A DNA stretch of 64,000 bases from assembly GCF_000020125.1 (NCBI RefSeq), contig NC_010681.1, positions 806,001-870,000 of the forward strand, in the 5' to 3' direction. The notes under the pieces are model-generated. The model saw only the letters and a list, made by a program, of their open reading frames with translations, was not told the DNA's origin and searched no databases. Positions 1-64,000 of the stretch are shown here, one piece after another (position 1 is the first letter of the stretch; every line of letters begins with the position of its first letter). A program made the translations under genes and the position numbers. The stretch is from Paraburkholderia phytofirmans PsJN (GTDB lineage Bacteria; Pseudomonadota; Gammaproteobacteria; Burkholderiales; Burkholderiaceae).

Positions 1-1292
1 ACATCGTCGCGCAACGAGCGCTGGAAGCCGCCCGCACGCTGGAACCTGCGGAGCGCCGCGGCGATACGGTCGCGCGCTTCTTCGACCTGCTCGAAGCGGT
101 GAGCCGGCGCGGTGCCTATCTGGCGCTGCTGACCGAATATCCGCAAGCGCTGCATCGTGTGCTGTCAGTGCTCGGCGGTTCGCGTTGGGCGGCGGGCTAT
201 CTGATCCGCCATCCGCAATTGCTTGATGAATTGCTGGACGATGAAGCGATCAATAGTCCGTTCGACTGGCCCGAGTTCAAGCGCACGCTGCGCCTGCGTC
301 TGGCCGCGGCGGACGGCGTCGAGCAGCAAATGGATCTGCTGCGCCACGCCCATCAGGCCGAGGTGTTTCGCATTCTGCTGATCGATCTGGCCGGCAAGCT
401 GAGCGTCGAGCATGTGAGCGACCGGTTGTCAGAACTGGCTGACGCCGTGCTCGACGTCACGCTCCAGGCTGTCTGGAATCAGTTGCCGAAACGCCATCGC
501 GACGTGCCGCGTTTCGCGGTGATTGCGTACGGCAAGCTGGGCGGCAAGGAACTGGGTTACGCATCCGACCTCGACCTGATCTTCCTCTACGACGACCCCG
601 ACGATGCCGCAGCCGACGTCTACGCCACTTACACCCGCCGCCTGATCACCTGGCTGACGACCGCAACCGGCGCCGGCACCCTGTTCGACGTCGACTTGCG
701 TCTGCGGCCGAACGGCGAATCGGGCCTGCTCGTCACCGATCTGGACGCGTTCCGCCGTTACCAGCTGCGCGAGGGCGACGCGGCCAATACGGCATGGGTC
801 TGGGAGCACCAGGCATTGAGCCGCGCGCGTTACTGCGCGGGCGACGCCGAGATCGGCGCGAAGTTCGAGGCCATCCGCGAACAGGTGCTGACCACGCCAC
901 GCGAAGCGGCGCCGCTCATGAAGGAGATCGTCGAGATGCGCGCGCGCGTCGAAGCCGGGCATCCGAACCATACGGCGCTGTTCGACCTGAAGCACGATAG
1001 CGGCGGGATGGTGGATATCGAATTCACCGTGCAGTACTGGGTGTTGTTGCACGCGGCGAGCGATCCCGAACTGATCCGCAATACCGGCAACATCGCGTTA
1101 CTGCGGGAAGTGTCGCGCTTCGGCTTGATGAGCGAGGCGGAAGCGGAGACGGTGGGCGCGGCGTATCGCACGTACCGTAAGTTGCAGCACCAGTTGCGGC
1201 TGGATGGGATGGAGAAGGCGCGAGTCGAGCCGGCGCTGGTGGCTAAGGAGCGGGAAGCGGTGCTGGCGCTGTGGAAGCGGGTGTTTGGGTGA
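1..1292 (+). CDS. glnE: Glutamine synthetase adenylyltransferase, C-terminal part (5' truncated)
   Basis: GlnE attaches AMP to, and removes it from, a tyrosine of glutamine synthetase, so tying ammonia assimilation to nitrogen status. The frame is already open at base 3, so the N-terminal deadenylylase half lies outside the window. What is visible (about 429 residues) is the C-terminal adenylyltransferase half: a nucleotidyltransferase core with GKLGGKELGYASDLDL and, further on, FDVDLRLRPNGESGLLV, followed by a helical tail. The stop is TGA at 1290-1292. It is convergent with recN. The family call is secure; the upstream half and promoter cannot be judged from here. Confidence 0.95.
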   Translation, partial: IVAQRALEAARTLEPAERRGDTVARFFDLLEAVSRRGAYLALLTEYPQALHRVLSVLGGSRWAAGYLIRHPQLLDELLDDEAINSPFDWPEFKRTLRLRLAAADGVEQQMDLLRHAHQAEVFRILLIDLAGKLSVEHVSDRLSELADAVLDVTLQAVWNQLPKRHRDVPRFAVIAYGKLGGKELGYASDLDLIFLYDDPDDAAADVYATYTRRLITWLTTATGAGTLFDVDLRLRPNGESGLLVTDLDAFRRYQLREGDAANTAWVWEHQALSRARYCAGDAEIGAKFEAIREQVLTTPREAAPLMKEIVEMRARVEAGHPNHTALFDLKHDSGGMVDIEFTVQYWVLLHAASDPELIRNTGNIALLREVSRFGLMSEAEAETVGAAYRTYRKLQHQLRLDGMEKARVEPALVAKEREAVLALWKRVFG

Positions 1293-1581
1293 GGGTTGGC
1301 CGGGAGTTCGCGGTTTGTGCGAGCGGGATTGTGCAGCTTGGTGCCTTGAAAGGGGGCGTGAGCGAATTCGTGGCGTTCGCTCTCCGAAACGGCATGAAGG
1401 GTGGTGAGGCCAAGCGAGGTGAGGTGCGGCGAAGCAAGACGTCAGGTCGGCTCGCCTACGATCTTTCGCCGCCGCGGGCATTGTGCCTGCGAGCCGCACG
1501 GGTGCTGGTTTTTCCGCGACCAACCGGGCGGCTAACTTTTCCGCGCCAGACGCAGATGGCGAAGGCGCCCCTAGCCAACAA
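1293..1581. other. Intergenic gap between convergent glnE and recN
   Basis: About 290 bases between two converging genes. I see no convincing gene and no strong hairpin followed by a T-run. Several short open frames cross it, but they have no plausible start context and no recognisable product. Confidence 0.5.
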
Positions 1582-3252
1582 CTACGCCGCCAGCATTTCC
1601 TTCGCGTGTTTCCGCGTGGTCGGGGTGATCTCCAACCCGCCGAGCATCCGCGCGACTTCTTCGACGCGGCTCGCCTTGTCGAGTGAAGTCACGCTGCTGA
1701 CCGTGCCGCCTTTGCCGTTGCCCGCTTTCGCCACCTGGAAGTGATGATCGCCGCGCGCGGCGACTTGCGGCAAATGCGTTACGCACAGCACCTGGCGTTG
1801 CTGGCCAAGCTGATGCAAAAGCCGCCCGACCACTTCGGCGACGCCCCCGCCAATGCCCGTGTCCACTTCGTCGAAGATCAGCGTGGGTGTCGGGCTGGCG
1901 GCGCTGGCAATGACCGCGAGCGCGAGGCTGATCCGCGCCAGTTCCCCGCCCGAGGCAACCTTCGCGAGCGGCCGCAGCGGCACGCCGGCATGACCGGCGA
2001 CGCGGAACTCGACCTGTTCGAGCCCATGCGCGCCGCCTTCGGGCAGCGGCACCAGCGCGACTTCGAAGCTGCCGCCTTTCATCGACAGTTCCTGCATGCC
2101 GGTGGTGACCGCCGCGCCCAGCGCCTTGCCGGCCTTGGCGCGCGCCTTCGAGAGTTTCTTCGCTTCGGTCAGGAAAGCTTCCTTGGCCTTGGCTTCAGCG
2201 GCGTGCAGGCTGTCGAGGTCGGCGGCCGCGTCGAGCGCGGCGAGTTGCGCGCGACGCGCCTCATGTTCCTCAGGCAACGTCTGAGGCTGCAGACGAAACT
2301 TGCGTGCGGCTGAATGCAGTGCGTCGAGGCGTTTTTCGACCTGGGCGAGCCGGTCCGGATCGAGTTCGAGCTTTTGCGCGTAGTGGCTCAGCGAATAAGC
2401 CGCTTCCTGCAACTGGATTTCGGCGGGCTCCAGCGCGGCCAGCACGTCGTTCAAAGCCGGGTCGATTTCCGCCAGGTCGCGCACCTTCGAGACGATCGAG
2501 GACAGATGCGTGATCATGGCCTCGTCCGATTCGGACAGTGCGCCGAGCGCGCCCTGCACGCCGTCGATCAGATTGGCCGAATGCGACAGCCGCCGATGCT
2601 CGGCGTTGACCTCTTCCCACTCGCCCGGTTGCGGCGCGAGCTTGTCCAGTTCAGTGAGTTGCCAGGCGAGACGCTCGCGTTCGAGTTGCAGTTCACGGTC
2701 ACGCGTTTGCGCATGCTCGACCGCCTGAACCTTCTCGCGCCACGCGCGCCACGCCCGCGTGACGCTTGCCGCGGTGTCCGACAGGCCCGCGTGGGTGTCG
2801 AACAGTTCGCGTTGCGCGTCGGGACGCATCAGCAATTGGTGCGCGTGCTGGCCATGAATGTCCACCAGCATTTCGCCGACCTCGCGCAACTGCGCGAGCG
2901 TCGCCGCGGTGCCGTTGATAAAGGCGCGCGAGCGGCCGTTGGCATCTACCACGCGCCGCAGCATCACCGTGTTGCCGTGATGGCCGTCCTCGCCGGTCGT
3001 GCCGAGCGCCTGCTCGTCGAGCCATTGCTCGACCTGCGCATGGGTCTCGAACTCAGCGGTGAGGTCCGCGCGGCTTTCGCCAGTGCGCACGACGTTCGCA
3101 TCGGCGCGGGCGCCGAGCGCGAGCGCCAGCGCGTCGATCAAAATCGATTTGCCGGCGCCGGTTTCGCCGGAGAAAACAGTAAAGCCGCTGTCGAATTCGA
3201 GGTCGAGCGCGGCGACGATGACGAAGTCGCGTATCGAGAGGTGGCGAAGCAT
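1582..3252 (-). CDS. recN: DNA repair protein RecN (SMC-like ATPase)
   Basis: RecN is an SMC-like ATPase recruited to double-strand breaks for RecA-dependent repair. The 556-residue product is close to the usual 550-560. It begins MLRHLSIRDFVIVAALDLEF and carries the Walker A motif SGETGAGKSILIDALALALG near residue 30, a long central coiled-coil rich in Glu, Leu and Arg, and a C-terminal ATPase half with SGGELARISLALAV and the Walker B LIFDEVDTGIGG. The frame runs much further upstream across nadK, but the RecN homology starts at the ATG at 3250-3252. It lies 71 bp downstream of nadK on the same strand and is probably co-transcribed with it. Confidence 0.96.
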   Translation of the reverse strand: MLRHLSIRDFVIVAALDLEFDSGFTVFSGETGAGKSILIDALALALGARADANVVRTGESRADLTAEFETHAQVEQWLDEQALGTTGEDGHHGNTVMLRRVVDANGRSRAFINGTAATLAQLREVGEMLVDIHGQHAHQLLMRPDAQRELFDTHAGLSDTAASVTRAWRAWREKVQAVEHAQTRDRELQLERERLAWQLTELDKLAPQPGEWEEVNAEHRRLSHSANLIDGVQGALGALSESDEAMITHLSSIVSKVRDLAEIDPALNDVLAALEPAEIQLQEAAYSLSHYAQKLELDPDRLAQVEKRLDALHSAARKFRLQPQTLPEEHEARRAQLAALDAAADLDSLHAAEAKAKEAFLTEAKKLSKARAKAGKALGAAVTTGMQELSMKGGSFEVALVPLPEGGAHGLEQVEFRVAGHAGVPLRPLAKVASGGELARISLALAVIASAASPTPTLIFDEVDTGIGGGVAEVVGRLLHQLGQQRQVLCVTHLPQVAARGDHHFQVAKAGNGKGGTVSSVTSLDKASRVEEVARMLGGLEITPTTRKHAKEMLAA

Positions 3253-3323
3253 GGAGGTCGTCTGGTGAGCTTGATGTTCGGGTTTCGGCAGCGGCGGCGT
3301 TCGCGTTCCGGTGTGCTCGCCGC

Positions 3324-4226
3324 TCAGGGCTTGGAGTCTTCTTCGTGCGACGGGTATTCGTTCCAGTGCAGTTTCTTGCGCAGCGTGGTGAAGAAACTGT
3401 AGCCGACCGGATGCAGCATCGGCACCGTATGACGCGAGCGGCGCACTTCGATCGTGTCGCCCAGTTCGAGCGAGGTGAACGACTGCATGTCGAAATTGAC
3501 GTTCACTTCGCGCCCCGAAACGATCTGGATGCTCACCTTCGAGTCGTCCGGCAGCACGATTGGCCGGTTCGAGAGCGCGTGCGGCGCGATCGGTACCAGC
3601 ACGATACCCTGCAACTGCGGATGCAGAATCGGCCCCTGCGACGACAGCGCGTAGGCAGTCGAGCCGGTGGGCGTGGCCACGATCAGACCGTCCGAGCGCT
3701 GGTTGTACATGAAGCGGCCGTCCACCGAGACATGCAGCTCCGCCATACCCGAGAAGCCGCTGCGGTTGACCACCACGTCGTTGAAGGCCAATGCGTGATA
3801 GATCGGATTGCCACCGCGCATGATGCGCGCTTCGAGCAGTACGCGTTCCTCGCGTTCGAAATTGCCGGACAGCATTTGCGGCACGATCTCGCGCATGTCG
3901 GAGATCGGAATGTCGGTGATGAAGCCGAGCCGCCCGTGGTTGATGCCGATCAACGGCGTGCGGTACGGCGCGAGCTGACGGCCGATACCGAGCATGGTGC
4001 CGTCGCCGCCCAGCACGACCGCAACGTCGGCGCGCGCGCCGATCTCGGCGGGACGCAGCGCCGGGTAGTCGGTGACGCCGATCTCGGCGGCGGTGTCGGC
4101 TTCGAATACGACCTCGAAGCCGCGCTTCGCGATGCACGAGGCGAGCGCGGTCAACGGCTCGGCGATGCCCGGCGTATTGTTGCGCCCGACGAGCGCGACG
4201 GTCTTGAACTGGCTGGTCACTTGCAT
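3324..4226 (-). CDS. nadK: NAD kinase
   Basis: NadK phosphorylates NAD to NADP in the cytoplasm using ATP. The 300-residue protein shows the family signature [17 protein letters not shown] near residue 70, the second conserved block [11 protein letters not shown], and the substrate-binding [16 protein letters not shown] in the C-terminal half. The length is normal for proteobacterial NadK. It is divergent from hrcA across about 330 bp and precedes recN, an arrangement common in Burkholderiaceae. The ATG at 4224-4226 is followed at once by conserved sequence ([10 protein letters not shown]), which supports this start. Confidence 0.96.
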
Positions 4227-4556
4227 GCCGGCATTACACCATAGGTAGGGCCTGAAAAGAACCGCAGACAGACCCGGTAGCGGGCCGGCGCGCGCGGGCC
4301 GTCAGCGCATCTCGCGATTATCGTTAGAATGGTGAAGCCTTGATGACATGTGCGCCGTGTAAAGTGCGGCCGGGCGCCGGCAGCCGGGCCGCCCAGAAGG
4401 TGGCTCGCAAGGTGGTTTGCACAGCGCCGGGTGGAACGCCGGCTTACGGGCCGGATCGAAGGCAGTGCGCCGCCCTTGCAAACGGCGGCGCGTTCGTCAG
4501 GGATGGGTGCCCCTAGCGCTCGCGGTAGTCGTGCCATTGAGCTAAAATTTTCCCTC
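4227..4556. promoter_or_regulatory. Divergent nadK/hrcA intergenic region
   Basis: About 330 GC-rich bases between two divergent genes, so it must hold both promoters. The clearest element is a -10-like TAAAAT at 4543-4548, only 9 bases before the hrcA start codon. There is no obvious -35 box in front of it. I see no inverted repeat of the CIRCE type (HrcA operator) here and no small gene I can support. Confidence 0.4.
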
Positions 4557-5576
4557 ATGCTAGATCCTCGCGCACAAACCCTCCTCAAAACGCTGATCGA
4601 GCGCTACATCGCCGAAGGTCAGCCGGTCGGCTCGCGCACGTTGTCGCGCTATTCGGGCCTCGAACTGAGTCCGGCCACGATCCGCAACGTGATGTCTGAC
4701 CTCGAGGACCTCGGGCTCGTGATCAGTCCGCATACTTCCGCGGGCCGCATTCCCACACCACGCGGTTACCGCCTTTTCGTGGACACCATGCTCACAGTGG
4801 AGTCCGCCGCGGACGAAGAAGCCGTGACGCGTACCGTCAAGACTACGCTGCAGGCAGGCGAACCGCAGAAAATCGTTGCGGCGGCGGCCAGTGTGCTGTC
4901 CAACCTGTCGCAATTCGCCGGTGTGGTGCTCACACCGCGGCGCAGCCACGTGTTCAAGCAGATCGAGTTCATGCGTCTGTCGGACAAGCGCATTCTGCTG
5001 ATTATCGTGACGCCGGAAGGCGACGTGCAGAACCGCATCATGGCGACCCAGCGCGACTTCTCGCCCTCGCAACTGGTCGAGGCGTCCAATTACATCAACG
5101 CGCACTTCGCGGGCCTGTCGTTCGACGACGTGCGGCGCCGCCTGCGCGAAGAAATCGACGCACTGCGCGGCGACATGACCACGCTGATGCACGCCGCCGT
5201 CACGGCCAGCACGGACGAATCCGACACGGGCGAAACCGTGCTGATTTCCGGCGAGCGCAATCTGCTCGAAGTGGCCGACCTTTCGTCGGACATGGCGCGC
5301 TTGCGCAAGCTGTTCGATGTGTTCGATCAAAAGACCAGTCTCCTTCAGTTGCTCGACGTGTCGAGTCACGCGGCGGGCGTGCAGATTTTCATCGGCGGCG
5401 AGTCGAATCTCGTACCGATCGAGGAAATGAGCGTGGTGACCGCGCCGTACGAGGTGAACGGCAAGATCGTCGGCACGCTCGGCGTGATCGGGCCGACCCG
5501 CATGGCCTACAACCGCGTGATCCCGATTGTGGATATCACCGCGCGCCTGCTTTCGCTGACACTCAGCCAGCAGTAG
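4557..5576 (+). CDS. hrcA: Heat-inducible transcription repressor HrcA
   Basis: HrcA represses chaperone genes by binding CIRCE operators and is kept active by GroEL. The 339-residue product starts [20 protein letters not shown], followed by the winged-helix DNA-binding region with [20 protein letters not shown], then the conserved [18 protein letters not shown]. The rest is the GAF-like sensor and dimerisation part. The frame is open further upstream, but family homology begins at the ATG at 4557. The start has only a weak ribosome binding site (TCCCTC precedes it). In many betaproteobacteria HrcA controls groESL; no CIRCE element was found by eye in front of the chaperone genes in this window. 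Confidence 0.96.
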
Positions 5577-5707
5577 GCGGCTTCGACTCCCGGCTGCGGT
5601 AGCGCTTGGCTCCTGCTCCTGCCGCAAATGATGCGTGACGGCGCGCGGCTTGCCAATTGGCCGAATGGCCAGGGGTGTGCGGCGGACCGGTGCATGAAGC
5701 GCGCCGC

Positions 5708-5713
5708 TATAAT
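5708..5713 (+). promoter_or_regulatory. Probable -10 box upstream of hemH
   Basis: A perfect TATAAT lies 49 bases before the hemH start codon. The spacing suits a short leader. No good -35 hexamer is visible at 16-18 bp upstream, so the promoter assignment rests on the -10 alone. Confidence 0.4.
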
Positions 5714-5761
5714 GAATCCCACCTCAACCGACTCTCCGCCAACACCGGTACTTTGCTGCCT

Positions 5762-6832
5762 ATGCGCTTCGACCTCGAGCGGCCCTCACAGAACGCCAGT
5801 TCACACCGTGTCGCCGTGCTGCTGATCAATCTCGGCACGCCCGACGCGCCGACGCCGCGCGCGGTCCGCCGCTATCTCGCGCAATTTCTATCCGATCCGC
5901 GCGTGGTCGAAATTCCGGCGCTGCTCTGGCAGATCATTTTGCGTCTGCTGATTTTGCCGTTTCGGGGCGTCGCCTCCGCCAAGAAGTACGCCGCGGTATG
6001 GATGCCCGAAGGCTCACCGCTGCGCGTCAATACGGAGAAGCAGGTGGAAGGCCTGCGCCATCTGTTGCAATTGAACGACTACACGGTGCTGGTCGATTAC
6101 GCGATGCGTTACGGCACGCCGGGCATCCCGGCCATGCTGAATCAGCTCAAGCTGGCGGGCGCCGAGCGCGTGCTGTTGATGCCCATGTATCCGCAGTACT
6201 CGTCGTCGACCACCGCCACCGCGTTCGACGACGCCTTTTCGGCACTCAAGCGCATGCGCAATCAGCCGGAAATCCGCACAGTGCGCCAGTACGCGGACCA
6301 TCCGGCCTACATTGCGGCGCTTGCGGCGCAGGTGCATAACTATTGGCATCAGCACGGCCGGCCGGATTTCGCCGCGGGCGACAAGCTGGTGCTGAGTTTC
6401 CACGGAGTGCCCAAGCGCACGCTGGATCTCGGCGACCCGTACCACGAGCAATGCCAGCAAACCGGCGCGCTGCTGATGCAGGCGCTCGAGCTGACGCAGG
6501 TGGAATGCCGCATCACGTTCCAGTCGCGCTTTGGCAAAGCCGAATGGCTGCAGCCGTACACGGCGCCCACGTTGAAGGAACTGGGCGCGGCGGGCGTACG
6601 GCGCGCCGACGTGTTCTGTCCGGGCTTTACGGCCGACTGCCTTGAAACCATTGAGGAAATCGGCATGGAAGTGCGCGACGAATTCCTCCATGCGGGCGGC
6701 AAGGATTTTCATCGGATTCCCTGCCTGAATGCCTCGCAGGCGTGGATTGCCGCGCTGGGCGAAATCGTTGCGCAGAACCTGCAGGGCTGGCCGGTGCAGG
6801 CGTTGCCGGTGCCGCATACGACAGGAGCTTGA
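5762..6832 (+). CDS. hemH: Ferrochelatase
   Basis: HemH inserts ferrous iron into protoporphyrin IX, the last step of protohaem synthesis. The 356-residue protein has the N-terminal [19 protein letters not shown], the catalytic histidine in LSFHGVPKR (about residue 214) and the acidic [15 protein letters not shown] block with its conserved Glu near 295. An earlier in-frame start exists at 5657, but family homology and the position of the TATAAT at 5708-5713 favour the ATG at 5762. The next gene, an Hsp15-like protein, begins 9 bp later, so the two are likely co-transcribed. Confidence 0.96.
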
Positions 6833-6840
6833 CCAGGCTC

Positions 6841-7248
6841 ATGAACAACAGGATTGCAACCGACGCGGGCGCGAAGCTGCGCATCGACAAATGGCTCTGG
6901 GCGGCGCGCTTCTTCAAGACGCGCTCGCTCGCGGCGGACGCCGTCGAAAAAGGGCATGTGCGGATTGGCGGCGCCAGCGTCAAGCCGGCTAAAGACGTGC
7001 GGGTCGGCGACCTGGTCGAGATCGAGATCGAGCGGATCGTATGGCAGGTGCAGGTGCTGGGCGTGTGCGACGTGCGCGGCCCGGCGAGCGTCGCGCAAAC
7101 GCTTTATGCGGAAACCGAAGAGAGCAGGGTAAAGCGGCAGGTCGAACAGGAGCGGCGCAAGACGTATCGCGAACCGGCGGCCGCATTGCACGGCCGGCCG
7201 ACCAAACGCGACAGGCGCACTATCGACAAACTTTCAGGTGGGGGTTGA
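6841..7248 (+). CDS. hslR: S4-domain RNA-binding heat-shock protein Hsp15-like
   Basis: Hsp15 binds stalled 50S subunits that still carry peptidyl-tRNA and helps recycle them after heat shock. The 135-residue product has an S4 RNA-binding domain from about residue 12 to 70 (RIDKWLWAARFFKTRSLAAD, GHVRIGGASVKPAKDVRVGD) and a basic, Arg/Lys-rich C-terminal tail. It is close in length to E. coli HslR (133 residues). It follows hemH by 8 bp and lies just upstream of the grpE-dnaK-dnaJ chaperone genes. Its last 29 bp overlap a small gene on the opposite strand. Confidence 0.88.
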   Translation: MNNRIATDAGAKLRIDKWLWAARFFKTRSLAADAVEKGHVRIGGASVKPAKDVRVGDLVEIEIERIVWQVQVLGVCDVRGPASVAQTLYAETEESRVKRQVEQERRKTYREPAAALHGRPTKRDRRTIDKLSGGG

Positions 7249-7381
7249 ACAGCTGTTCCATGGTCGCGTGCACACCGCCGTATTCGGTAGTGTGGTCGTT
7301 GACAGCCCCGGACATGCAGATGGTCGTGGTGCCCGCAATCAGAACCAATGCGACCACCGAGATTGCAAAGGTCAGTTTCAC
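7220..7381 (-). CDS. Hypothetical 53-residue membrane or exported protein
   Basis: A short frame on the minus strand whose GTG start (7379-7381) is preceded by a strong GAGGGGAG ribosome binding site at good spacing. That is the main support for a real gene. The product begins VKLTFAISVVALVLIAGTTT, a Lys followed by a hydrophobic helix, which looks like a membrane anchor or signal peptide, and ends in a short polar His/Glu-rich tail. It is not a clear lipoprotein: TTIC is a poor lipobox. It overlaps the 3' end of hslR tail to tail by 29 bp. I do not recognise a family. Confidence 0.5.
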   Translation of the reverse strand: MKLTFAISVVALVLIAGTTTICMSGAVNDHTTEYGGVHATMEQLFNPHLKVCR

Positions 7382-7771
7382 GGTACTCCCCTCGGGAAGG
7401 TTCAGAATAAAGACGGGCGAATCGGGTGGGAACTGCAATATATCGGAAAGGTTTACGTCAGATTAGGGTTAACGTGTCTTTTCCGATGCTTAAGTGGAGC
7501 ATAGGCCACTTGTCAGCGGCACTCAATCTCAATTTGATTGCGCAGCAATAATGGTTGTAACCAGGCATTTCCGCAGCACGTCCGCGGTGCGAAAAGTTCC
7601 GGGAGAACCGCTTGAAATGGTTGCTCCCGGCCTCATCTGCCGTTTTGATTCACGGTGACTCGCGAAGTTGTCTGTCGCGATTTTGCAACGCACAAACCGC
7701 GCCAGGTTTGATGTGCTGCCAGCACCGTTGGCTTTTACCTCGCTTTCACCTATTTAACGACTTTCAGCGAC
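7382..7771. promoter_or_regulatory. Regulatory gap upstream of grpE
   Basis: About 390 bases between the small minus-strand gene and grpE. It is noticeably more AT-rich than its surroundings around 7430-7560. It must carry the promoter of the small gene and that of grpE; the recognisable part is the heat-shock promoter at 7611-7638. I see no other gene in it. Confidence 0.5.
7611..7638 (+). promoter_or_regulatory. Sigma-32 type heat-shock promoter for grpE
   Basis: CTTGAAA at 7611-7617 matches the sigma-32 -35 consensus exactly. After a 13-base spacer it is followed by CCTCATCT at 7631-7638, close to the CCCCATNT -10 consensus. The grpE ATG is 134 bp downstream. Both hexamers and the spacing agree with known heat-shock promoters; no transcript data support it here. 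Confidence 0.7.
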
Positions 7772-8356
7772 ATGGAAAACACGCAAGAGAACCCGACGAG
7801 CCAGAATCCCACGCCCGCCGACGAAACCGCGCGCCAGGCCGCCGAGGCCGCAGCACCTCAGCAGGAAGCGGCAGCCAACGCCGCAACCGACTCGCCGGTC
7901 AACGCGGAGCAGTCGGCCCTGGCCGAAGCCGAAGCGAAGATCGCCGAATTGCAGGAGAGCTTCCTGCGCGCCAAGGCTGAGACCGAAAACGTCCGCCGCC
8001 GCGCTCAGGAAGATGTCGCCAAGGCGCACAAGTTTGCAATCGAGAGCTTCGCCGAGCATTTGCTGCCGGTGATCGACAGTCTCGAGGCCGCGGTCGCCCA
8101 CTCGTCCGACGATCTGCAGAAGGTGCGCGAAGGCGTCGAACTCACGCTGCGTCAGCTCACCGGCGCGCTGGAAAAGGGCCGCGTCGTCGCCCTGAATCCG
8201 GTTGGCGAGAAGTTCGATCCGCACCGTCATCAGGCCATTTCCATGGTGCCGGCCGAGCAGGAGCCGAACACCGTGGTAGCCGTGCTGCAAAAGGGCTTCG
8301 TGATCGCCGATCGCGTGCTGCGTCCGGCACTCGTGACCGTCGCCGCGCCGAAGTAA
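7772..8356 (+). CDS. grpE: Nucleotide exchange factor GrpE
   Basis: GrpE releases ADP from DnaK and so drives the chaperone cycle. The 194-residue product has an acidic, low-complexity N-terminal tail (about residues 1-45, rich in Ala, Glu, Gln), then the coiled-coil ([20 protein letters not shown]) and the C-terminal beta domain with [14 protein letters not shown] and the conserved [17 protein letters not shown] end. Length and motifs are normal for the family. It lies about 480 bp upstream of dnaK, each gene having its own heat-shock type promoter signal. Confidence 0.96.
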
Positions 8357-8839
8357 GTGCAGAAGATTCGGTAAGCCGCTTCGTCCGGCAGGCAATGCGC
8401 CACGGCAGACACCTCCCGTCGACGCCACCGCGCTCGCCCCAACGGTTTCACAGCAGCGCTGACTGGCATCGCGAACCGGGTTGGTGCTTCATAGCGCGCG
8501 GCGTACCTATATGGTTTTCTTCTACCGGGGCAAGCGACCCGGTTGGCAAGGCCTTGAGCAGTTCGGAGCTGTGGCCGCGGTCAGGGAAAAAGATTCCGGC
8601 CGACATGCGGGCAAAATACCCGGCGCCAAAAAAAAAGCGGCGCTCAGGCCGATGGAACAGATTCGGGCAAAAGTTCGCCCGATTGAAAAAAATTAAAGAC
8701 CGCATCGTAAAAGAGGTCTTGAAAACGATGCGGACGCACTTATGTTGAGTGCAGGTAGGAATTGAGAGCGGATCGCCTTACCGCCGGCAGGGCAAACAAG
8801 GCGCTTCCCGCAGCGATCAAAGTTAGGAGAATAGGAAAA
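8357..8839. promoter_or_regulatory. grpE-dnaK intergenic region
   Basis: About 480 bases with no gene I can support. Short open frames cross it in several registers, but none has a family signature. It contains a run of nine A at 8628-8636. Near its end lies the inverted repeat that encloses a heat-shock -35 box in front of dnaK. A clear ribosome binding site (AGGAGA at 8826-8831) precedes the dnaK start. Confidence 0.5.
8700..8743 (+). promoter_or_regulatory. dnaK promoter signal within an inverted repeat
   Basis: CTTGAAA at 8718-8724 matches the sigma-32 -35 consensus. The -10 region downstream (CGCACTTAT, 8735-8743) is a weaker match. The -35 box sits in the loop of a perfect 9-bp inverted repeat: CCGCATCGT at 8700-8708 and ACGATGCGG at 8725-8733. 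The right arm fills the spacer. A smaller palindrome, AAGAGGTCTT (8711-8720), is nested inside. This could be an operator, or a hairpin in a transcript that starts upstream. Confidence 0.55.
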
Positions 8840-10792
8840 ATGGGCAAAATCATCGGTATCGACCTGGGCACGACCAACTCGTGCGTGGCGATCATGGAAG
8901 GCAATTCGGTCAAGGTGATCGAGAACTCGGAAGGCGCGCGTACCACGCCGTCGATCATCGCTTACATGGAAGACGGCGAGATTCTCGTCGGCGCACCTGC
9001 GAAGCGTCAGTCGGTCACGAACCCGAAGAACACGCTGTACGCGGTCAAGCGCCTGATCGGCCGCCGCTTTGAAGAAAAAGAAGTTCAGAAAGACATCGCG
9101 CTGATGCCGTACAAGATCATGAAAGCCGATAACGGCGACGCATGGATCGAAGTGCGCGATCAGAAGCTCGCGCCGCCGCAAATCTCGGCGGAAACGCTGC
9201 GCAAGATGAAGAAAACCGCTGAAGACTATCTCGGCGAGCCGGTCACCGAAGCCGTGATCACGGTTCCCGCGTACTTCAACGACAGCCAGCGTCAGGCCAC
9301 CAAAGATGCAGGTCGCATCGCGGGTCTGGAAGTGAAGCGGATCATCAACGAACCGACCGCAGCCGCTCTGGCTTTCGGTCTGGACAAGGCCGAAAAGGGC
9401 GACCGCAAGATCGCGGTGTATGACCTGGGCGGCGGTACGTTCGACGTGTCGATCATCGAAATCGCTGACGTCGACGGTGAAATGCAGTTTGAAGTGCTCT
9501 CCACGAACGGCGATACGTTCCTGGGCGGTGAAGACTTCGACCAGCGCATCATCGATTACATCATTGCCGAGTTCAAGAAGGAGCAAGGCGTCGATCTGTC
9601 GAAAGACGTGCTCGCGCTGCAACGCCTGAAGGAATCGGCTGAAAAGGCGAAGATCGAACTGTCGTCGAGCCAGCAAACCGAAATCAACCTGCCGTACATC
9701 ACGGCCGACGCGTCGGGTCCGAAGCACTTGGACCTGAAAATTACGCGCGCCAAGCTGGAAGCGCTGGTTGAAGAGCTGATCGAACGCACGATCGAACCGT
9801 GCCGCGTGGCGATCAAGGACGCAGGCGTGAAGGTCGGCGAAATCGACGACGTGATTCTGGTCGGCGGTATGACCCGCATGCCGAAGGTGCAGGAAAAGGT
9901 CAAGGAGTTCTTCGGCAAGGATCCGCGCCGTGACGTGAACCCGGACGAAGCCGTGGCCGTTGGCGCCGCGATTCAAGGCCAGGTTCTGTCGGGCGACCGT
10001 AAAGACGTTCTGCTGCTCGACGTGACCCCGCTGTCGCTCGGCATCGAAACGCTCGGCGGCGTGATGACGAAGATGATCAACAAGAACACCACGATCCCGA
10101 CCAAGCACGCACAGGTCTACTCGACGGCTGATGACAATCAGGGCGCCGTGACGATCAAGGTGTTCCAGGGCGAACGCGAAATGGCAGCCGGCAACAAGCT
10201 GCTGGGCGAGTTCAATCTGGAAGGCATTCCGCCGGCGCCGCGCGGCACGCCGCAGATCGAGGTGAGCTTCGACATCGACGCGAACGGCATTCTGCACGTC
10301 GGCGCGAAAGACAAGGCGACCGGCAAGGAAAACCGCATCACGATCAAGGCGAACTCGGGTCTGTCCGAAGCCGAAATCGAGAAGATGGTGAAGGACGCCG
10401 AAGCGAACGCTGAAGAAGATCACAAGCTGCGTGAACTGGCCGATGCTCGCAACCAGGGCGACGCGCTGGTCCACAGCACGAAGAAGGCGCTCACCGAATA
10501 CGGCGACAAGCTGGAAGCTGCCGAGAAGGAAAAGATCGAAGCCGCGCTGAAGGACCTCGAAGAAACGCTGAAGAGCGGTTCGGCGGACAAGGCTGCGATC
10601 GAAGCCAAGATCGAAGTGGTGGCCACCGCCTCGCAGAAGATGGGCGAGAAGATGTACGCCGACATGCAGGCTGCGCAAGGTGCTGAAGCTGCGGCAGCTG
10701 GCGCGGCGGGCGCGGGTGCAACGGCGGGTGGCGCGAGCCAGCAGCAGGACGACGTGGTCGACGCCGAGTTCAAGGAAGTCAAGAAAGACTAA
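8840..10792 (+). CDS. dnaK: Chaperone DnaK (Hsp70)
   Basis: DnaK is the ATP-driven Hsp70 that binds exposed hydrophobic peptides. The 650-residue product starts [20 protein letters not shown] and has the ATPase domain (about 1-385: [42 protein letters not shown]), the linker [19 protein letters not shown], the substrate-binding domain, and a flexible Ala/Gly tail ending in [13 protein letters not shown]. An upstream in-frame start exists, but family homology and the AGGAGA ribosome binding site fix the ATG at 8840. A hairpin separates it from dnaJ. Confidence 0.98.
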
Positions 10793-10817
10793 AGCCAGGT
10801 CGCGTTTCGACCGTAAA

Positions 10818-10841
10818 GCCGCACACAGCTCTGTGTGCGGC
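10818..10841 (+). promoter_or_regulatory. Hairpin between dnaK and dnaJ
   Basis: GCCGCACACAG at 10818-10828 and CTGTGTGCGGC at 10831-10841 form an 11-bp perfect stem with almost no loop; in RNA the loop would open to at least four bases. No T-run follows, so it is not a classical intrinsic terminator. It sits 26 bp after the dnaK stop and may act as an mRNA-stabilising or processing element, or as a partial attenuator that lowers dnaJ relative to dnaK. Confidence 0.55.
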
Positions 10842-11071
10842 CCGGCTGCACCAGAGACTGCGCCCGCATTGCAGGACAAACGGGACAGCAAACGTGCAAG
10901 AGCGGTTATCTCGCCTGGCGAGCCTTTTAGGCTCTCCGGGCACATTTGTTTTATGGAGGGCGTTGTTTTGAGCCGCATTCAGGCGGCATGAAACAGCGGC
11001 CGGACGAGTCGTGAGACTCCAGCATTCAAGAGGAGCCACCGGGCGCATTGCGCGAGTGGCGTTGAACCGAT

Positions 11072-12211
11072 ATGGCGAAACGGGATTACTACGAGGTTCT
11101 GGGCGTCGCAAAGAACGCGAGCGACGACGAAATCAAGAAGGCTTATCGCAAGCTGGCGATGAAGCACCACCCCGACCGCAATCCGGGCAACAAGGATGCG
11201 GAAGGGCATTTCAAAGAGGTGAAAGAAGCCTATGAAATGCTCTCGGACTCGCAAAAGCGTGCCGCGTACGATCAGTACGGCCACGCGGGCGTCGATCCGA
11301 ACATGGGCGGGGCCGGGGCACAAGGCTTCGGCGGCTTTGCCGACGCATTCGGCGATATTTTCGGCGACATCTTCGGCCAGGCGGCCGGTGGCGCCGCACG
11401 CGGCGGCGGCCGCGCGGGTCCGCAGGTGTATCGCGGCGCCGACTTGCGCTATAGCATGGAAATCACGCTGGAACAGGCCGCGCACGGCTACGACACGCAG
11501 ATTCGCGTGCCGAGCTGGGTGTCGTGTGAAATCTGCCACGGCTCGGGTGCCAAGCCCGGCACGAAGCCGGAAACCTGCCCCACCTGTAGCGGTTCGGGTT
11601 CGGTGCGGATGTCGCAAGGCTTTTTCAGCATTCAGCAGACCTGCCCGAAGTGCCACGGCACCGGCACCTATATTCCTGAACCGTGCGGCCACTGCCACGG
11701 CGCGGGCAAGGTGAAGGAAACCAAGACGCTGGAAGTGAAGATCCCGGCAGGTATCGACGACGGCATGCGGATCCGCTCCGCCGGCAACGGCGAGCCGGGT
11801 ATCAACGGTGGCCCGTCGGGCGATCTGTACGTCGAGATTCACATCAAGCAGCACTCGGTGTTCGAACGCGACGGCGACGATCTGCATTGCCAGATGCCGA
11901 TTCCGTTCACCACTGCGGCACTCGGCGGCGAAATCGAAGTGCCGACACTCGCGGGCCGCGCCAGCTTCACCGTGCCGGAAGGCACGCAGTCGGGCAAGAC
12001 GTTCCGTCTGCGTGGCAAGGGCATCAAGGGGCTGCGTTCGAGCATTGCCGGTGATCTGTACGTGCACGTGCAAGTCGAAACGCCGGTCAAACTCACCGAG
12101 CCGCAACGCGATCTGCTCAAGCAGTTCGAAAAGGCGTTGGTTGAAGGCGGTTCGCGGCATAGCCCGCAAAGCAAGAGCTGGTTCGACCGGGTGAAGAGCT
12201 TCTTCGATTAA
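11072..12211 (+). CDS. dnaJ: Chaperone DnaJ (Hsp40)
   Basis: DnaJ delivers clients to DnaK and stimulates its ATPase. The 379-residue product has all parts of a type I Hsp40: the J-domain with HPD at residues 33-35, a Gly/Phe-rich stretch ([19 protein letters not shown]), four CxxCxGxG zinc-binding repeats ([32 protein letters not shown]), and the C-terminal peptide-binding domain. It lies 279 bp after dnaK, a longer gap than usual, containing a strong hairpin. The fused pabB-type gene begins just after its stop codon. Confidence 0.97.
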
Positions 12212-12236
12212 TGGCGGTTTGAAGTTGGCGGTAGGT

Positions 12237-14153
12237 ATGACGGCAGATGAGCGCGGCGCCGTGTTCGCGTTGCTCGACGATTGCGACGCGACGGCGGCGC
12301 GCCGTTCGAGTCGTCTGTACACGGGTTTTGTGCAGGAACGGGTGTGCGCGCACGCCGCGCAGCTCGAAGCCGTGTGCGAAACCGTGGCAGCGCAGATGCA
12401 GCGCGGTCTGCATGCCGTCGTGCTCGCCGACTATGAGTTCGGCCGGCATCTTCTCGACGGAGATTTGAACCGGTCTTTGAAAACGCAGCGTGGCGATGCC
12501 ACGCTGCGTTTTTTATTATTCGAACGTTGCGAGAACCTCAGTCGTGAAGAGGTCGACGCGTGGCTCATGGCGCGCGACGAAGGCGCGGCAGAGCCATCAG
12601 TGGCGGGCACGATGAACGTGCGTGCGAGCGTCGACCCGGCTGAGTTCAATGCGGCGATCGATGCGATCCACTCGGCCCTGCGCGCCGGCGATTCCTATCA
12701 GGTCAACTACACGTATCGGCTCGGCTTTGATGTATTCGGCTCGCCCACCGCGCTGTATCGACGCTTGAGGGCGCGTCAGCCGGTGCCGTATGGCGCGCTG
12801 ATCGCATTGCCGGGCCGACAGTGGGTGCTCTCGTGTTCGCCCGAACTCTTCATCGAGAAGCAGGGCGCGACGTTGCGTGCGCGGCCGATGAAAGGCACCG
12901 CGCCGCGCTCGGACGACCCGGCGGTGGACCGGCGCGCTGCCGAATTCCTCGGCAACGATCCGAAGAACCGCGCCGAAAACGTGATGATCGTCGACCTGTT
13001 GCGCAACGATCTGTCGCGGGTGGCGCAAACGGGTTCGGTCAAGGTGCCGGCGCTGTTCTCGGTCGAGCCGTATGCGTCGGTGTGGCAAATGACCTCGACC
13101 GTGGAGGCGGCGCTAAAGCCCGCCACGTCGTTCGCCCAGACGTTGCGCGCGCTGTTCCCTTGCGGCTCGATCACCGGCGCGCCGAAGCATCGCACGATGC
13201 AGTTGATCGACGAGCTCGAGAGCACGCCGCGCGGACTCTATACCGGCGCGATTGGTTGGCTGGACGCGCCTTCATCGTCTGCTGACACCGCGGACGCGAC
13301 CACGTGCGATGCAAACCACACCGCCTGCGGCGACTTCTGCTTATCCGTCGCGATCCGCACACTGACGTTGGGCCCGTCGACGCAAACCGGTCATCTGGAA
13401 GGCAAGATGGGCGTCGGCGCGGGCATCGTGCTCGACAGCGTCGCCGCCGACGAATATGCGGAGTGCCAATTGAAGGCCAGCTTTCTGACCGGCGCCGAAC
13501 CGGGTTTCGAGCTGTTCGAAACGATGTATGCGACGCGCGAAGAGGGCGTACGGCACCTGTCCCGCCATCTCGCGCGACTGTCGTCGAGCGCCGCGACGCT
13601 CGGCTTCAAGTTCGACGACGCAAACGCCATTGCGGCAGCGATCGCGGTGAAGTGCGCGTCGCTGCCCGCTCAGACGCCGCATCGCATGCGGCTTGCACTG
13701 AGCAAAAACGGCACGATTCAGATCACGGTCGCGGTGTTGACGCCGCTGGCCGAATCGATCGTTGGTGTGCTGCTTGGCCCCGATCACGCATTCCCGGCAA
13801 CCGACGCCGCCGACCCGCTGCTGCACCACAAAACCACGCGCCGCGCCGAATACGATCGCGGCTGGCGCGAAGCCGAAGCGAAGGGCGCATTCGACACGCT
13901 GTTCTTCAACGCGCAAGGCGAGTTGACCGAAGGCGGCCGCTCGAATGTGTTTGTGAAGCTGGCTGGACGCTGGTGGACGCCGCCGCTCGCATCGGGCGTG
14001 CTACCCGGCGTGATGCGGAGCGTTTTGCTTGAGGAAGCGTTGGAACTGCAGGCGGGCGAACGTGTGCTGACCCGGACCGATCTGCTAAACGCCGAAGCGC
14101 TAATGGTGTGCAACGCGCTGCGAGGCGCAGTGCTGGCGCGGATCGTGGGCTGA
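12237..14153 (+). CDS. pabB: Fused aminodeoxychorismate synthase component I / 4-amino-4-deoxychorismate lyase
   Basis: The protein joins the two steps that turn chorismate into p-aminobenzoate for folate. Residues up to about 425 are the chorismate-binding PabB part (PMKGTAPR, ENVMIVDLLRNDLSRVAQTG, FPCGSITGAPKHRTM). The last 200 or so form a PLP-dependent PabC-like lyase (GFELFETMYATREEGVRHL, LFFNAQGELTEGGRSNVFV) with a likely PLP lysine in HHKTTRRAEYDRGW. The product is about 638 residues from the ATG at 12237; a TTG at 12219 is an alternative start. It begins 25 bp after dnaJ. A strong terminator-like hairpin lies inside its 5' coding part. The amidotransferase PabA is not in the window. 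Confidence 0.9.
   Translation: MTADERGAVFALLDDCDATAARRSSRLYTGFVQERVCAHAAQLEAVCETVAAQMQRGLHAVVLADYEFGRHLLDGDLNRSLKTQRGDATLRFLLFERCENLSREEVDAWLMARDEGAAEPSVAGTMNVRASVDPAEFNAAIDAIHSALRAGDSYQVNYTYRLGFDVFGSPTALYRRLRARQPVPYGALIALPGRQWVLSCSPELFIEKQGATLRARPMKGTAPRSDDPAVDRRAAEFLGNDPKNRAENVMIVDLLRNDLSRVAQTGSVKVPALFSVEPYASVWQMTSTVEAALKPATSFAQTLRALFPCGSITGAPKHRTMQLIDELESTPRGLYTGAIGWLDAPSSSADTADATTCDANHTACGDFCLSVAIRTLTLGPSTQTGHLEGKMGVGAGIVLDSVAADEYAECQLKASFLTGAEPGFELFETMYATREEGVRHLSRHLARLSSSAATLGFKFDDANAIAAAIAVKCASLPAQTPHRMRLALSKNGTIQITVAVLTPLAESIVGVLLGPDHAFPATDAADPLLHHKTTRRAEYDRGWREAEAKGAFDTLFFNAQGELTEGGRSNVFVKLAGRWWTPPLASGVLPGVMRSVLLEEALELQAGERVLTRTDLLNAEALMVCNALRGAVLARIVG
12481..12516 (+). terminator. 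Intrinsic terminator-like hairpin inside the pabB frame
   Basis: AAAACGCAGCGTGGC (12481-12495), a GAT loop and GCCACGCTGCGTTTT (12499-12513) form a perfect 15-bp stem. It runs into six T (12511-12516) followed by ATTATT. By shape this is the strongest intrinsic terminator in the window, yet it is translated as codons of pabB. It is about 270 bp after the dnaJ stop and probably ends most dnaK-dnaJ transcripts unless translating ribosomes or another factor prevent folding. Confidence 0.8.
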
Positions 14154-14504
14154 TAGAGGCGGGAGCGCAAGCCGCTAACGGCAGCAAACAACGCTGCGCG
14201 GGGCCGCCGCCCGCGCCTCAACCGTGAAATGCATGCAGCAGCCGAATCATCCAGCCGCTCAAACATGCACGCAAACGTGAGTGCAAACCCGATTCGCGCA
14301 CGTCATGCGGCACGGTCGCGTGATCGCGGATTCCCGCTAGGTCGATCAGGCAAAATGGGCTCATGGCGGTCTCTCCTCGGCTCGCGGTCAGGCCGCATAA
14401 ACAGGAAGACGAAGATAGACAGCCAGCTTTGCATGCAATCTCGGATCAATCTCAAAACGGGCAGGAAGTGGCCCGCCTTGCCGCAAACTCGATCGATTTG
14501 AAAC
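14154..14504. other. Gap between convergent pabB and panB
   Basis: About 350 bases between converging genes. I see no convincing gene and no clear T-tailed hairpin. Short open frames run through it, but their translations are basic low-complexity sequence without a family signature. Confidence 0.45.
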
Positions 14505-15320
14505 TCAGAACGTATGCTCCGGCCCAGGAAACGAACCATCCTTCACCGCCGCCACATACGCTTCCACAGCAGCGAGAATACTCGGCTGCCCATGCATGAA
14601 ATCCTTCACGAAGCGGGGCCGTTTGCCGGGGAAAATGCCCAGCATGTCGTGCAGCACCAGCACCTGACCCGAGCAATCCAGGCCCGCGCCGATGCCGATC
14701 GTCGGAATACGCAACTGCTTCGTGACGTCGCTGGCGAGCAGCGTCGGAATCGCTTCCATCACAATCAATTGCGCGCCGGCCTGCTGCACGGCGAGTGAGT
14801 CGCGCATCAACTGCGTCGCGCCCGCTTCGGTCTTGCCCTGCACCTTGAAGCCGCCGAACGCATGCACGGATTGTGGCGTCAAACCGACGTGCGCGCATAC
14901 GGGAATCGAGCGCTCCACCAGGAAGCGCACCGTGTCCGCGAGCCATTCGCCACCCTCGAGCTTCACCATCTGCGCGCCGGCCCGCATCAACTCCACCGAG
15001 CTTCTGAATGCGTCTTCCGGCGTGCCGTAGGTGCCGAACGGCAAGTCGGCCACGATCAGCGCCGCGGGCCGCGCACGCGCCACGCTAGCCGTGTGATACG
15101 CGATGTCGGCGAGCGACACGGGCAGCGTGGTCGTCTGGCCTTGCAGCACATTGCCGAGCGAATCGCCGATCAACAACACGTCGACGCCCGCGCGGTCCAG
15201 TAGCGCGGCGAAGCTCGCGTCGTAGCAGGTGAGCATGGCGATTTTTTCGCCGGCGTCGCGCATTGCCTGCAGTTTCGGCACGGTGATGGCGTTCCGGCTC
15301 GCTTCCTGCAAATAGGTCAT
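14505..15320 (-). CDS. panB: 3-methyl-2-oxobutanoate hydroxymethyltransferase
   Basis: PanB makes ketopantoate from 2-oxoisovalerate and methylene-tetrahydrofolate, the first committed step to pantothenate and CoA. The 271-residue product has the family's TIM-barrel signature near the N-terminus ([40 protein letters not shown]), then PFGTYGTP and, later, the [20 protein letters not shown] block. Length is normal. It is the last gene of a minus-strand run after folK and dgk, 39 bp downstream of dgk. The folate-requiring chemistry suits its position beside folK. Confidence 0.96.
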
Positions 15321-15359
15321 GGGGTCAATCCGTTGAGAAAAGAGAGGTGGCCGCGCCGC

Positions 15360-16040
15360 TTACAGCGACGTGCCTTTGACAAAGAATTCCTTGCGGCCGC
15401 GCATGGTTTCGATGCGTTCGGCGAGTAGCGCAAGGTCCGCGTCCGAGTCGAGCGGATTCAGATGTTCGGCGTTGACCGTCAGTACGGGCGTGCGGTCGTA
15501 GTGATAGAAAAACTCGTTGTACGCGTCGCACAGGGCGTGCAGATACGCGTCGGAAATCTGCAGTTCCATCGGCACCGCGCGCTTCTGGATTCGCGCGAAC
15601 AACACTTCCGGGCTCGCCTGAAGATAGACCACGAAGTCCGGCGCCGGCGCATTGACGTCGATGCGAGCGGCGAGCGCGCGATACAACTGCCACTCGTCTT
15701 CCTGCAGCGTCAGACGCGCGAAGATGTCGTTCTTCTGCGTCATGAAATCGGCGACCAGCGGTGTGCCCGATGCGTGTGCCGCGCTCACGTCCTGAGCCTG
15801 CTGCGCGCGCTGCAACGCAAAGTGCAATTGCGTAGGCAGCGCGTAACGCGCCGTGTCGCGATAAAAGCGTTCGAGGAACGGATTGTCCTGCGGCCGTTCG
15901 AACAGTTCCTGCATCGACCAGCGTTGCGCGAGGCGCCGTGCGAGCGAGGTCTTGCCGACGCCGATCGGCCCTTCGATCGCGAGATAGCCGAACGGAGGCC
16001 GCAGTTGCGGCGCCGTGACGGTAAGCGGCGTTGAATTCAT
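15360..16040 (-). CDS. Deoxynucleoside kinase
   Basis: A deoxyadenosine/deoxyguanosine-type kinase that salvages deoxynucleosides. The 226-residue product shows the P-loop AIEGPIGVGKTSLARRLA near residue 22, the DRS/E-like region further on, and Arg-containing lid sequence typical of the dNK family. The ATG at 16038-16040 overlaps the folK stop (ATGA), so translational coupling is likely; a TTG two codons upstream is an alternative. Whether it prefers dA, dG or dC cannot be told from the sequence. It sits between folK and panB, the usual order in Burkholderiaceae. Confidence 0.88.
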   Translation of the reverse strand: MNSTPLTVTAPQLRPPFGYLAIEGPIGVGKTSLARRLAQRWSMQELFERPQDNPFLERFYRDTARYALPTQLHFALQRAQQAQDVSAAHASGTPLVADFMTQKNDIFARLTLQEDEWQLYRALAARIDVNAPAPDFVVYLQASPEVLFARIQKRAVPMELQISDAYLHALCDAYNEFFYHYDRTPVLTVNAEHLNPLDSDADLALLAERIETMRGRKEFFVKGTSL

Positions 16041-16585
16041 TCGCAACGGCCTTTAGGAGTGGTGCTTTCACCTGCGGCCAATGCATTTAGCATGGGGCAC
16101 TGGCAAGGCCCCTTCACTTTCTTGATGCGCTGATCGCTCACGCCGCTAAGCAGCGCTTCGGCACGGCCGTGCTGCGGGATCACGAGTGAGGGATCGATTT
16201 CGACGAGCGGCACCAGCGCGAATGCGCGTTCGACCAAGCGTGGATGCGGCACGATCAGATCGGCTTCGTCGATCGATTGATCGCCGAACAGCAGGATGTC
16301 CAGATCGAGCGTGCGCGGTGCGTTGCGAAACGGCCGCTCGCGGCCGAACTGATGCTCGATTTTGTGGCAGAGCGCAAGCAGATGCCGCACGGGGAGCGTC
16401 GTATCGATCTTCACGACGCAGTTGAAATAATCGTCGCCGCCCGCGTCGATCGGGGCAGTGCGATACAGGCTCGACTTGGCGAGCACGGAGATGGTGTGCT
16501 GTTGTGCGAGGCACACCACCGCGTCTTTCAGGGTCTGGCGCGCGTCCCCGAGATTCGCGCCGAGGCCGAGATAAGCAACCGTCAT
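16037..16585 (-). CDS. folK: Hydroxymethyldihydropterin pyrophosphokinase
   Basis: FolK transfers pyrophosphate from ATP to 6-hydroxymethyl-7,8-dihydropterin, the step before dihydropteroate synthase in folate synthesis. The 182-residue product starts MTVAYLGLGANLGDARQTLK and contains the two conserved blocks ERPFRNAPRTLDLDILLFGD and HPRLVERAFALVPL. Length is slightly above E. coli FolK, with an extra polar C-terminal tail. It lies 48 bp after pcnB and overlaps the deoxynucleoside kinase start by 4 bp. Confidence 0.95.
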   Translation of the reverse strand: MTVAYLGLGANLGDARQTLKDAVVCLAQQHTISVLAKSSLYRTAPIDAGGDDYFNCVVKIDTTLPVRHLLALCHKIEHQFGRERPFRNAPRTLDLDILLFGDQSIDEADLIVPHPRLVERAFALVPLVEIDPSLVIPQHGRAEALLSGVSDQRIKKVKGPCQCPMLNALAAGESTTPKGRCE

Positions 16586-16633
16586 GGCATAACTTCCTGC
16601 AACTATCGTTCGACGGCAACAGCCAACGCTATG

Positions 16634-18223
16634 TCAGTCTTCGTGCGGGCCGTCATGGCCTGCGTCTTCGGCTGTGCGTTCGGCTGGCGTGCCGCCCTCC
16701 AATCCGTCCCCCGGCTTGCGGTTTCTACCGCCGCTGCTGCGCCGCCGTCGTTTTCTGGGGCTTCGGTCCTTCCCGCCCTGCGTGAGCAATGCCTCACGCG
16801 CGGCGATGTCTCCTTCTATGAACTCCGTCCACCACGCGCCGACCGACTCATCGAGTTCGCCCGATTCGCAGCGCAACAGGAGGAAATCATACCCCGCTCT
16901 AAATCTTTGGTGTTCCAGCAGCTTCAGCGCGCTTCTTCCGGAGCGTTTTTCGAGGCGCAACTGCAGGCCCCAGATCTCGCGCATATCCGACGAGAAGCGC
17001 TTGTGGATTGCGAGTTTTTCCGTTTGCATGTCGAGGACGTCGTCCATCGCGCGATGCAATGCGGGCACCGGATATTCGCCGTTCGCTTCAAACTTTTGCC
17101 AGCGCTGCTGCACGTCGTGCCACAACAGCGTAGCGAACAGGAAGCCCGGCGACACCGGCTTGCCCGCGCGCACGCGGGCATCCGTGTTGTTCAGCGCGAG
17201 CGTGATGAATTTTTCGCCGATGGGCTGTTCGAGCACCACGTCGAGCAAAGGCAGCAGGCCATGATGCAGGCCTTCCTGGCGCAGGCGTTTCAAACACGCG
17301 AGCGCATGGCCCGACAGCATCAGCTTGAGCATCTCGTCGAACAGACGCGCGGCGGGCACGTTGTTGATCAGATCGGCCATGTTGGCGATCGGCTCGCGCG
17401 TGCTGTCCTCGATCTCGAAGTCGAGCTTGGCCGCGAAACGGACTACGCGCAGCATGCGCACCGGATCTTCGCGATAACGCGTGGCCGGGTCGCCGATCAT
17501 GCGCAACAGACGTGCACGCATGTCGGCCATGCCGTTGTGATAGTCCAGCACGGTTTGCGTGGCCGGATCGTAGTACATCGCGTTGATCGTGAAGTCGCGG
17601 CGCGTGGCGTCCTCGTGCTGCTCGCCCCACACGTTGTCGCGCAGCACGCGGCCGCTCGCGTCCACCGCGTGGGTGCGGCGGTCGAGTTCGTCGCGCTTCA
17701 GGCGGCGAGCCGGAGGCGCGTCGGCCGCGGGCGGATCGACCAGCGCGCGAAAAGTCGAGGTCTCGATGATTTCCTGACCGAACTGCACGTGCACGATCTG
17801 AAACCGCCGGCCGATGATGCGCGCGCGACGGAACAGCTTTTGCACCTGTTCGGGCGTGGCATCCGTGGCGACGTCGAAGTCTTTCGGCTTGATGCCGAGC
17901 AGCAGATCGCGCACCGCGCCGCCGACGATAAACGCGCGGTGCCCCGCCTGTTGCAGACCTTCGGTGACGCGAATCGCGTTCCTCGAGATCAGCGCCTGGT
18001 CGATGCCATGCACGTCGTGCGGAATGATGATCGGCACGTCCGGATCGCGCACGGTCTTGACGGGCGCGCTGGAACGGGCGGGTTTGCGGCGCGCTTTGCT
18101 CGCGCCTGACGGAGTGCGCGTGGGTGCGCTGCCGGTTTCGTCTGTCTCGGCTTCGGCGGGCAGGTTGTCGTCAGCCGGCGCCGAGTCCTGGCCGAATAGC
18201 TTGCGGATAAGTTTTTTGATCAC
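16634..18223 (-). CDS. pcnB: Poly(A) polymerase I
   Basis: PcnB adds 3' poly(A) tails that speed bacterial RNA decay. The 529-residue product has the class II nucleotidyltransferase core: AFIVGGAVRDLLLGIKPKDF, DVATDATPEQVQKLFRRARI and the RRDFTINAMYYD block, followed by the RNA-binding helical domain. The C-terminal 60 residues are a Lys/Arg-rich, disordered tail (RKRRRRSSGGRNRK). An N-terminal basic extension of about 60 residues precedes the catalytic head. CCA-adding enzymes share the core, but the length and the basic tail favour PcnB. Its ATG overlaps the stop of the upstream HAD gene by 4 bp. Confidence 0.93.
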   Translation of the reverse strand: MIKKLIRKLFGQDSAPADDNLPAEAETDETGSAPTRTPSGASKARRKPARSSAPVKTVRDPDVPIIIPHDVHGIDQALISRNAIRVTEGLQQAGHRAFIVGGAVRDLLLGIKPKDFDVATDATPEQVQKLFRRARIIGRRFQIVHVQFGQEIIETSTFRALVDPPAADAPPARRLKRDELDRRTHAVDASGRVLRDNVWGEQHEDATRRDFTINAMYYDPATQTVLDYHNGMADMRARLLRMIGDPATRYREDPVRMLRVVRFAAKLDFEIEDSTREPIANMADLINNVPAARLFDEMLKLMLSGHALACLKRLRQEGLHHGLLPLLDVVLEQPIGEKFITLALNNTDARVRAGKPVSPGFLFATLLWHDVQQRWQKFEANGEYPVPALHRAMDDVLDMQTEKLAIHKRFSSDMREIWGLQLRLEKRSGRSALKLLEHQRFRAGYDFLLLRCESGELDESVGAWWTEFIEGDIAAREALLTQGGKDRSPRKRRRRSSGGRNRKPGDGLEGGTPAERTAEDAGHDGPHED

Positions 18224-18906
18224 GAGGGTTGAAAGAGTTCGAGGATGCGCCAGCCTTTGGCCTGCGCATGGGCGCGCAATGTGTCGTCCGGATTGGTCGC
18301 GATCGGGTCCGTGACTTTTTCGAGCAGCGGAATGTCGTTGTGCGAATCGCTATAGAAATAGCTGCGCTCGAAGTCGCTCCACGTCTTGCCGAGCGAGGCG
18401 AGCCACGCTTCGGTGCGCACGATCTTGCCTTCCTTGTAGCTCGGCGTACCGGTGGGACGGCCGGTGTACGGCGAATGCGGCTCGCCGTCGACGGTTTCGG
18501 CTTCGCAGGCGATCAGCGCGTCGACGCCGAATGCCTGAGCAATCGGGCGGGTGATGAATTCGTTGGTGGCGGTGACCACGCAGCACAGGTCGCCGGTTTC
18601 GCGGTGCTGCTTCACCAGTTCCAGCGCGACGGGAAATATGGCCGGCTTGATGACTTCGTGCATGTACTGCGCGTGAAAGTCGGCGAGTTGCGCGCGCGTG
18701 TATTTCGACAGCGGCGTGAGCATCGCGATCAGATAGGCGTGAATGTCGAGCTTGCCGGCCTTGTAGTCGGCGAAAAAGCGGTCGTTTTCACGGGCGAAAT
18801 TTTCGGCGTCGACCATGCCGTGTTTCACCATGAAGCGGCCCCATTCGTGGTCGCTGTCGGTGGGGATGAGCGTGTGGTCGAGATCGAAGAGTGCGAGGTT
18901 AGCCAT
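18220..18906 (-). CDS. HAD-IB family phosphatase
   Basis: A haloacid-dehalogenase phosphatase of the SerB-like IB subfamily. The 228-residue product starts MANLALFDLDHTLIPTDSDH, with the catalytic DLDHT motif, a cap domain rich in aromatic residues, and the third motif YFYSDSHNDIPLLEKV, which carries the magnesium-binding acidic pair. Close relatives are annotated as phosphoserine or histidinol phosphatase, but the substrate cannot be decided from sequence. It overlaps hda upstream by 8 bp and pcnB downstream by 4 bp, so the three genes form one operon. Confidence 0.85.
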   Translation of the reverse strand: MANLALFDLDHTLIPTDSDHEWGRFMVKHGMVDAENFARENDRFFADYKAGKLDIHAYLIAMLTPLSKYTRAQLADFHAQYMHEVIKPAIFPVALELVKQHRETGDLCCVVTATNEFITRPIAQAFGVDALIACEAETVDGEPHSPYTGRPTGTPSYKEGKIVRTEAWLASLGKTWSDFERSYFYSDSHNDIPLLEKVTDPIATNPDDTLRAHAQAKGWRILELFQPS

Positions 18907-19669
18907 GGGGGCCTATTTTACTTGAAGCGGCGGATGACGCGGATGAGGCCGCCGAGGTCGGCCCGCCGCGCCGTTCTTCGGCGTCGGGCGAAGCCAGCAT
19001 GGTACGCAAGAGCGGCAGCGTGACCGCGCGTTTCTGTTCGAGCGAGAAGCGGTCGAGCGCGTCGAGCAGCGCCATCAGACTGGGCATGTCGCGGCGAAAA
19101 TGCGTGAGCAGGTAGGCCGGCACGTCGTCGGCGAGCATGATGCCGCGCTCGCGCGCCGCGTGTTTCAGCACCGCGGCCTTGCCCTCGTCCGGCAGCGGCG
19201 CGAGATGAAACACGAGACCCCAGCCGAGGCGCGTGCGCAAATCCTCGCGCACCGTCATGCCGATGGGCGGCGCGTTGCCCGCGGCGACCAGCGCGCTGGT
19301 GGGATGCGCGCGCACCTCGTTGAACAGGTTGAAGACGGCGATCTGCTGCGCGGCCGACAAGGCGTCGCAATCGTCGATCGCATAGAGCGCGACGCGCGGG
19401 TCGAAGCTGAACGCGGCGAGACTGCTTTGCGGGCCGGCGAAACGCGCATGCCCCGGCGATGCTTCGTGCACGAGCGCCTGCAACAGGTGCGTGCGGCCGC
19501 TGCCCGACTCGCCCCACAGGTAGAAGGTGCGATCGGCCACCGGCCCGGCGGCGAGCGCGTTCTCGAGCTCGCGTAGGCGCGTGACCAGCTCGGCGTTGGC
19601 GCCGGCGAAGAAATTGTCGAATGTCGATGGCGGCGGGGTGCCGAGATCGAGCGTCAGTTGACGAAGCAC
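18899..19669 (-). CDS. hda: DnaA regulatory inactivator Hda
   Basis: Hda, with the DNA-loaded sliding clamp, stimulates ATP hydrolysis by DnaA and so limits re-initiation. The product starts LRQLTLDLGTPPPSTFDNFF, which includes the clamp-binding QLTLDL motif, and has a DnaA-like AAA+ core: FYLWGESGSGRTHLLQALVH and the Walker B-like YAIDDCDALSA. From the GTG at 19667-19669 it is 256 residues. A TTG at 19703-19705 would add 12 residues, but family homology begins at the GTG. It follows the permease gene by about 70 bp and overlaps the HAD phosphatase. Confidence 0.92.
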   Translation of the reverse strand: MLRQLTLDLGTPPPSTFDNFFAGANAELVTRLRELENALAAGPVADRTFYLWGESGSGRTHLLQALVHEASPGHARFAGPQSSLAAFSFDPRVALYAIDDCDALSAAQQIAVFNLFNEVRAHPTSALVAAGNAPPIGMTVREDLRTRLGWGLVFHLAPLPDEGKAAVLKHAARERGIMLADDVPAYLLTHFRRDMPSLMALLDALDRFSLEQKRAVTLPLLRTMLASPDAEERRGGPTSAASSASSAASSKIGPHG

Positions 19670-19741
19670 AGTAGGTGAATGCCGAAAATGAGGCTTGGGC
19701 CGCAAGCGGCCGTATGACGGGCCGAAATAGTCAAGGAACAG

Positions 19742-20818
19742 TCAGTTGTTATAGAGCGTGCTCGTCAGATAGCTTTGCCGCAACTCGCGCACGGCGACCG
19801 ACAGAATTGCGCTGACCGGCAAGGCCAGCAATACACCGAAAAAGCCGAACAACTGCCCGAACGCGAGCAACGCGAAAATCACCGCGAGCGGGTGCAGCCC
19901 GATCCGTTCGCCCACCAGCCGCGGCGTGAGATAAAAGCTTTCCAGGATCTGGCCGACACCGTAAATCACGGCGACCGCGCCGAAGCCATACCAGTCGCCG
20001 AATTGCAGCAGCGCCGCGAGCAGCGCCAGCGCGAGGCCGGTTGCGAAACCGATGTACGGAATGAACACCGCCAGTCCCGTAAAAATACCGACCGGCAAGG
20101 CGATCTCGAAGCGCGCGATAGTCAGCGCCACCGCGTAAAACACCGCCAGTACGCCCATCACGAGCAACTGGCCGCGCAGGTATTGCGACAGCATCTGGTC
20201 CATATCGCGCGCGAGTTGCAGCGTCTTGTCGAGCCAGCGGCGCGGCACGACAACCTGCGCACGCGCGAGCATGCGGTTCCAGTCGTACAGCAGATAGAAC
20301 AGCACGAGTGGCACCAGCACGACGTTGCCGACCACGGTCACCATCACGTTGCCGCTCGTGCGGATATAGGTCCACGCGTACACCGCAACGGTTTGCGCGC
20401 TGCCTTCCAGTTGCCCCATGACGAGATCGCGAATGCTGGCGAAATCGAGTGAATCGGCGAGTCCGAGCATGGCCAGCTTGGGTTGCAGCCAGGCGTTCAC
20501 GTGTGCAAAAAATACAGGCACCTGCTGCTTGAGTTGCGGCGCTTCTTTCTGGATGACAGCCAGAACCAGCAGCACGAGCAGCGTCATGACGAGCGTGAAC
20601 AGCAGCATCATCAGCAAGGCGGCCAGACCGCGCGGCACGCGCCGGCGCACCATCCACGCCACGCCCGGCTGCAGAATGTACGCGAGAATCGCGCCGAGCA
20701 GAAACGGTGTGAGGACCGGGCTCAGCAGCCAGAGCAGAATGCCGACGCCCAGCGCGATAGCCAGCCAGATGAAGGCGCGGCGCTGAACAGGCGTCAGGAT
20801 CGTAGAGTTCTCTTGCAA
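19742..20818 (-). CDS. AI-2E/PerM family permease
   Basis: An inner-membrane protein of the AI-2E transporter (PerM) family. The 358-residue product has about seven or eight hydrophobic segments, with a first pair near residues 15-50, a charged stretch (RRRVPRGLAALLMMLLFT), and the family's C-terminal block ending in PVSAILSVAVRELRQSYL. What it transports is unknown. PerM-type genes often lie next to hda and purM in betaproteobacteria, as here. It is divergent from purM across 71 bp that contain a perfect palindrome. Confidence 0.88.
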   Translation of the reverse strand: MQENSTILTPVQRRAFIWLAIALGVGILLWLLSPVLTPFLLGAILAYILQPGVAWMVRRRVPRGLAALLMMLLFTLVMTLLVLLVLAVIQKEAPQLKQQVPVFFAHVNAWLQPKLAMLGLADSLDFASIRDLVMGQLEGSAQTVAVYAWTYIRTSGNVMVTVVGNVVLVPLVLFYLLYDWNRMLARAQVVVPRRWLDKTLQLARDMDQMLSQYLRGQLLVMGVLAVFYAVALTIARFEIALPVGIFTGLAVFIPYIGFATGLALALLAALLQFGDWYGFGAVAVIYGVGQILESFYLTPRLVGERIGLHPLAVIFALLAFGQLFGFFGVLLALPVSAILSVAVRELRQSYLTSTLYNN

Positions 20819-20851
20819 GGTGGTTTTCCAGGTGTCGTCGCGACCGGATCA

Positions 20852-20870
20852 GGTAAAATCGCATTTTACC
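20852..20870. promoter_or_regulatory. Palindrome in the perM/purM divergent promoter region
   Basis: GGTAAAAT at 20852-20859, CGC, and ATTTTACC at 20863-20870 form a perfect 8-3-8 inverted repeat. It lies about midway in the 71-bp gap and contains a -10-like TAAAAT on each strand. It could be an operator or simply two facing -10 boxes. Confidence 0.5.
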
Positions 20871-20889
20871 GACCTTCGAGCTCTTCCCC

Positions 20890-21957
20890 ATGAATCAACC
20901 GAAATCCGCCCCGAATTCAACTGATTCGGCCCAAGGTCTGTCGTATCGCGACGCCGGCGTGGACATCGACGCGGGCGACGCCCTGGTCGACGCCATCAAG
21001 CCCTTTGCCAAAAAGACGATGCGCGACGGCGTGCTGGGCGGCATCGGCGGGTTCGGCGCGCTGTTCGAAGTGCCCAAGAAGTACAAGGAGCCGGTGCTGG
21101 TGTCCGGCACCGACGGCGTCGGCACCAAGCTGCGTCTCGCGTTTCAGCTGAACAAACACGACACCGTCGGCCAGGATCTGGTGGCGATGAGCGTGAACGA
21201 CATTCTCGTGCAGGGCGCCGAGCCGCTCTTCTTCCTCGACTATTTCGCCTGCGGCAAGCTGGACGTCGGCACGGCGGCAACGGTCGTGAAGGGCATCGCG
21301 CATGGCTGCGAACTGTCGGGCTGCGCGTTGATCGGCGGCGAGACCGCGGAAATGCCGGGCATGTACCCCGACGGCGAGTACGATCTGGCCGGTTTCGCGG
21401 TCGGCGCGGTGGAGAAGAGCAAGATTATCGACGGCAGCACCATCGCCCCGGGCGACGTCGTGCTGGGTCTGGCTTCGAGCGGCATCCATTCGAACGGTTT
21501 TTCGCTGGTGCGCAAGATCATCGAGCGCGCGCAACCGGATCTGAACGCGGATTTCGACGGCCGCTCGCTCGCCGACGCGCTGATGGCGCCCACGCATATT
21601 TATGTGAAGCCGCTGCTGGCGCTGATGCAGCAGATCGCCGTCAAGGGCATGGCGCACATCACCGGTGGTGGCCTGGTCGAGAATATTCCGCGCGTGCTGC
21701 GTGAAGGCCTGACGGCCGAACTGGATCATCGTGGCTGGCCGTTGCCGCCGCTGTTCTCGTGGCTGCAAAAGCACGGCGGCGTGGCGGATGCGGAAATGCA
21801 TCGCGTGTTCAACTGCGGTATCGGTATGGCGGTGGTCGTGTCGGCTGCTGATGCCGATGCGGCAATCGGTCTGCTGTCGGCTGCCGGCGAGCAAGTCTGG
21901 AAGATCGGCGTGATTCGCGAAAGCGCGGCCGGTGAAGCTCAAACCGTCGTGGTCTAA
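20890..21957 (+). CDS. purM: Phosphoribosylformylglycinamidine cyclo-ligase (AIR synthetase)
   Basis: PurM closes the imidazole ring in step five of purine synthesis, using ATP. The 355-residue product starts [20 protein letters not shown] and shows the family blocks [32 protein letters not shown], the glycine-rich [20 protein letters not shown] and [20 protein letters not shown], and [14 protein letters not shown]. Length is normal. It stands alone, divergent from the PerM-type permease gene. No purine riboswitch is visible in the short 5' region. Confidence 0.97.
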
Positions 21958-22041
21958 AGTCAAAGCTTCTGGTACCCGCGTGGTGTAAGAATCGTCTTCA
22001 ACTCGGTCTTCACCTCGCGGGTTCAAAACTTTGCAGCAATC

Positions 22042-23001
22042 TCAAAGCAACGCTTCAATCGCTTCAAGCACCCGCGCCGTCGCGTGCGGATCGCAGCAAT
22101 CCACCACCACCCGCTCTGGCATGCTTCGCAGCCATGTGAGCTGTCGTTTGCACAACTGCCGCGTCGCAAAGACGCCCTTGTCGCGCATGGTCGAATAATC
22201 GACCGCGCCATCCAGATACTCCCAGACTTGCCGGTAGCCCACACAGCGCATGGACGCCATCTCGGGCAATAAGTCGCCGCGCTCGCGCAGCTTCACCACT
22301 TCATCGATAAAACCGCCGGCCAGCATCGCATCGAAGCGTTTCTCGATGCGCGCATGGAGCACGCTGCGCTCGGACGGCTCCAGCGCAATCGGCACGAAGC
22401 GCCACAGGGCAGCCGAGTCGTCTTGCATGACGGGCGCGGCCAGCAGCGCGGACATGGTCTGTCCGGTCAGCATAAAGACTTCGAGCGCCCGCTGAATCCG
22501 CTGCGAGTCGTTTGGCGCCAGCCGCGCAGCCGTTACGGGGTCGAGCGCGGCAAGCCGAGCATGCAGGGCCGGCCAGCCTTCGCGTGCGGCGTCGGCGTCG
22601 AGCGTGGCGCGCACTTCCGCGTCGGCGGCGGGCAGATCGTTGAGCCCTTGCGTGAGCGCCTTGTAGTACAGCATGGTCCCGCCGACCAGCAAAGGCAGCC
22701 GCCCGCGCGCGTGAATCTCGGCGGTCAGCCGTAAAGTGTCGGCGCGGAATTGCGCGGCGGAATAGGCGTCGGTGGGATCGACGATATCGATCAGATGATG
22801 CGGCGCCACCGCGCGTTCCTCAGCGGTTGGCTTGGCCGTGCCGATATCCATCTCGCGATAGACCAGCGCTGAATCGACACTGATGATTTCCACCGGACGC
22901 CGCGCGGCGAGCGCCAGCGCGGCAGCGGTTTTGCCGGATGCGGTCGGGCCGAGCAGGCACGGCACGACCGTGGGCATACGCGACGTCATGTGCGCGGTCA
23001 T
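22042..23001 (-). CDS. miaA: tRNA dimethylallyltransferase
   Basis: MiaA adds a dimethylallyl group to A37 of tRNAs that read codons starting with U. The product, about 319 residues, has the P-loop [20 protein letters not shown], then [20 protein letters not shown] and the [18 protein letters not shown] block, and ends with the tRNA-contacting region ([26 protein letters not shown]). Several start codons fall close together; the ATG at 22999-23001 is chosen, and [10 protein letters not shown] from 22977 is an alternative. It lies 33 bp after mutL, the classical mutL-miaA pair. hfq, its usual follower in gammaproteobacteria, is absent. Confidence 0.95.
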
Positions 23002-23034
23002 GGGCAAGCGGGTGCGCGTCGAAGCAGCGTCACG

Positions 23035-25098
<2,064 letters not shown>

Positions 25099-25304
25099 GG
25101 CGAAATTATAGCGATTCGGCGCGGCAAGCCCGCAGCGCGCGCAAGCACACCTACGCGCGGGAGATTTTTAATTGTGGCCGGGCACTTTCTGTATCATGAC
25201 GCGGTCAATTTCCGGCGGCGAGTGAGCGCTTGCCGCCATCGCCAACAGGCCTGTTCGCACGGCTGTTCTTGCCATCGTCATATTCGCTTCATAAAGGATT
25301 CTCT

Positions 25305-25976
25305 TTGGACACGTTGCTACATTTCGTCAACCTTGTCTTGCATATCGACAAGTTCCTCGGAGACTTCATTCATGTGTACGGCGCCTGGGTCTACGCGGTG
25401 CTGTTTCTGATCGTGTTCTGCGAAACCGGGCTCGTGATCCTGCCGTTCCTGCCGGGCGATTCGCTGCTGTTCATCGGCGGCGCTTTTTGCGCGACTGGCG
25501 AAATGAACATTGGGTTGCTGATCGTGTTGCTGCTCGTTGCGGCCATCGCCGGCAATACCGTCAACTATATGATCGGGCGGGCCATCGGGCCGCGAGTGTT
25601 CAATTCGCACATTCCGTTTCTCGAACGCTTTCTCGATCGCAGCGCACTGCAGAAGACGCACAACTTCTATGAGAAGCATGGCGGCAAAACCATCGTGCTG
25701 GCGCGTTTCATTCCGGTGGTGCGGACCTTCGCGCCGTTCGTCGCGGGCGCATCGGAAATGACGGTGAGCCGGTTCCAGTTGTTCAACTTTGCCGGCGCTT
25801 TTTTCTGGGTGTTGCTGCTGACGTTGCTCGGCTACTTCTTCGGCAATATTCCGTTCATCCGTCAGTATCTGAATGTGATCGTGCTGGTGGGTATCGGCGC
25901 GGCGGTCGTGCCCGTCGTGCTTGGAGCGTTGTGGAAGATGATGCGCAAGAACACGTCGAATGCGAACAACCGCTGA
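25305..25976 (+). CDS. DedA family membrane protein
   Basis: DedA proteins are inner-membrane lipid flippases or transporters (SNARE-associated/VTT family). The 223-residue product has several membrane segments and the family signatures LPFLPGDSLLFIGGAFCATG, NYMIGRAIGPRVF and RFIPVVRTFAPFVAGASEM, with the conserved Glu and Arg residues. The TTG at 25305-25307 is chosen because an AAAGGA ribosome binding site sits 6 bases before it and the family start (about 220 residues) matches; an earlier ATG at 25230 would add a non-conserved stretch. It is divergent from mutL and ends at a strong terminator. Confidence 0.87.
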   Translation: MDTLLHFVNLVLHIDKFLGDFIHVYGAWVYAVLFLIVFCETGLVILPFLPGDSLLFIGGAFCATGEMNIGLLIVLLLVAAIAGNTVNYMIGRAIGPRVFNSHIPFLERFLDRSALQKTHNFYEKHGGKTIVLARFIPVVRTFAPFVAGASEMTVSRFQLFNFAGAFFWVLLLTLLGYFFGNIPFIRQYLNVIVLVGIGAAVVPVVLGALWKMMRKNTSNANNR

Positions 25977-26007
25977 CGTTCTACAAGCAGAGCCAGCCAG
26001 ATGAAAA

Positions 26008-26042
26008 AAACGGCGTCGCGAATCTCGCGACGCCGTTTCTTT
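26008..26042. terminator. Bidirectional terminator between dedA-type gene and mscS-type gene
   Basis: AAACGGCGTCGCG (26008-26020) and CGCGACGCCGTTT (26026-26038) form a perfect 13-bp stem with a 5-base loop. TTTCTTTT follows on the plus strand and a run of A precedes it, so it can work in both directions between these converging genes. Confidence 0.85.
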
Positions 26043-26107
26043 TGGTCCTTCCGATCTCGATGATCTAACAATTGACGATGCGAGACATCCGCGTCTCACG
26101 ACCATGC

Positions 26108-26920
26108 TCAGGTCACCGCACGCGGCGCCAGCGGCGTTTCCGGCGTGGGGTAGCCGGCTTCCTTGAACGTCTGGATGATTGCGCGATTGGTGTCGAAATA
26201 GACCTGCCAATAGTGCTCATTGTTCGTGTAAGGCCGCACGCAAAGCAGGGGGCCTTCCGGTGTGAAGGTCAGCACTTCGATGTCCGGCGCGGGACTCTCG
26301 GCCACGTTCGGAATCTGCGTGACGGCTGCTTTCAATCGGTTCATGGCGTCCGTCGGATCGACGCCGTTGGCGATCTTGGCCGTCAACTCGACGCGCCGCA
26401 CCGGCAGGATGCTGTAGTTCGAGATAGTGTCGGAAAAAATCTTGTTATTGCCGACGATGGTGGTCACGTTGTCCGGCGTCACGATGGTCGTGCCGAACAA
26501 ACCCAACTCCGAAACCGTGCCGGTGACGCCTCCCGCGGTGACGAAATCGCCGACCTTGAACGGCCGCAATACCTGCATAAACACGCCCGCTGCGAAGTGG
26601 GCAAGCAGGCCGCCCCAGGCAGTGCCGATCGCGAGACCCAGGCCGGCGAGCAGCGCGGCAAACGACGTCGTCTGGACACCGAACACCTGCAGGATCGCGA
26701 GGATCAGCAGCAGGTTCAGCAGTGCGCCGAGAATCGAGCCGAGATAATGCGCCAGCGTGGGATCGACACGGCCATTGCGCGCCAGCACTTTGCGCAGTAG
26801 TCCGGTGATCAAGCCGATGAGCCAGCGGCCGACGATCCAAAGGACGATCGCCCCGACGACCTTGGTGCCGAGGTCGATGCCTCGGGTCATGATGAAGACG
26901 CGTACTGTTTCGAGATCCAA
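26108..26920 (-). CDS. Small-conductance mechanosensitive channel MscS family
   Basis: An inner-membrane channel that opens under membrane tension to release solutes on osmotic downshock. The 270-residue product has three hydrophobic segments; the third, pore-lining one is rich in Gly and Ala (FAALLAGLGLAIGTAWGGLL). The beta domain has RPFKVGDFVTAGGVTGTVSE and NKIFSDTISNYSILPVRRVE. Length matches E. coli MscS (286). The TTG at 26918-26920, after an AGCGAGGAA ribosome binding site, is the likely start; a longer frame reaches 27004 without homology. It is convergent with the DedA gene. Confidence 0.9.
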   Translation of the reverse strand: MDLETVRVFIMTRGIDLGTKVVGAIVLWIVGRWLIGLITGLLRKVLARNGRVDPTLAHYLGSILGALLNLLLILAILQVFGVQTTSFAALLAGLGLAIGTAWGGLLAHFAAGVFMQVLRPFKVGDFVTAGGVTGTVSELGLFGTTIVTPDNVTTIVGNNKIFSDTISNYSILPVRRVELTAKIANGVDPTDAMNRLKAAVTQIPNVAESPAPDIEVLTFTPEGPLLCVRPYTNNEHYWQVYFDTNRAIIQTFKEAGYPTPETPLAPRAVT

Positions 26921-27153
26921 GATGTTCCTCGCTGGGTGAGTTGCCTTCGACTGATTGGACAGCGGTGGTGCAATACAGCGGCAAATGCCCGGCGGCGGGC
27001 GCAATGGTAACGCGGGGTAACACTCGGTCTTCGGAAGTTATAGGCGACGGCGCGGGCATGCGCAAGGACCGTTCCAGTTGCTCATATGCCGCATCTGGCG
27101 GGAAAAGCAGGCGGCTCGGCGGACGCTTTCAGCGCGATGGCGCTTGCCGTGGC

Positions 27154-27519
27154 TTACATCGGCAGATTCGATTTCGAATACGGCGAAGTGTGGATGACGA
27201 GCGTTTTGTCGGCGCTGACTTTTGCCCTGCGTGCGACACGACGCCGGCTGAGAGCCGCGATGATCGCGAGCAGGTAGGCGCCGCCGCGCTCGAAGAATGC
27301 AGTCGACGTGCTGAACTGACCGTAGCGGCTCTGTGAGTCGGCGAACACTAGGAAGGTCAGCGCGGCATCGAGCAGGAATGCGACTGATGCCAGCGCGGCG
27401 AATATATGCGAGCCATTGAGTGACGCGCCGGGGACGAAGCGATTGCACAGGTGACAGGCTGCCAGCACGAAGGCAAGCAGAGCCAGGTTCGAGAACAGGT
27501 CGAACAGAAAATTAGTCAT
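27154..27519 (-). CDS. Hypothetical membrane protein, about 121 residues
   Basis: From the ATG at 27517-27519 the product starts MTNFLFDLFSNLALLAFVLA and has three likely membrane segments, followed by a basic tail (LSRRRVARRAKVSADK). The codon use resembles its neighbours, and it is on the same strand as mscS and the dipeptidase but well separated from both. I do not recognise a family. Its membrane-like composition and the absence of rival long frames on this stretch are the only support. Confidence 0.5.
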   Translation of the reverse strand: MTNFLFDLFSNLALLAFVLAACHLCNRFVPGASLNGSHIFAALASVAFLLDAALTFLVFADSQSRYGQFSTSTAFFERGGAYLLAIIAALSRRRVARRAKVSADKTLVIHTSPYSKSNLPM

Positions 27520-28009
27520 ATTGATGAAATGAAAGCGCAGGGGGCTGCGGCGTTGCCAAAGCGTCTGCTCACGCAGAGTCGCAGCGCATTTCGCCGGATC
27601 GGCCGCGATCATTGCACGTCTTTACGTCTCAATAAATGTCCAGTTCGGAGTCCGTTGTTTCCTGTTTGTACCAATCGTGTTGGCGTGGGAAAACGCGGTT
27701 GTGTTGAGGAAATGGCGTTGAGTGTGGCGGGAAATTTCCTCAACGTGATTGGTATTTATATGTGGCTGCGATATAAATTTCGCGAGCGCTTTTGCGTGAC
27801 TTTCCGGGTGTATCTGCGCGAAAGGAGGGCGTGCCGGAGAGGTCGGCGTGAATGCCACTTTTGCCGGCGATCGGTTAGCAGGTGCAAGCTCAACCGCAGT
27901 CAAACGCTTGGCTTGCCGTCTCTCGATTTCCATCAGCACCCGGCTATCGACTCTGCGTACCGAAAACTCCGAATACCGAGGGCACCTCCTCTCGCGCGTG
28001 AACAGATAT
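27520..28009. other. Gene-poor stretch upstream of the hypothetical membrane protein
   Basis: About 490 bases with locally low GC (notably 27630-27790). No gene is supported. Open frames here are basic, low-complexity and lack family signatures. Nothing resembling an RNA gene or terminator was recognised. Confidence 0.4.
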
Positions 28010-29467
28010 TTATGAGCCCGGAAATCTGTAAAGCTGGTTTGTCCGCAGGGAAAGTTGCGTGACGAGAGTATTGACAAGTTCCCGCGATACCGCGAGCGCG
28101 GCGTCGACGTTCCCGCGCGCGAACCGATCCCGCATACGGTCGGCCTCGACCCGGTCGGTCTTTGCAACCCGCGCGTAGTCCTCCTCAAACTGCAATTGCT
28201 TGTCGGCAATCGCCAATGCCAATGCGTCGTATCGGCTACGCACGATTGGAGCGAGGTGCGCGAAGTCCTGCATCGCGAGCAACTGGACCTTGCGGAATTG
28301 CCAGAATGCGCTGCTGTCGTCCGAATCGCCGGTGACACCCCGATAGGATTCCGGGATCGCCGCGCCTTGATAAAACGGAAGGTAGATTCCGAGCGCAGTC
28401 ATGCCAAGGTCGAGGTACTCCACGTTGGCGATTCCTTCCGGCAGTCCTTTGCGCGTCTGTAGCACATGCGACTGGTAGGTGCGATAGACTGAAATCGGTC
28501 TCGCCGTAGCCGCCGGATTTGCGCTTGTGTAAGGATCGCTCGGCGTCCCGGCGAAGTAATCCTGCAGGGCTCGCTGGACATCCGTCACCGCCACCGGGTG
28601 ATCCGGTCGCCGGAACGTCGGAAAGCCGTTTGCCGTGACGGACTGATCCGCAGCATTCGCAGTAAACCACTTCTGGAGTTGCGCGACCCGCGGGTAGTTG
28701 TACCTGACGTCGATCTCATTGTCACGTCCGAATGCACGGCGAAAGCTGAACGGCCCTTCTGTTTCGCGATCGTACAGGCCATGCGTTTGTGCGAAACCAA
28801 CCAGATTCGGGGACGAAAGAAAGTTGTGGTCGTCAGGATCGAATTCGCCAAGTCGCGACTGGTTAGCCGACACAAAATAGCTGTCGTCCGGGATCCTCAT
28901 GGCAAGCCATTGATGGCCGCCCGCGTTTTCCAGATACCACGCTTCGTTACTGTCGACGAACGCGACGCCAAAGCCCTCCGCCGATCCGTGTGATTCAACA
29001 AGCGCACCAAGCAGTTCGACTCCTTCGCGCGCCGACTTCGCCTGCGAAAGAATAATGGTGGGAATCACTTCTTCGACGATGCCCGTTTCCTTTACGTAGG
29101 GATCGACGGACAGAGTCCGCGCGTTACTTACGATGGTTTCGGTAGCCGATACGCCGACGCCGGCATCGTTAAACCCCGACTCGTCGTAGGCGCTGCCGCT
29201 TCCTCTTGGAGAACCTGTGTAGCCCATCAGATGCGAGGGCATCTCATATGAAAACTTGTTCTTCATGACGCTGCGCAGTGTGTAGCCGTCGCGCCTCGGG
29301 GGATGATAGAGGAAGTTGACGGCAGTTATTCCCGGACCGTCGTCATTGCGCGCCACAAGGATTGAGCCGTCCACCGTCGCTTTCTTGCCGACGATAATCG
29401 TGGTGCAGGCCAGCGATAGCTGAGCTGACGCAACGAAAGCGAAGATCGTCGCAAATATTCGTTTCAT
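28010..29467 (-). CDS. Secreted C69-family dipeptidase
   Basis: A peptidase of family C69 (PepD/DipA type), an N-terminal nucleophile hydrolase acting on dipeptides. The 485-residue product starts MKRIFATIFAFVASAQLSLA, a clear signal peptide, followed by CTTIIVGKKATVDGSILVAR. In this family the catalytic residue is a cysteine at the mature N-terminus, and here it follows directly on the predicted cleavage site, so export itself would expose it. Other family blocks are NDDGPGITAVNFLYHPPR and EAWYLENAGGHQWLAMRIPD. An ATG two codons upstream (29473) is possible, but the AGGA at suitable spacing fits 29467. Confidence 0.88.
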   Translation of the reverse strand: MKRIFATIFAFVASAQLSLACTTIIVGKKATVDGSILVARNDDGPGITAVNFLYHPPRRDGYTLRSVMKNKFSYEMPSHLMGYTGSPRGSGSAYDESGFNDAGVGVSATETIVSNARTLSVDPYVKETGIVEEVIPTIILSQAKSAREGVELLGALVESHGSAEGFGVAFVDSNEAWYLENAGGHQWLAMRIPDDSYFVSANQSRLGEFDPDDHNFLSSPNLVGFAQTHGLYDRETEGPFSFRRAFGRDNEIDVRYNYPRVAQLQKWFTANAADQSVTANGFPTFRRPDHPVAVTDVQRALQDYFAGTPSDPYTSANPAATARPISVYRTYQSHVLQTRKGLPEGIANVEYLDLGMTALGIYLPFYQGAAIPESYRGVTGDSDDSSAFWQFRKVQLLAMQDFAHLAPIVRSRYDALALAIADKQLQFEEDYARVAKTDRVEADRMRDRFARGNVDAALAVSRELVNTLVTQLSLRTNQLYRFPGS

Positions 29468-29706
29468 GTTCATATCCTGAATGTGAGGGAACCCTTGGGC
29501 GAGGAGCCCGGCGGCGACCGTTGGACACAGCTCCAAAGCGTGTGACGAACCCGTCGATCGACGCCGCGACGCACACACCCGGATACGGAGAAACCCTGCC
29601 GGGTGGGATCGCAAGTGGAAGTGGCGCTGATCGTCCCATCCCGCGAAACCGGGAGGACGACATGGCCGCGACGTGGTCGGGTCGCGGCCTGTTCCGGCAA
29701 CGGCGA

Positions 29707-30924
29707 CTAGAAGCGGGTGATCATGCCGACGCCGATACCAACCTGGCTGCGCGAGGACGACGGCGTGCTGTTTTGGCCATCACCGATCGACGCGGTGGCG
29801 TTGACGATGCTGGTGCTCGTGGCGCTCGCCAGGAGCGTCTGGCCCCCGGCGCGCTGATAGGCCTCCGCGGCATACAGGCCTGTCCGCTTGGACAGGCTGT
29901 AGTACTGCACGAGATTGAACTGCGAATAGCTTGCAGGACTGGAGATGCGGTTCGCCTTCGTCGCACGCGTGTAGCTATAGCCTGCGGCCAGGTCCAGTGC
30001 CGTAAGTGGCCTCCAGTGCACCACCGCGCCACCTGTATTGAAGATCGCCGTGTCGCGGAATGCGGAACCTGTGCCGGGAACATACTGCACGTTGGAGTAC
30101 GAGGCAGTAATGTCCCATTGCGGGTTGATGTTATATCCCGCCGTCACCGCAAAGCGCTGCTGTGCTCTCGCCGTCTGGTAGCCGGTATTGATTGCCGAGA
30201 CGGCGGGTTGGGAGCCGTTATTCGACAGGGTCGAGTTGGAGCCCCAGGGACCACCGTTCGTTGTCGCGTTATTGACCCGCATGAAGCCTGTAGCAATGCC
30301 GATTGGTCCATTGGTGTACTGGGCCGCCACGCTCCATGTCGAGCCGCTGTACAGCGATCCCGGAGTACCACTCAGCGCGTAGGAGCCGCCCAGCGTCAGG
30401 CCATTGAAGACCGGCGACGTATACTTGAGTTCGTTGCTGACACGATAGCTCGTATCGAGCGAGTCGATATCACCGGGGTGGGCACCGTATGCGCCGGTCA
30501 GCCATTTGGTCGGACTGTAGGGTGACAGAAGCTGATAATAAGACGTGTACTGGCGCCCCCCTGTGAACGTGCCGTAGCTTTTATTTTCCACGCCCACAAA
30601 TGCCTGGCGATTGAACGCCAACCCGGACACAGACTGGGCGCCGGTTGCGCTGCTGAAGCCTTCTTCCAGTACGAAGATGGCCCTCGTGCCATCGCCCAGA
30701 TCTTCGCTGCCTTTCAGCCCGAACCGGCTGCCCGACCACATGCCGCTGTTCATAGTAATTGACGATTTTCCGCCGGTCGCGCCTTTTGGCGTCGAACTGC
30801 TCAAGTATCCGATACCTGCATCAACGATTCCGTACAACGTAACGCTGCTTTGCGCGAAAGCAGGAGCGGCTGCCAGCACTGCGGTGCTGGTCAGGGTAAT
30901 TTTCACGTGTTTTATTCGCTTCAT
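29707..30924 (-). CDS. Gram-negative porin (Burkholderia type)
   Basis: An outer-membrane trimeric porin for small hydrophilic solutes. The 405-residue product has a signal peptide (MKRIKHVKITLTSTAVLAAA, PAFAQ), the first strand SSVTLYGIVDAGIGYLSS, the family block GSRFGLKGSEDLGDGTRAIF, and ends with a C-terminal Phe (GIGVGMITRF), the signal for outer-membrane assembly. Length is usual for betaproteobacterial porins (about 350-410). It stands alone on the minus strand with a gene-poor AT-rich region upstream, and the dipeptidase gene lies 240 bp downstream. Confidence 0.93.
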   Translation of the reverse strand: MKRIKHVKITLTSTAVLAAAPAFAQSSVTLYGIVDAGIGYLSSSTPKGATGGKSSITMNSGMWSGSRFGLKGSEDLGDGTRAIFVLEEGFSSATGAQSVSGLAFNRQAFVGVENKSYGTFTGGRQYTSYYQLLSPYSPTKWLTGAYGAHPGDIDSLDTSYRVSNELKYTSPVFNGLTLGGSYALSGTPGSLYSGSTWSVAAQYTNGPIGIATGFMRVNNATTNGGPWGSNSTLSNNGSQPAVSAINTGYQTARAQQRFAVTAGYNINPQWDITASYSNVQYVPGTGSAFRDTAIFNTGGAVVHWRPLTALDLAAGYSYTRATKANRISSPASYSQFNLVQYYSLSKRTGLYAAEAYQRAGGQTLLASATSTSIVNATASIGDGQNSTPSSSRSQVGIGVGMITRF

Positions 30925-31853
30925 CGTTCGCTTCCTTGGTGGTGTTGGGTTTGGCTCGAAGGATCTTTTTGTGTGGTGATCGGATCTGTTTTCCTGACTG
31001 CCAGAGAGTTGATTTAAATTGGCAGTACAAAGTTTTATGTGTGGATATTTTCGTTTTTGATTGCCTTCATAAGTGAATTAGATCTGAGGTGTTGGCACTG
31101 GGTTTAGAGATGAAAGTCGGCTGTGGCCGCTACTGCGCTTTAGACGTCTGCGCTCGGCCGGCGAGCGAATGTTCCGCAATATTGGCTAGCCACGTTGCTA
31201 TGGTGATTGGTAGTCCGAATAATATTGAAAAATCGGAATCGACAATTTGACGCTACTGCCATTATTTTTGAGCGACATAAAAGTCGACGTATTTCTAGCA
31301 GTCTCTCTTTTACGTTACCGTTTATGAACGTTTTAGAAACTTCTAAACATTTCAAAAATAGGCTATCTGCGCTCTCGCATGTTTGCGTAGATAACTACTT
31401 TCGGCGTTTATCGATGATCCCTGCCCATTCCAGTCAGCTTGAAGTGGATCAATAGCTGCTCCACGTGCGATCTCATGCATGACTGCCGCCCGACGCGGCG
31501 AGGAATATTCCTTTTGGGAACGTCTCTCGCGGGCTCCTCTACTGAATGTGTCTCTTCTGCCTGCTATGCAAACCGTTGCCGTCCATGCCGCACGGGCGTC
31601 GTATGCCACCGTGCATATGACCGGCTCGCCGAACCTTCGCTATCGAACCACCGCTTAGCGCAAGCACAGATCGAAGCATATCGCCGCGAATCTACCCGAG
31701 GAAATTCTATTTCTTCGGTCGAGTATTCGACTTTGCTATACATAGTGTTTACGCGGACCAAAGATTCACTCTCGATCGCGCCGACTGAAAATCGAGCCGG
31801 GCAGTCAGCCTATCCCGCCAGTTTTTCTGGCAGGGTGTTTGGGGACGATCCCG
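30925..31853. other. AT-rich, gene-poor region upstream of the porin
   Basis: About 930 bases, with 31000-31450 clearly lower in GC than the rest of the window. It must contain the porin promoter at its left edge. Several open frames of 60-150 codons exist on both strands, but none has a recognisable family or ribosome binding site. Together with the transposase remnant that follows, the composition suggests decayed foreign DNA. Confidence 0.45.
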
Positions 31854-32012
31854 ATGACGATGATCGGCAACGTGCGGCGGATGTTCGATCGCCAGAATAG
31901 GTCGGCACGCGAGATAGCGCGTTTCGCGAGCCTGTCGCGCAACACGATTGGTAAATATCTGAACATGGATGTTCAGGAGGAGCTGAGGTATCGGCAGCGC
32001 TTCCAGCCTTGA
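31854..32012 (+). pseudogene. IS21-type transposase IstA, N-terminal remnant
   Basis: A 52-codon frame reads MTMIGNVRRMFDRQNRSARE and then IARFASLSRNTIGKYLN. This is the N-terminal helix-turn-helix of IS21-family IstA transposases, which typically read like IREIARRTGLSRNTVRKYLR. The frame stops after about 50 codons instead of continuing for 300-500, and no IstB follows, so the element is a fragment. It ends about 115 bp from the 3' end of tRNA-Lys, a common target for integration. I saw no clear terminal repeats; a small hairpin at 31818-31832 lies just upstream. Confidence 0.65.
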
Positions 32013-32085
32013 TTTCGACGCGGAGCGCGTGACCCAGAACAATTTGCGGGCGATGTGCCAAAGGCGCAGATCGCATTTTTGCGGA

Positions 32086-32120
32086 GCAAAGAAAAAGGGC
32101 TCAGCTTGCGCTGAGCCCTT
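32086..32120 (-). terminator. Intrinsic terminator of tRNA-Lys
   Basis: On the minus strand AAGGGCTCAGC, a GCAA loop and GCTGAGCCCTT are followed by TTTCTTT. The stem occupies 32095-32105 and 32110-32120. It begins 8 bases past the tRNA 3' end, as expected for a single tRNA transcript. Confidence 0.85.
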
Positions 32121-32128
32121 CGTATCTT

Positions 32129-32204
32129 TGGTAGGCCGTACGGGATTCGAACCTGTGACCAACGGATTAAAAGTCCGCTGCTCTACCAGCTGAGCTAACG
32201 ACCC
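32129..32204 (-). tRNA. tRNA-Lys(UUU)
   Basis: On the minus strand the 76-base gene starts GGGTCGTTAGCTCAGCTGG, has the anticodon loop CTTTTAA with anticodon UUU, the T-loop GGTTCGAATCC, and ends with an encoded CCA. The acceptor stem pairs GGGTCGT with ACGGCCT, with G-U pairs at two positions. It lies between the tol operon terminator and the IS21 remnant and has its own terminator. Confidence 0.97.
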
Positions 32205-32291
32205 AAAAGAGAAGCGAAATTATAGCGATAGCCTCGGCGCGCTGTCAACCCATCGCGGCCATCCGAGCGATCGGCGCTTCAGATAGTGAAG

Positions 32292-32319
32292 AGCCCGGGC
32301 ATCACTGCCCGGGCTTTTC
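32292..32319. terminator. Terminator hairpin downstream of the tol-pal operon
   Basis: AGCCCGGGCA (32292-32301), TCAC, TGCCCGGGCT (32306-32315) form a 10-bp GC-rich stem, with TTTT following on the plus strand. On the minus strand, the direction of the operon, the tail is CTTCACT, so it is weaker there. It lies about 75 bp after the cpoB stop. Confidence 0.6.
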
Positions 32320-32389
32320 AGCGAGAGGCGCGCGTGGCTATGACGTCGGTCACTGCGCGTTACTGCCAACTACTTGAGCAATACCACAA

Positions 32390-33148
32390 CTACTTGATCT
32401 GCGAAAGCTTGCTCTGCGCCGACTGTGCGACGTCCGAGCCGCCGTATTGCGCGACGATCTGCTCCAGCGTCTTCTTAGCCGCAGCCTTCTGACCTTGCTC
32501 GAGCTGATTGTTGGCAATTGCCAGCAGCGCTTCCGGCGCCCGCGGATGCTGCGGATATTTCTGCACCACGCCCTGCCAGGTCGCCGTCGAACCCTTGTAG
32601 TCGCGCAGTGCATACAGCGCGTTGCCGAGCCAGTACTGCGCGGTCGGCTGGTAAGGGCTGTTCGGGAACTTGGCGATGAAGGTGCGGAACGACGCCGCCG
32701 CATTCTTGAAGTCGCCGTTGCGGAATTGCTGTGAAGCCGCGTTGAACGAATCGGTCTCACCCGGCTGCACCTCGCCCTGGACGCCGTCCACCGTCTGCTG
32801 CTGCGGCTCGAATTTCTTCAGGCGCGTGTCCAGATCGGTGTAGTAGTCCTTTTGCTGCTTTTGCACCGTGGCGAGCTGGTTGGCCATGTCCTCGTTCTGT
32901 CCACGCAGCGTGGCGACCTGCTGATTCAGCTGGTCGAGACGGTTGGACTGATCGAGGATGGTGCGCTGCGCGGCCGACAACTGACTCGACAGGCTATCTG
33001 TCTTCGAACGCAGGTCGAGAATAGCCTGACGGGCCTGGTCGTCGTCGAAGATGCCCGCATGCGCGGGCACGGCCGCGAAGGCCGTGCCCGCGACGCAGGC
33101 CGCTGCGGCAAACCGCAGCCAGGAGAAACGATGCGTCATTCGGCTCAT
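32390..33148 (-). CDS. cpoB: Tol-Pal system protein CpoB/YbgF
   Basis: CpoB is a periplasmic protein that links peptidoglycan synthesis by PBP1B to outer-membrane constriction by Tol. The 252-residue product has a signal peptide ending ...VPAHA, a coiled-coil region (about 40-120: SSQLSAAQRTILDQSNRLDQ), then TPR repeats of the YbgF type (FNAASQQFRNGDFKNAAASF, YQPTAQYWLGNALYALRDYK, PEALLAIANNQLEQG). It is the last gene of the tol operon, 10 bp after pal. A GTG one codon upstream is an alternative start. Confidence 0.94.
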   Translation of the reverse strand: MSRMTHRFSWLRFAAAACVAGTAFAAVPAHAGIFDDDQARQAILDLRSKTDSLSSQLSAAQRTILDQSNRLDQLNQQVATLRGQNEDMANQLATVQKQQKDYYTDLDTRLKKFEPQQQTVDGVQGEVQPGETDSFNAASQQFRNGDFKNAAASFRTFIAKFPNSPYQPTAQYWLGNALYALRDYKGSTATWQGVVQKYPQHPRAPEALLAIANNQLEQGQKAAAKKTLEQIVAQYGGSDVAQSAQSKLSQIK

Positions 33149-33158
33149 CACCCGTTAC

Positions 33159-33668
33159 TTACTGTTGGTACACGAGGTCGGCGCGGCGGTTTTGTGCCCA
33201 CGACGATTCGTCATGACCCGTAGCTTGCGGCTTTTCCTTGCCGAGGCTCACGGCTTCCATTTGCGAGTCCGTCACGCCCATCAGCGACAGCGAACGGCGC
33301 ACAGCTTCAGCACGCTTCTGGCCGAGTGCCAGGTTGTACTCGCTGGTGCCGCGTTCGTCGGTGTTGCCCTGGATCAGGACGTGGCGTTGCGGGTGGCTCT
33401 TCAGGTATTGCGCGTGTTGTTGCAGCAGCGATTGGTAGTCGTCCTTGACCGAGTAGCTGTCGAAGTCGAAGTAAATGCTGCGCTTGGCCAGCGGGCTGTT
33501 CGGATCGTTCAGCGGGTCGACGTTGACCGTCGCGACATCGTTCGGATTCGGCTGTGCCGAAACCGTACCACCCTTGTTAGCGTTTTCGTCGAGCTTGACG
33601 CCCGAGTGGCACGCGGCCAGTGCACCGACCATCAATACGGCAAAAGCGAAGCGAAGTTTGGACATCAT
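33159..33668 (-). CDS. pal: Peptidoglycan-associated lipoprotein Pal
   Basis: Pal anchors the outer membrane to peptidoglycan and is the target of TolB. The 169-residue product has a lipoprotein signal with lipobox LAAC (FAVLMVGALAACHSG), a short linker, and an OmpA-like domain: YFDFDSYSVKDDYQSLLQQH, LIQGNTDERGTSEYNLALGQ and the Arg-containing block KRAEAVRRSLSLMGV that contacts diaminopimelate. Length is typical. It lies 33 bp after tolB and 10 bp before cpoB. Confidence 0.97.
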   Translation of the reverse strand: MMSKLRFAFAVLMVGALAACHSGVKLDENANKGGTVSAQPNPNDVATVNVDPLNDPNSPLAKRSIYFDFDSYSVKDDYQSLLQQHAQYLKSHPQRHVLIQGNTDERGTSEYNLALGQKRAEAVRRSLSLMGVTDSQMEAVSLGKEKPQATGHDESSWAQNRRADLVYQQ

Positions 33669-33701
33669 TTTGATAACTCTCCTTGTGTTATTGCATCAAC
33701 G

Positions 33702-34994
33702 TTATTGCATAAACGGGCCCCAGGATGGCTCGCGTACGCTGCCACCCTGAACGGACAGGACCTGCCGAGTGCGACCGTCGGTCGATACTGCGGCCAACAC
33801 GCCACGGCCGTTCACCTGTGTGGCGTAAAGAATGTACTGACCGTTCGCCGCGAAACTCGGCGATTCGTCATGTGTCGTGTCCGTCAGGCCTGTGGCGGTG
33901 TTGCCTTGCAGGTCCTGGATGTAGAGCTTGAACCCGCCGCCGACGCGCGAGATATAAGCGAGCTGTTTGCCGTCCGGGCTCACGCGCGGGCTGGTGTTGT
34001 AGCTGCCCGTGAACGTGACGCGTTGCGCGGCGCCGGCGTTTTCACCTTGCGCCGACATCTTGTAGATTTGCGGCTGGCCGCCACGGTCGCTGGTGAAATA
34101 GATCGACTGGCCGTCGGGCGAGAAGCACGGTTCGGTGTCGATCGAGCTGCCTTGCGTGAGACGGCGCAGGCCGCTGCCGTCCGCATTGACGGCGAAAATC
34201 TGCGTGTTGCCGGTGCGCGAGAGCGCGACGGCCAGCGTGCGTCCGTCCGGCGACCACGCCGGCGCACTATTGTTGCCCTTCTGGTCCGAAACGACCACGC
34301 GGCGGCCCGTAGGCAGGTCGTGGATGTAGACGATCGGCTTCTTCTTTTCGAACGAAACGTAAGCGACCTTGGTGCCGTCAGGCGACCATGCCGGCGAGAT
34401 GATCGGCTCGGGGCTCGACAGCGCGATGTGCGCGTCCTGGCCGTCCGAATCGGAGATCTGCAGTTGATAACGGCCGCCCGTCTTGATGACGTACGACAGG
34501 CGCGTGGCGAACACGCCGCGGCCGCCCATCAGCTTCGCGTAGATGTAGTCCGCGACCTTGTGCGCGCTCATGCGCAGGCCGCTTTCCGGGCTCACCAGCA
34601 CGAGGCCGCCGAGGCTTTCGCCCTTGACGGTGTCGTACAGCTTGAAGCGCACTTCGTACTGGCCGTTCGGCAAGCGGTTCACGCTACCCGACACGAACGC
34701 GTTGGCGCCCTTGGCCTTCCAGCTGCCGAGGTCGACGGAATCCGTTTCGGCAACCGGCGTGGAGCCCGCGTCGATATTCGTGAATTTGCCGCTGCGTTGC
34801 AGATCCTGACGCACGATCGTGCTGACTTGCTGCGGCGAGTTCGCTTCGTTGGCGAAATTCGCCGTTGCGATCGGAAACTGGGTGGACCCGACGCCTGTCA
34901 CGAGGACGTTGAGTTGTGCGTGGGCGGCGCCGCCGACGGCGATCAGGCACGACGCTACAAGTGTCCGCAGGCCTAGCTTGGTCATCAAACTCAT
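33702..34994 (-). CDS. tolB: Tol-Pal translocation protein TolB
   Basis: TolB is the periplasmic beta-propeller that shuttles between TolA and Pal. The 430-residue product has a signal peptide ([11 protein letters not shown]), an N-terminal alpha/beta domain (about 25-165: [20 protein letters not shown]), and a six-bladed propeller with repeated [25 protein letters not shown] and [15 protein letters not shown] motifs. The frame extends further upstream, but MSLMTKLG at 34992-34994 is the family start. It follows tolA by 140 bp. Confidence 0.97.
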
Positions 34995-35134
34995 GCTGTA
35001 TGGATTCCCCAAAAACGGTTTTACTAACACTTCAAGACAGCAGACAGACCCGAAAAGAACTAATTCGTTCCCGAGCGCGCCCCGGTGGGCAGGGAGCAGA
35101 GTCTGCTGTCAACTGATTGTCAAACTACAGTGAA

Positions 35135-36169
35135 TCAACCGGCCGGGCGCAACGTAATCAGGAAGCTGGTCGGTGTCTTGCCATTGATGTCCAGAGGCAT
35201 CGGATCGGTACGCTGGACGGCGCGCAGTGCGGCATCGTCCCACGCAGCGTTGCCGCTGCTGCGCGAAATCGTGGCGCCCAGCAAGGTACCCGTCGGTGAG
35301 CAGCGTACGGAGACCACTGTCTCCAGGCCACTCGTTTCGCCGCCCCACGAAATATTCGGGCGCACGGCGCGACGCACCTTGTCCGCGTAGCCCGGCGATG
35401 CCGCCGTGCCACCCGAACCGCTGCCCGTGCCGCTCTTGCCAAGCCCGTCGCTGTTCGAACTGGTGCCCCCGGCCGAACCCTGCATCATCTGAGCGACGCG
35501 CGCGCGATGCTCGGCATCCGCCTTCTTTGCTTGCGCCGCGGCTTCGGCCTGAGCCTTGGCCTTCGCTGCCTTCTGCGCGTCGGCCTTCTTCTGCGCTTCA
35601 GCCTCGGCTTGCTTCTGCTGTTCCAGCTTCTGTTCCTGCTGCTGTTCCTTCAGTTGCTGCTGCTTCTGCTGCTCGGCCAATTGCTGTTGTTTCAGCTTGT
35701 CGGCCTGTTGTTGCTGTTGCTGCTGTTTCAGCTTGGCCGCCGCAGCTTTCTGCGCGGCGAGTTGTGCCGCCTGCTCGGCAGCCAGTTGCTGCTGACGCTT
35801 CGCCTCGGCTTCCTGTTGCGCCTGCAGCTTCTGCTGACGTTGCTGTTCAGCCAATTGCGCCTCGCGAGCCGCTTGCTGCTGTTGACGCTTCTTTTCCTGC
35901 AGCGCGATGTCTGCCTGGTCGTCGCGCACCGGCGGAGGAGGGGCCACAACCGGAGCGGGCGGCGGCGGAACGGGACGCGGGATCGCCGTATCCGGCACCT
36001 CGGTCCACAACTCCGCTTCCGCGCCTTCCGGGGTGCTGTTTTGCCACTGAATGCCGTGGTACAGGAAGAACCCGAGCAGCGCGTGCATCACCAGCGCGAA
36101 CGCAAAGGCTCGCCCGGTGCCGCGTTCACGCGGTGGCTGGAGCGGGTATTCGGAATTCTTGCGGATCAT
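35135..36169 (-). CDS. tolA: Tol system inner-membrane protein TolA
   Basis: TolA spans the periplasm and passes energy from TolQR to TolB and Pal. The 344-residue product has one N-terminal membrane helix (FAFALVMHALLGFFLYHGI), a proline-rich stretch (RPVPPPPAPVVAPPPP), a long Gln/Lys/Ala coiled-coil (about 85-230, with runs such as KQQQQQQQADKLKQQQ), and a C-terminal domain (about 255-344: VRRAVRPNISW, VVSVRCSPTGTLLGATISRS). Its ATG overlaps the tolR stop (ATGA). The repeated CAG/CTG-type codons of the coiled-coil give the DNA here a repetitive look. Confidence 0.94.
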   Translation of the reverse strand: MIRKNSEYPLQPPRERGTGRAFAFALVMHALLGFFLYHGIQWQNSTPEGAEAELWTEVPDTAIPRPVPPPPAPVVAPPPPVRDDQADIALQEKKRQQQQAAREAQLAEQQRQQKLQAQQEAEAKRQQQLAAEQAAQLAAQKAAAAKLKQQQQQQQADKLKQQQLAEQQKQQQLKEQQQEQKLEQQKQAEAEAQKKADAQKAAKAKAQAEAAAQAKKADAEHRARVAQMMQGSAGGTSSNSDGLGKSGTGSGSGGTAASPGYADKVRRAVRPNISWGGETSGLETVVSVRCSPTGTLLGATISRSSGNAAWDDAALRAVQRTDPMPLDINGKTPTSFLITLRPAG

Positions 36170-36612
36170 TGCGATTTGACGAGCAATCCAACGCGCTTGA
36201 CGCCGCGAGCTTTCAACTCGGACATCACGTTCATGACGACTTCGTACTTGACGGTCTTGTCGGCGGCGATCACGACCGGCTGATCAGGATGCGATTGCGC
36301 GCGATCGGCGATGAAGCCGTTCAGATCGGCTTTCGTCATGTTCTCCTGCTGTTGTGCGCCCGAGTCGTCCTTGTACTTGACGCTCATGTTACCGTCTGCG
36401 CGAATGTTCACGATCACGGGCGGCGTTTGCTGTTGCGGCGCGGCGCCGCCGACGGTCGGCAGATTGACGATCGACGGGGCCACGAGCGGCGCAGTCACCA
36501 TGAAGATCACGAGCAGCACGAGCATCACGTCGATGTAAGGCACGACGTTGATGTCGGCCATCGCGCGGCGCGAGCGGCTGCCGCGCATGCTGGAGGAGCG
36601 AGAGCCTGCCAT
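36166..36612 (-). CDS. tolR: Tol system protein TolR
   Basis: TolR is part of the TolQR proton-driven motor. The 148-residue product has one membrane helix, ADINVVPYIDVMLVLLVIFM, with the conserved proton-relay Asp in it, then a periplasmic ExbD-like domain (VIAADKTVKYEVVMNVMSEL, KRVGLLVK). The ATG at 36610-36612 gives the family length; an earlier frame to 36723 has no homology. It lies 10 bp after tolQ and its stop overlaps the tolA start by 4 bp. Confidence 0.96.
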   Translation of the reverse strand: MAGSRSSSMRGSRSRRAMADINVVPYIDVMLVLLVIFMVTAPLVAPSIVNLPTVGGAAPQQQTPPVIVNIRADGNMSVKYKDDSGAQQQENMTKADLNGFIADRAQSHPDQPVVIAADKTVKYEVVMNVMSELKARGVKRVGLLVKSQ

Positions 36613-36622
36613 CGTGGACTCC

Positions 36623-37300
36623 TTACTGTGCCTGACGCTGCAGGATGTTCGAGAATTCTTCGATGAAAGTCTCGAAGCGGATGGCCAGGCGGTCGATGTC
36701 GTGCGCGTAGCGGTTGTAGGCAACCACGGCCGGAATCGCGGCGAACAGACCGATGGCGGTGGCGGTCAGCGCTTCGGCAATACCCGGCGCGACGTTGGCC
36801 AGCGTGGCCTGCTGCACGTTGGCGAGGCCGCGGAACGCATTCATGATCCCCCACACCGTGCCGAACAGACCGATATATGGACTGACGGAGCCGACAGACG
36901 CGAGAAACGCCAGGTTGGCTTCGAGCACGTCCATTTCACGCTGGAACGCGGCACGCATGGCGCGCCGTGCGCCGTCGAGAATCGCGCCCGAATCGTTCAG
37001 ACGCTTTTCCTTGCCTTTCAGGAATTCGCGCATGCCGGACTCGAAAATCCGTTCCAGTGCGCCGATCGTGTGACGGTTGTTCGCGGCGCTCTGATACAGC
37101 GCCTGCAGGTCGCCACCCGACCAGAAATCGCGTTCGAAACGCTCAGTTTGCGCGCGCGCCCGGCGGATCGCAAACCACTTGCGGAAAATGAAAGTCCACG
37201 ACAGCAGCGACAACAGCAGCAGCAGGGCCATGACAGCCTGCGCCAGCAGGCTTGCGTTGAGTACGAGTGAAACGATCGACAGATCTTGTGTAGTGTTCAT
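36623..37300 (-). CDS. tolQ: Tol system protein TolQ
   Basis: TolQ forms the channel part of the TolQR motor, homologous to MotA and ExbB. The 225-residue product starts MNTTQDLSIVSLVLNASLLA, with three membrane helices (near 15-40, 130-155, 170-195) and the family region ANLAFLASVGSVSPYIGLFG followed by TVWGIMNAF. The frame is open to 37369, but homology begins at the ATG at 37298-37300. ybgC is 155 bp upstream, which leaves room for an internal promoter. Confidence 0.96.
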   Translation of the reverse strand: MNTTQDLSIVSLVLNASLLAQAVMALLLLLSLLSWTFIFRKWFAIRRARAQTERFERDFWSGGDLQALYQSAANNRHTIGALERIFESGMREFLKGKEKRLNDSGAILDGARRAMRAAFQREMDVLEANLAFLASVGSVSPYIGLFGTVWGIMNAFRGLANVQQATLANVAPGIAEALTATAIGLFAAIPAVVAYNRYAHDIDRLAIRFETFIEEFSNILQRQAQ

Positions 37301-37455
37301 AAAGGTTCGTTTTAACGTCCCGAAAGGGGGCGTCCGGCTGCAAGGCCGCTCGAAGCTTGCCGTGAGCAAAACGGAAGCATCGGCGATATTGCAAGCCGAA
37401 CCATGCTTTGTGTTGCTTGATCGTTACGAGTTCACTGACCCCGTAACAACGGCGT

Positions 37456-37926
37456 TCATTCGTTGTCCGTTGACACGCGGGGCTCGTTCACGTTCGGGCC
37501 GCGCCGCAAGGCGTCGAGAACCGGCGGAGGAATCGCGGCCGGCCGCAGCGCAATGCGGTCCACGCAGCCGACCCGGATGGAACCGGTAGCAAGCAGCGTG
37601 CCGTCCCGCCACGCCTCTTGTGCGAAATCGACCGAGGCTCTACCGAGCCGTTCGATCCGGCTGACCACGTTCACTACATCGTCGAGCCGGGCCGGCGCCC
37701 GATAATCGACCGCGGTGCTGCGGACGATGAAAATCGCGCCTGCTTCGTCCGCCAGCCGATTCTGGTCGACGCCGCACGCGCGCAGCCATTCGGTGCGCGC
37801 ACGTTCGAAAAACTTCAGGTAGTTCGCGTAAAACACGATGCCGCCGGCGTCGGTATCTTCGTAGTACACGCGGATTGGCCACGTGTAGCCGATTTCCGCG
37901 CCGGGCTGGCTGGTCGACATATTCAT
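37456..37926 (-). CDS. ybgC: Acyl-CoA thioesterase YbgC
   Basis: YbgC is a hotdog-fold thioesterase, first gene of most tol operons, and is thought to act on acyl-CoA or acyl-ACP in phospholipid metabolism. The 156-residue product has the catalytic block RVYYEDTDAGGIVFYANYLK, whose Asp is the active-site residue, then FFERARTEWLRACGV and the VVSRIERLGRASVDFAQEA strand. The ATG at 37924-37926 is favoured; another Met lies two codons later. The gene leads the ybgC-tolQ-tolR-tolA-tolB-pal-cpoB set. Confidence 0.93.
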   Translation of the reverse strand: MNMSTSQPGAEIGYTWPIRVYYEDTDAGGIVFYANYLKFFERARTEWLRACGVDQNRLADEAGAIFIVRSTAVDYRAPARLDDVVNVVSRIERLGRASVDFAQEAWRDGTLLATGSIRVGCVDRIALRPAAIPPPVLDALRRGPNVNEPRVSTDNE

Positions 37927-38005
37927 GCGGCGCATTTTACCGGAACGCACACCCCCAGGTCTGTTTCAAGATGTGCGCCCCGTCCGGCGGACTTCAGCCG
38001 GGATT

Positions 38006-38752
38006 TCAGCCGCGATGCACGGACAAGGCGGAGAACGATTGAGCCACCGGCATCAGTTCGATCGTGTTGATGTTGACGTGCGCGGGGCGCGTGGCGATCC
38101 AGTAGATCGAGTCGGCGATGTCGTCGGGCGTCAGCGGCTGCACGTTTTCGTACATTTTGCCGGCCTTCACGTCGTCGCCGCGAAATCGCACGTTCGAAAA
38201 CTCGGTGCCGCCGCACAGGCCGGGCTCGACGTTCGTCACCCGCAGCGCGGTGCCGGCCACATCGGCGCGCAGATTCAGGCTGAACTGATGCACGAACGCT
38301 TTGGTGGCCCCGTAGACGTTGCCGCCCGCGTAAGGCCAGCTGCCGGCGGCCGAGCCGAGATTGAAAATGTGGCCGCGATTGCGTTCCACCATGCCGGGCA
38401 GGAGCGCGTGCGTTACCTGAACGAGCCCCGTGCAGTTGGTCTCGATCATGGTGTTCCATTCGTCGAGACTCGCTTTCTGCGCCGGTTCGATGCCGAGCGC
38501 GAGGCCGGCATTGTTGACCAGCACGTCGATGGCGGCGAAGTCGGCCGGCAGCGAGGCCGGCACGGCTTCGACGGCGGCGCGGTCGCGCACGTCGAGCTCG
38601 TACGGCAGAAGCGCGTCGCCGAGTTCGTCGGCGAGCTCTTGCAGGCGGTCCTTGCGGCGAGCGGTGGCGACGACGCGATGGCCGCCTTTGACGAAGGCGC
38701 GAGCGATGGCGGCGCCGAATCCGGCGGACGCTCCGGTGACGAACACGATCAT
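38006..38752 (-). CDS. SDR-family NADP-dependent oxidoreductase (YdfG type)
   Basis: A short-chain dehydrogenase/reductase close to YdfG, which oxidises 3-hydroxy acids and serine-type substrates. The 248-residue product starts MIVFVTGASAGFGAAIARAF with the Gly-rich cofactor site, followed by ATARRKDRLQ, which suggests NADP preference, the NNAGLALG block, and the catalytic Ser and YxxxK in SAAGSWPYAGGNVYGATKAF. The reading frame stays open far upstream on this strand, but that part is antisense to glyA and nrdR and shows no homology. Its substrate in this organism is not known. Confidence 0.92.
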   Translation of the reverse strand: MIVFVTGASAGFGAAIARAFVKGGHRVVATARRKDRLQELADELGDALLPYELDVRDRAAVEAVPASLPADFAAIDVLVNNAGLALGIEPAQKASLDEWNTMIETNCTGLVQVTHALLPGMVERNRGHIFNLGSAAGSWPYAGGNVYGATKAFVHQFSLNLRADVAGTALRVTNVEPGLCGGTEFSNVRFRGDDVKAGKMYENVQPLTPDDIADSIYWIATRPAHVNINTIELMPVAQSFSALSVHRG

Positions 38753-38957
38753 TGCAGTGGTTCCCAGGCTGGTAAGAGAGAAAGGCCCCAAGCCTACTTC
38801 CATTGCGGCGCTGCGGCAAGGATGAACCAACCGCACGAGAGGCCGTGGCAGGGAGGCGACGCGAGTTTCCGTGGGATTTTCCTCAGACGGTTGTGCGCCG
38901 CATAAGAACGCTCTGCGGGCCGCCAGGCGGGCACCCGCGGGGGCGGCCGGAAGCCGG

Positions 38958-38986
38958 TTGCCTATTCGATCCGCTTCCAATAAACT
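38958..38986 (+). promoter_or_regulatory. Probable sigma-70 promoter of glyA
   Basis: TTGCCT at 38958-38963 and TAAACT at 38981-38986 are separated by 17 bases, the ideal spacing. A start site near 38993 would put the riboswitch at the very 5' end of the transcript. Confidence 0.65.
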
Positions 38987-38997
38987 AACGCGCTCAT

Positions 38998-39097
38998 CCC
39001 TGCGTGACTGGCGATAGAACCGGTTCAAACAACCGGATTCAAGGTGGAGCAACCCACCGTGAAGCGCAGGGTGCCGTTTTGCCGTTCGCCTGGGCAG
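38998..39097 (+). ncRNA. ZTP (ZMP/ZTP, pfl) riboswitch
   Basis: The pfl motif senses AICAR-phosphates (ZMP/ZTP), which build up when one-carbon folate is short, and switches on one-carbon and purine genes. The hallmark blocks are all present. CCCTGCG (38998-39004) pairs with CGCAGGG (39065-39071). TGCGTGACTGGCG follows, then a CCGGTT/AACCGG hairpin, GGTGG...CCACC (39043-39058), and the conserved GCCG...CGCCTGGGCA ending at 39096. GGCG of the first domain can pair with CGCC of the last, the expected pseudoknot. glyA starts about 170 bp downstream. No terminator-type expression platform is evident. Confidence 0.9.
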
Positions 39098-39268
39098 CCG
39101 TGATCCGCGCGCATCGATCTGCGCTGACGGTGGCTGTCCTGCCTCGCGTGTGCGGCGACTCTCCATCCGCCACGTCAGGGCTGGCCCAGCCGCCAGCAGC
39201 GCTGCGTACCCTCTACGCAAGATTCGGCGCACGATCCGGTCAACCTGAACACATTCAACGGAATCCGT

Positions 39269-40516
39269 ATGTTTGACAGAGCCCAAAGCACCATCGCCAA
39301 CGTCGATCCTGAACTCTGGAAGGTCATCGAGCAGGAAAACCGCCGTCAGGAAGAGCATATCGAACTGATCGCGTCGGAAAACTACACGAGCCCGGCTGTT
39401 ATGGCTGCGCAAGGCTCGCAACTCACGAACAAGTACGCTGAAGGGTATCCGGGCAAGCGCTATTACGGCGGCTGCGAATACGTCGACGTCGCCGAGCAGC
39501 TGGCGATCGACCGCGTCAAGCAACTGTTCGGCGCCGAAGCCGCGAACGTGCAGCCGAACTCCGGCTCGCAGGCCAACCAGGGCGTGTTCTTCGCCATGCT
39601 CAAGCCGGGCGACACGATCATGGGCATGAGCCTCGCGCACGGTGGCCACCTCACGCACGGTTCGCCGGTCAACATGTCGGGCAAGTGGTTCAACGTGGTC
39701 AGCTACGGTCTGAACGAAGCCGAAGACATCGACTACGACGCTGCGGAGAAGCTCGCTCAGGAACACAAGCCGAAGCTGATCGTGGCGGGCGCCTCCGCGT
39801 TCTCGCTGCGTATCGACTTCGAACGCATGTCGAAAATCGCGAAGTCGGTCGGCGCGTACTTCATGGTCGACATGGCGCATTACGCCGGTCTGATCGCCGC
39901 GGGCGTCTATCCGAACCCGGTGCCGCACGCCGATTTCGTCACCACCACCACGCACAAAAGCCTGCGTGGCCCGCGCGGCGGCGTGATCCTGATGAAGGCC
40001 GAGTTCGAAAAACAGATCAACTCGGCAATCTTCCCGGGCATTCAAGGTGGTCCGCTCATGCACGTGATCGCCGGCAAGGCCGTCGCGTTCAAGGAAGCCC
40101 TGTCGCCGGAATTCAAGGCCTATCAGCAGCAAGTCGTCGAAAACGCGCGCGTGCTGGCTGAGACGCTCGTCAAGCGCGGTTTGCGTATCGTGTCGGGCCG
40201 TACCGAAAGTCATGTGATGCTCGTCGACCTGCGCGCGAAGAAGATCACCGGCAAGGCTGCGGAAGCCGCGCTGGGCGCCGCGCACATCACCGTCAACAAG
40301 AACGCGATCCCGAACGATCCGGAAAAGCCGTTCGTGACGAGCGGCGTGCGCCTCGGCTCGCCGGCCATGACCACGCGCGGCTTCGGCGTCAAGGAAGCCG
40401 AGCAGGTGGGCAACCTGATCGCCGACGTGCTGGACAACCCGGAAGACGCCGCCACGATCGAACGTGTGCGCGGCCAGGTCGCTGAGCTGACCCAGCGCTT
40501 CCCGGTTTACCGCTAA
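39269..40516 (+). CDS. glyA: Serine hydroxymethyltransferase
   Basis: GlyA interconverts serine and glycine with PLP, charging tetrahydrofolate with a one-carbon unit. The 415-residue product starts [20 protein letters not shown] and has [38 protein letters not shown], and the PLP lysine in [14 protein letters not shown]. Length is normal. It lies behind a ZTP riboswitch, which fits its role in one-carbon supply, and is followed after 6 bp by nrdR. Confidence 0.98.
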
Positions 40517-40522
40517 GCCGCC

Positions 40523-41005
40523 ATGCATTGCCCCTTCTGCCGTCACGCCGATACGCAAGTGGTCGACTCGCGCGTATCCGAAGACGGCGCGACGATTCGC
40601 CGGCGCCGCCGCTGCCCGGCCTGCGACAAACGTTTCACGACGTATGAGCGGGTCGAGCTGGCGTTGCCGTCGGTCGTCAAGAAGGACGGTAGCCGCACTG
40701 AGTTCGACCGCCGCAAGATCGTCGCGAGCATGCAACTGGCGCTGCGCAAACGCCCAGTGGCAGCGGACGCGATCGACGCCGCGGTTGCCCGCATCGAGTA
40801 TCTGTTGCTCGGCAGCGGCGAGCGCGAAGTGCGCAGCGAGCGCCTCGGCGAACTCGTGATGAACGAATTGCGCGCGCTCGATACCATTGCCTACGTTCGT
40901 TTTGCTTCCGTCTACCGGCGCTTCGAAGACGTCTCCGAATTCGAAGACGTGATTGAAGAATTTCGCCGCGCCTCTTCTCCTCCCAAGCCTTCCCGCAAAC
41001 GCTGA
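40523..41005 (+). CDS. nrdR: Transcriptional repressor NrdR
   Basis: NrdR represses ribonucleotide reductase genes according to ATP/dATP levels. The 160-residue product starts [20 protein letters not shown] and continues to [15 protein letters not shown]: a zinc ribbon with two CxxC pairs. An ATP-cone follows ([20 protein letters not shown]). Length matches the family (about 150-160). It is 6 bp after glyA, so the pair is co-transcribed and likely shares the riboswitch. Confidence 0.96.
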
Positions 41006-41203
41006 ACGCAGTCGCATCGCGCGTTGCGTTTGAAGCGCCGATCTGTTTCGCGTTGTTTCGCGCATCCGTATCTCCCGCTGCCGTTATGGATTGTCGCGTG
41101 CATTTTTGCGCGGGATAGCGTCTGAGTGCCATCTGGCCGTTCGGCCGATTGTTGGTCGATTTGCAAGTCGCTAGATTGACTGCATTCTTCGAATCGATCA
41201 GGG

Positions 41204-41770
41204 ATGCAGATGAATCAGAATGCAGTCCGTCCGCCGCGATACCGCGGCTTCACGCTTGTCGAAACGCTGGCCGTTATTGCGTTGCTGGCCGTGGTCGCTG
41301 TAATGGCCACGCCGTCGTTCGTAGCGTGGCACGTGCGAGACCAGGTCGACGCCCGCGCGAAGGCGCTTGCCTCGACGCTCGCTTATGCGCGCAGTGAAGC
41401 GTTACGCCGAGGCGCGCGCGTCACCGTGTGCCGGACCGATGCCGCGCGCCATTGTCTCGCGGCGGGGCAGCCGTGCGGCAATGGCGTCGCTGACTGGTCG
41501 TGCGGCTGGGCCGTTCTGGCCGACCGTGGCGGCACGCTATCGCTCTTGCGCGCGCAACCTCTGCTTGCGGCCGTGCGTATCACCGGCACGCAGACGAATC
41601 TCACGTTCACGCCGCCGGCCGGACAATTGATCGGTACGTTTCGCAGTTTCGATATCGCGCCGCGTACACCGTCGAGGGTGACGCAAGGGGACAAGTGGCG
41701 ACGCTGCATTCACATTGCTGCGGGCGGCCGCGCGCGGGTCGTCGAGGGCGCATGCGGAGCAGCGTCATGA
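41204..41770 (+). CDS. fimT: Minor pilin of the FimT/GspH family
   Basis: A pseudopilin processed by prepilin peptidase and placed at the pilus tip or base. The 188-residue product has the type III signal RYRGFTLVETLAVIALLAVV, with Gly before the cleavage site, Glu at mature position 5, and a hydrophobic helix. The rest is GspH-like, with paired cysteines. It is the first gene of a five-gene set in which the next three junctions overlap as ATGA. A second Met two codons downstream is an alternative start. Confidence 0.85.
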   Translation: MQMNQNAVRPPRYRGFTLVETLAVIALLAVVAVMATPSFVAWHVRDQVDARAKALASTLAYARSEALRRGARVTVCRTDAARHCLAAGQPCGNGVADWSCGWAVLADRGGTLSLLRAQPLLAAVRITGTQTNLTFTPPAGQLIGTFRSFDIAPRTPSRVTQGDKWRRCIHIAAGGRARVVEGACGAAS

Positions 41771-42213
41771 TCAGATATTCGCAGAGTCTGTACTTGCGCT
41801 GCTGCGATTCCAGATGTGGCGGCAGCTCATTGATCGAAGTCATGCTGGCTGTCGCCTTAATGGCGGTCACCGCGCTGGGCTTGATCGCCGGTCAGTTATG
41901 GACCGCGCGCGAAGCCCGCGCGATGTCCCAGCGCGAACATGCTGCCTGGATAGCCGATTCCGTCGCGGAGGCGATGTGCGCTCCCACTTCGGGCGACTCG
42001 GCGGTCAGGCAATGGAGCGCGCGGGCAGCGACACTTTTGCCGCATGGCGAAGCCTCGGTGGGTGACATAGGCGGTGTGTCCGCGGCGCGTGTGACCTGGA
42101 CCGCACTACGCGACTTGCCACCTTCTGACGACGTCATCGACAAGCCCGCGCCCTGCGGCGGAGCGGATCTGCCCGCGGGCTCGTCATGCGTAGTGCTAGC
42201 GTTTGCAAAATGA
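41767..42213 (+). CDS. pilV: Minor pilin PilV-like
   Basis: The 148-residue product has a short leader ending CGGSSLIEVMLAVALMAVTA, a prepilin signal with Gly before the cleavage site, the conserved Glu five residues on, and the hydrophobic helix. The ATG overlaps the preceding stop (ATGA at 41767-41770), indicating coupling. Gene order and size match pilV of type IV minor pilin operons; the soluble part is too variable for sequence alone to name it firmly. Confidence 0.75.
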   Translation: MIRYSQSLYLRCCDSRCGGSSLIEVMLAVALMAVTALGLIAGQLWTAREARAMSQREHAAWIADSVAEAMCAPTSGDSAVRQWSARAATLLPHGEASVGDIGGVSAARVTWTALRDLPPSDDVIDKPAPCGGADLPAGSSCVVLAFAK

Positions 42214-43022
42214 CGCGGCGTTCGAATTCTGCTCGCGGCCACACCCTGGTCGAATTCGTGATTGCGATGGCGCTGGGACTGCTAGTGACTGCGGGTGCCG
42301 TCTCGCTCTACACGACGCAGCGGATCGCATTCGAACGCGCGGGCGATGCGATGCGGATTCGCGAAGCCGGTCTGACTGCGCTGACGCTGATTGGCCAGCA
42401 ATTGCAAATGGCGGGCTTCGTACCCGCGGACATCGTGCGGTACAACAGTCCGCCGCCGCTGTTCGGATGCTCGGGAGGCCGCCCGACCGGCGCGGACGAT
42501 AGCCCTGCCTGCGAGACCTTGCCCAGTCACTCGGACGGCGTCGCGGTCCGTTATGTTGGCGACAACGTCTCCACGTGGCCGTCGGCCAGCGGGCAAACAA
42601 CCGATTGCCTCGGACAGGCCGTGTCAGGCAGCAGCGCCGCGCTCGGCGACCAGGGCGTTGCGGTCGTCAACCGGTACTTCGCGAGGGTCAGCGGTTCGAC
42701 CGGTGAGCCGGAGCTGTACTGCGAAGGCAACGGCAGGACGGGATCCGCGCAACCGCTGGTCGAAGGCATCGAGCGCCTGCGGATCAAGTACTGGTTAGCC
42801 GGTGGGCTGGCCGCGATCGACGCCTCTGCCGTGACGGCCGATCAATGGGCGAAGATCGTCGCCGTCGATCTTTGCGTGCTTGTACGCGGCGCGCCATTGG
42901 GGCAACAGCGTTCGCGCTATGTCGATTGCGATGGCGTAAACGCTCTCGGTGCGGATTCGCGAACGCGTCAGGTGTTCTCGCGGCGTGTGGCGATACGCAA
43001 TCATGTGGAGGGTTCGCTATGA
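42210..43022 (+). CDS. pilW: Minor pilin assembly protein PilW-like
   Basis: The 270-residue product begins with a prepilin signal, SARGHTLVEFVIAMALGLLV, then a PilW-type globular domain with several cysteines (CSGGRPTGADDSPACETL, CLGQAV, DLCVLVRGAPLG). Size and order fit PilW. The ATG at 42210 overlaps the pilV stop (ATGA); an in-frame ATG at 42186 would overlap pilV by 28 bp and is less likely. Confidence 0.82.
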   Translation: MTRRSNSARGHTLVEFVIAMALGLLVTAGAVSLYTTQRIAFERAGDAMRIREAGLTALTLIGQQLQMAGFVPADIVRYNSPPPLFGCSGGRPTGADDSPACETLPSHSDGVAVRYVGDNVSTWPSASGQTTDCLGQAVSGSSAALGDQGVAVVNRYFARVSGSTGEPELYCEGNGRTGSAQPLVEGIERLRIKYWLAGGLAAIDASAVTADQWAKIVAVDLCVLVRGAPLGQQRSRYVDCDGVNALGADSRTRQVFSRRVAIRNHVEGSL

Positions 43023-43639
43023 CGAGATCGCGAATGGAAAAGCAGCCGTACCGCACAGAGGGCAAGTGCATGAGACTTCACGATCAATCGGCAAACCTGA
43101 CAAACCTGGCAGGCCTCAATCGAATGAGGTGCAACGTACGACGCACCAGGCAACACGGCATGGTCCTGCCGATCGTCCTGTTGATTTCAACAATGATGCT
43201 GGTCACATCCGCGGCCTGGTTCGAAACCTCACTGGCGGCAGCGCGTGGCACCACCAATGTTCGCGATTATTTGCAGGCCTTTCACGCCGCGGATTCGGCG
43301 CTGACCTTGTGCGCCCGCAGTGTCATCGCGGCTGCAAGTACGCAGTCCGCAGCACCGCTGCCGGTCGCGTCCGGCACACCGGCGCAATGGAAACTCGCAG
43401 CCGCATTCGAAGCAGGGGCCGTGACGCCCGTGGCGCAATGGCCCGGATCGGCGCGCGCGCCGCAATGTCTGATCGAGGCGTGGCGTCTCGCCACTCGTGC
43501 CGACGCGCGGGCCTATCTATTGACGTCGCGAGGTTTCGGCCATACCAGCGAGTCGCAGGTATGGCTGCAAATGGAACTGGTGGTCGATGGAGAGAAGATC
43601 GAACGTCATTGGCGGCGCGTTGCCGCCAGGCCGTTTTGA
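43019..43639 (+). CDS. pilX: Minor pilin assembly protein PilX-like
   Basis: The 206-residue product has a hydrophobic segment after a basic leader: RQHGMVLPIVLLISTMMLVT. As in many PilX proteins, the typical Glu at mature position 5 is absent. The following region (SLAAARGTTNVRDYLQAFHA, ADSALTLCARSV) resembles the PilX N-terminal family, in which the helix ends with an AxxA-type block. The ATG overlaps the pilW stop (ATGA). A Gly-Met junction serves as the probable cleavage site. Confidence rests largely on order within the operon. Confidence 0.72.
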   Translation: MTRSRMEKQPYRTEGKCMRLHDQSANLTNLAGLNRMRCNVRRTRQHGMVLPIVLLISTMMLVTSAAWFETSLAAARGTTNVRDYLQAFHAADSALTLCARSVIAAASTQSAAPLPVASGTPAQWKLAAAFEAGAVTPVAQWPGSARAPQCLIEAWRLATRADARAYLLTSRGFGHTSESQVWLQMELVVDGEKIERHWRRVAARPF

Positions 43640-43649
43640 CGGAGGCGAC

Positions 43650-44078
43650 ATGAAGTCGCATGCATCCGGATTCACGCTGCTCGAGTTGATGATCACGCTA
43701 GCGATTGCCGCCACGCTGGCCGTCTTTGCCGTGCCTTCGTATCGCAGCCATGTTGCGCGAACTCATCGAATCGACGCGGCGTCCGCGCTCTATCGCGCGG
43801 CGCAATTCATCGAAGGAGGGACAAACGACAGCGCGCCGACATTGCCGCCGGGCCTCGATCAGGCGCCGCAATTCGGCACGGCTGTCTATCGCCTGCATGT
43901 ACTGCCCGCGGACGATGCAAACGGTGGCTATGCGATCGAAGCAACGCCGAGCGAATCCGGCCCGATGCGCGACGACACATGCGGCATTTTCACGCTCGAT
44001 GCGACAGGATTACGCGGCAACAAAAACGCGGCAACCGGTTCGACCGCCGCTAGCGGCGACTGCTGGAATACGAGCTAG
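43650..44078 (+). CDS. pilE: Type IV pilin PilE-like
   Basis: The 142-residue product starts MKSHASGFTLLELMITLAIA, a canonical prepilin with FTLLEL directly after the Gly, and a 25-residue helix. The C-terminal half is a PilE/ComP-like domain, with DDTCGIFTLDATGLRGNKNA and a late cysteine that could close a disulfide loop. The ribosome binding site GGAGGCGAC precedes the ATG. It ends the operon. No pilY1 gene is present, though it often lies among these genes. Confidence 0.85.
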   Translation: MKSHASGFTLLELMITLAIAATLAVFAVPSYRSHVARTHRIDAASALYRAAQFIEGGTNDSAPTLPPGLDQAPQFGTAVYRLHVLPADDANGGYAIEATPSESGPMRDDTCGIFTLDATGLRGNKNAATGSTAASGDCWNTS

Positions 44079-44116
44079 CGAACCAAACCGAGGCGTAGGG
44101 GCATGCAGGGTTGCCC

Positions 44117-44596
44117 TCAGTACCCACCATCCGTCGACTCAACCTTGCCACCCGATGACGCCGCCGAATCCCTCTTCATCTGCTGCCAGATCCGATAGGC
44201 TTCCCACCCGGCAAGACCGAGGCTGCCCCATTTGAGCACGGGTTTCGCGCCGGCTACGACGGTTGTGCGTAGCGGCTTGGCAAGCACGATCGAGGCGATC
44301 GAACTGATGAGCGGATATTGTTTGAGCAGGGCGCCGAAGCTGCCGGCGTTGACAAAACTCGCCTTCGAGCCTTTGCCCATGCGCATGCCGCCGAAACCCG
44401 GCAAAATAAATTTGAGCCAACTGAAGTGCGTGACCGCTTGTCGCAACTCGATGGTCGCCTGAGCGAGTTCCATGCGCTCGACATCCGCGCGCACCAGCAG
44501 CAGCTCCTTGCGCAGTGCGCGCAAATGCGGCGCGCTCAGATCTTTGGCCTGATGGCGCTTGTTACGGAACGCGGTATCGGAATGGTTCTGGCTCAT
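44117..44596 (-). CDS. DUF3318-like hypothetical protein
   Basis: The 159-residue product starts MSQNHSDTAFRNKRHQAKDL, is basic, and has one or two weakly hydrophobic stretches (FILPGFGGMRMGKGSKASF; VVAGAKPVLKWGSLGLAGWE). It resembles a protein usually found beside YqjE/YqjD-like membrane genes in Burkholderiaceae, which is the case here. The family name is from memory of such clusters and was not checked. Its function is not known. It is on the same strand as the two following genes, pointing to a shared transcript. Confidence 0.6.
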   Translation of the reverse strand: MSQNHSDTAFRNKRHQAKDLSAPHLRALRKELLLVRADVERMELAQATIELRQAVTHFSWLKFILPGFGGMRMGKGSKASFVNAGSFGALLKQYPLISSIASIVLAKPLRTTVVAGAKPVLKWGSLGLAGWEAYRIWQQMKRDSAASSGGKVESTDGGY

Positions 44597-44719
44597 GGCG
44601 TGTCGGCGGCAGTGAAAGTGGAGCAGAGGAACGGCGCTGCAAATCGCGCAAGCTTGTTAAGCGAGACGCAGAACCAAAGAGACGCAGGACGCGAGTGCCA
44701 CGCGGTTGCGTCTCCCGGC

Positions 44720-45106
44720 TCACGGTTTGCGGAACACGTCGCGGTCTTTTTCAAACTCGGCGAGGGTCGCTTCGAACACCATCGGCGCATTGCGCAAACC
44801 GCTGCGCGCTTTCAGCGCGCAGGTCAGCCCGGCAATCGCGTAGACCGCGGTGATGCCGGCCAGCGCTTGCCAGCGGTAAGTGTCCCAGAAGGCGATGGCG
44901 ATCAACGCGGTCAGCGCGATCAAGGCCATGGTGGCGAGCATCATGGCGGCAAGGCCGAGGAACAGCACGGCGAGCAAACGGTCCTTCTCTTCTGCGAGTT
45001 CGATGCCGACCAGTTCCAGCCGCGTTTGCAGAATGGCAAACACGGAACCGATTATGCGGCGCAACGGACTATGTTCTCCGCGCTGCGATTGTGTTTCGAT
45101 CGTCAT
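44720..45106 (-). CDS. YqjE/holin-X family membrane protein
   Basis: The 128-residue product has an amphipathic N-terminal half (SPLRRIIGSVFAILQTRLEL) and two membrane helices (VLFLGLAAMMLATMALIALT; ALAGITAVYAIAGLTCAL). This layout matches the YqjE / 'phage holin family' (DUF1469) proteins of proteobacteria. Despite the family name it lies in no prophage here. It is between a DUF3318-like gene and a DUF883 gene on the same strand; E. coli keeps yqjD-yqjE together in the same way, linked to stationary phase. Confidence 0.75.
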   Translation of the reverse strand: MTIETQSQRGEHSPLRRIIGSVFAILQTRLELVGIELAEEKDRLLAVLFLGLAAMMLATMALIALTALIAIAFWDTYRWQALAGITAVYAIAGLTCALKARSGLRNAPMVFEATLAEFEKDRDVFRKP

Positions 45107-45240
45107 GGCTGTGGGCGTTGCGCGTGAAGGCCTAACCGGCGCGCGCGCGCGCCAGAAGAAGCGGACCGGCCAGGCATGCGCCGGTCAACTCGATTCGCTG
45201 GTGCGCCGGACGAGAAATGCCCGGCGACATTGCCAGTGTT

Positions 45241-45543
45241 TTACTTGCGGTTGATCAACAGCCCAAGCAGCACACCGGCGCCAGCGGCAATGCCGATGGA
45301 CGCCCACGGATGCTCGTGCACGTAGTCGTCGGTGGCGCGGGCTGCCTTCTTGCCTTTTTCGACCACCACGACCTGAACGTCGGCCGCCTTTTCCCTGGCT
45401 TGCTTCAGGCGCGTCAGCGCCGTTTCACGCAGTTCCGAAGCGCGCTCGCCGGTGGCGCTCGCGGCCTGTTTCAGCAGATCTTCAGCGTCCGCGAGGACGG
45501 TTTTGATATCCGACATCAATCTCTCCTTGTTGATTTCCGACAT
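45241..45543 (-). CDS. DUF883 (ElaB/YqjD) family ribosome-associated membrane protein
   Basis: A small tail-anchored protein. The 100-residue product has a long amphipathic, Ala/Glu/Lys-rich helix (LADAEDLLKQAASATGERAS, KQAREKAADVQVVVVE), the DDYVHEHPWASIGIAAGAGV motif, and one membrane segment at the C-terminus ending LLGLLINRK. This is the exact layout of ElaB/YqjD, which bind ribosomes at the inner membrane in stationary phase. The ATG has a good ribosome binding site. It heads a three-gene minus-strand set. Confidence 0.87.
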   Translation of the reverse strand: MSEINKERLMSDIKTVLADAEDLLKQAASATGERASELRETALTRLKQAREKAADVQVVVVEKGKKAARATDDYVHEHPWASIGIAAGAGVLLGLLINRK

Positions 45544-45885
45544 TGACAGCTCCCCTTCGTCTCACGCCACGCGTGAATCGTAACCAAAGAAACGGCCGCT
45601 GGCGAGCGCAGGGCTCGGTTGGTTCACAACTCCGCACGAACCGTTCCCGCTTGAAGCATAGCCACAAACAACGCCACCACCGCACAACGTGCAGACAAAG
45701 TTTGCTTAAGATGGAGTTGATCTGTCCCGCAAAGTTTCCACTAAATCGGTGAAAATTACAAAAACGCATAAAGTAGTGACGCGATGTTGGTTCGTCATAC
45801 ACCGTCACCCCCGTATGCTTTATCGTTGCGGGGCGCCGCGTGTGAATGCTCGTGCGGCAATGTCCAAACCCATAGGAGATGCACA
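45544..45885. promoter_or_regulatory. Divergent region upstream of the peroxiredoxin gene
   Basis: About 340 bases between the DUF883 gene (minus) and the peroxiredoxin gene (plus). It becomes AT-rich around 45690-45790. A ribosome binding site TAGGAGAT precedes the peroxiredoxin start. I see no small gene in it and no clean sigma-70 promoter; a -35-like TTGATC near 45717 is the only hint. Confidence 0.4.
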
Positions 45886-46524
45886 ATGAGTCTACGTCTT
45901 GGCGATATCGCGCCGGATTTCGAACAGCAGTCGAGTGTCGGCCCGATCAAATTCCACGAATGGCTGGGCGATAGTTGGGGCGTGTTGTTCTCGCATCCCG
46001 CCGACTTCACGCCGGTCTGCACGACCGAACTCGGTTTGACCGCCAAGCTGGCCGACGAATTCGACAAGCGCAATGTGAAGACCATCGCGTTGTCGGTGGA
46101 CAGCGCCGAGTCGCACAAAGAGTGGATCAAAGACATTAACGAGACTCAAGCCGCCAATGTCGGCTTCCCGATTCTCGCGGACGGCGATCGCAAGGTCGCC
46201 GAGTTGTACGACATGATTCACCCGAACGCCAACGAGACGCTCACGGTGCGCTCGCTGTTCGTGATCGATCCGAAGAAGAAGGTGCGCCTGATCATCACCT
46301 ATCCGGCCAGCACCGGTCGCAACTTCGACGAAGTGCTGCGCGTGATCGATTCGCTGCAACTCACCGATAGCCACTCGGTCGCCACGCCGGGCAACTGGAA
46401 GCAGGGCGATGACGTGGTGATCGTCCCGTCGCTGAAGGACGAGGAAGTCATCAAACAGAAATTCCCGAAAGGCTATAAGGCGCTGCGTCCGTATCTGCGC
46501 ATGACGCCGCAGCCGAAAAAGTAA
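45886..46524 (+). CDS. 1-Cys peroxiredoxin (Prx6 type)
   Basis: A thiol peroxidase reducing hydroperoxides. The 212-residue product starts MSLRLGDIAPDFEQQSSVGP and has the catalytic cysteine in HPADFTPVCTTELGLTAKLA, near residue 47. The C-terminal domain (NWKQGDDVVIVPSLKDEEVI, YLRMTPQPKK) places it in the Prx6 group, which lacks the second resolving Cys near the C-terminus. The ATG at 45886 has a good ribosome binding site. A strong terminator follows. Confidence 0.93.
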   Translation: MSLRLGDIAPDFEQQSSVGPIKFHEWLGDSWGVLFSHPADFTPVCTTELGLTAKLADEFDKRNVKTIALSVDSAESHKEWIKDINETQAANVGFPILADGDRKVAELYDMIHPNANETLTVRSLFVIDPKKKVRLIITYPASTGRNFDEVLRVIDSLQLTDSHSVATPGNWKQGDDVVIVPSLKDEEVIKQKFPKGYKALRPYLRMTPQPKK

Positions 46525-46580
46525 AAGGTTGTATCGCCGCGAAGCGCACCGTTAGCCACGGTGCTCTCGATCGGATGAAA

Positions 46581-46612
46581 AAAAGCCAGTTCACGAATGA
46601 ACTGGCTTTTTT
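46581..46612. terminator. Bidirectional terminator between peroxiredoxin and gcdH
   Basis: AAAAGCCAGTTCA (46581-46593), CGAA, and TGAACTGGCTTTT (46598-46610) form a perfect 13-bp stem, followed by further T and preceded by a run of A. It can serve both converging genes. Confidence 0.88.
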
Positions 46613-46674
46613 ATCGCGCTGCGCAAACCTGCCGCAATCGGAGCAATCCGCGCGATCCGTTCTTCAGAAAACCT

Positions 46675-47865
46675 TCAGAAAAAAGCCTGAATGCCGGTTT
46701 GCGCGCGCCCGAGAATCAGCGCGTGGATGTCGTGCGTACCTTCGTAGGTGTTCACCACTTCCAGATTCACCAGATGCCGCGCGATGCCGAACTCGTCCGA
46801 GATGCCGTTGCCGCCGAGCATGTCGCGCGCGAGCCGTGCAATGTCCAACGCCTTGCCGCATGAATTGCGCTTCATGATCGAGGTGATCTCAACGGCCGCG
46901 GTGCCTTCGTCCTTCATGCGGCCGAGGCGCAGCACGCCTTGCAGGCCGAGCGTGATTTCGGTTTGCATGTCGGCAAGCTTCTTCTGGATCAACTGGTTCG
47001 CGGCGAGCGGCCGGCCGAACTGCTTGCGATCGAGCACGTACTGACGCGCGGTGTGCCAGCACGACTCCGCCGCGCCGAGCGCGCCCCAGGCAATGCCATA
47101 GCGTGCCGAGTTCAGACAGGTGAACGGACCGCGCAAACCGCTGACTTCCGGAAAGCGGTTCTCTTCCGGCACGAACACTTCGTCGAGCACGATCTCGCCG
47201 GTGATCGACGCGCGCAGACCCACCTTGCTGTGGATGGTCGGCGCCGACAGTCCTTTCCAGCCCTTCTCGAGAATGAAGCCGCGGATCGCGTCCTTGCCAT
47301 CTTCTTCGAGCTTCGCCCACACGACGAACACGTCGGCGATCGGTGAATTGGTGATCCACATCTTCGAGCCCGACAGCGAATAGCCACCGTCGACTTTCTT
47401 GGCCCGCGTGACCATGCTGCCTGGATCGGAACCGTGATTCGGCTCGGTCAGACCAAAGCAACCGATCCATTCACCGGTGGCAAGCTTCGGCAAGTACTTC
47501 TGCTTCTGCGCCTCCGAGCCGAATTCGTAGATCGGCACCATGACCAGCGACGACTGCACCGACATCATTGAGCGGTAGCCGGAATCGACGCGCTCCACTT
47601 CGCGCGCGATCAAGCCGTACGCCACGTAGTTCAGACCGGGGCCGCCGTATTGCTCAGGAATGGTCGGGCCGAGCAGGCCGAGTTCGCCCATCTCGCGAAA
47701 GATCTCGATGTCGGTCTTTTCATGACGGAACGCTTCGAGCACGCGCGGCTGCAGCTTGTCTTGCGAGTAAGCCGCGGCGGCGTCGCGCACCATGCGTTCG
47801 TCTTCGGTGAGCTGCTGATCCAGCAGCAACGGGTCTTCCCAGTGAAACTGCGCGGCCTCGGCCAT
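46675..47865 (-). CDS. gcdH: Glutaryl-CoA dehydrogenase
   Basis: GcdH is an FAD enzyme that oxidises and decarboxylates glutaryl-CoA to crotonyl-CoA in lysine, tryptophan and glutarate breakdown. The 396-residue product has [32 protein letters not shown], an Arg near [20 protein letters not shown], and the catalytic-base Glu in [20 protein letters not shown]. It is an acyl-CoA dehydrogenase in length and layout, and the [10 protein letters not shown] end is characteristic of GcdH. It is divergent from an IclR-type gene, with two palindromes between them. Confidence 0.93.
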
Positions 47866-47891
47866 GGCTTATCTCCTGATTCCTTGCTTGA

Positions 47892-47945
47892 CGGAAACGT
47901 GTTTGCGCTTGACTTGAGTTCCGCTATGCGAAACAATGTTTTGCA
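47892..47945. promoter_or_regulatory. Two operator-like palindromes between gcdH and iclR-type gene
   Basis: TGCGAAACA (47927-47935), a central A, and TGTTTTGCA (47937-47945) form a near-perfect 19-bp palindrome with one mismatch pair. A second, weaker one, CGGAAAC-GT-GTTTGCG, spans 47892-47907. Both share the GAAAC/GTTT core, and their centres are about 36 bp apart. IclR-type regulators bind palindromes of this kind, so control of gcdH and of the regulator's own gene is likely. Confidence 0.6.
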
Positions 47946-47969
47946 AACCACGTCCGAGTGTATCACCCC

Positions 47970-48755
47970 ATGACGCCAACATCCACTCCCTCCGAACCGC
48001 TCGACGAGCGCAAATTTGTCGTCGCTCTGGCACGCGGGCTGGATTTGCTGCGCGCGTTCAAGCCGGGCGAAACGATGCTCGGCAATCGCGATTTCGTCGA
48101 ACGCACGGGTTTGCCGAAGGCGACCGTCAACCGTCTTGCTTATACGCTGACTGTGCTCGGTTATCTGCGGCTCGACGAAACGCTGGGGAAATATGCGCTC
48201 GACGCCGGCGTGTTGTCGCTCGGTTTCGCGTTGCTTTCGGGTACGGACACGCTCGAACTCGCGCGCCCGCACATGCGCGTATTCGCACGCGACGTGGGCG
48301 CCGCAGTGTCGCTCGGTTGCCGCGACGGGCTCGACATGATCTATCTGGAGACGATCCGCAGCGAGACCGCATTGACGCTTGGGTTGGCGTCCGGTTCGAA
48401 ACTGTCGATGCTGACGAGTTCGATGGGCCGCGCGTATCTGGCCGTGCAACCGTTCGACGTGCGCGCCGCGTTATTGGCGGAATTGAAAAAAGCGGCGGGC
48501 AAGGCAGGCGCCGAACTGGTCGCCGACGCCGAGCAGGAAATCGCCGCCTTCGCCGAGCAGCGCTGCTGCTATTCGTTCCGCGCGTGGCACGACGACGTGA
48601 ACGCGGTCGCCGTGCCGTTTCGCGAGCCGCGCGACGGGCGCTGGCTGGTGCTGAGTTGCAGCGGGCCGGCGTCGTCGATGGGAGAGGATGTGTTTCGTGA
48701 CAACGTCGCGCCGCGGCTGAAGGCGGTTGCGCGGCGTTTAGGCGATACCGGTTGA
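47970..48755 (+). CDS. IclR-family transcriptional regulator
   Basis: The 261-residue product has the IclR layout: a winged helix-turn-helix (about 20-90: FVERTGLPKATVNRLAYTLT, LGYLRLDETLGKYALDAGV) and an effector domain (GAAVSLGCRDGLDMIYLETI, SKLSMLTSSMGRAYLAVQPF, AVAVPFREPRDGRWLVLSCS). The start is the ATG at 47970; a GTG at 47958 is possible. It lies divergent from gcdH, so it probably controls glutarate catabolism. The effector is unknown; glutaryl-CoA or glutarate are reasonable guesses only. Confidence 0.88.
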   Translation: MTPTSTPSEPLDERKFVVALARGLDLLRAFKPGETMLGNRDFVERTGLPKATVNRLAYTLTVLGYLRLDETLGKYALDAGVLSLGFALLSGTDTLELARPHMRVFARDVGAAVSLGCRDGLDMIYLETIRSETALTLGLASGSKLSMLTSSMGRAYLAVQPFDVRAALLAELKKAAGKAGAELVADAEQEIAAFAEQRCCYSFRAWHDDVNAVAVPFREPRDGRWLVLSCSGPASSMGEDVFRDNVAPRLKAVARRLGDTG

Positions 48756-48799
48756 CGCGAGCGGCGCGCGTTTGTCAATGCACCAGGTCAACGCGCTCC

Positions 48800-49669
48800 T
48801 CAAACCGCCCGGTCGTGATAATGCGCATTGAACAGCGGCCCTTGCACGAAGCGCACATCGTACTGCTGCAAAGCCTCGAACTGCGTTTCATCCACCACGC
48901 GGTTGAAGATCAGCGGGATTCGCAGCCGGCCCGCATAACCCACTAGCGGTTTAACCGTGGCATCGCGCAAAGCGGTCCCTGCATCCATCTTGAGAAAGTC
49001 GAGCCGCGCGGTCTCCGACACCGACAGAATCTGCCCTGCATTGGACAGATTGCCCGCCACCTTGAAGCCGTAGTGCTGGTAGCTCTTGGTCAGATAACCG
49101 AGAAAAGTCTTGTGCGCGACCGCCGCTGCGGGCAGCTCGATCACCACCCGCGAAGGGTTCAATCCGAACGACACCAGCACGCTCGAAAAATGCCGCCCGT
49201 GGTCGTACTTCACGCTCTTGAGCAGCCGCTCGTGCACGCGCAGAAATAGCAGACCATGCCGCTGGGCGCCAAAGAAATTGATGGCATGCAGCGCACGCGA
49301 CATGCGGTCGAGCGCGACCAGTTCCTGATCGTCGGCGATGCGGTCGAACGGATCGAATACGTCGAACGGCGCCGCGTCGACCTGGTGCGTGACGGCCTGG
49401 AAGCCGAGTTCATCGCCGAAACGGTCCACCCCTTCGACCCCCGACGAAAGCGACTGCGCCAACGCATGCACGCTGATATCGAAGATCGGCTCATAGGCAC
49501 TGGCGAGTTCGAAGCCGTCGAATTGCGCCAACGCGACGTCGTGATGCAAGCCTTGCCCCATCACCAGATGCTCGCAAAGAAACGGATGATCGGCGGAGCG
49601 GGCGATGAGGTTGGGGATGGTCGGCGGAATCATGTAGGCGTATGGATGGCGGTAGTGAGGCGCATCCAT
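48800..49669 (-). CDS. Degenerate EAL-domain protein
   Basis: The 289-residue product resembles a c-di-GMP phosphodiesterase EAL domain in outline. Where active enzymes read ExLxR, this reads FELASAYEPIFDI, so the signature is missing. The later blocks VVIELPAAAVAHKTFLGYL, DFLKMDAGTA and FNRVVDETQFEAL are altered forms of the family's E, DD and E sites. Phosphodiesterase activity is therefore unlikely; a binding or scaffold role is more plausible. It is convergent with the IclR-type gene and divergent from the hmg operon. Confidence 0.7.
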   Translation of the reverse strand: MDAPHYRHPYAYMIPPTIPNLIARSADHPFLCEHLVMGQGLHHDVALAQFDGFELASAYEPIFDISVHALAQSLSSGVEGVDRFGDELGFQAVTHQVDAAPFDVFDPFDRIADDQELVALDRMSRALHAINFFGAQRHGLLFLRVHERLLKSVKYDHGRHFSSVLVSFGLNPSRVVIELPAAAVAHKTFLGYLTKSYQHYGFKVAGNLSNAGQILSVSETARLDFLKMDAGTALRDATVKPLVGYAGRLRIPLIFNRVVDETQFEALQQYDVRFVQGPLFNAHYHDRAV

Positions 49670-49959
49670 TGATGGTAGCAGTCTGAACCGCGCTCACATG
49701 AACAAATTGCTCATAACGTTATCCGGCCAACGCTTGTGCCGACGGGCCGTCCGGGGCTTTCAGGCGACGTTTCAGGGTTTACGTTGATTTCACTATACGT
49801 AATTCGTTTTACTATACGTAAATTGCGATGCGGCTTCCATCGCGTGATAGCTTGTGCCTTGCATGCAGCTTAGGTGCCGATCACAGGCGCTTTCCAGCAG
49901 TGTTCGGCCCCATCGCAACCACCGAACAAACCATCCAGTCAGCATCAGGAGACGACCCA
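49670..49959. promoter_or_regulatory. Divergent region upstream of the homogentisate operon
   Basis: About 290 bases between the EAL-type gene and the transporter gene. Its notable content is the pair of repeated palindromes at 49789-49822. The ribosome binding site AGGAGA at 49947-49952 serves the transporter. No other gene is seen. Confidence 0.6.
49789..49822 (+). promoter_or_regulatory. Tandem operator-like palindromes upstream of the hmg operon
   Basis: TTTAC-TATAC-GTAAA at 49808-49822 is a 15-bp palindrome. A copy, TTCAC-TATAC-GTAAT, lies at 49789-49803. The two share ACTATACGTAA and are exactly 19 bp apart, about two helix turns. Placed about 150 bp before the operon's first gene, they look like paired sites for one dimeric regulator. 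The regulator is not identified. Confidence 0.6.
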
Positions 49960-51324
49960 ATGAGCGCGAAACCGGCCGCGGCCGCTGCCAATGTGATCGA
50001 AGTCGAGCAGGTGCTCGGCGAAACGCATCACCCGGCATTCCAGTTGCTGCTGCTTGTGCTGTGCGGGCTGTGCCTCGTGATCGACGGCTTCGACGCGCAG
50101 GCAATGGGCTACGTTGCGCCGAGCGTGATCGGCGAATGGCATGTGTCGAAGGCGGCACTCGGTCCGGTGTTCAGCGCCAGCCTGTTCGGCATGCTGCTCG
50201 GCGCGCTCGGACTGTCGGTGCTGGCGGACCGCATTGGGCGCCGTCCGGTGCTGATCGGGTCGACGTTTTTCTTCGCGCTGTCGATGCTGGCCACGCCCTT
50301 CGTCACCACCATCCCCGCGTTGATCGCGCTGCGCTTCATCACCGGTCTCGGGCTCGGCTGCATCATGCCGAACGCGATGGCGCTGGTCGGCGAATTCTCG
50401 ACCCCCGCGCATCGCGTCAAGCGCATGATGCTGGTGTCGTGCGGCTTTACGCTGGGCGCGGCGCTCGGCGGCTTTATCAGCGCGGCGCTGATTCCGGCTT
50501 ATGGCTGGCGCGCGGTGTTCTGGGTTGGCGGCGCGGTGCCGCTGCTGCTCGCTTTGGCGATGCTTGTTGCGTTGCCGGAGTCGCTGCAATTCCTCGTTCT
50601 CAAAGGCCGCAGCGAGCGCGCGTTGCGCTGGCTCGCGAAGTTCAACCCGGCGCTGCCGATCGACGCGAACACACGGCTCGTCGTGCGTGAGAAGGGCAAC
50701 GGCGGCGCGCCGGTCGCCGAGTTGTTCCGCGCCGGGCGCGGTCCGGTAACCTTGATTTTGTGGGCGATCAGTTTCATGAACCTGATCGATCTGTACTTCC
50801 TGTCGAACTGGCTGCCCACGGTGATGCGCGACGCCGGCTATTCGCCGAGCACGGCGGTGATCGTCGGCACGGTGTTGCAGACGGGCGGCGTGGTCGGCAC
50901 CTTGCTGCTCGGCTGGTTCATCGAACGTTTTGGTTTTGTGCGCGTGCTGTTCGTGTGTTTCGCGGGCGCGGCGCTGGCGGTCGGCACGATCGGCACGGTG
51001 GCGCATGCGTTGCCCTGGCTGCTGCTCGTGGTGTTCGCGGGCGGCTTCTGCGTGGTCGGCGGACAGCCGGCGGTCAACGCGCTGGCCGGCCATTTTTATC
51101 CGACCACGCTGCGCTCGACGGGCATTGGCTGGAGCCTCGGCATCGGCCGGATCGGCTCGGTGATCGGGCCGCTGATCGGCGGCCAGTTGATCGCGCTGAA
51201 CTGGTCGAACGCCGCGCTGTTTCATGCGGCCGCCCTGCCGGTGCTGTGCTCCGCGCTGCTGGTGATCGCGCTGGCCGCCGCGACGCGCCAACGCGGCCAG
51301 TCGCCGGAGCCGCGGACCGCATGA
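49960..51324 (+). CDS. MFS transporter of the aromatic acid:proton symporter family
   Basis: An inner-membrane uptake transporter. The 454-residue product has 12 expected membrane segments and the family sequences [32 protein letters not shown] (the MFS loop 2-3 signature) and [20 protein letters not shown]; the DGFDxQxxGY motif is typical of 4-hydroxybenzoate/aromatic acid carriers (AAHS). Its position directly before hmgA and fahA suggests homogentisate or a related phenolic acid as substrate. A clear AGGAGA ribosome binding site sets the ATG at 49960. Confidence 0.87.
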
Positions 51325-51358
51325 AATGACGAAATCGAGTATCAACGGAGAACCTAGC

Positions 51359-52705
51359 ATGGATACCCCAACCCGTACGCCGCACAACGGCCGCTCGCGG
51401 CTCGAAATCGAGCCCGGCTATCAGTCGGGCTTCGCGAACGAATTCGCCACCGAGGCCTTGCCGGGCGCGTTGCCACAAGGCCGCAACTCGCCGCAGCGCG
51501 CGGCTTATGGTCTGTACGCCGAACAACTGTCGGGCACGGCGTTCACTGCGCCGCGCGGCCATAATCGCCGCTCGTGGCTGTACCGGATTCGGCCGGCGGC
51601 AGTGCATATGCCGTTCACGCCACTGCCCTCGGAGCGGCTCGTCGCCAACTTCGCCGAGGTGCCGCCGACGCCGCCCAACCAGTTGCGCTGGGACGCATTG
51701 CCGATGCCGGCCGAGCCAACCGACTTCATCGACGGCTGGGTGACGATGGCGGGCAACGGCGCGGCCGAGTCGATGACCGGCTGCGCGATTCACGTGTACG
51801 CGGCGAACCGCTCGATGCAGGACCGCTTCTTCTACACCGCCGACGGCGAATTGCTGATCGTGCCGCAGGAAGGACGCCTGCACATCGCCACCGAGTTCGG
51901 CAAGCTCGACGTCGGGCCCTTCGAAATCGCGGTGATTCCGCGCGGCGTGCGTTTCGCGGTGAGTCTGCCGGACGGCGTGGCGCGCGGCTACATCTGCGAG
52001 AACTTCGGGGCGTTGCTGCGTTTACCGGATCTTGGTCCGATCGGCTCAAACGGCCTCGCCAATCCGCGTGATTTCCTCACGCCGCACGCGGCCTACGAAG
52101 ACCGTGAAGGCGATTTCGAACTCGTCGCCAAGATGAACGGCAACCTGTGGCGCGCGGACATCGGCCATTCGCCGCTCGACGTGGTCGCGTGGCACGGCAA
52201 TTACGCGCCCTACAAGTACGATCTGCGCCGCTTCAACACGATCGGCTCGATCAGCTTCGACCATCCGGATCCGTCGATCTTTCTCGTGCTGCAATCGCAA
52301 ACCGACACGCCGGGTGTCGATAGCATCGACTTCGTGATCTTCCCGCCGCGCTGGCTCGCCGCCGAAGATACGTTCCGTCCGCCCTGGTTCCATCGCAATG
52401 TGGCAAGCGAGTTCATGGGCCTCGTGCACGGCGTCTACGACGCCAAGGCCGAAGGTTTCGTGCCGGGCGGCGCGTCGTTGCATAACTGCATGTCGGGTCA
52501 TGGTCCCGATGCGGAGACGTTCGAGAAAGCCTCGCACAGCGATACGTCGACGCCGAAGAAAGTCGGCGACACGATGGCCTTCATGTTCGAAACCCGCACG
52601 CTGATCAAGCCGACCCGCTTCGCGCTCGAAACGGCGCAATTGCAGGCGCATTACTACGAGTGCTGGCAAGGTCTCACGAAACACTTCAACCCGGAGCAAC
52701 GATGA
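51359..52705 (+). CDS. hmgA: Homogentisate 1,2-dioxygenase
   Basis: HmgA opens the aromatic ring of homogentisate, giving maleylacetoacetate, with a ferrous iron. The 448-residue product contains [20 protein letters not shown], the [10 protein letters not shown] region, and the iron-ligand sequences [20 protein letters not shown] and [16 protein letters not shown]. Length is normal. The ATG at 51359, with GGAGAA 8 bases upstream, is favoured over an ATG at 51326. It overlaps fahA by 4 bp and follows the transporter gene closely. Confidence 0.97.
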
Positions 52706-54012
52706 ACGCATTGAGCGATCTTCAGGCGACGCTCGATCCGTCGCGCAAGAGTTGGGTCGAGTCTGCCAACGATTCGACCAACGATTTTTCGATTCAGAAT
52801 CTGCCGTTCGGCGTGTTTAGCGACCACCTGAATGCGACTCGCCGCGTGGGCGTCGCGATCGGCGACGGCATCGTAGATCTGGCCGCGCTTGAAAGCGCGG
52901 GTCTGCTGAGCGTGCCTTCGTCGGCTGCGGGCAACAGCGTGTTCGTGCGCGACGCGTTGAACGATTTCATCGCACTCGGTCGTGACGCCTGGCGCGGCGT
53001 GCGCATTCAGTTGAGCAAGCTGCTGTCACGCGATAACGCGACGTTGCGCGACGACGCCGAACTCCGCGGCCGCGCGCTGATCCGCCAGGCCGATGCGCAA
53101 TTGCATCTGCCGGTGCAGATTCCTGGCTACACCGATTTCTATTCGTCGAAGGAGCACGCGACGAACGTCGGCTCCATGTTCCGCGATCCAAAGAATGCGC
53201 TGCTGCCGAACTGGTCGGAGATGCCGATCGGGTACAACGGGCGGGCGTCGTCGGTAGTGGTGAGCGGCACGCCGGTGCGTCGTCCTAATGGGCAGTTGAA
53301 ACTGCCGGATCAGGATCGTCCGGTGTTCGGCGCGTGCCGCAAGCTGGATATCGAACTGGAAACGGGCTTCGTGATCGGCGCGGGCAATGCCTTGGGCGAG
53401 CCGGTTGCGTGCGCGGATGCGGAAGCGCATATCTTCGGCATGGTGCTGCTGAACGACTGGAGCGCGCGCGATATTCAGCAATGGGAATACGTGCCACTCG
53501 GTCCGTTCAATTCCAAAGGTTTCGCCACGACGATCTCGCCGTGGATCGTGACGCTCGACGCACTCGAACCGTTCCGCGTCGCGCAACCGGCGCAGGAATT
53601 GCAGCCGCTCGCGTACCTGCGTCATGAGGGCGAGCATGCGTTCGATATCACGCTGGAAGTGAGGCTGCGCCCGCAGCAGGCGAAAGAGGCGAGCACGATT
53701 TCGCGGACCAACTTCAAGCATATGTACTGGACGATGGCCCAGCAACTCGCGCATCACACGGTATCGGGCTGCAATACGCGCGTGGGCGATCTGATGGGCT
53801 CGGGCACGATCAGCGGACCGACGGAAGATTCGTTCGGCAGCCTGCTGGAAATGACGTGGAACGGCAAGAAGCCGTTGAATTTGCAGGAAGGCGGCACGCG
53901 CAGTTTCATTGAGGACGGAGATGAACTGACGCTCGCCGGATGGTGCCAGGGTGACGGTTATCGTGTGGGTTTTGGCGCGTGTGTCGGAGAGATTTTGCCG
54001 GCGTTGAAGTGA
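52702..54012 (+). CDS. fahA: Fumarylacetoacetase
   Basis: FahA splits fumarylacetoacetate into fumarate and acetoacetate, the last step of tyrosine breakdown. The 436-residue product has the N-terminal SH3-like part ([20 protein letters not shown]), then the catalytic domain with [40 protein letters not shown] and [20 protein letters not shown]. Its ATG overlaps the hmgA stop (ATGA at 52702-52705). No maleylacetoacetate isomerase is in the window. The downstream flank has been interrupted by an IS256-family element. Confidence 0.97.
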
Positions 54013-54027
54013 CGCCTTCATAGCGGG

Positions 54028-54035
54028 CGAGGCGC
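54028..54035. repeat. Left target-site duplication of the IS256-type element
   Basis: CGAGGCGC lies directly outside the left terminal repeat and is identical to the sequence outside the right one. Confidence 0.9.
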
Positions 54036-54063
54036 GGACCTATCCGTAATTTTGTGGGCGAGG
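54036..54063 (+). repeat. Left terminal inverted repeat
   Basis: Starts GGACCTATCCGTAATTTTGT and ends GGGCGAGG. It matches the reverse complement of the right end at about 23 of 28 positions. Confidence 0.88.
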
Positions 54064-54085
54064 GATATCATGAGAGGTAAAAGTC

Positions 54086-55363
54086 ATGGATATGCCGATG
54101 AAGAAGAAACGCACCGTCGCTTCTCAGGCAGCGGCCCGAGGGCCGCTGCCTGCCCTGCCGGAAGGTCTGCTTGATGACCTGGTCAAAGGCCCGATGACGC
54201 CCAACGAGGTTCAGGACCTGATGCTGGCATTCAACAAGGCACTCATCGAGCGCGCGATGGGCGCCGAGATGAAGATGCATCTGGGCTACCCGGCGGGTCA
54301 GCCCAAACCCGACGGCCAGGGCAACGAACGTAACGGTGCCAGCGGCAAGACGCTCCTCACCGATTATGGCCCGCTGCGGGTCGATCTGCCGCGCGATCGT
54401 GACGGCAGTTTCGAGCCCATCCTGATCCCCAGACACGAGCGCCGTTTCACCGGTTTCGATGAGCGCATCATCGCCATGTACGCGCGCGGCATGAGTGTGC
54501 GCGAGATCCAGGCGTTTCTGGCCGAAACCTATGGCACCGAGGTTTCGCCCGATTTCATCAGCTCGGTTACCGACGAGGTGATGGCCGAAACGCTCGCCTG
54601 GCAGAACCGTCCGCTCGAGCCGATGTACCCGGTCGTGTTCTTCGATGCGCTGCGCGTGAAGATCCGTGACGAGGGCGTGGTCAGCAACAAGGCCGTCTAT
54701 CTGGCGCTGGGTATCCAGGCTGACGGCCAGCGCGACGTGCTCGGCCTGTGGATCGAACAGACCGAGGGCGCAAAGTTCTGGCTCAAGGTGTTCAACGAGC
54801 TCAAAACGCGCGGCTGCCAGGACATCCTGATCGCCGTGGTCGACGGCCTGAAGGGACTGGCCGAAGCGATCGGCACGGCGTACCCGCGTACGGCCGTGCA
54901 GACCTGCATCGTGCACCTGATGCGCAATAGCCTGGAGTACGCGAGCTACAAGGATCGCAAGGCCGTCGCTGCCGCGCTCAGGCCCATCTATACCGCTGTG
55001 AACGAGCTGGCCGCGCGGCAGGCGCTGGAGGCCTTTGCCGAAGGACAATGGGGAACGAAGTATCCGACTATCGTGCAATCCTGGCGGCGGGCGTGGGAAA
55101 ACGTCACGCCATTTTTTGTGTTTCCGCCGGAGATACGCCGGGTCATTTACACCACAAATGCCATTGAGAGTCTGAACATGCAACTGCGCAAGATCATCAA
55201 GACCCGTGGTCACTTCCCGAATGACGAGGCGGCCATCAAGCTGCTGTGGCTGGCGCTTCGCAACGTGCTGGCAAAGTCCGTACGCACCACCTTCGACTGG
55301 AAATCAGCCATGAACCAGTTTGCCATCCTGTTTGGCGAGCGCTTCACCAACGCACGCGGCTAA
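54086..55363 (+). CDS. IS256-family transposase
   Basis: The 425-residue transposase (Mutator superfamily) has an N-terminal part with LVKGPMTPNEVQDLMLAFNK and GYPAGQPKPDG, and a catalytic DDE core: VVFFDALRVKIRDEG, ILIAVVDGLKGLAEAIGTAY and the late block RRVIYTTNAIESLNMQLRKI holding the Glu. The length and all three acidic blocks are intact, so it should be active. The ATG at 54086 is preceded by GAGAGGTAAAAGTC; a second Met lies two codons later. Confidence 0.96.
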   Translation: MDMPMKKKRTVASQAAARGPLPALPEGLLDDLVKGPMTPNEVQDLMLAFNKALIERAMGAEMKMHLGYPAGQPKPDGQGNERNGASGKTLLTDYGPLRVDLPRDRDGSFEPILIPRHERRFTGFDERIIAMYARGMSVREIQAFLAETYGTEVSPDFISSVTDEVMAETLAWQNRPLEPMYPVVFFDALRVKIRDEGVVSNKAVYLALGIQADGQRDVLGLWIEQTEGAKFWLKVFNELKTRGCQDILIAVVDGLKGLAEAIGTAYPRTAVQTCIVHLMRNSLEYASYKDRKAVAAALRPIYTAVNELAARQALEAFAEGQWGTKYPTIVQSWRRAWENVTPFFVFPPEIRRVIYTTNAIESLNMQLRKIIKTRGHFPNDEAAIKLLWLALRNVLAKSVRTTFDWKSAMNQFAILFGERFTNARG

Positions 55364-55375
55364 ATCCGCTAACCG

Positions 55376-55403
55376 CCTCGCACACAAAAATGCGGACAGG
55401 TTC
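55376..55403 (-). repeat. Right terminal inverted repeat
   Basis: CCTCGCACACAAAAATGCGG followed by ACAGGTTC; inverted with respect to the left end. The transposase stop is 12 bp inside. Confidence 0.88.
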
Positions 55404-55411
55404 CGAGGCGC
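55404..55411. repeat. Right target-site duplication of the IS256-type element
   Basis: CGAGGCGC, identical to the 8 bases outside the left end. Confidence 0.9.
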
Positions 55412-55429
55412 TCGCAGCGTGCATGACAA

Positions 55430-55466
55430 AAAACGGGGAAGCCGCGATCAGTGGCTTCCCCGTTTT
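55430..55466 (+). terminator. Original terminator of the hmgA-fahA operon
   Basis: AAAACGGGGAAGCC (55430-55443), a 9-base loop, and GGCTTCCCCGTTTT (55453-55466) form a 14-bp stem ending in TTTT. Without the inserted element it would lie some 40 bp after fahA, so it was most likely that operon's terminator. It now also ends any transcript leaving the IS. Confidence 0.8.
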
Positions 55467-55694
55467 GTTGTTCGCGCATCATCTTGCGCTGCGCCAGAGA
55501 CTGTTGATCGATCGGCGATCGGCGATCAGCGAACCGCCGACTGCGTGCCGCAAACTGTGACCCGCGATCCCACCTCGCGATCCGCACCCGCCGCCTCTCT
55601 CAAAGCCGCCGCGAAAAACGCCAAAGCAGCGGAGAGCGGCAGATCGGCGATCGCATCGCTGCCGACGCCGCAGTGCTGCATGAAGATCAGCCGA
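55467..55694. other. Gap between fahA terminator and MFS gene
   Basis: About 230 bases with short internal repeats of GATCGGCGATC type around 55505-55530 and 55640-55665. No gene or regulatory site is recognised. Confidence 0.35.
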
Positions 55695-56855
55695 TCAACC
55701 CGCGACTCGCACGGGCGCGCGCCGTCTTTCCCACCAAACCGCCGCCAGAAACGCCAACGCAGCTACGAGCAGCACGCCGACCATCGCGTCGTTCCCGACG
55801 CCCTTCATCAACGCCCCAGCCACCAGCGGGCCGCCGAAACTCGCCGCGCTCCACGAGGCGCCCACCAGCGAACTCGCGGACACCAGTGCGACACCGCGAA
55901 AGCGTTCGCCGCAGGCAACCAGCGACAGCGTATAAATCGCACCGGCTGCCGCGCCAAGCACGTATAGCAGCGGCCAGCACAGCCACGGCGAGGCGATCGC
56001 CCACGGCAGCAAGGGCAACAGCGCCACGACGACCACACCGCAACCGATATGCACGCGCTCCCGTCCAAGCCGGTCGGCGAGCCAGCCAATCGGAAATTGC
56101 ATCGTCGTATCGCCGAGCAACAACGCCGACGCGAACAGCACGGCCACCTCGCTCGTCATGCCGTGCGACATGGCGAAGAGCGGCAGCAGCGAAAGCGCGA
56201 TCGTGTCGAACAACGCGAAGAAGCCGGTGCCGATCACGAGCGCGGGCATCTGCGGTAAAACACGACGCCAACTGCCGTGCGCCGAGTGCTCATCCTCGGA
56301 TGCTTGCGGGGTCTTGCGGATCGTGGCGAGCATCGGCAGGGCCAGCAGGAAGATCGCGCCGCAAATCAGGAAGCGCCATTGCGCGAAGCCGGCAATCTGA
56401 CTCACCAGCACCGGACCGGCCATCTGGAACAGCGTGAAGTTGGTCGCGTAAATAGCGATGACGCGGCCGCGCGTGGCGTCGTCGGCCAACTGGTTGACCC
56501 AGGCTTCGCCGATCGTGAAGAGGAGCATCAGCGCGGCGCCGCACAGCACGCGCAGCACGGCCCACAGCCACAGGTTCGAGGTGAGCTGCATCAGCGCGGT
56601 GGCGAACGCCACTACCAGCACCGCGCCGACGATCACCTGGCGGCCGCCGAAACGCGCGGTAATCCATCCCGCGAGCGGCACGATGACGAGCCCGCCACCC
56701 GCTTGCGCGGCGGTCAGCAGGCCGACGACGTCGGTGCCGTAACCGGCTTGCGTGAGCGCGAGGGCGGTGAGGGGAAGTGTCGCGCCGCTGCCGAGTCCGA
56801 CGACGGCGACGCTCAGGATCAAAGCGAGGAAATCGCGAGTGAAGATGACTTTCAT
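55695..56855 (-). CDS. MFS transporter (YcaD-like)
   Basis: An inner-membrane major facilitator with 12 likely membrane segments. The 386-residue product starts MKVIFTRDFLALILSVAVVG and has the conserved loop WITARFGGRQVIVGAVLVVA, ATRGRVIAIYATNFTLFQMA and GWLADRLGRERVHIG. It resembles the YcaD/YfkF type exporters of unknown substrate. The frame is open to 56957, but the ATG at 56853-56855 gives the family length. It lies 73 bp downstream of another MFS gene on the same strand. Confidence 0.82.
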   Translation of the reverse strand: MKVIFTRDFLALILSVAVVGLGSGATLPLTALALTQAGYGTDVVGLLTAAQAGGGLVIVPLAGWITARFGGRQVIVGAVLVVAFATALMQLTSNLWLWAVLRVLCGAALMLLFTIGEAWVNQLADDATRGRVIAIYATNFTLFQMAGPVLVSQIAGFAQWRFLICGAIFLLALPMLATIRKTPQASEDEHSAHGSWRRVLPQMPALVIGTGFFALFDTIALSLLPLFAMSHGMTSEVAVLFASALLLGDTTMQFPIGWLADRLGRERVHIGCGVVVVALLPLLPWAIASPWLCWPLLYVLGAAAGAIYTLSLVACGERFRGVALVSASSLVGASWSAASFGGPLVAGALMKGVGNDAMVGVLLVAALAFLAAVWWERRRAPVRVAG

Positions 56856-56928
56856 CGGCCGAGATGCTACTACGGCCGTGAGTCGACCGCACCTGCGTGC
56901 GGTTTGAGAGGACCGCGAAAAGGAGCGC

Positions 56929-58095
56929 TTAACCCACCATCGCCATGCGTTGCGCACGCCGGTCGATCGACACCGACCACAGCGTCAGCACCAGCGCGCC
57001 GATCGACGTCGCCACGCCCACCCACGGCAGCGTCGTGAGCGGTGCGCCCGCGCCGATCGCCATGCCGCCGAGCCAGGCGCCCGTCGCATTGCCGAGGTTG
57101 AAGGCGCCCTGATTCAAGGTCGAGGCCAGATTCGGCGCATGGCTCGCGCGGTCGACGATCAGCATTTGCAGCGGCGGCACGATCGCGAAGGCCAGAATGC
57201 CCCACACGAAAATCGTGATCATCGCCGGGATCTCAGCATGCATGGTGCCGGCAAAAATAGTCAGGATCACGACGATCGCCAGCAGGAACGCCACCAGCGA
57301 GGGCATCAGCCGCCAGTCCGCGAGCTTGCCGCCGAGCGTGCTGCCCACCGTCAGGCCGAGGCCGAACAGCAGCAACACGAGCGTGACGGCGTGCGGCGTG
57401 AAGCCGGTCACGTCTTCAAGAATCGGCGTGATGTAGGTGAAGGTGGAAAAGAGGCTAGCCGACGCCAGCACGCTGATGCCGAGCACCATCAGCACTTGCG
57501 GGTTCTTCAACACGCTGAATTCGCGCACGAGGCTCGCTTTCTGCATTTCGATCTTCGCCGGCAGGCACACGGCGAGCGCGGCCGCCGCGACGACGCCGAT
57601 GCCCGTCACCGCCCAGAACGTGGCGCGCCAGCCGACCGCCTGGCCGAGCGCGGTGCCGAGCGGCACGCCGAGCACGTTGGCGAGCGTGAGGCCCGTAAAC
57701 ATCAACGCGATGGCTTGCGCGCGGCGGTTCGGCGCGACGAGGCCCGCAGCCACCACCGAGCCGATGCCGAAGAACGCGCCATGGCAGAACGCCGTCACGA
57801 TGCGCGCGGCCATCAGCACCGCGTAGCCCGGCGCAACCGCGCACAGCAGATTGCCGACGATGAACACGCCGATCAGGCTCATCAGCGCCTTTTTACGCGG
57901 CATGTTGGCGACGGCGATCGCGACGATCGGCGCGCCGATGGTGACGCCGAGCGCATACGCCGACACCAGCATGCCGGCCGCCGGGATCGACACGGACAGG
58001 TCGCGCGCGACATCGGGCAGCAGCCCCATGATCACGAATTCGGTGGTACCGATTCCAAACGCGGCGACGGCAAGAGCAAGCAGGGGTAAAGGCAT
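56929..58095 (-). CDS. MFS transporter, DHA1 family (AraJ/YdhP type)
   Basis: A 12-segment drug/proton antiporter type protein. The 388-residue product starts MPLPLLALAVAAFGIGTTEF and continues VIMGLLPDVARDLSVSIPAA, the N-terminal signature of the AraJ/PbuE-like arabinose or purine efflux carriers. Further on it has VTIGAPIVAIAVANMPRKKA and GALFxIG-type helices. The substrate cannot be predicted. It sits upstream of a second MFS gene on the same strand and 193 bp downstream of the enoyl-CoA hydratase gene. Confidence 0.87.
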   Translation of the reverse strand: MPLPLLALAVAAFGIGTTEFVIMGLLPDVARDLSVSIPAAGMLVSAYALGVTIGAPIVAIAVANMPRKKALMSLIGVFIVGNLLCAVAPGYAVLMAARIVTAFCHGAFFGIGSVVAAGLVAPNRRAQAIALMFTGLTLANVLGVPLGTALGQAVGWRATFWAVTGIGVVAAAALAVCLPAKIEMQKASLVREFSVLKNPQVLMVLGISVLASASLFSTFTYITPILEDVTGFTPHAVTLVLLLFGLGLTVGSTLGGKLADWRLMPSLVAFLLAIVVILTIFAGTMHAEIPAMITIFVWGILAFAIVPPLQMLIVDRASHAPNLASTLNQGAFNLGNATGAWLGGMAIGAGAPLTTLPWVGVATSIGALVLTLWSVSIDRRAQRMAMVG

Positions 58096-58288
58096 GGCGA
58101 AGGAGCGTGAATCGGCGCGACGGGAGGCGTCGCGCGGCCGGCGCGCGCTTTCGGGGCGAAAACGCGTGCGCCGTGCAGGGGGTAAAGCAGTAGGGGATTC
58201 TACCTAAGTCAAAACGGGCTTGCTGACCGTCGACACGGATGTTGTTTTTTGCTGAAAACCGCTGTCGACCGCGAGCCGCGCTGCGTAT

Positions 58289-59134
58289 TTAGCGGCCGCC
58301 GTCATTGGGACCGAGCGAACTGCCGTGCCGGCCGGCGCCACGCGCGAAGTGTGCCGCGCCCGCCACGCCCTCGTCGAAAACCGCTTGATAGCCGCCGGCG
58401 CCTTCACGGCGCAACGCTTCGGCGAGATCGTCGAGCATGCTGTTTTCCAGCACCGAACGACGATCGGCGAGCAGTGCGGCCTGCGGAAAGGCGGCCAGTT
58501 CGGCGGCCAATTGCTCGGCCGCCGCGCGTGCCGTGCCTTTCGGTACGACACGATTGGCAAGACCGAAGCTGAGCGCTTCCTCCGCACTCACCGCACGGCC
58601 GGTCAGGATCAGGTCCAGCGCGCGAGACAGTCCGATCAGGCGCGGCAAGCGGATCGTGCCGCCGTCGATCAGCGGAATGCCGACGCGTCGACAGAACACG
58701 CCCAGCACCGCGTCCTCTTCGACGACTCGAAGATCGCACAGCGCCGCCAGTTCCAGCCCGCCCGCCACCGCATAGCCCGCAATCCCGGCAATCACCGGTT
58801 TGCTGAAGCTCATGCGTGTCGGTCCCATCGGACCGGGGCCACTGCCGTCCGCGTGCAGTTCGTTGCGGCGGGTGTCGTCGGCGAGAGCAGTCAGGTCCGC
58901 GCCGGCGCAAAAGGTGCCGCCCGCGCCGAACAGCACCGCCGCGCGCCAGGCCGGCTCCGCCTCGAAGCGGGCGAACGCGGCGCTGAGCGCCTCGGCGACA
59001 GGACGATCCACCGCATTTCGACGCGCGGGACGCTCAAGGACGATCGTGGCCACGCCGATATCCTGGTTAGCTTCGATGCGCACGTGGTCGTTGAAATTTT
59101 GCGTGGTTATCATCGTTGTCACCGTAGAAGTCAT
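58289..59134 (-). CDS. Enoyl-CoA hydratase/isomerase family protein
   Basis: A crotonase-fold enzyme acting on an acyl-CoA. The 281-residue product has VLERPARRNAVDRPVAEALS, GGTFCAGADLTALADD (oxyanion-hole strand) and KPVIAGIAGYAVAGGLELAA, LCDLRVVEEDAVLGVFCRRV. The second glutamate of typical hydratases is replaced around LIDGGTIRLPRLIG (Asp-Gly-Gly), so the reaction could differ from plain hydration. It stands alone between the MFS pair and the divergent gene at 59206. Confidence 0.85.
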   Translation of the reverse strand: MTSTVTTMITTQNFNDHVRIEANQDIGVATIVLERPARRNAVDRPVAEALSAAFARFEAEPAWRAAVLFGAGGTFCAGADLTALADDTRRNELHADGSGPGPMGPTRMSFSKPVIAGIAGYAVAGGLELAALCDLRVVEEDAVLGVFCRRVGIPLIDGGTIRLPRLIGLSRALDLILTGRAVSAEEALSFGLANRVVPKGTARAAAEQLAAELAAFPQAALLADRRSVLENSMLDDLAEALRREGAGGYQAVFDEGVAGAAHFARGAGRHGSSLGPNDGGR

Positions 59135-59205
59135 CAGCGTCTGCCCGCTTATTGCGGGGTTGTGAGCAGTGTGCTCATGCAGAGTAATTAATACCGTGGT
59201 CTGTC

Positions 59206-59820
59206 ATGCTTCTTACACAATCGGCTCGTAGCGTAAGCGCTCTCCTAACACGCTGGCGTCTTTTCGCCAGCTTATCGAGCCTGCCTTTGCCCTTGTCCAA
59301 TTCATCGTCAGCCGCCGCGCCGGCTTGTGCCGAAACGGTCTGGACCGTGCCTCTGCAAGAGCATCCATGGTACGACCATGTGCGCCTGAAACGCGTCTTC
59401 GTCACGGACGGCACGCGCCATCAGGTCGTGCTCGTCGACGTACGCAAGCTGCTCGCGTGCGCCGATCGCGACAACACCGATTACGTGCTCAAGCCGGTCG
59501 CCGAATGGCATTCGGGCAAGGCGCGCGGCATTCGCGAGTTTCTCGATCCGGAGAATCCGCGTATTCCGCAGATGCCGTACGTGACCATCTCGACGCGTCG
59601 TGCGCCGGGTCTGCTGGGTTGGTTCGGACTGGAGCGCGAAGGCGTGGTGGCGTTTCGCAACGGCCAGCATCGTGCGCGCTATCTGGCCGATGCGGGCGCG
59701 CGCTGGTTTCCGGTGGAAGTACACGAACGTGAGGCGACCTTGCTGCGCGAACTCTGCGGCGCCGCGGACGACGCGCGCACCGTGATCCGCGCGACGCCGC
59801 TGAACACCGGCGGCGTCTAG
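59206..59820 (+). CDS. Plasmid fertility inhibition factor-like protein (ParB/Srx fold)
   Basis: The 204-residue product has a basic, partly hydrophobic N-terminal stretch of about 45 residues and then a compact domain: VPLQEHPWYDHVRLKRVFVT, EWHSGKARGIREFLDPENPR, PYVTISTRRAPGLLGWFGLE and, near the C-terminus, VVAFRNGQHRARYLADAG. The last block resembles the nucleotide-binding motif of ParB/sulfiredoxin proteins. I associate this arrangement with the FiwA/Osa type fertility inhibition factors, which block type IV DNA export. No plasmid or conjugation genes are nearby. The family assignment is from memory and only moderately sure. Its stop overlaps that of the next gene at CTAG. Confidence 0.5.
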   Translation: MLLTQSARSVSALLTRWRLFASLSSLPLPLSNSSSAAAPACAETVWTVPLQEHPWYDHVRLKRVFVTDGTRHQVVLVDVRKLLACADRDNTDYVLKPVAEWHSGKARGIREFLDPENPRIPQMPYVTISTRRAPGLLGWFGLEREGVVAFRNGQHRARYLADAGARWFPVEVHEREATLLRELCGAADDARTVIRATPLNTGGV

Positions 59821-60836
59821 GCGGGCGCGCGCACCACATTGCGCGGCGTGCCGGCTTGCCAGGCCGCGACGTTATCGAGCGTGGTCTGGGCGATCTCGTT
59901 CATCGCCTCGCGCGTGAAGAACGCCTGATGCGCGGTGACGATCACGTTCGGGAACATCAACAGACGCGCGAGCACATCGTCCTGCAAAGGCAAGTTCGAG
60001 TGATCCTCGAAGAACAGGCCACTTTCTTCCTCGTACACGTCTAGCCCAAGATGGCCGAGCTGGCCGTCCTTCAGGGCGCCGATCAGCGCATTGCTTTCGA
60101 CTAGGCCGCCACGGCCCGTATTGATCAGCATCGCGCCGCGCTTCATCTTGGCGAGCGCGGGGCCGTTGATGAGATGGTACGTGTCGGGCACCAGCGGACA
60201 ATGCAGGCTGACCACGTCGGACTCGGCGAGCAGCGCGTCGAGCGGCACGTAGCGGGCGCCGAGCGCGAGCAGATCGGCGGCGGGCTTGCCCGGATCGTAC
60301 GCGAGCACCTGCATGCCAAAGCCCGCCATGATGCGCCCGAATACGCGGCCGATCATGCCGGTGCCGATCACGCCCACGGTCTTGCCATGCAGATCGAAAC
60401 CGAGCAGACCGTGCAGCGAAAAGTCGCCTTCGCGCGTACGTGCGACAGCGCGCGGCAACCGCCGATTCAGCGCCAGAATCAAGCCGACCGCATGTTCGGC
60501 CACCGCGTGCGGCGAATAGGCCGGCACCCGCGCGACCGTGATGCCGAGGCGCTCAGCCGCGGCGAGGTCGACGTGATTGAAACCCGCCGAGCGCAGCGCG
60601 ATCATGCGCGTGCCGCCGGCATGAAGCCGCGCAAGGACCGCCGCGTCGACGTTGTCGTTGACGAACGGACACACCACGTCGTAGCCCTGCGCGAGAATGG
60701 CCGTCTCGCTGTCGAGGTGCGACTCCTGGCAGTGCAACTCATAGCGATGCGTGGCATTGGCTTCGGTGAATGTGTCACGGTCGTATTGGCGGCTGCTGAA
60801 CAGGATCATGCGCATGTCGGGCTCCGAAGAATGCAT
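59817..60836 (-). CDS. ldhA: D-lactate dehydrogenase / D-2-hydroxyacid dehydrogenase
   Basis: An NAD-dependent D-2-hydroxyacid dehydrogenase, most like LdhA, which reduces pyruvate to D-lactate. The 339-residue product has the Rossmann motif GKTVGVIGTGMIGRVFGRIM and the catalytic residues in ALRSAGFNHVDLAAAERLGI (Arg), GLDVYEEESGLFFEDHS (Glu) and VIVTAHQAFFTREAMNEIA (His). The EEESGLFFEDHS sequence is characteristic of LdhA. The ATG at 60834-60836 is used; MRMILFSSRQ at 60815 is an alternative. Its stop overlaps the preceding gene's stop tail to tail. Confidence 0.9.
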   Translation of the reverse strand: MHSSEPDMRMILFSSRQYDRDTFTEANATHRYELHCQESHLDSETAILAQGYDVVCPFVNDNVDAAVLARLHAGGTRMIALRSAGFNHVDLAAAERLGITVARVPAYSPHAVAEHAVGLILALNRRLPRAVARTREGDFSLHGLLGFDLHGKTVGVIGTGMIGRVFGRIMAGFGMQVLAYDPGKPAADLLALGARYVPLDALLAESDVVSLHCPLVPDTYHLINGPALAKMKRGAMLINTGRGGLVESNALIGALKDGQLGHLGLDVYEEESGLFFEDHSNLPLQDDVLARLLMFPNVIVTAHQAFFTREAMNEIAQTTLDNVAAWQAGTPRNVVRAPA

Positions 60837-61340
60837 GCCGGCGCTAAAGAAACGGACTCATGACGCGGCAGTGAGCGATCCAGTATAGGTTAGCCTCGCG
60901 CACGCACTGCATTGCCAATCCATTCGCCTTTGCTAAAAATCATTGTTTTGCGAAGTCAAGCGAAACGCGAGTTAAAAATAATATTGACAGCCACACAAAA
61001 TTACAATATTCATTAAAAAACGCAGTTCCAAAAAAGCATGTTCGCTCATGCTGTTTTAAATTGACCATCAGCAGACGATGTCTTTTTCAAGGCGCAAGGC
61101 GACTTCGCGAGGAAAGAGTGACTGTCGAGCTATCGGAAGACTGTTTCAATGCGTGCCGCTGCAGTGCGGCAAATCAGCTCGGGCGCATTTCGCGTCATTT
61201 CATTGCCATAAATTAAATTTCACTCATTCGTGATGCGGGTTGAGTAAAGCGTGCGTCATACTGCGACGAATTAATCTATTCGAATTTTTCGAATGGTTAT
61301 TCAGTCTCCTGCTAATAAACCCGTCAATCGGCGAGCCAAC
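60837..61340. promoter_or_regulatory. AT-rich region between ldhA and the AspT-type gene
   Basis: About 500 bases with low GC at 60930-61300. These two genes are divergent, so both promoters are here. A perfect TTGACA lies at 60984-60989 but has no good -10 at the right distance; weak AT-rich candidates follow. No gene or terminator is seen. Confidence 0.45.
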
Positions 61341-63023
61341 ATGATCGGTGAATTGCTGACGTCTCAACCGGAGATCGCGCTGTTCGCAAGCCTTGCAATT
61401 GGATATTTCATTGGTTCGTTCCGCATCGGTCCGATTCAGCTCGGCGGCGTGTGCGGCACGTTGATCGTCGCGTTATTGCTGGGCCAGACGGGTGCGCGCA
61501 TCGCCCCCGATCTGAAGAACATCGCTTTCGCGCTGTTCATCTTCGCGTTGGGTTTTACCGGCGGGCCGCAGTTCTTCGCCAACATCGGCCGCGGCTGGCG
61601 TTATGGGCTGCTGTCGGTGGTCGAGATCGTGTCGGTGCTGGCGCTGATCATGATCGCGGTGACCGTCATGCGGCTCGATGCCGGCACCGCGGCCGGTTTG
61701 CTGGCCGGCGCCGCAACGGAATCGGCCGTGATCGGCACGGCGTCCGAGGCGATTGCCAAGCTCGGCTTCGGCGACGCGGAAACGGTCCGGCTGCAGGCCA
61801 ATATCGTGACCGCGTATAGCGTGAGCTACCTGTTCGGCCTGATCACCATCGTGCTCTTTACGAGCCAGTTCGCGCCGCTGCTGTTGCGCGTCAATCTGCG
61901 CGAGGAAGCCGAGCGCGTGTGGCGCAAGCTCGGCGGCGAAGGCTCGTTCGGCGAGGGCCAGCGCGCGGCTGCGCCGGCGCTGGTGGGGCGGGCGTTTTTT
62001 GTCGGCGCGGCGGCCGGCGCGACGATCCAGGCGTTCGAACAGCAGTACGGCTTCAACCTGACGGTCGAGCGCGTGCGGCGCAACGGCGCGAACGTGCCGG
62101 CCGAACCGCAACTGACGCTCGCGCCCAACGACGTCGTTCTGCTGGCGGGGCGGCGTGAAGCGATCGTGGCGGCCGCGTCCAGTCTCGGCGACGAAGTGAG
62201 CGGCGCGGACTTCGGCCTCGTGATCGCCGAAAAGGTCGATGCCGTGCTGACGCGCCGCGATCTGCACGGCCGGACCATCGCGCAGGTGCGCGAACAGGCG
62301 ACGCCGGAAAACGGCCGCGGCGTCTACATCGCGGCGGTTACGCGGCTCGAAACCACGGTGCCGGCGCTGCCCGGCACCGAACTGAATCGTGGCGACGTAT
62401 TGACGCTAGTGGGCGCAAAGGCCGATGTCGAACGCGGCGCGAAGCGTTTGGGCTACATACTCGTCGCGACGCAGAAAACCGACTTCGTCTATCTGGCTCT
62501 GGGCGTGCTGGTCGGTATGGCGATCGGCCATCTCGGCGGACGGGTGGGCGGCGTGTCGGTCGCGCTCGGTACCGGCGGCGGTTGTTTGCTGTCGGGACTG
62601 ATGTTCGGCTGGATCCGCTCGCGGTATCCGCTGATCGGTTCGCTGCCTTCGGCGGCCGCGCAAATCCTCAAGGACTTCGGTCTTGCCACATTTATCGCGG
62701 CAGTGGGGCTGTCGGCGGGACCGGACGCCATCAAGCTGGTGCGTGAATACGGTCTCGCGTTGCCGGTGGCCGGAATTCTGATGGTGCTCGTGCCCGGACT
62801 GCTGTCGTTATGGATCGGCCGCATGTTCCTCAAGCTCGAGGCGCCCATGCTGCTCGGCGCGATTGCCGGCCAGCAATGCAGCACGCCGGCGATCAGCGCA
62901 CTCGTCGGCGTGACGGGAAATTCCACACCGGTGATCGGCTACACGATCACGTATGCACTCTCGAACATTCTGTTGCCGCTGATGGGGCCGGTAGTGGTCG
63001 GCCTCGCCGGGAAATTCCACTAG
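61341..63023 (+). CDS. AspT-type aspartate:alanine antiporter
   Basis: An inner-membrane exchanger of the AAEx family. The 560-residue product has two blocks of hydrophobic helices around a central cytoplasmic part. The first block has GGVCGTLIVALLLGQTGARI, ALGFTGGPQFF and AGLLAGAATESAVIGTASEA; the second block repeats this pattern (GTGGGCLLSGLMFGWIRSRY, GQQCSTPAISALVGV). Two TrkA-C type domains lie between them (TLAPNDVVLLAGRREAIVAA; LNRGDVLTLVGAKADVERGA). The ATG at 61341 gives the usual length; a start at 61293 adds 16 residues. The substrate pair may differ from aspartate/alanine. Confidence 0.88.
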   Translation: MIGELLTSQPEIALFASLAIGYFIGSFRIGPIQLGGVCGTLIVALLLGQTGARIAPDLKNIAFALFIFALGFTGGPQFFANIGRGWRYGLLSVVEIVSVLALIMIAVTVMRLDAGTAAGLLAGAATESAVIGTASEAIAKLGFGDAETVRLQANIVTAYSVSYLFGLITIVLFTSQFAPLLLRVNLREEAERVWRKLGGEGSFGEGQRAAAPALVGRAFFVGAAAGATIQAFEQQYGFNLTVERVRRNGANVPAEPQLTLAPNDVVLLAGRREAIVAAASSLGDEVSGADFGLVIAEKVDAVLTRRDLHGRTIAQVREQATPENGRGVYIAAVTRLETTVPALPGTELNRGDVLTLVGAKADVERGAKRLGYILVATQKTDFVYLALGVLVGMAIGHLGGRVGGVSVALGTGGGCLLSGLMFGWIRSRYPLIGSLPSAAAQILKDFGLATFIAAVGLSAGPDAIKLVREYGLALPVAGILMVLVPGLLSLWIGRMFLKLEAPMLLGAIAGQQCSTPAISALVGVTGNSTPVIGYTITYALSNILLPLMGPVVVGLAGKFH

Positions 63024-63124
63024 GCGGGCAGATGTGCCGGACGTGCGCGACACGATGGCGCTCCGTGTGCACAGCGCGCAGTCAGTAAAGTACTCAGCAT
63101 CGCCAACTATTCAGCGAGGGCACG

Positions 63125-64000
63125 ATGGACTGGCTACATCACATCTTTCAGAAATCACCCGAGATTGCGCTGTTTCTGTCGCTCGCAGTCGGCTACTTCA
63201 TCGGGCAGATCAACTTCGGCAAGTTCCAGTTGGGCGGCGTGGGCGGGTCGCTGCTGGCCGCGGTCGTGATCAGTCAGGCGGGCGTGACGATCGATAACGG
63301 CGTGAAGTCGGTCATGTTTGCCGTCTTCATCTACGCGGTCGGCTACGACTCCGGGCCGGGGTTCTTCAATTCGCTGAACCGCAAGACGCTGCGCGAGATC
63401 GCGATGGCCTTGTTTCTGGCGGTCAGCGCGCTGGTTACGGTGGTCATCTGCGCGAAGCTGTTCCATCTGAACAAGGGACTCGCCGCCGGGCTCGCGGGCG
63501 GCGCGCTCACGCAGTCGGCGATTATCGGCACGGCGGGCGACGCGATCGCGCGCCTCGGCTTGCCCGCCGATCAGGTCAAGTCGCTGCAATCGGATGTGGC
63601 GATCGCCTACGCGGTGACCTACGTGTTCGGCTCGCTGGGCGCGATCATCGTGTGCGTGAATATTCTGCCCAAATTCATGGGCCAAAGTTTGCGCGACGCC
63701 GCGATCCAGGCGGAACGCGAGTTGACATCAGGCGCGCCGTCCGTCGCGCCGGGGCAGCTTTCCGCGTTACCCGAAATGGTCGGCCGCGCGTACAAGATCG
63801 ACGTCAGCGCGGGGAAAACGGTGAAGGCCGTCGAAACGCAGCATCAGGACCTGTTGACGATCGAGCGGATCAAGCGCGATGGCCAGCAACTCGACCCGGC
63901 GCCCGACCTCGTATTGAAGCCCGATGACGTGGTGCTGGTGGTGGGCCGCCGTGAAGCCGTGGTCGCATTCGGCGCGAGCGGCGGCGAGGTGGCCACCGTC
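63125..64000 (+). CDS. Second AspT-type antiporter (3' truncated by window end)
   Basis: A paralogue of the preceding gene, starting MDWLHHIFQKSPEIALFLSL 101 bp after its stop. It shares the same first membrane block (GGVGGSLLAAVVISQAGVTI, GYDSGPGFFNSLNRK, AGLAGGALTQSAIIGTAGDA) and the start of the TrkA-C domain (VLKPDDVVLVVGRREAVVAF). The frame is open to the end of the window, 292 codons in, so the second half lies outside. The sequence differs enough from the first to be an old duplication. Confidence 0.9.
   Translation, partial: MDWLHHIFQKSPEIALFLSLAVGYFIGQINFGKFQLGGVGGSLLAAVVISQAGVTIDNGVKSVMFAVFIYAVGYDSGPGFFNSLNRKTLREIAMALFLAVSALVTVVICAKLFHLNKGLAAGLAGGALTQSAIIGTAGDAIARLGLPADQVKSLQSDVAIAYAVTYVFGSLGAIIVCVNILPKFMGQSLRDAAIQAERELTSGAPSVAPGQLSALPEMVGRAYKIDVSAGKTVKAVETQHQDLLTIERIKRDGQQLDPAPDLVLKPDDVVLVVGRREAVVAFGASGGEVATV

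Follow-up and report, generated by a model that had tools for sequence, protein, structure and literature searches.

The glyA gene is one of the five genes most commonly found with the pfl/ZTP motif, a class that is expected to raise expression (PMC2864571), and a ZTP riboswitch before glyA has been described in Herbaspirillum seropedicae (PMC7011215); that the class and its link to glyA are established, as had been stated for this locus, is right and has long been known from these sources. In the C. beijerinckii pfl switch (PMC10907184) and in F. ulcerans (PMC7484762), helix P3 of the ligand-free aptamer is invaded by a downstream strand. Work of this kind has dealt with ZTP riboswitches that act through an intrinsic terminator, and the covariation model recently built for the class takes in only members that have 5–35 nt past the aptamer and an intrinsic terminator (PMC13273304).

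The riboswitch described here lies in the window, by which the whole 64 kb stretch of analysed DNA is meant, and shares its aptamer, its gene context and the expected ON direction with the glyA-associated RF01750 members. Its aptamer is no different from theirs, whereas the portions of those reports covered here do not take up nrdR as a second gene. The ligand-free invasion of P3 by a downstream strand is predicted in the window just as in C. beijerinckii and F. ulcerans; in contrast to the intrinsic-terminator ZTP switches, however, the window has 173 nt past the aptamer (from its GGGC to the glyA start), a hairpin loop of 32 nt and no U-run. The platform, and not the aptamer, which is an ordinary textbook case, is the interesting part of this riboswitch: a strand complementary to P3 is conserved in the lineage with no U-run behind it, and this anti-P3 strand is a new platform detail set against the long-known glyA link.

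Identity and distribution of the ZTP aptamer

The Rfam ZMP-ZTP model RF01750 matches upstream of glyA over its full length (model positions 1–86 of 86); the score is 63.5 bits, the gathering cut-off 39 and the E-value 5.8e-8 (Table 1). The covariance-model search that had been proposed as a check was thus run with a result well above the cut-off, and the complete ZTP riboswitch of the original prediction is borne out. The only further match above the cut-off in the Rfam scan of the 64 kb is a tRNA, and the whole 8.2 Mb genome holds this single ZTP match. Helices P1, P2 and P3 and the GGCG/CGCC partners that mark the class can all be laid out in the sequence; the closing stem is the perfect 7 bp helix that had been described, and both partner strands of the predicted pseudoknot were found in their expected places. 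The purine or one-carbon gene expected downstream is glyA, which follows the aptamer.

In the family, 151 of 200 genomes contain a ZTP match; 49 have none, and the 20 of these that are listed are each of at most 2.8 Mb. In the order, 12 of 150 genomes have a match, a sample that contains the genome of the window and partly overlaps with that of the family. All 12 order-level aptamers precede glyA, which marks the aptamer–glyA pair as a lineage trait, and the arrangement is kept in 89 fetched leaders. The 89-leader set and the 67-leader set used below consist of fetched leaders with both the aptamer pattern and a glyA start and cover part of the 151 matching genomes. In Paraburkholderia xenovorans LB400, the region of which is 91.7% identical to positions 33544–41540 of the window, the aptamer stretch is identical. 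As judged from the sequence, the presence of a complete ZTP aptamer before glyA–nrdR is virtually certain, and a decayed remnant that has lost ZMP binding is extremely improbable, since both the full-length match far above the cut-off and the frequency of matches in the family speak against it.

Table 1. Features of the glyA–nrdR locus in window coordinates.
Feature	Position	Strand	Basis or remark
Promoter-like hexamers	TTGCCT 38958–38963, TAAACT 38981–38986	+	Sequence; spacer 17 nt
ZMP/ZTP riboswitch aptamer	38994–39102	+	RF01750; helix limits from sequence
P1	CCCTGCG 38998–39004 / CGCAGGG 39065–39071	+	7 bp, perfect, from sequence
Pseudoknot partners	GGCG 39010–39013 / CGCC 39087–39090	+	Complementary in sequence; pairing predicted
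P2	39044–39059	+	Helix limits from sequence
P3	39079–39083 / 39093–39097	+	Helix limits from sequence
Shared strand GGGCAGCC	39092–39099	+	P3 3′ strand and flank; pairs with P3 5′ strand or anti-P3
Anti-P3 strand GGCTGTCC (predicted ligand-free state)	39132–39139	+	22-genus shuffle test, pairing in 27 relatives, RNAalifold
Possible helix B	GTCCTG 39136–39141 / CAGGGC 39176–39181 (span 39136–39181)	+	Would compete with anti-P3; unsupported
glyA ribosome-site region AACGGAA	39257–39263	+	AACGG could pair with aptamer CCGUU 39082–39086; conserved, not above shuffles
glyA, serine hydroxymethyltransferase, 415 aa	39269–40516	+	NCBIfam NF000586, 671.5 bits versus curated cut-off 335
glyA–nrdR gap GCCGCC, 6 nt	40517–40522	+	Sequence; without Shine–Dalgarno
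nrdR, repressor of ribonucleotide reductase genes, 160 aa	40523–41005	+	NCBIfam equivalog TIGR00244, 192.6 bits versus curated cut-off 124.65

Promoter and leader layout

The promoter-like hexamers upstream of the aptamer agree with the consensus at 8 of 12 positions and are missing from the mechanical scan because the scan needs nine. Of 71 related leaders, 69 have the pattern TTGC-N16–18-NANANT upstream of the aptamer, in accord with the σ70-type promoter with 17 bp spacing that had been placed directly upstream. The gene upstream of the leader is divergent and ydfG-like. An open frame within the leader (39004–39276) was dismissed as a gene because the leader lengths of relatives differ by non-multiples of three. 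Many leaders that have otherwise diverged retain the block CGGTCAACCTG (39236–39246 in the window) about 25 nt upstream of the start codon. Six glyA leaders of genera g3 and g24 (L056, L064, L065, L071, L078 and L079) share a platform of another kind, in which GGGAAGCAGGGTGCGC follows the aptamer and, in most of the six, CTTCCCC...GCGCGCCCTACCC stands farther downstream; in these genomes nrdR lies 130–162 nt behind glyA.

A downstream strand complementary to P3

The 8 nt strand GGCTGTCC, 32 nt downstream of the shared strand GGGCAGCC, is complementary to it. The original prediction had rightly called the platform unusual and free of a T-run; its key part, this anti-P3 strand, had gone unnamed. 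Over 22 genera, which are related and hence not 22 independent cases, with one hand-picked leader each, the mean complementarity score was 17.8 against 14.7 ± 0.47 for shuffled leaders and was reached by 0 of 300 shuffles, so that the complementarity of the downstream strand to P3 exceeds chance, as is expected of a P3 strand-exchange switch. The test of 9-mers comprised 21 genera, in which nine other aptamer 9-mers scored 12.0–14.3 against 17.6 for the anti-P3 target; the 22nd representative, L041, which scores below the Rfam cut-off, was added to the shuffle test. Taken singly, 21 of 67 leaders gave p ≤ 0.05, the window's own anti-P3 was borderline (p values of 0.05 and 0.043 in two tests) and no strong anti-P3 was found in the representatives of genera g3, g5, g7, g24 and g79. 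The sequence evidence for anti-P3 is weak for a single leader and strong when pooled over genera.

In an alignment of 27 close relatives picked by hand (without L003, L018 and L012, which were on the first list), 98.6% of the cells of the anti-P3 helix are paired, compared with 17–53% for slid versions of the two-helix structure, and the helix was recovered by RNAalifold too; one pair is broken in each of three relatives (L046, L008 and L073). The pair-keeping changes are C/T opposite G. No two-sided pair change was found in this alignment, and the observed covariation values were reached by 500 of 500 shuffles because the P3 side hardly varies; anti-P3 thus receives no support from covariation. 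Helix B, tried as a third switching state, was paired in 84% of cells, but 151 of 500 shuffles reached that pairing and it was rejected. Overall, we consider an exchange between P3 and anti-P3 to be likely.

Folding energies were calculated with either P3 or anti-P3 forced for 37 non-redundant leaders, drawn after removal of near-duplicates from 67 whose GlyA is at least 89% identical and which extend 100 nt or more past the aptamer. In these calculations, which are biased towards anti-P3 because the ligand and the pseudoknot were left out, anti-P3 was predicted to be favoured in 37 of 37 leaders when the RNA ended 12 nt past anti-P3 (mean −8.1 kcal/mol). With the full leader, the prediction went to anti-P3 in 29 of 37 (mean −3.3 kcal/mol) and, in the window's own, to P3 by 4.2 kcal/mol. 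The pair probabilities averaged over the 37 leaders were diffuse, with none above 0.60. The modelled energies fit a switching decision made during transcription.

Proposed mechanism and readout

In the explanation that we prefer as a whole, to which we give about an even chance, the RNA is an ON switch that works by anti-P3 exchange and early transcription end, likely with Rho. Without ZMP/ZTP, the anti-P3 strand is predicted to break P3, the anti-P3 hairpin being predicted from the energies to win during leader synthesis, before downstream sequence competes. With P3 broken, transcription would end early in the long leader, and ligand binding would lock P3 and allow transcription to read through. 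The ON direction itself is likely.

In the window no U-run stands behind the anti-P3 strand, and no U-run hairpin overlapping P3 and no terminator-like site between the aptamer and glyA was listed by the scan, which covers loops of 3–8 nt only; an intrinsic terminator behind the aptamer was set aside on this result. The lack of a U-run makes Rho the likeliest stop of transcription, and a Rho readout is put forward tentatively. Rho-linked riboswitches of E. coli have long leaders without an intrinsic terminator, and the action of Rho has been shown there; the window resembles them in its long terminator-free leader, for which we infer Rho. The C-rich signal is unremarkable, its C-over-G bubble being matched in 16% of 219 control stretches and in 15% of random ones. 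The mean bubble was 0.168 in 81 ZTP platforms versus 0.085 in 27 glyA leaders without the aptamer pattern, a contrast that is suggestive only, relatedness being uncontrolled. The anti-P3 hairpin might itself, independently of Rho, serve as a pause site or weak intrinsic terminator whose U-stretch is imperfect, as P3-invading intrinsic terminators are the kind that has been studied (PMC7484762, PMC13273304) and as the hairpin of genus g11 is compact, with a loop of 10–12 nt followed by U-richer sequence such as TGTCTATTGCTT; the window's hairpin, however, has its 32 nt loop and continues with TGCCTCGCG, and with the scan result for the window leader this makes such a terminator very unlikely.

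A translational ON switch, in which the 5′ strand of ligand-free P3 (CCGUU) covers the glyA ribosome site by pairing with AACGG (39257–39261), the other P3 strand being bound by anti-P3, draws on several conserved features. The CCGUU/AACGG helix emerged from RNAalifold unprompted and pairs in 98.5% of cells in the 27 leaders, and AACGG precedes the glyA start in 55 of the 89 aptamer-bearing leaders versus 2 of 27 without the aptamer (0 of the 13 of these within the family) and occurs at 10 of 225 control starts; in sister ZTP copies before LysE-type genes, moreover, the 3′ strand of P3 lies opposite the start codon. The helix shows no covariation in the 27 leaders, though, because both strands hardly vary, and it does not exceed shuffled leaders, its values being reached by 89 of 300 shuffles in 14 family genera and by 142 of 300 in all 22. 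The mean modelled exposure of the ribosome site was 0.455 in the P3 and anti-P3 states alike (37 leaders), with a higher predicted exposure with P3 in six leaders and a lower one in five. We therefore regard translational control of glyA as unlikely and retain early transcription end as the preferred readout. A weak Shine–Dalgarno sequence was discarded as a mark of control, glyA being average in this respect (median −3.5 in 69 leaders versus −3.4 in 225 control starts). In two leaders of genus g89 (L038 and L039), a complement of the P3 strand, CTGCC, lies immediately next to the ATG.

The glyA–nrdR pair

The 6 bp gap between glyA and nrdR is as had been described, and the nrdR start is preceded by TAAGCCGCC, without a Shine–Dalgarno sequence. 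The gap is at most 39 nt in 71 of the 80 leaders in which both genes were placed. A Shine–Dalgarno 4-mer precedes nrdR in 6 of these 71 and in 2 of 55 with a gap of at most 18 nt, as against 7 of 9 with gaps of 88–178 nt, and the close-spaced nrdR genes, poor in such sites, fit translational coupling to glyA, in which nrdR would be translated from the glyA message by ribosomes coming off glyA. The placing of nrdR under the same switch is supported by the conserved close spacing and the missing ribosome site of its own, while the sharing of a message remains predicted; through this predicted common message it is fairly likely that nrdR is included. The contrary view, that glyA is switched and nrdR relies mainly on a promoter of its own within glyA, gains from the insensitivity of the promoter scan, which missed the glyA promoter as well, and loses from the fact that no promoter-like site is listed in 38600–41400 and that 65 of the 71 close-spaced nrdR genes lack a Shine–Dalgarno 4-mer, which suits coupling to glyA; we consider it improbable.

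With nrdR on the glyA message, folate shortage would raise GlyA and, likely, NrdR too, so that the folate alarm would act directly on the control of DNA-precursor synthesis and would also damp dNTP synthesis via NrdR. In its full form, a single Burkholderiaceae folate-alarmone switch that sets GlyA and NrdR by terminator-free P3 exchange and a Rho readout, with nrdR reached only by way of glyA ribosomes, is doubtful. Within the papers covered, the literature searches found no report joining the ZTP riboswitch with nrdR and none joining NrdR, serine hydroxymethyltransferase and Burkholderia, and the words glyA and ZTP are absent from the main text of a B. cenocepacia TSS study. On the minus strand, a 1019-codon open frame (38006–41065) runs antisense to nrdR and glyA into the ydfG-like gene and is probably a shadow frame of GC-rich coding sequence.

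Sister ZTP copies

Eleven second ZTP copies were fetched from relatives, and a LysE-type transporter gene lies downstream of eight of them (L054:364–486, L060, L061 and L066–L070), an assignment made by Pfam PF01810 in three of three tested and by a common N-terminus in the other five. In the best case, the 3′ strand of P3, GGGCAUUGC, stands against the start-codon region GCAAUGCC; the helix between P3 and the start codon pairs in 87.5% of 64 cells, with 30–39% for slid versions, yet 205 of 500 shuffles reach this value. In these copies the 3′ strand of P3 faces the start codon, so the family probably has translational ZTP platforms as well. The parts of the literature covered by a search for ZTP riboswitches and LysE gave a match concerning TerC proteins only. 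The window's genome (L148, contig C1, approximately 1447928–1448554) carries a 78%-identical relative of the LysE-type gene, with no ZTP aptamer block in the 220 nt upstream. The remaining three second copies (L042, L048 and L072) precede folD, an expected ZTP gene.
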